Of a DNA stretch of 34,802 bases, positions 1-34,802 are shown piece after piece; the stretch's first letter is position 1, and the number at the start of each line of letters is the position of its first letter. Under the pieces are notes generated by a model. The model did no database searches. It worked only from the letters and a program-made list of their open reading frames with translations, and was not told the origin of the DNA. The stretch covers positions 1 to 34,802 of the forward strand of contig RGHD01000008.1 in assembly GCA_010024385.1 (NCBI GenBank), in the 5' to 3' direction. The position numbers and the translations under genes were made by a program. This stretch comes from Actinomycetota bacterium. GTDB taxonomy: Bacteria; Actinomycetota; Actinomycetes; Nanopelagicales; Nanopelagicaceae.

Positions 1-852
1 GCCTTTGGCCATGTTCACTTCTTTGGTCCATATCTCTATCGCACTAACTTCTGGGCAACAACTGAGGAAGAAGAGTGCAAGCGCGCACTAGAGCATCTTG
101 AACAAACAATTATCTTTGAAGGTCCAACAACAATTGCTGCAATCTTGATTGAATCAGTTCCAGGAACTGCTGGTGTGTTAATGCCACCTAAGGGATATCT
201 TGATGGAATCCGTGCGTTGTGTGATAAATACAAGATTCTATGGATTGCAGATGAAGTCATGTCTGGCTTTGGTCGCACAGGTAAGTGGTTTGCTTATCAA
301 CACAGTGCGGCAGTTCCAGATCTGATTACTTTTGCCAAGGGTGTTACCTCTGGTTACGTCCAGCTTGGTGGCGTAGTAATAAGTGATGCAATTGCAAAAA
401 CCTTTGATGAAAAGGTATTTCCTGGCGGCCTGACATACATGGGCCACCCATTGGCATGTGCTACTGCGGTTGCAACTATCGATGTCATGAAGGAAGAGAA
501 GATGCTGGAAAACGCCACAATGATCGGTGAAAGCGTTCTTGGACCTGGCTTAAAAGAGTTAGCTAAGAAGCACAAAGTTATTGGCGATATCCGCGGCGCA
601 GGTGTGTTCTGGGGCGTGGATATGGTCTCTGATCGCGCAACACATGAGCCACTAGCTCCATACGGTGCATCAAGTCCTGCAATGAATGAGTTAGTGGCTG
701 CATGTAAGAAGCATGGATTAATGCCATTTAATAACTTCAACCGCATTCACTTGTGCCCACCATGCAATATTTCAGTAGAAGATGCAAAGCTGGGTCTTGA
801 GATGTTGGATAAGGCGCTTAGCGAAATCGGAAAGTATTACACCGGCGCCTAA
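1..852 (+). CDS. Class III PLP-dependent aminotransferase (taurine/beta-alanine:pyruvate type), 5' truncated by window edge
   Basis: Open frame from base 1 (AFGHVHFFGPYLYRTNFW...), IADEVMSGFGRTGKWFA and FAKGVTSGY (PLP lysine) motifs typical of class III aminotransferases. Confidence 0.85.
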   Translation, partial: AFGHVHFFGPYLYRTNFWATTEEEECKRALEHLEQTIIFEGPTTIAAILIESVPGTAGVLMPPKGYLDGIRALCDKYKILWIADEVMSGFGRTGKWFAYQHSAAVPDLITFAKGVTSGYVQLGGVVISDAIAKTFDEKVFPGGLTYMGHPLACATAVATIDVMKEEKMLENATMIGESVLGPGLKELAKKHKVIGDIRGAGVFWGVDMVSDRATHEPLAPYGASSPAMNELVAACKKHGLMPFNNFNRIHLCPPCNISVEDAKLGLEMLDKALSEIGKYYTGA

Positions 853-864
853 ATCACAATAAAG

Positions 865-1938
865 CTAGACGTTGAACCTAAATTCAACAACATCTCCATC
901 TGCCATTACGTAATCTTTGCCTTCCATGCGCACTTTTCCTTTAGAGCGCGCTTCGGCAACTGATCCGGCTTGCATCAAATCATCAAATGAAACGATCTCA
1001 GCCTTAATAAAGCCCTTTTGAAAATCAGTGTGAATAACACCTGCAGCAACTGGTGCGGTGTCACCTTTATGAATAGTCCAAGCGCGAACCTCTTTAGGTC
1101 CTGCAGTTAAGTAAGTCTGCAAGCCTAGAGTTCTAAAACCAACGTGGGCTAAAGTTGCAAGCCCTGGTTCTTCTAAACCAATTGATTGCAAAAGCTCGAG
1201 TGCATCTTCATCACTGAGTTCTGCTAGCTCTGCTTCAGTCTTTGCATCTAAAAAGATTGCCTCTGCTGGTGCCACAAGTGCTTGCAGTTTTTTTCGAAGT
1301 TCACCATCATTTAACTCGGCAGCATCCACGTTAAAAACATAGAGAAATGGCTTTGCAGTAAGTAGGTGAAGCTCGGCTAGATCTTCTCGGTTAATAGAGC
1401 TTTGTGAAAGTGGGCGACCAGATTGCAGCCATTGATTTGCAGCCTTTGCTGCCTCTAGTGCTGGGGCTTTCTCTTTTGCAACGCGTACTTCTTTTTCAAG
1501 ACGTGGGATTGCCTTTTCAATTGTTTGCAGGTCGGCCAGCGCTAACTCGGTATTAATCGTTTCAATATCACTGGCTGGGTCAATGCGGCCATCAACGTGA
1601 ACAACATCGCTATCGTTAAATACTCGAATAACTTGGCAGATTGCATCGGTTTCACGGATATTTGCTAAAAACTTATTGCCAAGGCCGGCACCTTCTGATG
1701 CGCCTTTAACAATCCCTGCGATATCAACAAATGAAAGTGCAGCTGGCAGAATCTTTTGTGAGCCATAGATAGTTGCCAGCTTTGCCAAGCGATCATCTGG
1801 CACACCAACTACTCCAACGTTGGGCTCAATGGTTGCAAAGGGATAGTTAGCTGCTAGGACGTTGTTCTTGGTCAATGCGTTGAAAAGGGTGGATTTACCC
1901 ACATTTGGCAGACCGACGATTCCGATAGACAGGCTCAT
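865..1938 (-). CDS. ychF: Redox-regulated ATPase/GTPase YchF (Obg family)
   Basis: [16 protein letters not shown]-loop, [21 protein letters not shown]-terminal TGS domain; full length 357 aa. Confidence 0.95.
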
Positions 1939-1989
1939 AGTGGGTAGAGCCTACGCGGGATTGTCAGTGCAAACTGCCACGATAGGCCC

Positions 1990-3141
1990 ATGCCCGCATA
2001 TGTAGTAACCCTTCTCATAGGCCTGATGGCCGGTGCCGCTATTGGATATCTAGTTGCACGCCTTAAATCTGCATCCTCTGTCGCAGATCGCGCACTTCTT
2101 GATGATTACAAATCTCAGTTAGAAGCAGAGCGCAGCAAAACAGAGTCAGCCGTTAAGTTAAATGCAGAGCTCGTTGCAATGAAAGAGTCAGTTGAAAAAC
2201 TCTCCACCCAAGCCAATGAGGCAAACCGCATTCGCACAGAGGCTGAAGCAAAGTTAAATACAACAATTCTTGAGATGCGCCGCGCCTCTGAATCAATCTT
2301 TGATGAAACAAAAAAGATTGCTGGCGCACTTTCTAACTCACAAACACGCGGCAAATTTGGTGAAGCCCAACTTGAACTATTACTTCAAGGTGCTGGCCTT
2401 CGCGAAGATCACGAGTATTTCCGACAGAAATCAACGACTGATTCAGATTCATCAGGTATTCCAGATATCACTGTGAAGATGCCTGGTGGAAGTCATATCT
2501 TTATCGATTCAAAGTTTCCTTTTGATCGCTTCTTAGAAGCCTTTGATCCAGCTAATGAGGCAGATCGTGATGAGCTCTTGCAGGCTCACACTAAAGATTT
2601 GCTCAAGCACATCGAAGCCTTAGCAAAGCGCGGCTATCACAAGTCCCAAGGCTCTCCAGATTTCGTCGTTCTCTTTGTTCCCTTTGAGACTTTGTTATCT
2701 GAGGCCCTTCGCCTGGATTCAAATCTTCTCGAAAAGGCTTTTAAAGTGGGCGTAACTGTTGCCACACCAACTTCCATGATGGCGCTACTTCGCACCATTG
2801 GCTATATCTTCACACGCAATAAGTTGGCTGAGAATGCTGATGAGATTCAAAAGGTTGCAAGTACGTTCTTGAAAAACATCACTCTCCTACACACCAAGAT
2901 TGTGGCAGTTGGTAAAGCTATTTCATCAACATCTAAAGCCTATGAAGATCTCGTGCCAACTGCTGAAAAAACTGTTCTTAGCCCAGCCCGTCGCATCCAT
3001 AACTTGGGTGTTACTGGCGATAAAGATAAACTGGCTATTGAGTACCCAGAGGCACCGGCATCTGTTCGTGAGCTAAAAAACGATGAATTAGGCGATGATG
3101 ACTTTATTGATGCAGAAGAGATAACAGATGGAGATAGGTAA
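1990..3141 (+). CDS. rmuC: DNA recombination protein RmuC
   Basis: N-terminal TM plus coiled coil, then RGKFGEAQLELLLQGAGL, IDSKFPFDRF, FVPFE motifs. Confidence 0.9.
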   Translation: MPAYVVTLLIGLMAGAAIGYLVARLKSASSVADRALLDDYKSQLEAERSKTESAVKLNAELVAMKESVEKLSTQANEANRIRTEAEAKLNTTILEMRRASESIFDETKKIAGALSNSQTRGKFGEAQLELLLQGAGLREDHEYFRQKSTTDSDSSGIPDITVKMPGGSHIFIDSKFPFDRFLEAFDPANEADRDELLQAHTKDLLKHIEALAKRGYHKSQGSPDFVVLFVPFETLLSEALRLDSNLLEKAFKVGVTVATPTSMMALLRTIGYIFTRNKLAENADEIQKVASTFLKNITLLHTKIVAVGKAISSTSKAYEDLVPTAEKTVLSPARRIHNLGVTGDKDKLAIEYPEAPASVRELKNDELGDDDFIDAEEITDGDR

Positions 3142-3552
3142 ATGAGCACCGTAACTAAGTTGGCGATTCAGGGCCCTGGACTTAAAAAACAAGGCATCGT
3201 CGTGCTGCAGAGCTTCTTTATTGGTTTCTTTACTTTCATTGAACTCTGGCTGCGCAGTGGCGTTGGAATTCTTACCGGGGTAATGATTCTTCTTTCTTTC
3301 TATGGCGCACTTCGCTTTGGTCGCCCTGGCACAACCTATGTCTCTGTTGTTACTCCACCACTAGCTTTTGCAGCCAACGCTCTTTTCTGGATAATGATCT
3401 TTGATGGCTTTAGACCTTCACGCGTTGGTATTGATTTCATTGCAGCACTTGCCAGTGTGGCACCGTTTTTAATCATTGGCGCTGCTTATGGCTGGTTTGT
3501 TTATTTAAATGCAAAGGCGAAAACTAAGCCTTCTAAAGTCCGTAGAGATTAA
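3142..3552 (+). CDS. Conserved actinobacterial membrane protein (DUF6542-like)
   Basis: 136 aa, several hydrophobic segments, lies directly after rmuC as in related Actinobacteria. Confidence 0.6.
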
Positions 3553-4505
3553 ACCTGACCAGCAGCTTTCAAATCTTTTCGAAGCTCTGGAGGCAATGCA
3601 AAGAGCAGTGACTCCTCCATTGCTGTAATAGTTTCAACATCGCTATAACCATGCTCGGCTAGGGTCTTTAAAACATCAGTAACTAAGATCTCTGGAACAG
3701 ATGCACCGCTCGTTAATCCAATAGTTTCAACTCCGCTCAACCACTCATCTTGAATCTGCTCGGCATAATCAACTAAATACGATGCTTTTGCACCATACTC
3801 TAGGGCTACTTCAACCAAGCGCACAGAGTTAGAAGAATTCTTAGATCCAACAACAATAACAAGATCTGCTTGTGGGGCGATAGTTTTAATCGCTTCTTGG
3901 CGGTTTTGCGTGGCATAGCAAATATCATCACTAGGTGGATCTTGAATCTCTGGAAAACGTTGCTTCAAGATTGCCACAGCTTCAAGAGTTTCATCAACAC
4001 TGAGTGTGGTTTGTGATAGCCAGACAAGTTTCTTTCCTGGAGTTGGTTCAACTGTTCGAGCACCATCTAGGCCATCAACAATTCGCACCTGACCGATTGC
4101 TTCACCTGCTGTGCCCTCAACTTCCTCATGACCATGGTGGCCAATGAGCAAGATTTCAGCATCTTCTGCAGCAAAGCGCTTTGCTTCCATATGCACTTTA
4201 GTTACAAGTGGACATGTTGCATCAATTGTCTTTAATGATCTGGCAGCTGCCTGTTGATGAACCAGTGGTGCAACTCCATGGGCTGAGAAAACAACAGTTT
4301 TACCCTCTGGAACTTCATCAGTTTCATCAACAAAGATGGCACCTTTTGATTCCAAACTGGCAACAACGTGGACGTTGTGCACAATCTGCTTTCTGACATA
4401 AACAGGTGCTCCATAGAGCTCCAAGGCTTTTTCTACCGTGATAACAGCGCGGTCAACACCTGCGCAATATCCGCGGGGCGCAGCAAGTAGAACTCTCTTA
4501 GCCAT
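3549..4505 (-). CDS. ispH: 4-hydroxy-3-methylbut-2-enyl diphosphate reductase
   Basis: [36 protein letters not shown] motifs; 318 aa. Confidence 0.96.
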
Positions 4506-4511
4506 GAGGGG

Positions 4512-4524
4512 AGTCTATTAGGCT
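4512..4524. promoter_or_regulatory. Back-to-back -10 elements for ispH (-) and xseA (+)
   Basis: AGTCTAtTAGGCT: - strand TAGACT + 6 nt + ATG (4505); + strand TAGGCT + 6 nt + ATG (4531). Confidence 0.6.
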
Positions 4525-4530
4525 GGGCAC

Positions 4531-5745
4531 ATGTTCGAAACTTCAAGTGAATCCCCCGCGCCTGTGCGGGTGGTCACTGAAGCAATAAAAGAATATGTAG
4601 ATCGCCTTGGCCCTATCTGGGTAGAAGGTGAAATCTCAGAGATCAATGAACGCAGCGGCATGATGGCTTTTATTCGCCTGCGCGATCCCAGCGTTGATAT
4701 GTCCTTATCGGTGATGTGTCACAAATCAGTTATTGCAGCGATTCAACCTTTGCCAGCTAATGCGCGAGTAGTGATGTATGCAAAGCCATCGTGGTATACA
4801 AAAAACGGCTCCCTTACTTTATCTGCCCGAGAAATCCGCCAAGTGGGTGTGGGTGAATTACTTGCCCGCCTTGAAGCGCTAAAAACTCTGCTTGCCTCGC
4901 AAGGTCTCTTTGATTCAGATCGAAAAGTTAGTTTGCCGCTGTTGCCAAAAAAGATTGGTCTTATCTGCGGTCGCAATACCGATGCTGAAAAAGATGTTGT
5001 TGAAAATGCCAAGCGCCGCTGGCCCAGCGTTGAATTTGAAATCCGTGAGGTCACTGTGCAGGGCGCTGCAGCAGTATCTGAAGTATCAGAGGCTTTGCGC
5101 GAACTTGAAGCCAATAAAGATGTTGAAGTAATCATTATTACAAGAGGCGGCGGCTCCTTTGAAGATCTCCTGCCCTTTAGCGATGAGTCATTAGTGCGAC
5201 TGGCAGCATCCTGTTTAACTCCGATTGTTAGCGCCATCGGCCATGAAAAAGACTCACCGCTACTTGATTTAGTTGCAGATTTTCGAGCATCAACTCCCAC
5301 CGATGCCGCAAAGCGGGTAGTGCCAGATATAGCAGAAGAAATAGAGATGATTTCAAAGCTGACCGATAGAGCCCGCCGCACATTGCTGGCTCGTATTGAA
5401 ATGGAATCAACCCGCATAAAATCCTTTAAAGATCGCCCCGTGATGAGAGATCCCCACGTAATCATCACCTCTCGCGCCGAAATCATTTCAGCTCTTAAAG
5501 ATCGTGCCCACCGATCTTTTGCCAGCCATGTCAAAGTTGCCAAAGAAGAGTTAGTACAAATCAAGGCCCGTGTTCGAGCTCTATCACCGCAGGCAACCTT
5601 GGATCGTGGTTACTCAGTAGTTCAATTAGCTAACGGCGATATCGCCCGTGATGCAACGAAGTTAAAAGCAGGCGATGTATTGCGCTTGCGCCTTGCAAAG
5701 GGCGAGACCAATGCCACAGTGACGCCGAATAATACAAAGGAGTAG
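4531..5745 (+). CDS. xseA: Exodeoxyribonuclease VII large subunit
   Basis: WVEGEISE, TRGGGSFEDLLPFSDE, AIGHEKDSPLLDLVADFRASTPTDAA motifs. Confidence 0.96.
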   Translation: MFETSSESPAPVRVVTEAIKEYVDRLGPIWVEGEISEINERSGMMAFIRLRDPSVDMSLSVMCHKSVIAAIQPLPANARVVMYAKPSWYTKNGSLTLSAREIRQVGVGELLARLEALKTLLASQGLFDSDRKVSLPLLPKKIGLICGRNTDAEKDVVENAKRRWPSVEFEIREVTVQGAAAVSEVSEALRELEANKDVEVIIITRGGGSFEDLLPFSDESLVRLAASCLTPIVSAIGHEKDSPLLDLVADFRASTPTDAAKRVVPDIAEEIEMISKLTDRARRTLLARIEMESTRIKSFKDRPVMRDPHVIITSRAEIISALKDRAHRSFASHVKVAKEELVQIKARVRALSPQATLDRGYSVVQLANGDIARDATKLKAGDVLRLRLAKGETNATVTPNNTKE

Positions 5746-5754
5746 ATTTAGCCC

Positions 5755-5952
5755 ATGAGTGAAAAGAAGATTTCTTACGAAGCTGCCCGAGATGAGTTAG
5801 CCGAAGTTGTTGAATCCCTTGAAGATGGCAGTGCCACACTTGAGCAATCACTCAAGCTCTGGGAGCGCGGTGAAGAGCTAGCCAAGATCTGTCAGGAATG
5901 GCTAGATGGGGCAAAGAAGAAGTTAGATTCTGCAAAGCCGGCGGCGAAGTAA
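5755..5952 (+). CDS. xseB: Exodeoxyribonuclease VII small subunit
   Basis: 65 aa, SYEAARDELAEVVESLEDGSATLEQSLKLWERGEELAK; directly after xseA. Confidence 0.93.
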   Translation: MSEKKISYEAARDELAEVVESLEDGSATLEQSLKLWERGEELAKICQEWLDGAKKKLDSAKPAAK

Positions 5953-5958
5953 AAAACA

Positions 5959-7611
5959 ATGTCGCCTACTTTTTCCTACTCACAACTGCTCCCCCTTGGA
6001 AAAGATGAGACGAAATACCGTCTTGTCAGCAAAGAGGGCGTGAAGGTTGTAAAGCTAGGCGATAGGCAGTTTCTAGAAGTAGCACCTGAAGCCCTTTCAA
6101 AGCTAACAGAAGAGGCAATCCACGATATTTCCCATTACCTGCGCCCTGATCATTTGGCGCAGTTAGCAAATATCATCAAAGATCCAGAGGCCTCACCTAA
6201 TGATCGCTTTGTTGCAACCGATCTTTTAAAAAATGCCAACATATCTGCCGGTGGAATCTTGCCGATGTGCCAAGACACTGGCACCGCCCTTGTCATGGCT
6301 AAAAAAGGCCAACACGTATTAACAACTTCTAACGATGAAGTAGCGATTTCTCAAGGTATTTATGATGCCTTTACCAAGTTGAACCTGCGCTATTCACAGC
6401 TGGCACCAGTCACAACCTGGGAAGAGAAAAACACTGGCAATAACCTGCCTGCCCAGATTGAAATCTATGCTGACAGTGAGCATGCCGATGAATACAACTT
6501 CTTATTCATCGCCAAAGGCGGCGGAAGTGCTAACAAGTCTTTCCTCTATCAAGAGACTAAGGCGATTCTCAATCCCAACTCCTTCATGGCCTGGCTTGAT
6601 GAAAAGCTGCGCTCTATTGGAACGGCTGCTTGTCCGCCGTATCACTTGGCAATTGTCATCGGTGGAACCAGCGCCGAACACACCGTTAAAACTGCCAAGC
6701 TAGCTAGTACTAAGTATTTGGATTCACTGCCAACAAAAGGTGATGCTGCAACTGGTCATGGTTTCCGCGACCTTGAATTAGAGCAACAAGTCTTAGAGCT
6801 CACTCGCACCTTAGGCATCGGCGCCCAGTTTGGTGGCAAGTATTTCTGCCACGATGTTCGAGTTGTGAGATTGCCTAGACATGGTGCATCACTTCCTATC
6901 GCCATTGCAGTTTCCTGTTCTGCCGATCGCCAGGCCAAGGCCAAGATCACCAAAGAGGGCATATTCCTTGAGCAATTAGAGCAAGATCCAGCCCACTTCT
7001 TGCCTGAAACAACCGATGAGCATTTAAATGATGATGTTGTAGCCATTGATTTAAATCAGCCAATGGATGCCATCAGAGCCCAGCTTTCAAAATACCCAGT
7101 AAAGACTCGATTGTCATTGACTGGCACGTTAGTTGTTGCCCGCGATTTAGCACATGCAAAAATTAAAGAGGCGATGGATGCTGGTGCTCCAATGCCTGAG
7201 TATCTAAAGAAATATGCCGTGTATTACGCAGGTCCTGCAAAGACTCCTGCCGGTTATGCCTCTGGCTCTTTTGGTCCAACTACTGCAGGTCGCATGGACT
7301 CCTACGTTGAATATTTCCAATCCAAGGGCGGCTCACATGTCATGCTGGCAAAAGGAAATCGCTCTAAGGCTGTGACCGATGCCTGCAAAACCTATGGCGG
7401 TTTCTACTTAGGTTCTATCGGCGGTCCTGCTGCCAGATTGGCGCAAGATTGCATCAAGAAAGTTGAAGTTTTAGATTATGAAGAGCTAGGAATGGAAGCG
7501 GTCTGGAAAATCGATGTAGTGGATTTCCCAGCATTTATTGTGGTGGACGATAAAGGCAATGATTTCTTTGCCGAAACCTCAAAGCCATTAACTATTGGAA
7601 GCAAACCTTAA
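5959..7611 (+). CDS. Class I (iron-sulfur) fumarate hydratase
   Basis: 550 aa; [53 protein letters not shown] typical of class I fumarases. Confidence 0.93.
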
Positions 7612-7617
7612 AAGCTT

Positions 7618-8205
7618 TTAGTAGTAACGGTGTGATTTCCACTTTGACCATGCTTTGCATGGCGTGTCATAGCGCATGGTGATATAGCGAATTCCCCAAC
7701 GGATCTGAGTCACCGGGTTTGTGCGCCAATCCGTTCCCACCACACTCATCTTCTCAGCTGGCAGAGCTTGGGCAATTCCATGAGCACCTGAGCGATAGTT
7801 ATGAGCTTTGTAGTTCCAATGGCTCTCTTTAGTCCAGAGAGAGTTCAAGCATTCGAACTGAGATTCATTGAATCCATATTCTTGGGTCAAAATCGCCTGA
7901 GCGACTTTTTTAGCACCAATGGCAGTGCGAGCCATTTCAACTGAAGCGCTAATTGCAGAGACCAACGCTAGATCTGAGGAGAACATGGCACCGACTGGTG
8001 TGGAGGCTAAATTGATTGAGCCGTATAAAGCTGCAGCGCTATCTATTGGATTTATGGCCGAAGCCAAAATTGTGGCATCGCTTTCAATTTCAACGGCTGA
8101 GGTCATGGGAAATTCCAGACCGTATGCACTTGGAAGGGCAGAGGATAAAAAGAGCATGGAGGCAACGATGCTCCAGATCGCAATACTCTTGCGCTTGATC
8201 GTCAT
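7618..8205 (-). CDS. Secreted lytic transglycosylase-like (SLT-type) protein
   Basis: N-terminal signal-like segment; C-terminal FECLNSLWTKESHWNYKAHNYRSGAHGIAQALPAEKM...WGIRYITMRYDTPCKAW. Confidence 0.82.
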   Translation of the reverse strand: MTIKRKSIAIWSIVASMLFLSSALPSAYGLEFPMTSAVEIESDATILASAINPIDSAAALYGSINLASTPVGAMFSSDLALVSAISASVEMARTAIGAKKVAQAILTQEYGFNESQFECLNSLWTKESHWNYKAHNYRSGAHGIAQALPAEKMSVVGTDWRTNPVTQIRWGIRYITMRYDTPCKAWSKWKSHRYY

Positions 8206-8388
8206 AGCTCTACTCCTTATCTCTCACCCGCATCAACGACACCGCAAGCCATCAGCCTCGATGTGAGGCTTCATAACTAACGGGGAATGGCTTTAGAGTG
8301 GCGCCTAGGACTGACATCGGCAAATCTAACTGGGCCTAAGTCGCAGATTCACAGAAAATCTTTAGGTGTGGATGGGGTAAAACCGCAG

Positions 8389-8426
8389 GTCACTTAGGGG
8401 AATGTCCGAATTGCCCTAAATGTGAC
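8389..8426 (-). terminator. Hairpin 3' of phoH, candidate terminator
   Basis: Inverted repeat GTCAC-TTAGGG ... CCCTAA-(AT)-GTGAC shortly after the phoH stop; followed on the minus strand by CTGCGGTTTTACC (weak T run). Confidence 0.5.
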
Positions 8427-8438
8427 TGTGATTTTCTT

Positions 8439-9755
8439 TTAGCCCGGTAATGGACCTTCCAGCATCTCGGTCACAAGGGCTGCAATCGGCGAGCGCTCGC
8501 TTCGAGTCAGGGTCACGTGGGCAAAGAGTGGATGGCCCTTCAAAGTTTCAACAACTGCCACCACTCCATCATGGCGACCGACTCGAAGGTTGTCCCTCTG
8601 GCCGATGTCATGGGTCAAAACCACCCTGGAGGCGGTGCCGATTCTAGAGAGCACTGTCAAAAGAACTCCGCGCTCGAGGGACTGCGCTTCATCGACGATG
8701 ACAAAGGAGTCATGAAGGGATCGTCCGCGGATGTGGGTCAGAGGTAGAACCTCAATTAAGCCTCGGTCCACGATCTCATCAATAACCGGCTGGCTAACAA
8801 GTGCGCCTAAGGTGTCAAAGACTGCCTGGGCCCAGGGCGACATCTTCTCGCCCTCACTGCCTGGTAAGTATCCAAGTTCCTGACCGCCCACGGGATAGAG
8901 AGGTCGGAAGATAACTACCTTTTTATGGATGCGCTTTTCCATCACTGCTTCAAGACCTGCGCACAACGCCAACGCCGACTTACCAGTTCCAGCCCGTCCG
9001 CCCATAGAAACGATTCCAATGGAGTCATCCAAAAGCAGATCTAGGGCAATGCGCTGCTCAGCGCTTCGCCCATGCAAACCAAAAGCTGAGCGATCTCCCC
9101 TAACTAACTGCAACTGTTTATCAGCACTCACTCGGGCCAGCGCGCTGCCACGCTCTGAATGCAAAATAACTCCCGTGTGAATAGGCAGGCTATGGGCCGC
9201 TTCATGCTCTGCTCTATCCGAGGAATACAAATCATCAATAACTGATGAGCCAACGGTTAACTCTTCAATTCCAGTCCATCCACTATTGGCAACAAGCTCT
9301 GCCAAATACTCTTGGGCCTCAACACCAACAGATGATGCTTTAACGCGAAGCGGTAAATCCTTAGTAACTAAAACAACGTTCTTGCCATCTGACATTAAGT
9401 TCTTAGCTATGGCCAAAATTCGAGAGTCGTTGGTGCCATCTCGCAAAAAGCCATGGGGTAGAGTGGAAAGGTCGGTGTGGTTGAGTTCCACAGAAAGTGT
9501 TCCACCGTCAGGTGTCACAGTCAGCGGCTGATCGAGTCGGCCATGAGTGATGCGAAGATCATCTAAAGCACGCAGGGCTGCTCGGGCAAAGTAGCCCAGT
9601 TCTGGGTGATCGCGTTTGGTCTCAAGTTCGCCAATAACGGCGATAGGAATGATTACTTCATGTTCGGCAAATCTGTGCAGGGCGCCAGGATCAGCTAATA
9701 AAACGCTGGTATCTAAAACAAAAGTCTTTCTAGAGCTTTGACTCTTAGCAGCCAA
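8439..9755 (-). CDS. phoH: PhoH family protein (PIN domain + PhoH ATPase)
   Basis: [18 protein letters not shown] domain; [13 protein letters not shown] Walker [15 protein letters not shown] start with GAGGAG SD. Confidence 0.9.
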
Positions 9756-9893
9756 TGGCTGGACTCCTCATTTTTAGTTGTACTAGTGGGATATTGCTTC
9801 GGATATGTAAAAAGGTAGAACACCTTGAGGCTAACTCTGTGGCAACACGCGCCTTGGATAAGTTAAATCTTGCAGAAGTTTTGGGCGAAAATC

Positions 9894-10304
9894 TCAACTG
9901 CCGAAACGGCGTTGTCGTAGTGAGTAGGCACGAAGAGCACGTAAGAAATCCACCCGGCGAAAATCTGGCCAATACGCCTCACAAAAGTAAAACTCAGATA
10001 AGGCGCTTTGCCACAAAAGGAAACCACCAAGGCGTTGTTCTCCAGATGTTCTAATGAGCAGCTCTGGATCTGGTTGGCCTGCGGTATATAAAAACTTAGA
10101 AACCTCATCAGCAGTCAAATTCTCTTTAGCTTGATTAAGAGAATGTCCTGACTTTTCCTCTTCCCCAAGATATGACTTCACGGCATCAACAATTTCGCGC
10201 CGGCCCCCATAACTAATAGCCACGTTTACTTCAACGCCATCATTACGGATGGGCTTTAGCCCAGCTAGTTTTTCTGAAAGCCAGAACAACTCGACGTTCT
10301 GCAA
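9894..10304 (-). pseudogene. 5'-truncated (2Z,6E)-FPP synthase/UppS-type cis-prenyltransferase remnant
   Basis: Only the C-terminal half: [21 protein letters not shown]...[36 protein letters not shown]...[24 protein letters not shown]. The N-terminal DGNxRWA catalytic motif is absent; the region upstream is DUF3817 coding sequence. Confidence 0.85.
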
Positions 10305-10569
10305 TCAGTGAGGCAACTGGAAGAGTTCCAGCTAAAAGCAGACCCAGCATCTTCATCAACGACCAACGGGCTTTGACTGAGAATTGCAGTGCGGTCAGGA
10401 TATAAATTGGGTAGAGATAACCGTGCACCATTGGAATCCAAATAATTGAGCTATGTAGATCAGGTAGATCAAAGAGATATTTAACTGGCATATAAACAAA
10501 CCAGAGCAGAAGTGACATAACACCAGAGACAATGGCCATTACTCTAAAACGCACAAGGCTTGATTTCAT
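10243..10569 (-). CDS. DUF3817 family membrane protein
   Basis: [22 protein letters not shown]...[15 protein letters not shown], typical DUF3817; 3' end overlaps the uppS-like remnant in another frame. Confidence 0.82.
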
Positions 10570-11297
10570 GGCTTAACTCTACGGCGATAGAAGGGAAGGT
10601 AAAGCACCACCGCTGCCATGAGCCACCAGATCACCACGTAAGAGATGTGTTGCCAGTAATAGCCTGGGATTTTTGAAGTGAGCTTCTCTGGACTCAGGCG
10701 CTGGCGAGTTAACTCGGTGCCGTTGTGTGATTCAGAAACTGCCATCACATAACCATCAAATAAATCTAAATCAGTCAATCCCACAATCACCGAACTATCT
10801 AAGCGCGAGATCGCGCCATCTCCATTGATAAAGCGATCTTCAGACTGAGAAGCAAGCAGCTGCCCCTTGATATCTATCACCATGGCCATTGAAATATCTG
10901 GATTAAGTAATCGCTCTGACCATAAACCTTTAACAACTAAAATCCCTTGATTCGTGCCAACTTGCAGCAAGCCAACTTCCCAATCACTGACCTGCCCATC
11001 ACCATTGACTTGGTTAGGTGCTCTATAAGTTGCGACATAGTTTCCTGAAATCTGCACCATCCTATTAAAAGCCTCTGGCTGAAGGGGCTGCCTTGCGGTG
11101 GCAATAGATGTCAGTGGCACGATATTTGTATCTACTTGAGTCGCAGTTACCAAACTTTCCTTTAATGCTTTTGCTCTATCTAACTGCCACAGGCCAAGTG
11201 CGAAAAAGGTTACTACTACAAGCAGGATTGCTAAGCCTTGAACTATTTTAGAAAGAAAAGAGTTACTGGTCTGCGCCGTCATCGCTTCGATCAACAC
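10566..11297 (-). CDS. SURF1 family cytochrome oxidase biogenesis protein
   Basis: Two terminal TM helices, GLWQLDRAKALKESL, C-terminal YYWQHISYVVIWWLMA. Confidence 0.82.
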   Translation of the reverse strand: MLIEAMTAQTSNSFLSKIVQGLAILLVVVTFFALGLWQLDRAKALKESLVTATQVDTNIVPLTSIATARQPLQPEAFNRMVQISGNYVATYRAPNQVNGDGQVSDWEVGLLQVGTNQGILVVKGLWSERLLNPDISMAMVIDIKGQLLASQSEDRFINGDGAISRLDSSVIVGLTDLDLFDGYVMAVSESHNGTELTRQRLSPEKLTSKIPGYYWQHISYVVIWWLMAAVVLYLPFYRRRVKP

Positions 11298-11400
11298 CCA
11301 TAAAGCGCTTATAGAAACTGCGCATCAAGAAAACTACAGCGATAATTAGAATCGAAATCGTTAAGGAGCCGGCAACACTCATCTCAAAGTTTTTTTGCAT
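11263..11400 (-). CDS. Small single-TM protein, 45 aa (not in ORF track)
   Basis: MQKNFEMSVAGSLTISILIIAVVFLMRSFYKRFMGVDRSDDGADQ, stop overlaps the SURF1 start region; hydrophobic core flanked by basic residues. Confidence 0.55.
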   Translation of the reverse strand: MQKNFEMSVAGSLTISILIIAVVFLMRSFYKRFMGVDRSDDGADQ

Positions 11401-11414
11401 GGCATAATCATGTC

Positions 11415-11804
11415 ATGCAATCAGGCTCGCAGTTCTCTTACGAGGATCGCTATGGCGTGCGCCCAACCAAGGGGTGGGTAGCCCCGGCCATATTTATCGC
11501 TGTTATCGGAATCAGCTGGCTGGTGTGGGTGGGGCTTCACCATTCAAACCCAGATATCCGTTCCTCAGTTATTTCATTTACTGCCACAACTGATCGTGCA
11601 ATGTCTATTAGATATGAAGTAGTTAGAAAAGATAAAGACCAGGTTTTAACATGCACATTGGTTGCCAGAGATTACGATAAAACAGTCGTTGGACAGATTG
11701 AGGATGAAATCGGGCCTGGCCTTGCAGTAGTACAGAAAAACACTGAAATTCCTACGCGTAGCCAAGGCGTTAACGCTGATGTGGTTGCCTGCCGTATTAA
11801 ATAA
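11415..11804 (+). CDS. DUF4307 domain membrane protein
   Basis: 129 aa; DRYGVRPTKG N-terminus, one TM, C-terminal VNADVVACRI pattern seen in actinobacterial DUF4307. Confidence 0.75.
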   Translation: MQSGSQFSYEDRYGVRPTKGWVAPAIFIAVIGISWLVWVGLHHSNPDIRSSVISFTATTDRAMSIRYEVVRKDKDQVLTCTLVARDYDKTVVGQIEDEIGPGLAVVQKNTEIPTRSQGVNADVVACRIK

Positions 11805-11843
11805 GTTGTAGGCATCTACGCCCACCTAGTACCTTTACGCCTT

Positions 11844-12320
11844 ATGAGCGCACAAACATGGTTAACGCAGGAAGCTGCAGATCGTTTGCGCGCCGAATTA
11901 GAATACCTAGAACAACATGGCCGCAAAGATGTCACAGCAAAGATTGAAGCTGCGCGTGCTGAAGGTGATTTAAAAGAAAACGGTGGTTACCACGCAGCCC
12001 GCGATGAGCAGGGCAAGATGGAAGCGCGTATCCGCCAACTCAAGCAGATGTTAGAAAATGCTCACATTGGAACTCCGCCTGCTGCTGCCGATGGCAAAGT
12101 TGGAGCGGGCATGGTTGTTACAGCAGAGATTGCTGGAGATGAAATGAAGTTTCTTTTGGGCTCACGTGAGATTGCATCCGGAGATCTCGATGTTTATAGC
12201 GAGAAATCTCCACTTGGTGCTGCAGTGATGGGCGCAGAGATCGGTGCGAGCGTTTCTTACACCGCACCTAATGGACGTGAGATTAAGGTAGTTATTAAAT
12301 CTGCCGAGTTTTACTCTTAA
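11844..12320 (+). CDS. greA: Transcription elongation factor GreA
   Basis: LTQEAADRLRAELEYLE, ARAEGDLKENGGYHAARDEQGKMEARI, SPLGAAVMGAEIG. Confidence 0.96.
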   Translation: MSAQTWLTQEAADRLRAELEYLEQHGRKDVTAKIEAARAEGDLKENGGYHAARDEQGKMEARIRQLKQMLENAHIGTPPAAADGKVGAGMVVTAEIAGDEMKFLLGSREIASGDLDVYSEKSPLGAAVMGAEIGASVSYTAPNGREIKVVIKSAEFYS

Positions 12321-13111
12321 TTAGAAGTATTTTTATACTTTCTAATACTGAGTGGAATAAATACCACCATCAGTAAAAACATATAGAGCAATGATGTCTC
12401 TAGTGGGTGCTGGCTTGGCCAAGAGCTAGCTGTTGCCCCAAACTCATTTTTCAGACCAAATAGCTCACGGCATGCTGCAACCATTGTTGAAACTGGGTTC
12501 CATTCCGCAAAGTACTGCAGAGCTTTAGGCATCCCAGTAGTTGGTGCAAAAGCATTTGAAAGAAATGTCAGTGGGAAAGTAACTAAGAAGCCCACGCTTT
12601 GCACAGTTCGAGCCTCTTTAACGGCTAGGCCAACATAGATGCCAATCCATGAGAGGGCATAACCAAACATAAACAGGAATAAGAAAGCTAAAAAGATTGA
12701 AAGTGAGCCTGATGTTGGACGCCAACCCACTGCATATCCAGCTGTTGCCATGACAGTTAAGACAAGAATGTTAAGAAGTGCATCGCCAAAGGTGCGACCA
12801 ATAACTACTGCGCCTCTTGAAATTGGCAAAGACCTAAAACGATCGATGAGGCCCTTTTTCATATCTTCAGCCAAGCCAACTGCAGTTGCAGCCAAGGTGA
12901 ATGCAACGGTCTGAACGAAAATTCCTGGCATCAATAGCTGGACATAACCACCGGGTTGACCCGTTTCAATAGAGCCGCCAAATACAAAGCGAAAAAGAAG
13001 TACAAACATCACTGGCTGAATCGTTGAGAAAACTAGAAGTTCAGGGATTCGGGCAAGCTGGAGCAGTTGTCGCTTAGTAATTGTCATGACATCACTGATG
13101 ACGTATTTCAT
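12317..13111 (-). CDS. ABC-2 type transporter permease (DrrB-like)
   Basis: 264 aa, multiple TMs, RIPELLVFSTIQPVMFVLLFRFVFGGS, NAFAPTTGMP; paired with ATPase. Confidence 0.9.
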   Translation of the reverse strand: MKYVISDVMTITKRQLLQLARIPELLVFSTIQPVMFVLLFRFVFGGSIETGQPGGYVQLLMPGIFVQTVAFTLAATAVGLAEDMKKGLIDRFRSLPISRGAVVIGRTFGDALLNILVLTVMATAGYAVGWRPTSGSLSIFLAFLFLFMFGYALSWIGIYVGLAVKEARTVQSVGFLVTFPLTFLSNAFAPTTGMPKALQYFAEWNPVSTMVAACRELFGLKNEFGATASSWPSQHPLETSLLYMFLLMVVFIPLSIRKYKNTSN

Positions 13112-14091
13112 TTCTTGCCCCCTCTCTTTTTCTTTACGGGCTGAGCAATAACTTCCTCTTCTGCCACATGGCCGGTAAGAGATAAGAACACATCATCTAG
13201 TGATGGTCGCTTGAGAGCAATATCAAGGGGATGAATTTTCGCCTCATCCAGAGCGCGCAACGCCTCCATGAGAGCAAGAGAGCCAGTTGAAACTGGTGCT
13301 GAAATTGTGCGCACATCAGTATGAATTGCATTTGAGCTGATTCGAGAGACAATCTCTTGCGTTTTATGGATGTCAGTATTATCAACAGTAATCTCTAGGC
13401 GTTCTCCACCCACCTGCTTTTTCAAAGCATCTGAAGTTCCACGAGCAATTACTTTTCCGTGATCAATTACAGCGATCTCATCAGCTAATTGATCGGCTTC
13501 TTCTAGGTATTGAGTTGTAAGTAGAAGTGTTACGCCGCCTTTTACTAGTTCTTGAATTACTCCCCACATCTCTTGGCGACCACGTGGATCAAGGCCTGTT
13601 GTTGGTTCATCGAGGAAGAGAACTTTTGGTTGCACAATCAAAGATGCTGCTAAATCTAAACGGCGGCGCATTCCACCTGAGTAAGTCTTGATGGGACGGC
13701 GAGCGCTATCAGTAAGTGAGAATCTCTCAAGTAATTCATCAGCACGTTTAATGGAGGCTGATTTGCCTAAATGGTAGAGACGACCAAACATCACTAAGTT
13801 GTCCCAGCCAGTTAATGTCTCATCAACTGCTGCATATTGACCTGATAAACCAATTAATTCACGTACTTTGTCAGGATGCTTGGCTACATCAATTCCTGCA
13901 ACTGTTGCAATGCCTGAATCAGGTTTTAGCAACGTTGCGAGAATTCTCACAGTTGTTGTTTTGCCAGCACCATTTGGGCCTAATACGCCTAAAACTGTGC
14001 CTTCTTCCACATCAAGTGAGAGATTATCTAATGCTTTTACCTCACCATTTCGATAGGTCTTGACTAGATTTTCGGCGATAACTGATTTCAC
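13108..14091 (-). CDS. ABC transporter ATP-binding protein (DrrA-like, daunorubicin resistance family)
   Basis: [41 protein letters not shown] start. Confidence 0.93.
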
Positions 14092-14095
14092 GCGC

Positions 14096-14103
14096 TAATC
14101 TTA
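14096..14103. promoter_or_regulatory. Overlapping divergent -10 elements for drrA-like (-) and MFS (+)
   Basis: TAATCTTA: + strand TAATCT then 7 nt then ATG (14109); - strand TAAGAT then 6 nt then GTG (14091). Confidence 0.6.
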
Positions 14104-14108
14104 CCTAC

Positions 14109-15722
14109 ATGTCTCAAAACACCCCAATTAACGCATCAGCAAAGGCCCACACCCACAAGGAAATCATGATCATCCTGGGCGGCCTTATGACTGGAATGCT
14201 CCTTGCAGCTCTTGACCAAACAATCGTTTCAACAGCACTTAAAAATATTGTTGAAGAATTTGATGGTCTCAACCATTACACATGGGTAGTCACCGCATAC
14301 CTACTTACATCAACGGCATCTACTCCGTTATATGGAAAGATTTCAGATATTTATGGCCGTCGTATTGTCTTCCAGTTCGCAATTGTTACCTTCCTAATAG
14401 GTTCATTCCTAGCTGGTGCTTCACAAAACATGGAGCAGTTAATTGCAACTCGCGCACTACAGGGTCTTGGTGCTGGCGGTTTGATGGCGCTTACTTTCGT
14501 CATCATCGGTGACATTGTTCCTCCCCGCGATCGCGGTAAGTACCAGGGTTATTTTGGCGCTGTCTGGGGCTTGTCTTCAGTTGCCGGTCCACTTCTAGGC
14601 GGATTCTTCTCTGATCATCAAACAATTCTTGGAGTTACTGGATGGCGTTGGATTTTCTACATCAACCTACCTATCGGAATTGCATCACTAATAATTACCT
14701 CAGCTGTTCTACACATCCCCAAGGTCAAGCGCGAGCATTCCATTGACTACTTAGGTGCTCTATTAATGGTTGTCTCTGTCTGTTTAATACTACTTTCAGT
14801 TTCAATCTATGGCCCTCAATATGGTTGGGGCGATAGCCGCACAATCATGTATGCACTCATTGGTGTAATCCTTGCTGTGCTCTTTCTGATGTGGGAGGGC
14901 AAGGCTAAAGAGCCGATCCTGCCTCTCTACCTCTTTAAAAATCACACTTTCTCTATCACTTCACTCTTAGGTGCAGTAATTGGTGCTGGAATGTTTGGCG
15001 CAATCGTGATGTTGCCCCTCTATTTCCAGGTCGTAAAGGGATATAGCGCAACTGAAGCTGGGCTAAAACTGATACCGCTTATGCTTGGCATAGTTTCAAC
15101 TTCAATAGTCTCAGGCAAAATGATTTCAAAGCATGGTCACTACAAACGCTTCCCAATCATGGGAACAGCGATTATGACCGTTGGTATCTTACTTATGACA
15201 CGATTGCAGATTGATACGCCTTATTGGCAGATTTCAATTTATGCGATCTTGGTTGGCGCTGGCCTTGGCCTTTCAATGCAGACCATTGTTATCGCGCTGC
15301 AAAATGCAGTTGAATTCAAAGATATGGGTATTGCAACTAGTTCTAATACTTTTTTCCGCTCACTCGGATCGGTATTTGGAACTGCGATCTTTGGAAGTAT
15401 TTTGACTAACCGCGTTGTGCACTATATGTCTTCAGGTTTTGGAGAGTTAGCCAAAACAAATCCAAGCGCACTTGCTAACTTTGATACTGCACAACTAGAA
15501 GTACTAACAACTAACACCGCAGTGCTAAAAACATTCCCACCATTAATTAAACAGACTGCACTTGAGGCTTTCGTGAACTCCTTCCACATCGTCTTTTATG
15601 CAGCAGCTCCAATAACTGCCCTGGGATTATTGCTGGCGTTTATGTTGCGCGAGACACCCCTTCGCACATCTCAGGACTACGCCGCAGCACGTGAAGATGC
15701 AGCTGGAGAATCACTGGGTTAA
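14109..15722 (+). CDS. MFS drug exporter, DHA2 (EmrB/QacA-like) family
   Basis: [44 protein letters not shown], about 14 TMs, 537 aa. Confidence 0.92.
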
Positions 15723-16945
15723 TGCAATCTCCATTTAAGGATCTGCCGCGAGAAGTATCAATACTTGTCGCGGCATCCTTTTTTGTTGCCGTTGGTTTTG
15801 GCATCGTATTACCAGCTATCCCAGTTTTTGCTAAATCTTTTGGCGTCAACAACGCAGCAATTGGCCTAATGGTCTCTGCTTTTGCAATCACCCGCTTTGC
15901 CTCTGGATTAATCTCTGGCACTTTAGTAGATAAATTCGGTGAGAGAGCAGTGTTCTCTTCAGGTGTTTTCATGGTTGCACTCTTCACATTCTTAGCTGGT
16001 CTTGCACAAAGCTATGAACAACTTCTCTTTTTCCGTGCTGCTGGTGGCCTTGGTTCATCAATGTTTTCAGTGGCCGCAGGCTCTGTGATTATGCGATCTG
16101 TCGATGATGCTAATCGTGGACGAGCACAATCGGTCTATCAAGGTTCATTTCTATTAGGTGGCATAGCAGGTCCTGCAATCGGTGGATTACTTTCAGTGAT
16201 TTCACTTCGTGCACCATTTTTCGTTTATTCAGGAATGCTCATCTGCTCTGGAACGGTTGCACACTTTTTCCTCAAGGGCGATAAAATCGGCAAAGTTGAT
16301 AAAAGTGTGGATACATCAGATCACACCACCGTGCGTGAAGCGTTAGCGATGAAGCCGTATCGAATTGCACTTGTGCTTACCTTTATTGGCACTTGGGTGT
16401 TCTTTGGTCTTCGTGCATCAATCTTGCCAATCTTTGTTACAGAAGAATTGGACTCCACAACAGCAGTAGTTGGTTATGGTCTTGCACTCTCTGCAGTTAT
16501 TCAAGGTCTAGTACTGCTGCGAGCTGGCAGATATTCTGATGAAAAGGGTCGCCGGGCTGCATCAATTATTGGTGCACAGGTTGTTTTGTTTGGAGTTCTA
16601 TTACTTACTTTTTCTATTCACATTTGGATGTATTTGATTTCAATGGCAGTCCTTGGTTTTGGTGGTGCTTTTCTTTCGACTACTCCGGCCAGCATTGTGG
16701 GCGATGTTATTAAGGGCAAAGGTGGCAAGGTAATTGCTATTTTCCAGATGGCTGGTGATGCTGGAATGATGGTTGGGCCAATCATTATTGGCGCTGTTTC
16801 AGATTTCTTTTCCTATCGCACAGCATTTGGCATGTCAGCTGCCATCTTTGTTATTGCACTTATCTTGGTCTATCAAATACCAGAGACCAGAAATGTCGAA
16901 GGGCCCCAGGTTAAAAACCTGAGGCCCCTCGATGAAGATCTGTAA
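15722..16945 (+). CDS. MFS transporter (DHA1-type)
   Basis: 407 aa, about 12 TMs, SGTLVDKFGERAVFS; TAATG overlap with the upstream MFS gene. Confidence 0.88.
   Translation: MQSPFKDLPREVSILVAASFFVAVGFGIVLPAIPVFAKSFGVNNAAIGLMVSAFAITRFASGLISGTLVDKFGERAVFSSGVFMVALFTFLAGLAQSYEQLLFFRAAGGLGSSMFSVAAGSVIMRSVDDANRGRAQSVYQGSFLLGGIAGPAIGGLLSVISLRAPFFVYSGMLICSGTVAHFFLKGDKIGKVDKSVDTSDHTTVREALAMKPYRIALVLTFIGTWVFFGLRASILPIFVTEELDSTTAVVGYGLALSAVIQGLVLLRAGRYSDEKGRRAASIIGAQVVLFGVLLLTFSIHIWMYLISMAVLGFGGAFLSTTPASIVGDVIKGKGGKVIAIFQMAGDAGMMVGPIIIGAVSDFFSYRTAFGMSAAIFVIALILVYQIPETRNVEGPQVKNLRPLDEDL
16896..16932. terminator. Strong hairpin at the end of the MFS gene, candidate convergent terminator
   Basis: tcga-a-gggcc-c-caggtt AAA aacctg-a-ggccc-c-tcga: about 15 bp paired with two mismatches; no clear U tract. 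Confidence 0.5.
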
Positions 16946-17785
16946 TTAGTCGTTGCCGCGCAAGATTGAAAGCAGGCGCAGAACTTCTAGGTATAGCCAC
17001 ACGATTGTGACCATCAAACCAAAGGCAGCTCGCCATGACTCTGATTCTGGAGCACCGGCATTGATTCCCTTTTGAATTTGATCAAAATCTAGAATCAAGA
17101 AGAAGCTTGCAAGAACCATTCCACCTGCAGCCATAATCAAACCAAGGCCACCGATGTTATAGATGCTTGCACCAAAAAATGAACCAACAAATGAAAGCAG
17201 TGCCAGTACTAAGTAACCGATTAGTGCAGTCATGAGCACCTTGGTGAACTTAGGTGTCACGCGGATGCGTCCGCTCTTATAAGCAAAAAGCATGCCTGTG
17301 AAAGCACAGATAGTTACGATGATTGCTTGGCTAACAATTCCTGCATATGCAGAGTTGTAGATGTTGCTAATTGTTCCAAGTGCTAAACCTTGAAAAGCTG
17401 CATATGCAATTGCTAGAGCAGGCTTAACGGTTTTACTAAAGCTGTTGACCATTGCAAGTGCGAAACCACCAAAGACACCGAGCAACATTGCCCCGCCGCC
17501 AAGGTTAAGTGTCCATGCAACCGCCCCAACTGCAACTAGGACTGCAAATAAAATTCCTGTGCGAGTGACTACATCGTCAATCGTCATACGACCTGTGCGC
17601 ATCGATGATGCAGCAGGTGCGTTATAAAGTTCTTCCATCGCTGCTGGGTCTGAGTTAATTGTGCTCGGATCAAATGCAGCGTATCCACGCTGATTAAACG
17701 CCCGTCCTAAAACAGGGTTTGAACTGCGCATAACTTTTCTCTCCTTTTGTAGTGCCACCAGAACCTCTGGTGGTTTGCCATTCAT
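16946..17785 (-). CDS. Bax inhibitor-1/YccA family membrane protein
   Basis: SNPVLGRAFNQRGYAAF, seven-TM pattern, AFGLMVTIVWLYLEVLRLLSILR. Confidence 0.9.
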   Translation of the reverse strand: MNGKPPEVLVALQKERKVMRSSNPVLGRAFNQRGYAAFDPSTINSDPAAMEELYNAPAASSMRTGRMTIDDVVTRTGILFAVLVAVGAVAWTLNLGGGAMLLGVFGGFALAMVNSFSKTVKPALAIAYAAFQGLALGTISNIYNSAYAGIVSQAIIVTICAFTGMLFAYKSGRIRVTPKFTKVLMTALIGYLVLALLSFVGSFFGASIYNIGGLGLIMAAGGMVLASFFLILDFDQIQKGINAGAPESESWRAAFGLMVTIVWLYLEVLRLLSILRGND

Positions 17786-17829
17786 AACAAGTTTAAGGCC
17801 CAGAAGATTCCCAGGCTATGCGAAGATGG

Positions 17830-17902
17830 TGCCCCGAGTGGGGGTCGAACCCACACTGGGAGGATTTTAAGTCCTCTGCCTCTGCCATTGGGCTATCGGG
17901 GC
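17830..17902 (-). tRNA. tRNA-Leu(TAA) by anticodon, with short variable loop; CCA encoded
   Basis: Reverse complement GCCCCGA TA GCC CAATGGCAGA GGC A GAGGA CTTAAAA TCCTC CCAGT GTGGG TTCGACC CCCAC TCGGGGC A (CCA); 73 nt cloverleaf. Confidence 0.92.
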
Positions 17903-17933
17903 CACGTGCAAGGGGTAAATCTACCCTGCTTTC

Positions 17934-18854
17934 CTAAGCACTCTTTCCAGCTAATGAACGGGCAATTGCATCCAAGATATCTGATTCAGATGCCACGAAT
18001 TCACTTGCCCCAGTTGCGCGCATGATCTCTGAAAGAACTAATGCACCTGCAGGAATCACATCCACTCGACCTGGGTGCATATAACCAAGATTTGAGCGTT
18101 CGTCTCGGGTTTTGGTTAAAAACATTTGTGATGTTTCATGAACTTGCTCGGCACTGATTCGAGATAAGTGAATTGCATAGCGATCGTATTCAGATAAGTT
18201 CAATGCAGCAGCTGCAACTGTAGTTGCTGTGCCTGCAACAGCGATTAACGTTTTTGCTTTTGTAATAGGAACAATGTTTGCCGCTTTGGCTATTGCTTCA
18301 ACAATATCAGCCCGTGCTGCATCCACTTGTGATTGTTGCGCAGGATCATTTGCAAAATGTCGCTCAGCCATTCTCACACAGCCTATATTGACTGATTTTG
18401 CAAACTCAACACTTGTTGTGCCAAAGACAAACTCAGTTGATCCGCCGCCAATATCAACGACAAGAAAAGGGCCATCAGATGTTTGAAAGTCTTGGATTGC
18501 TCCAACAAAGGAAAGTGCTGCTTCTTCATCCCCACTAATGACTTCAGGTTCAATCCCTAGTCGCTCGCGTACTCCATCAACAAAAAGGTGACGATTAGTT
18601 GCATCGCGTGTGGCACTAGTTGCACAAAAACGGATCTTTTCAACTCCGCGCTTTGCAATCTCTCTGGCAAATTTATCAACGGCTGCCAATGTGCGAGTGA
18701 TTGCATCTGGGTGGAACTGCCCGGTCTCATCAACACCTTGACCCAAGCGAACAATCTCCATCGTGCGCAGAACTTCACGAAAACTATCGCCTTCAATATC
18801 TGCAATCAGCAAGCGAATTGAGTTGGTGCCGCAATCAATGGCTGCTACTCGCAT
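17934..18854 (-). CDS. Ppx/GppA family exopolyphosphatase
   Basis: MRVAAIDCGTNSIRLLIAD, VVDIGGGSTEFVFG, GCVRMAERH; start placed at 18854 rather than the ORF-track 18872. Confidence 0.9.
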   Translation of the reverse strand: MRVAAIDCGTNSIRLLIADIEGDSFREVLRTMEIVRLGQGVDETGQFHPDAITRTLAAVDKFAREIAKRGVEKIRFCATSATRDATNRHLFVDGVRERLGIEPEVISGDEEAALSFVGAIQDFQTSDGPFLVVDIGGGSTEFVFGTTSVEFAKSVNIGCVRMAERHFANDPAQQSQVDAARADIVEAIAKAANIVPITKAKTLIAVAGTATTVAAAALNLSEYDRYAIHLSRISAEQVHETSQMFLTKTRDERSNLGYMHPGRVDVIPAGALVLSEIMRATGASEFVASESDILDAIARSLAGKSA

Positions 18855-19390
18855 GGATTGCCTTCCCACCACTTGGGTAGTTTTGCTAGCGCTTCATCGC
18901 CCAGTGGGTTCACATCTGGGCCAGCTGAGAGTGAGTGCGCAATAAGTGAGTGCAGGCATTTAACTCGGGTTGGCATTCCACCTGCAGAGACATTTTCTAA
19001 TTCAGCAACATCAATACCAAGTGCTGATCGCGCTGCAATGTAGTCATCATGAGCTGCGTGATACGCCCCAGCTAACTCTGCATCTGTTTCAAGCCGATCA
19101 TTCATCTGACCCATTAAGCCCGTTGTTTCAAGAGTTGAAATTGCTGCAGTTAAGCGCGGGCAGGTTGCGTAATAGAAAGTTGGGAAAGGCGTGCCATCGG
19201 CAAGACGCGGTGGTGTTTCCACTACTGCAGGTTTACCGCATGGACAGCGGTAAGCAATTGCATGAACGTCACGTGGTGTGCGACCTAATTGAATTTCAAT
19301 GCAATCTAAATCTGCTTGTGTTACTTCGCGCAAAGGATTAACCAGCTTCTGTGATGGATGCAATAAGTCTTGAATACCAAGGTTGTCCAT
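18845..19390 (-). CDS. DUF501 domain-containing protein
   Basis: LGRTPRDVHAIAYRCPCGKPAVVETPPRLADGTPFPTFYY...GGMPTRVKCLH; true start may be a TTG slightly downstream of 19390. Confidence 0.87.
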   Translation of the reverse strand: MDNLGIQDLLHPSQKLVNPLREVTQADLDCIEIQLGRTPRDVHAIAYRCPCGKPAVVETPPRLADGTPFPTFYYATCPRLTAAISTLETTGLMGQMNDRLETDAELAGAYHAAHDDYIAARSALGIDVAELENVSAGGMPTRVKCLHSLIAHSLSAGPDVNPLGDEALAKLPKWWEGNPCE

Positions 19391-19736
19391 CTGTTAGGGA
19401 GTTGGCAACCTTAGTGCCCTCATCTGTATTTGATGCAGTTCCATTTTCTGTCACTATGTATTGGCGCTCTCCAGGTAATACAAAGTGCAAACGCTCACGG
19501 GCTTGCGACTTAATGTATTCAGGATCTTGCCATAACAAAAGTTCTTGGCGCGCGGCTTCTAGCGCCTTGTTATCTGAAGCTAACTGTGAATTAAGTGCAC
19601 TGATTTGTGCTCGCTGAGTGAAATAGTGCTTCACTGGAGGCGCAATGGCTAGGGCCAAAATAAAAAATATTGCCCATAGCGCTAGAGCACGCCCAGAATT
19701 ACGCCGACTTCGAAAACTTAATTGTCGACGCGCCAC
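19338..19736 (-). CDS. Septum formation initiator family protein (FtsB/DivIC-like)
   Basis: TM followed by coiled coil, DPEYIKSQARERLHFVLPGERQYIV; located downstream of eno. Confidence 0.88.
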   Translation of the reverse strand: MARRQLSFRSRRNSGRALALWAIFFILALAIAPPVKHYFTQRAQISALNSQLASDNKALEAARQELLLWQDPEYIKSQARERLHFVLPGERQYIVTENGTASNTDEGTKVANSLTDGQPWYSRLIASITEAG

Positions 19737-19744
19737 AAAATCAC

Positions 19745-21037
<1,293 letters not shown>

Positions 21038-21101
21038 TCACTTACACAATTTGTGCCGTAGACCTCAACGCTGAAATCGCACAATCTTTACTGGACTAAT
21101 C

Positions 21102-21752
21102 CTACCGTGCCTCGATAGCGCTCACTTGTTCGCTTAACTTCAATGCCTCTTTGCGTAGCGCCGCCTCAGCATCTATTCCATTGGCGTGGGCCCATGCAAT
21201 AACGGCCAGTAACGCCGCTCCCACGGCACCTTCATCAGCGTCCCCACTCATGTCAGCAAACGTTGGAGTGTGCAGATCAACGTTGTATTTTTCGGCGCGA
21301 TATAAAAGCTTTTCAATTAAAGGCAACGCCGGCTGCGCCATAGCGATCCCATCAAGGGCTGAAGTGCGACCCTTTTCTTTCTTTTTAATATCTTCCCAGT
21401 TTTGCAAAACATCTTCTGAAGTTTTTACTTCAACTCCAGCAAAGACGTGGGGATGGCGCCTAATCAACTTATCAGCGATGCCTTGAGCAACATCTTCAAT
21501 TGAAAATGGATCACTTGGATGCTCTTGAGCGATACGTGCATGGAAATAAACCTGTAGTAATACATCACCGAGTTCTTCGCGCATTTCAACGCGATCTCCA
21601 CCTGCTACAGCATCGACAAATTCATAGGACTCTTCTAAAAGATACTTAAGAAGTGACTCATGCGTTTGTTCTGCATCCCAAGGACAACCCCCAGGAGAGC
21701 GCAGTTGGTTCATAACCTCAACTAAGCGTTGAAGCTGTGAACCCTGCGTCAT
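21102..21752 (-). CDS. mazG: MazG family nucleotide pyrophosphohydrolase
   Basis: LRSPGGCPWDAEQTHESLLKYLLEESYEFVDAV, EELGDVLLQVYFHA. Confidence 0.92.
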   Translation of the reverse strand: MTQGSQLQRLVEVMNQLRSPGGCPWDAEQTHESLLKYLLEESYEFVDAVAGGDRVEMREELGDVLLQVYFHARIAQEHPSDPFSIEDVAQGIADKLIRRHPHVFAGVEVKTSEDVLQNWEDIKKKEKGRTSALDGIAMAQPALPLIEKLLYRAEKYNVDLHTPTFADMSGDADEGAVGAALLAVIAWAHANGIDAEAALRKEALKLSEQVSAIEAR

Positions 21753-21763
21753 CGACTAATTCT

Positions 21764-22366
21764 TTACTCTGTTGGGGTAACAGCAGTACCTGCTGCATCA
21801 GAGGCAACAACATCGGCCACTGTGCCATCCCACTTGCCATAACGTGGATTAACAGTTACGCCAAGTTCTTTAGCTTTTGCAACAACAAGCTTTTGAATCT
21901 GTGCTCCAATATCGGCCTCAGCCACACCTGCAGCACTAAGTGCTTGGCTAATTTTGTCTGAAAGTGAAATAGCTTCGATGTATTGATTAAAATCCTTTGG
22001 AGCAATTCCTGCACCAACAAGTGCGTTTGGAAGTGCTTCTTCCCCACCTACTTGATCAATGATGCTCTGGCGGCGTGTGTCAATCTCTGCCTTTGAGACT
22101 GAAAGTTTGATTTCTTTTCCAACTTCACGAAGAAGAGCTGTTAATAAGTGAAATCGAAGTTGACCACGGTTAAGTGCTTCACCAGTGTCAAGTTGCATCT
22201 GTGAGGTGTCAACACCTTGGCGAGCCGCAAGAATTGCATCAATACTACTTTGCACTGTGGCCTGTGAAATCTTTGTGCTGCCTAATGTTGCAGCAGAACC
22301 AACTTGGGAACATCCAGTTAGTAGGAGCGTGGTTGCGATGGCAACAATTGCCAGAATCTTCTTCAC
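21764..22366 (-). CDS. SurA N-terminal domain lipoprotein
   Basis: Lipobox LLLTGCSQ; IKLSVSKAEID; C-terminal NPRYGKWD; position between mazG and mfd. Confidence 0.82.
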   Translation of the reverse strand: MKKILAIVAIATTLLLTGCSQVGSAATLGSTKISQATVQSSIDAILAARQGVDTSQMQLDTGEALNRGQLRFHLLTALLREVGKEIKLSVSKAEIDTRRQSIIDQVGGEEALPNALVGAGIAPKDFNQYIEAISLSDKISQALSAAGVAEADIGAQIQKLVVAKAKELGVTVNPRYGKWDGTVADVVASDAAGTAVTPTE

Positions 22367-25300
22367 TATGAACTCACTTTCGGTGCTTCGCTTAGTTGGT
22401 GAACAGCCTCAACGACCCAGGCCAGAAGAGAAGTATCCACTATCTCAGGCTCATTCTGGGACGGATTCCACGCGGGGCCTTTGGCTAATGCAACTAAAAC
22501 GGTGCGTGTAGCCGGTTTATAGAGTGAACCTGGATACAAACGTGACAGACGTAACTGACGTGACTCAGGCAAAGTCAAAGGAGCTAGTCGCAGGTATTTT
22601 CCTTGGATTACTACCTCTGTTAACTTGGCGATCTTTGCTTGAGCACGAAGTTGGGCAACTCCCAATAAGGCAACTGCTTCCTCAGGTAATTCTCCGAATC
22701 GATCAACTAGTTCAGCGCGAATAGATTCAACATCTGAAGGGTTTTTAACATCAGCTAAACGTCGATAGAGATCAAGGCGCAATCTCTCCCCTGGCACATA
22801 CTCACTGGATAAATGCGCATTGATAGGAAGCTCTACTTTGCACTCTGAAATCTTTTCTTCGGTTTCAATAATTCCCTGCTTGTAATCTTGCACCGCTTCG
22901 CCCACCATGCGCATGTATAAATCAAATCCAACATCTGCGATGTGGCCAGATTGTTCACCACCCAACAGATTTCCAGCCCCGCGAATCTCTAAATCTTTAA
23001 GTGCTACGCGCATTCCAGAACCCAGCTCAGTATTGGCTGCAATAGTTGTTAAACGATCATGAGCTAACTCCGAGAGAGGTTGATCGGCTGGATACAAAAA
23101 GTAGGCGTATGCACGTTCGCGGCCACGGCCCACACGACCACGTAGTTGGTGAAGTTGAGACAGACCAAACATGTCAGCTCGTTCAACAATAAGTGTGTTG
23201 GCATTTTGAATATCTAACCCACTTTCAACAATTGTTGTGCAAACAAGCACATCAAAGTCACGGTTCCAGAAAGCCAGAATCACTTCTTCGAGTGCGCCTT
23301 CACTCATTTGCCCGTGTGCCACGCGAATACGCGCCTCTGGTACTAATTCCTGCAACCTAGCTGCTGTGCGATCAATGCTTTCAACGCGATTATGTAAATA
23401 GAAAATCTGACCATCACGTAAGAGTTCACGGTGGATAGCTGCAGTAATCTGCGCCTCTTCTGCCGGGCCCACATAAGTAAGGATTGGATGGCGCTCTTCA
23501 GGTGGAGTAGTAATCGTAGACATTTCGCGAATGCCAGTTACTGCCATCTCAAGAGTTCGTGGAATAGGTGTGGCCGACATAGCTAATACGTCCACAGTGG
23601 TGCGAAGCTTCTTTAAGGATTCCTTTTGCTCAACACCAAAGCGTTGTTCTTCATCCACGATAACAAGACCCAAATCTTTAAAAGCTACATCGTTGGAAAG
23701 TATTCGGTGGGTTCCAACAACCACATCAATAGTTCCTGCAGCAAGGCCATCAATAACCTCTTTGTTCTCTTTAGCGCTGTTGAAGCGAGACATTCCTGCA
23801 ACATTTAATGGAAAACCTGCATAACGCTCGGCAAATGTCTTGGTGTGTTGTTGAACAAGCAATGTTGTTGGGACAAGAACTGCTACTTGCTTTCCATCCT
23901 GCACAGCTTTAAAGGCTGCACGAATTGCAATCTCAGTCTTTCCATAACCCACATCACCACAGATGATGCGATCCATGGGATATGGACGCTCCATATCTGC
24001 CTTGACATCATTAATGGTTGATAACTGATCGGGAGTTTCAATGTATGAAAAAGAATCTTCTAATTCGCGCTGCCATGGTGTATCAGGTGAAAAAGCAAAG
24101 CCAGGAGAACTAGTGCGGGCTGCGTATAAGCGAATGAGTTCGCCAGCAATTTGGCGCACAGCCTTACGTGCCCGGCCCTTAGCTTTTTGCCATTCACCGC
24201 TACCAATACGGTGCACGGTAGGTGTTTCACCACCCACATATTTACTGACTTGCTCAAGTGCATCTGTTGGAACAAATATGCGATCTCCAGGTTGTCCACG
24301 TTTAGCTGGCGCATATTCAATGATTAAGTATTCGCGGGTCACTCCAGCAACTGTGCGCTCTAGTAATTCAACATAACGTCCAATTCCATGTTGTTCATGC
24401 ACTACAAAATCCCCAGCACGAAGCTCTAGTGGGTCAATAGCTTGCTTTCGCTTTGTGGGCATGCGCCCTGAATCTTTAACACTTCCCTTGCTACCTGTTA
24501 AATCTCGCTCAGTCATGAACAGGATTTGGTGGGCTGCACTTTCAAAACCATGAGCAATGATTGAGGTTGTTAAATGAATAACACCTTTTGTAGGAGTAGC
24601 TAGTAACTTCTCATTTATCTGCACTGGCAAATCTGCAGACCTAAATATGCCTGTATATCTCTCAAGCATTCCGTGACCATGAGTTGCAAAGACCACTGTG
24701 AAATGAGATTCCACAGCATTTCGTAACTGTTCAATAGTGCGCTCAATGTCCCCACGCATTGGATCTATCGCGTTGTAATCTAAGAACTCTGTGTCTTCGG
24801 CTAAATCGCTTCCATATGGAGAGAGGGAACCTGTGGCCACCTTGTGCTCAATAATTTCTGCACTCAACTCATCCCACGACATATAGGTTCCAGAGCCATC
24901 GTGTATAGGCGCCACTGCCCCATGTGCTGCATTACTCCACGATGCATTTAAGAATTCTTCATTTGTTGCTAGTAAATCTGAAGCCCTAGATTTAATCCGC
25001 TCTTCGTCAATGAAAATAATTTGAGTATTAGCTGGCATTCTAGAAATAATCGTTTCAGTCTCATTGATAAGCAAGGGAATGAGAGATTCCATACCCTCAA
25101 AACTCATGCCTTCGCTAATCTTTTCTAGAAGCTCTGCTGCGGCTGGCGGTAAAGAGTCGATTAGTTCAATGGCGCGGTGTCGAATTTCTTTCGTAATGAG
25201 AAGTTCTCGGCAAGGATAAATCTGTATGGCACCAACAACTGGCTTAAAGGTGCGTTGATTAGCAACTTCAAAGTAGCTTAAATCTTCAATCTCATCACCA

Positions 25301-25839
25301 AAGAAATCGATACGGATTGGATAATCTGCAAGCGGTAGGAACAAATCTACGATTCCACCGCGCACTGCGAATTCACCACGGCGTTCAACTAAATCAGTGC
25401 GTGTATAGGAAAGAGATGAAAGGTGACGCACGAGTTCATCCAGAGATTGATCTTTACCAATTTCTAACTGTAAAAGTGCGTCCTTACCCAAAGTTGCAAT
25501 AATTCGATGAATAACACCACGCACTGGAGTAACAACTATTGGGAATTCAGATTGTTTCTTCTCTAACTCATAGAGAGTTTGAATTCTCTTTGCAACAGTG
25601 TCGCTTCGTGGGCTTAAACGCTCATGTGGCAGGGTTTCCCATGCAGGGAACTCAAAAACATTGTTATGTAGCTCGCGAAGTTCATTAACAAGATCTTCAC
25701 TGCTGCGGCTAGAACTTGTAATAACAAGTAAAGGGTGATGCGCAGCACGAGCTGCCAAGAGAAATGGATATATCGATGAAGGTGCCACGATATGAGATGC
25801 CTCTAACTGCGTTGGCAGCGAAGAGATTAAGCCACGCAC
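22366..25839 (-). CDS. mfd: Transcription-repair coupling factor
   Basis: 1157 aa; ICGDVGYGKTEIAIRAAF, DEEQRFGVEQKE, RVGRGRERAYAYFLY; GTG start with AAGGAGGTG SD. Confidence 0.97.
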   Translation of the reverse strand: MRGLISSLPTQLEASHIVAPSSIYPFLLAARAAHHPLLVITSSSRSSEDLVNELRELHNNVFEFPAWETLPHERLSPRSDTVAKRIQTLYELEKKQSEFPIVVTPVRGVIHRIIATLGKDALLQLEIGKDQSLDELVRHLSSLSYTRTDLVERRGEFAVRGGIVDLFLPLADYPIRIDFFGDEIEDLSYFEVANQRTFKPVVGAIQIYPCRELLITKEIRHRAIELIDSLPPAAAELLEKISEGMSFEGMESLIPLLINETETIISRMPANTQIIFIDEERIKSRASDLLATNEEFLNASWSNAAHGAVAPIHDGSGTYMSWDELSAEIIEHKVATGSLSPYGSDLAEDTEFLDYNAIDPMRGDIERTIEQLRNAVESHFTVVFATHGHGMLERYTGIFRSADLPVQINEKLLATPTKGVIHLTTSIIAHGFESAAHQILFMTERDLTGSKGSVKDSGRMPTKRKQAIDPLELRAGDFVVHEQHGIGRYVELLERTVAGVTREYLIIEYAPAKRGQPGDRIFVPTDALEQVSKYVGGETPTVHRIGSGEWQKAKGRARKAVRQIAGELIRLYAARTSSPGFAFSPDTPWQRELEDSFSYIETPDQLSTINDVKADMERPYPMDRIICGDVGYGKTEIAIRAAFKAVQDGKQVAVLVPTTLLVQQHTKTFAERYAGFPLNVAGMSRFNSAKENKEVIDGLAAGTIDVVVGTHRILSNDVAFKDLGLVIVDEEQRFGVEQKESLKKLRTTVDVLAMSATPIPRTLEMAVTGIREMSTITTPPEERHPILTYVGPAEEAQITAAIHRELLRDGQIFYLHNRVESIDRTAARLQELVPEARIRVAHGQMSEGALEEVILAFWNRDFDVLVCTTIVESGLDIQNANTLIVERADMFGLSQLHQLRGRVGRGRERAYAYFLYPADQPLSELAHDRLTTIAANTELGSGMRVALKDLEIRGAGNLLGGEQSGHIADVGFDLYMRMVGEAVQDYKQGIIETEEKISECKVELPINAHLSSEYVPGERLRLDLYRRLADVKNPSDVESIRAELVDRFGELPEEAVALLGVAQLRAQAKIAKLTEVVIQGKYLRLAPLTLPESRQLRLSRLYPGSLYKPATRTVLVALAKGPAWNPSQNEPEIVDTSLLAWVVEAVHQLSEAPKVSS

Positions 25840-25867
25840 AAGTACACCTCCTTATAAACGCCGTTAG

Positions 25868-25892
25868 GCCCCGTTCCCAAAAGGGAGGGGGC
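25868..25892. other. GC-rich hairpin in the mfd/ppc divergent region
   Basis: GCCCC-g-TTCCC AAAA GGGAG GGGGC: about 10 bp stem, one bulge, 4-nt loop. Confidence 0.6.
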
Positions 25893-25902
25893 TAATGGAT
25901 TC

Positions 25903-25912
25903 ATTCTAATTT
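25903..25912. promoter_or_regulatory. Candidate overlapping divergent -10 elements for mfd (-) and ppc (+)
   Basis: ATTCTAATTT: - strand TAGAAT, + strand TAATTT, overlapping by TA. Confidence 0.45.
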
Positions 25913-25949
25913 GTTCGCACCACCTACGGCGACCTGAGAGGATTACCCA

Positions 25950-28279
25950 ATGAAATCCAGCGGTTCTGGCGGTGCAGTAGCAGCAGATGATGCTGCTTTA
26001 CGTAGCGATGTCCGCAAACTGGGAGATTTGCTGGGTCAAACACTTGTGCGCCAAGAAGGCCCTGAGCTTTTAGCGCTCGTTGAAAATGTGCGCAAAGCTG
26101 TTCGCGAAGGCCAGGGCGAAGAAATACTCGCATCCTTATCTGTTGAAGATTCAGTGCAGTTAGTGCGTGCTTTTAGTACATATTTCAATTTAGCAAACGT
26201 TGCAGAACAAGTGCACCGCGCACGTGTCTTAGCCGAAGCTCGAGCTGATGGAGGATCATGGTTAGCACGCGCTGTAGACAAAATCGAAGCAGCGTTAAAA
26301 TCTCAAACACCTGGGCATGAACTAAACAGCGAAGAGATTTCTGGCTGGATTAATGAAATGTCAGTGCGTCCCGTATTCACGGCCCATCCAACTGAGGCAG
26401 CTCGTCGTTCAGTTCTGAGTAAATTAGGACAGGTTGCAGATTTACTTGAAGATGGACGTAATCCTTCTCAAGCAGATCGCCTGGCTGAAACTATTGATTT
26501 GCTCTGGCAGACCGATGAACTTCGTGTTGGCCAACCCGAACCACTTGATGAAGCAATGAATGCTCTCTATTACTTGGATGATTTGTTCCGTCAAACAGTT
26601 CCTGAAGTTCTCAATGACTTTGCACGTGAAATGAAGCGCATTGACGTTGTTGTTCCTGTGACAGCACGCCCGCTTTCTTTTGGCAGCTGGATCGGTGGAG
26701 ATAGAGACGGTAACCCAAATGTGACCCCACAAGTCACCAACGATGCGATGCTTCTACAGGTAGCTCACGCGATTCGCGTAACAATCGATGCAATGAATTC
26801 ACTGCGCCAAGTACTTTCAGTCTCAACAAGAATCATTGGCGCTACGCCAGAATTGACTGCTTCAGTTGAACAGGATTTAAAGCACATCCGCGAATTTGAA
26901 CCGCGTTTCTTGCGCCTTAACGCTCAAGAGCCTTATCGCTTAAAGGCCACAGCAATTGTGCATCGCCTTGCCTTAACTCGCGAACGCCATGCAAAAGGTG
27001 CGGCACATGTTGCCCATCGGGACTATGCAGATACAGATGAGCTTCTTAAAGATTTAATGCTGATGCGAGATTCACTTTTTGCTCATAAAGGTGAACTAAA
27101 GCACGCATTGGTTTTGCTCCGTTGCTAGAAACAGTTGCAGAACTGCGCGCAGCAGGTGAGATACTTGAAAAACTTTTAAGTAATCCCGCCTATCGCTCAC
27201 TTGTGGCACTGCGCGGAGATGTCCAAGAAGTGATGTTGGGGTATTCAGATTCGAATAAAGATGCAGGTATTGCAACTAGCCAGTGGGAAATCCACCGAGC
27301 GCAACGATCTTTACGTGATATTGCAATGAAGCATGGTGTGAAACTACGTTTGTTCCATGGTCGCGGCGGTTCTGTTGGCCGTGGTGGTGGACCAACTTAT
27401 GAAGCTTTAGTTGCACTACCTTGGGGCTCAGTTGATGGTCAAATCAAAATGACCGAACAAGGTGAAGTAATTAGCGATAAGTACGCCTTGGCTTCCCTTG
27501 CCCGTGAAAACATTGAATTAACTCTGGCCGCTTCATTAGAAGCAACAGTGCTCAACCGTGGACCACGCCAATCAATTGCAGATCTTCAAAGCTGGAATGA
27601 ATGCATGCAATTAATTAGTGATCGCTCATTTACTGCTTACCGCGCACTAGTTGATCACCCAGATCTACCTGCTTATTTCTATGCATCCACTCCTGTGGAA
27701 CAACTTGGAAATCTCTTCTTGGGTTCACGTCCATCGCGACGACCTGATGCAAGCAGTGGACTTAGTTCACTTCGCGCAATTCCATGGGTCTTTGGCTGGA
27801 CACAGTCACGACAGATTGTTCCTGGCTGGTTTGGTGTGGGATCTGGATTAAAAGCTGCTCGTGAAGCTGGCAAAACTGAAGTCTTACAAAAGATGCTCGG
27901 TGATTGGCACTTCTTCCACACTTTCATTAGCAACGTTGAAATGACATTAGCTAAGACAGATTTAACCCTTGCCCGCCGCTACGTTGAAACTTTAGTCCCT
28001 AAAGAACTTCACCATTTCCTCGATCAAATCCAGGCTGAGTTTGATTTAACTGTGGAAGAAATTCTCAAATTAACAAATAAGAAATCTTTGCTAGGAGATC
28101 AAGAAATTTTGGCTAGAACTTTGCAAGTTCGAGATGCCTATCTTTCCCCAATTCACTTACTACAAATCAACTTGCTCAAGCGCGTGCGCGATGCTGGAGA
28201 TTCTGCAGACCCACTATTGCGAAGGGCACTTTTGCTCACCATTAACGGCGTTGCTGCAGGACTTAGAAATACAGGTTGA
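25950..28279 (+). pseudogene. ppc: Phosphoenolpyruvate carboxylase with internal out-of-frame deletion (two ORFs: 25950..27128 and 27122..28279)
   Basis: N-terminal part has VFTAHPTEAARRSVL and SWIGGDRDGNPNVT; C-terminal part has [13 protein letters not shown] and [12 protein letters not shown]; central region between [13 protein letters not shown] and [12 protein letters not shown] missing and reading frame changes. Confidence 0.92.
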
Positions 28280-28855
28280 TTAAGAGTTGTAACGCGTTTG
28301 TGTTCGCTCTAAACCTTCATTAATCAAAGATTCAACAACATCGGCCCCACGAACGATAAATTCGCCTAAATCCTTTTGTTCCACTTTTGAAAAAGCTTTC
28401 AAAACAAAATCGCCTGGATCTTGTTCGCCCATAGGGCGACCTATACCCAAGCGCACACGGTAATACTCTGCCGTGCCAAAAGCTGAAGTCATAGATTTAA
28501 GACCGTTGTGGCCATTATCCCCGCCAGCGATTTTGGTGCGGATAGTTGCAAAAGGAATATCTAATTCATCATGGAGCGCGATAATTTTTTGTGGTTCCAC
28601 AGAATAAAAGTTAGCAAGAGCTTTAATTGGCCCACCAGTCTCATTCATAAATGAATGTGATTTAGCAACAATAACTGGATGTGCATCAACACCAACACCT
28701 AACTTAAAGGCTGCGATGTGTGTGCGGGATTTGTGTGAAGATAATTTAACGTTGTGGCGACGAACTAATTCATCAATGACCATCTGGCCCACGTTGTGAC
28801 GGGTGGCAGCGTATTTATCGCCTGGATTGCCCAGGCCCACTACCAACCACGTCAT
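28280..28855 (-). CDS. pth: Peptidyl-tRNA hydrolase
   Basis: LVVGLGNPGDKYAATRHNVGQMVIDEL, HDELDIPFATIRTKIAGGDNGHNGLKS. Confidence 0.96.
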   Translation of the reverse strand: MTWLVVGLGNPGDKYAATRHNVGQMVIDELVRRHNVKLSSHKSRTHIAAFKLGVGVDAHPVIVAKSHSFMNETGGPIKALANFYSVEPQKIIALHDELDIPFATIRTKIAGGDNGHNGLKSMTSAFGTAEYYRVRLGIGRPMGEQDPGDFVLKAFSKVEQKDLGEFIVRGADVVESLINEGLERTQTRYNS

Positions 28856-28872
28856 AACGGTAAGCGTAAGGG

Positions 28873-29493
28873 TTAAGCGTCTTTCTTTTCTGCATCTTCT
28901 GCTGGTGCTGCCGCATCAGTTGCTGCTGCTACTGGAGCAACAACCTCTTCAACTACTGTGGACTTCTCAGACAAGTGAACAACGATTGTCTTTGGATCTG
29001 ACTCAAGTTCAACGCCTGCTGGAAGCTTCACATCTGATGCATAACGAGATTCACCAGAGTGCATTCCTTCGATACTAACTTCGAGGAAGCTTGGGATTGC
29101 TGTTGCTTCAACGCGAACTTCAATTGAGTTGTGAACGTGCTCAAGGATTCCATCGCGATCGTGCTCACCAATTGCGTGAACAGGAACTGAAACAACAACC
29201 TTTTCACCCCGACGAACTAGGACTAGATCGACGTGCTCAAGGATTTGCTTGAGTGGGTGGCGAACAATTGCCTTTGGAAGTGTGAGTTCTGTCTTTCCAT
29301 CAATTGAGATATCAAGCAATACGTTTGACTGCTTTAGAGCAACGCCAAGTTCGCGCGCTGGAAGTGTGATGTGTTGTGGCTTTTCACCGTGACCGTAGAT
29401 GACGGCAGGAACCAAACCATCGCGACGTGCACGACGTGATGCGCCCTTACCAAATTCGGTACGACGTACGCCGTTGATGCTGATTTCTGCCAT
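28873..29493 (-). CDS. rplY: 50S ribosomal protein L25/general stress protein Ctc
   Basis: RRTEFGKGASRRARRDGLVPAVIYGHG, HVDLVLVRRGEKV, C-terminal TL5 domain; 206 aa. Confidence 0.93.
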   Translation of the reverse strand: MAEISINGVRRTEFGKGASRRARRDGLVPAVIYGHGEKPQHITLPARELGVALKQSNVLLDISIDGKTELTLPKAIVRHPLKQILEHVDLVLVRRGEKVVVSVPVHAIGEHDRDGILEHVHNSIEVRVEATAIPSFLEVSIEGMHSGESRYASDVKLPAGVELESDPKTIVVHLSEKSTVVEEVVAPVAAATDAAAPAEDAEKKDA

Positions 29494-29642
29494 TTTAAAT
29501 CTCCTCTAGATAACTTCGGTGTTTGCACAAAGTTCCGATGAGGAGTTAAGTCCTTAAGCCGTCGATTACGGAAGTAAATTCTTACCCTCGCCGGAACGAA
29601 GCAAACAATATCTTCGAGGGGCTATGTGAAGCAAATCCCCGC

Positions 29643-30623
29643 TTAGGAGTGCCCATCAAAGAGGGAGGTGACCGATCCATCTTCAAAGACTTCGCGGATG
29701 GCGCGGGCAAGAAGTGGAGCAATCGATAGGACTGTGAGTCCATCAAACTTTTGATCCTCTGAGATTGGCAGAGTATTTGTAACAACTACTTCTGATGCTC
29801 GAGATGATCGTAGGCGCTCAACTGCTGGACCCGAGAAGACGGCATGAGTTGCAGCGATGATCACATCTGCTGCCCCTGCATCAAAAAGAGCTTCGACTGC
29901 TTTAGTAATTGTGCCTGCAGTGTCGATCATGTCATCGATAACTACGCAAGTCTGTCCCTGAACATCACCAACCACACGGCCTGTTGTTGATTCATTTGGG
30001 ATGCGTGGATCGCGGGTTTTGTGAATAAATGCGATTGGGCAACCACCGAGTAGATCTGACCAGCGCTCTGCAACTCGTACTCGACCAGAGTCAGGAGAGA
30101 CGATTGTTAAGCGTGTGCGATCAACTTTGCTACCAACATAGTTAGCCAGCATTGGAAGTGCGAAGAGATGATCTACAGGACCATCAAAGAAACCTTGAAT
30201 TTGTGAAGTGTGTAAATCAACGCACATCAATCGATCAGCACCAGCAGTTTTAAAAAGATCTGCCATTAATCGCGCAGTGATTGGTTCACGTCCACGGCTC
30301 TTCTTATCTTGACGTGCATAACCATAAAAAGGTGCAACAACTGTAATGCGCTTTGCAGATGCGCGCTTTAATGCATCGACCATGATGAGTTGTTCCATGA
30401 TCTGCTTATTTACTGGAGTTGTGTGGCTTTGAATTACGAAAGCATCGCAACCACGAACTGATTCTTCGAAGCGAACAAAGATCTCGCCATTTGCAAAGTC
30501 ATATGCTGAAGTTGGGGTAAGTGGAATACCAAGCTCTGATCCAACTTCATCAGCTAATTCAGGAAATCCGCGGCCTGCAAAAAGACGTAATCTCTTTTCA
30601 GAAGATAAACGGATCTCGCTCAT
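29643..30623 (-). CDS. prs: Ribose-phosphate pyrophosphokinase
   Basis: PFYGYARQDKKSRGREPITARLMADL, CVVIDDMIDTAGTITKA PRPP loop. Confidence 0.97.
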   Translation of the reverse strand: MSEIRLSSEKRLRLFAGRGFPELADEVGSELGIPLTPTSAYDFANGEIFVRFEESVRGCDAFVIQSHTTPVNKQIMEQLIMVDALKRASAKRITVVAPFYGYARQDKKSRGREPITARLMADLFKTAGADRLMCVDLHTSQIQGFFDGPVDHLFALPMLANYVGSKVDRTRLTIVSPDSGRVRVAERWSDLLGGCPIAFIHKTRDPRIPNESTTGRVVGDVQGQTCVVIDDMIDTAGTITKAVEALFDAGAADVIIAATHAVFSGPAVERLRSSRASEVVVTNTLPISEDQKFDGLTVLSIAPLLARAIREVFEDGSVTSLFDGHS

Positions 30624-30626
30624 TTA

Positions 30627-31676
30627 TTAGCCCTTCTTCTCTTTAGCTTCGGCGGCTTGTGCTGACTTGGAACCAGCGCGCTTTCGCATGACCCAACCTA
30701 ATACATTTCTCTGCTTGGCTCTGCCAACGCCAATCGCGCCTGCAGGAACATCTTCAGTAATGACAGATCCTGCGGCGGTATATGCCCCATCTCCCACTGT
30801 TAGTGGTGCAACCAACATTGTGTCGCTACCGATTCGGACATGATCTCCGATAGTGGTGTGGTGCTTTTCTACCCCGTCATAGTTAACAAAGATTGTCGCT
30901 GCGCCGATATTGCTGCCTTCTCCAATGGTGGCATCGCCAACGTAGGAAAGATGTGGGACTTTTGAGCCAGTTCCAACTGTTGCATTTTTCATTTCAACAA
31001 AAGCACCAGCTTTAGTTGCATCACCAAGGACAGTTCCTTGGCGCAAATATGTAAATGGACCAACTGTTGAGCCTTCACCAATGACGCTATCTACAGCGAT
31101 TGATTCAAGTACTGATGCGCCCTCTTTTACTTGGCAGTTGGTAAGGGTTGTTCGAGGCCCAATGGATGCACCTTGGGCGCGCTGATCATCTGTTGCATCT
31201 TTTTCTTCAACAATCTTTAGGAGCTCATCAGAATCATCTCGAATAATGCGGCCATAGCCAGTTGGGTCTGGGTGTTCGGCAGTTAAAACAGAGGCTGCAA
31301 ACTTTCCTGAATTGTGAGCAGTTATAAAGGCTGCTAGTGATTCACCAGTGAGCATGGGTGTGTCACCAGCTAACACCAATACTGTGCCTTTAGGTGTTGA
31401 GCCTGCGAGCGCTAATTGCGCAGCATGTCCTGTGCCACCACGGCGCTCTTGAAAGATAGTTGTAGCTTTTGGCGCAATATGAGAGATATGTTCTTCAACT
31501 AATTCACGGCCAGAGCCGACAACAATACGAACTTCTTTGGCTTTTAGATGATCAACTGCGTGCAAGACATGTCCAAGTAACGAACGTCCTGCAACGCTAT
31601 GGAGAACTTTGGCTTTTGCCGATTTCATCCGTGTGCCTTCGCCAGCTGCGAGAACGATCACGGTTTCTACGGTCAC
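30627..31676 (-). pseudogene. glmU: GlmU (bifunctional N-acetylglucosamine-1-P uridyltransferase/acetyltransferase) with in-frame internal deletion
   Basis: LAAGEGTRMKSAKAKVLH, AGDTPMLT, then EEKDATDDQRA joined directly to GASIGPRTTLTN...GPFTYLRQGT...NYDGVEKHHTTIG; 349 aa versus about 450-500 expected; EVNSG and NNRVQL region absent. Confidence 0.9.
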
Positions 31677-31692
31677 AAGTGAATCCTATCGG

Positions 31693-31767
31693 TGGCTCCG
31701 CCACCAGGTATCGATCCTGGACCCTGGGCTTCAAAGGCCCATGTGCTAGCCACTACACAATGGCGGA
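31693..31767 (-). tRNA. tRNA-Gln(TTG), including encoded CCA
   Basis: Reverse complement TCCGCCA TT GTG...CAC A TGGGC CTTTGAA GCCCA ... CCAGG ATCGATA CCTGG TGGCGGA G CCA; discriminator G. Confidence 0.95.
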
Positions 31768-31819
31768 ACACGTATTCTCCCTCATAAATGGCCATGGTTG
31801 TGACCACATTGCACCTTCT

Positions 31820-32734
31820 TTACGAGATTACTTTTGCCCCAGCTACTGGGCCATATGCGCGAACAACGCTGCCCACTACTCCGCTTGAGGTCAATGCCAC
31901 CGTTAAATCAAGTCCAGATTCCTCATCGGGAACTAAAAAAGCAACAGTTGGCCCTGATCCTGAGACTAACGCCCCTAGCGCTCCATACTCTTGGCCCACA
32001 TCTAGAACTAAACGCAGTGCGGGACGCAAAGAACAAGCTGCTGCTTGCAAATCATTTACAAGGTGCGCACCTACTGATTCTGCATCAGCTGCAAGCAAAG
32101 CCTGCATGAGCGCTTCGTTAGTTTGTGGTTCAACTATTTCAAGTCCAGTTCGCAAGCGATCACACTCTGCATACACTGCAGGAGTTGATAAACCATGAGT
32201 AGAAAGAGCGAGTACCCAGTGATAAGTGCCGCGAGATAGCGCAGAAGTTAATTGATCACCATGGCCTGTGCCAATTGCAGTTCCACCATTTAACATGAAG
32301 GGAACATCGCTACCTAACTTTGCGGCAATATCTCCCATCTCTTCGCGGCTCATACCTAGTGAATATAAATAATCAATTGCAACGATTGTGGCTGCGGCAT
32401 CTGCACTACCACCAGCCATTCCACCTGCAACTGGGATTGATTTCTTAATTTCAATGTGTGCATCAATTTCAATGTCATATTCTTGCGCCATCAGTGCTGC
32501 GGCTTGGGCCGCTAAGTTACTAGCATCTGCTGGCACACCATGGGTCTGTTCCCCTGTAATTGAAACAGAAACACCAGATTTTGGTTGTCCAAGGGTGAGT
32601 GTTACTTCATCAAAAATTGAAATAGCTTGAAATACCGAAACAACATTGTGGAAACCATCTTCCTCGCGTGGGCCAACTGAAAGTTGCAGGTTGACCTTTG
32701 CCGGCACCCGAACCGTCACGTTTTTTATTGGCAT
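31820..32734 (-). CDS. ispE: 4-diphosphocytidyl-2-C-methyl-D-erythritol kinase
   Basis: RVPAKVNLQLSVG, IPVAGGMAGGSADAAATI GHMP motif, LVSGSGPTVAFL. Confidence 0.95.
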   Translation of the reverse strand: MPIKNVTVRVPAKVNLQLSVGPREEDGFHNVVSVFQAISIFDEVTLTLGQPKSGVSVSITGEQTHGVPADASNLAAQAAALMAQEYDIEIDAHIEIKKSIPVAGGMAGGSADAAATIVAIDYLYSLGMSREEMGDIAAKLGSDVPFMLNGGTAIGTGHGDQLTSALSRGTYHWVLALSTHGLSTPAVYAECDRLRTGLEIVEPQTNEALMQALLAADAESVGAHLVNDLQAAACSLRPALRLVLDVGQEYGALGALVSGSGPTVAFLVPDEESGLDLTVALTSSGVVGSVVRAYGPVAGAKVIS

Positions 32735-32755
32735 GGTTTGACCTTAATGTGTTGG

Positions 32756-33598
32756 CTAGAAAATGTCAGGTGCAACAGCAGCGATGGCACAAAAACCAGC
32801 AATCTCTAAAGCTTCACCGCGAAGGGTTGGGTCAATCTTTGCGCGCTTAAGAATCTCTTCAGCCGCAGAAGAAGAGCCATAGAGGCTAGAGAGAGCTGAA
32901 CGCAGCATTTTTCTGCGTTGAGCAAAGGCTGCATCAATGATTGTGAAAACCTTGCGTCGTAGTTCTTCATCCCCTGGTGTTTGCCTTCTGATGAATGAGA
33001 CAAGCTTAGAATCAACGTTGGGTGCTGGCCAAAATACTGAACGCGATACAGATCCTGCGCCTTTTACTTCTGCCCACCAAGCAGCTTTAACCGATGGGAT
33101 TCCATAATCTTTTGTACCCGGCTTTGCAGCTAAGCGATCGGCAACTTCTGCTTGCACCATAACCACGCCTGTGCGCAGTGATTCAAACTTTTCCAGCAAA
33201 TGCAGCAGCACAGGAACTGAGACGTTATATGGCAAATTGGCTACTAACACCGTTGGGTTAACTGGCAAATCCTGAATTGTGAGTGCATCTTGATTAAGGA
33301 CAATTAGATTTTCAGGATGCTCATAATGGTTAGAAACTGTTATTGGAAGTTGGCCAGCTAAACGCGAATCAATTTCAACTGCCACAACCGATGCCGCACT
33401 TTCAAGTAAAGCTAGAGTCAAAGAACCAAGACCTGGGCCAATCTCAAGTGCGATATCAGTTGGTCCAACTACAGCTGTGCGCACAATTTTTGTGCAGACA
33501 TTTGAGTCGATAACAAAGTTTTGTCCAAGGGATTTAGATGGCTTTAGTTCTAACGCCGCTGCGAGTTCGCGGATTTGCGCTGCTCCTAATAATGTCAT
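32756..33598 (-). CDS. rsmA: 16S rRNA dimethyladenosine transferase (KsgA)
   Basis: KSLGQNFVIDSNV, ALEIGPGLGSLTLALLE, VANLPYNVSVPVLLHLL. Confidence 0.96.
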   Translation of the reverse strand: MTLLGAAQIRELAAALELKPSKSLGQNFVIDSNVCTKIVRTAVVGPTDIALEIGPGLGSLTLALLESAASVVAVEIDSRLAGQLPITVSNHYEHPENLIVLNQDALTIQDLPVNPTVLVANLPYNVSVPVLLHLLEKFESLRTGVVMVQAEVADRLAAKPGTKDYGIPSVKAAWWAEVKGAGSVSRSVFWPAPNVDSKLVSFIRRQTPGDEELRRKVFTIIDAAFAQRRKMLRSALSSLYGSSSAAEEILKRAKIDPTLRGEALEIAGFCAIAAVAPDIF

Positions 33599-34455
33599 GA
33601 TGCAAATGAGCCAAATAAACGCTCGGCATTATTACCAAGAGCTGTTGCTAACTCGCCAAGATCTGCCTCTCGCTCAAGGGCCATTGCCCGAACAATATTT
33701 GCAATCTGAGCAGGGGTATTAAGCGCTCCGCGATGTGGCATGGGTGCAAGGAAAGGAGAATCTGTTTCAACGAGTAGTTGATCAATGGGAACTAACTTCA
33801 CTGCCTCACGCAAGGCGGGGGCGTTATTAAAGGTCAATGTGCCAGCAAATGAGAGGACATATCCGCGCTCTATGCAGGTCTTAGCCATCTCCACACCGCC
33901 TGAAAAGCAGTGAAAGATAACCTTTTCTGGAGCTCCAACTTCAAGTAGAACAGAGAGAACATCATCGTGTGAGTCACGGTCATGAATAACTAGCGCTTTG
34001 TTTGTTTTTTTAGCTAGTTCAATATGCCATTTAAAGGATTCTTGCTGACGTGCTCGAAGCTCTGGAGGTGTGCGAAAGTAATCAAGACCAGTTTCACCAA
34101 TTGCCCGGACACGTGGATGCTCTGCCAATTGAGCGATTACTGCCCAATCAGCTTCTAAGTTCTCAACAACAGGTGCTTCATTAGGATGAAGTGCAACGGC
34201 AGCTAGAACTGAAGTGTTCCACTTTTCTGCTGCAGCAACACACCAAGCAGATTGTTCAGCTGAATAACCCACCTGCATGATTCGATCAATGTTTACGCTT
34301 TTAGCCTCAGCAATTACCTCTGCCACCTCAGGTGAATCTGGCGCAGTATCAGTAATGATCTCCAAATGTGCATGCGCATCAACTGTTGGAGCAGGAAGTG
34401 GTTCTGGTAGAGGTGCCCGCTGACGATCAATATCGCGGTTGTGGCGATCAGCCAT
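33595..34455 (-). CDS. tatD: TatD family hydrolase
   Basis: TVDAHAHLEI, AIGETGLDYFR, FHCFSGG, LLVETDSPFLAPMPHRG. Confidence 0.94.
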   Translation of the reverse strand: MADRHNRDIDRQRAPLPEPLPAPTVDAHAHLEIITDTAPDSPEVAEVIAEAKSVNIDRIMQVGYSAEQSAWCVAAAEKWNTSVLAAVALHPNEAPVVENLEADWAVIAQLAEHPRVRAIGETGLDYFRTPPELRARQQESFKWHIELAKKTNKALVIHDRDSHDDVLSVLLEVGAPEKVIFHCFSGGVEMAKTCIERGYVLSFAGTLTFNNAPALREAVKLVPIDQLLVETDSPFLAPMPHRGALNTPAQIANIVRAMALEREADLGELATALGNNAERLFGSFAS

Positions 34456-34460
34456 ATGTA

Positions 34461-34802
34461 TTAGGCATTGGTTTCTAAGCGAGGGAAAAGAACTGGAGTT
34501 TTAGTAATTGTGGCACCTGGTGGCAATTGTCCCCACGTTGCAACATCAGAGATCTTTTGCGCACCAAGATCTCCTAGTGATGCTTGTGCACCCAAACTGC
34601 TCCACAAAATCTCACATGTTTGTGGCATCACTGCATTGAGCAATACAGCAAGTGCGCGCAATGACTCTGCGGTGTTATACAAAACGTCTTCTAGTATCTG
34701 TTTATTTGCTGGATCTTTAGCAAGAATCCACGGCTCTTTCTCTGTTACATAACCATTTACTTTCTTGCAAAAATCCATAATGGCAAGGATTCCACCTTGG
34801 AA
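34461..34802 (-). CDS. metG: Methionyl-tRNA synthetase, C-terminal part (truncated by window edge)
   Basis: Frame open to the window end: FQGGILAIMDFCKKVNGYVTEKEPWILAKDP...ALAVLLNAVMPQTCEILWSSLG, the MetRS anticodon-binding domain. Confidence 0.9.
   Translation of the reverse strand, partial: FQGGILAIMDFCKKVNGYVTEKEPWILAKDPANKQILEDVLYNTAESLRALAVLLNAVMPQTCEILWSSLGAQASLGDLGAQKISDVATWGQLPPGATITKTPVLFPRLETNA

Follow-up and report, generated by a model that had tools for sequence, protein, structure and literature searches.

Does the bacterium from which this DNA came make a shortened GlmU, or was its glmU shortened only when the genome was assembled? The window, i.e., the whole 34,802-nt stretch of DNA that was analysed, contains a glmU reading frame of 349 aa. 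A first-pass annotation, made from the sequence alone, had read this gene as carrying an internal deletion and had left two explanations standing: a mis-assembly, or an unusual gene dependent on a second source of UDP-GlcNAc. The gene and its join are as follows:

30627..31676, minus strand: glmU, 349 aa, lacking 123 internal codons; GlmU models are its best NCBIfam matches, aligning to two separate stretches
31178..31179, no strand: blunt join in glmU, where 369 bp are absent in comparison with relatives

In a profile search, the GlmU model TIGR01173 aligned to the 349-aa frame as two blocks (model positions 2-161 and 286-451 of 452), skipping positions 162-285 (~124 positions). The score of 378.9 bits exceeded the cut-off of 366.85 only by summing both stretches, and the best-scoring GlmU model, NF010932, fell below its cut-off (471 vs. 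611). In same-genus genomes with the whole gene, the GlmU model matched from position 2 or 3 to 451. Alignment with the closest relatives, G004 and the complete genome G015, showed that exactly 369 bp (123 codons) are gone between 31178 and 31179. The loss is blunt and in frame, no bases are shared at the join in comparison with either relative, and neither an N run nor a repeat marks it. The first-pass annotation had placed the junction at 31170-31179 and put the loss at about 120 residues with the frame preserved; on each of these points the alignments agree with it.

Protein alignment with G004 showed the two halves of GlmU to be uninterrupted and 99% identical to their counterparts. The gap sequence in G004 contains FIFEINSGVYAF...GELYLTDVI...GVNDRVQLAE..., and the 123 absent residues include EINSG, GVNDRVQL, and the first beta-helix turns; the blocks predicted to be missing, E-V-N-S-G and NNRVQL, are thus indeed absent, in the form in which the relatives carry them. 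What is lost is the end of the uridyltransferase domain together with the first beta-helix turns. As assembled, the uridyltransferase domain is therefore incomplete, lacking the active-site Asn segment (GVNDRVQL), while the left-handed beta-helix acetyltransferase domain is present (residues 169-333, corresponding to model positions 286-451) except for its first turns. The GlmU of Mycobacterium tuberculosis aligns to the window's glmU up to residue 182 and then again from 309. Since the alignment resumes only at 309, the active-site Asn239, a metal-binding residue, lies inside the gap, as had been anticipated. Asn239 belongs to the uridyltransferase pocket of M. tuberculosis GlmU, and mycobacterial GlmU is reported to be essential (PMC9105790). 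Directly upstream of glmU lies a tRNA-Gln gene (TTG; 31693-31767, minus strand); conservation of this stretch among more distant relatives is 95-98%, a level to be expected of a tRNA.

The gene is whole in the relatives. In G004, the nearest of them (96-98% DNA identity, 97-98% around glmU), it is intact, and G004 and G015 together carry an intact glmU at 93-98% DNA identity. Scanning one genome per species in the GTDB genome set gave 80 related loci. One of these (L185) was left out because its first half is absent: the match begins 387 bases from the edge of a contig that starts inside the gene. Each of the 79 scorable loci has exactly 369 extra nt between the two halves, and none shares the 349-aa form. 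The length of this part of glmU is therefore invariant in the group, the sole departure being the window's assembly, and uniqueness to one assembly is what an artefact would be expected to show. Searching the rest of the assembly for the missing 369-bp segment returned only short, chance matches.

The source assembly (G000) comprises 1.33 Mb in 99 contigs, and 725 kb of it were compared with the complete relative G015. Two genomes that naturally lose DNA at similar rates should show about equal numbers of losses and gains. However, the comparison gave 23 clean losses against 1 clean gain at 40-450 bp; larger clean events numbered 1 loss and 4 gains. Fifteen of the losses fell wholly inside G015 reading frames, and 7 of these 15 break the frame. 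The broken genes include three that NCBIfam names: rpoA (RNA polymerase alpha), leuS (leucyl-tRNA synthetase), and lipA. From their sequences, we take others among them to be glgB, an isochorismate synthase gene, and a gene for an ABC ATPase of the proV type. Loss of rpoA and leuS would be lethal to a cell, and a search for an intact copy of either gene elsewhere in the assembly found none. On contig C18, rpoA is frameshifted near position 17490 by the loss of ~187 bp, and the part missing from C18 was found at the end of contig C21 (positions 1-506; residues 1-168, 95% identity). The carB gene is divided between contigs C9 and C14. When 195 kb of G004 were given the same treatment as a control, no such losses were found, against 6.2 expected at the rate of the source assembly (P about 0.002). 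A few smaller in-frame losses elsewhere in the assembly may be natural indels.

Two further joins of this kind occur within the window:

27097..27098, no strand: join in ppc (phosphoenolpyruvate carboxylase); 391 bp missing, blunt, frame broken; relatives intact (vs. G004 and G015)
10283..10284, no strand: join in a gene of the uppS family (isoprenyl transferase); 381 bp missing, blunt; relatives intact (vs. G004 and G015)

Like the glmU join, these two are blunt, and none of the three has the shared bases that would signal a natural deletion mechanism. The 391-bp loss from ppc is probably the same assembly artefact as that in glmU. A more distant homologue of the uppS family (35% identity) is present on contig C3. 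We also considered a difference of ~1 kb near 28290 as a further artefact and rejected it: at 28278-28298, between ppc and pth, G015 has an additional ~1 kb that contains a reading frame of 282 aa, and G004 lacks it just as the window genome does. This difference is probably natural variation. Likewise, the window contains a gene for a 537-aa DHA2-family MFS efflux permease (14109-15722, plus strand) whose site is empty in the complete G015, probably a case of natural variation in gene content.

No relative shares the glmU loss, which is blunt and belongs with the many losses in this assembly that ignore both reading frame and essentiality; the 349-aa GlmU is therefore almost certainly an assembly artefact, the product of a mis-join in the draft assembly. 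Recurrence in unrelated essential genes regardless of frame, as found across the 725 kb compared, is likewise what an artefact would be expected to produce. The two outer portions of a normal, ~472-codon glmU would have been joined end to end and the intervening 369 bp left out, the assembler or scaffolder having mis-joined contigs over short gaps and left no trace of doing so; the presence of co-occurring strains could have aggravated such mis-joining. Points against an artefact are that the glmU loss is in frame, a one-in-three chance, and that its join bears neither an N run nor a repeat. About a third of such joins would be in frame by chance and would then, as in glmU, look like intact short genes. 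We infer that the organism itself has a normal bifunctional GlmU. The truncation is thus almost certainly not a real biological feature, and the first-pass description of the gene as carrying a deletion is probably untrue of the organism. Of the two explanations originally offered, mis-assembly is strongly favored by the many blunt losses across the assembly, in unrelated essential genes, and by their absence from the relatives and the control, while the unusual gene with a second source of UDP-GlcNAc found no support.

A specific form of the artefact, falling within the explanation just given, would be a chimeric join of two co-occurring strains, both with intact glmU. Identity to G015 shifts at several joins (e.g., from 92.3 to 98.7% at C18:17490), and across the uppS-family join identity to G004 drops from 96 to 80%; a strain mixture may therefore have contributed to some of the joins. 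At the glmU join, however, identity to the nearest relative changes only from 97.6 to 96.9%, so that a strain switch is hardly visible there, and we regard a chimera as a possible but doubtful account of this particular join.

Far less probable is a real, recent in-frame deletion in a strain or subpopulation that abolished uridyltransferase activity and kept the acetyltransferase. The preserved frame and the 99% identity of the remaining protein to the GlmU of G004 would be consistent with such a deletion, which would require a second source of UDP-GlcNAc. The search for another uridyltransferase, suggested with the original annotation, did find a nucleotidyltransferase gene at C57:9456, the strongest other match of that kind in the genome. 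However, we rejected it as a substitute, since relatives whose glmU is intact, including G015, carry counterparts of it, and nothing therefore points to a replacement. A real deletion would also leave unexplained why rpoA, leuS, and lipA are broken alike in the same assembly, and it sits poorly with the lack of length variation at this site in the relatives. That the strain truly has a GlmU reduced to an acetyltransferase plus a uridyltransferase remnant, with UDP-GlcNAc made by another enzyme, is scarcely credible.

The finding is mainly a warning. Although the source assembly has a completeness score of 99.6%, several of its core genes are short of roughly 60-430 bp at clean joins, and annotators would take these losses for genuine truncations or frameshifts. 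Any gene loss claimed from this assembly should be checked against relatives or reads.

With mis-joined contigs in draft genome and metagenome assemblies, the present assembly shares short, clean losses at blunt joins that ignore both frame and gene function and, in at least one case, a missing part that lies at the end of another contig. Bifunctional GlmU (models TIGR01173 and NF010932; for example, the M. tuberculosis enzyme, PDB 3spt) matches the 349-aa frame throughout two parts: residues 1-166, the nucleotide-binding part at the N terminus, and residues 167-349, the acetyltransferase part at the C terminus with its left-handed beta-helix. The frame differs from these enzymes in that the assembled sequence lacks the 123 residues between the two parts, among them the stretch that carries the active-site Asn.
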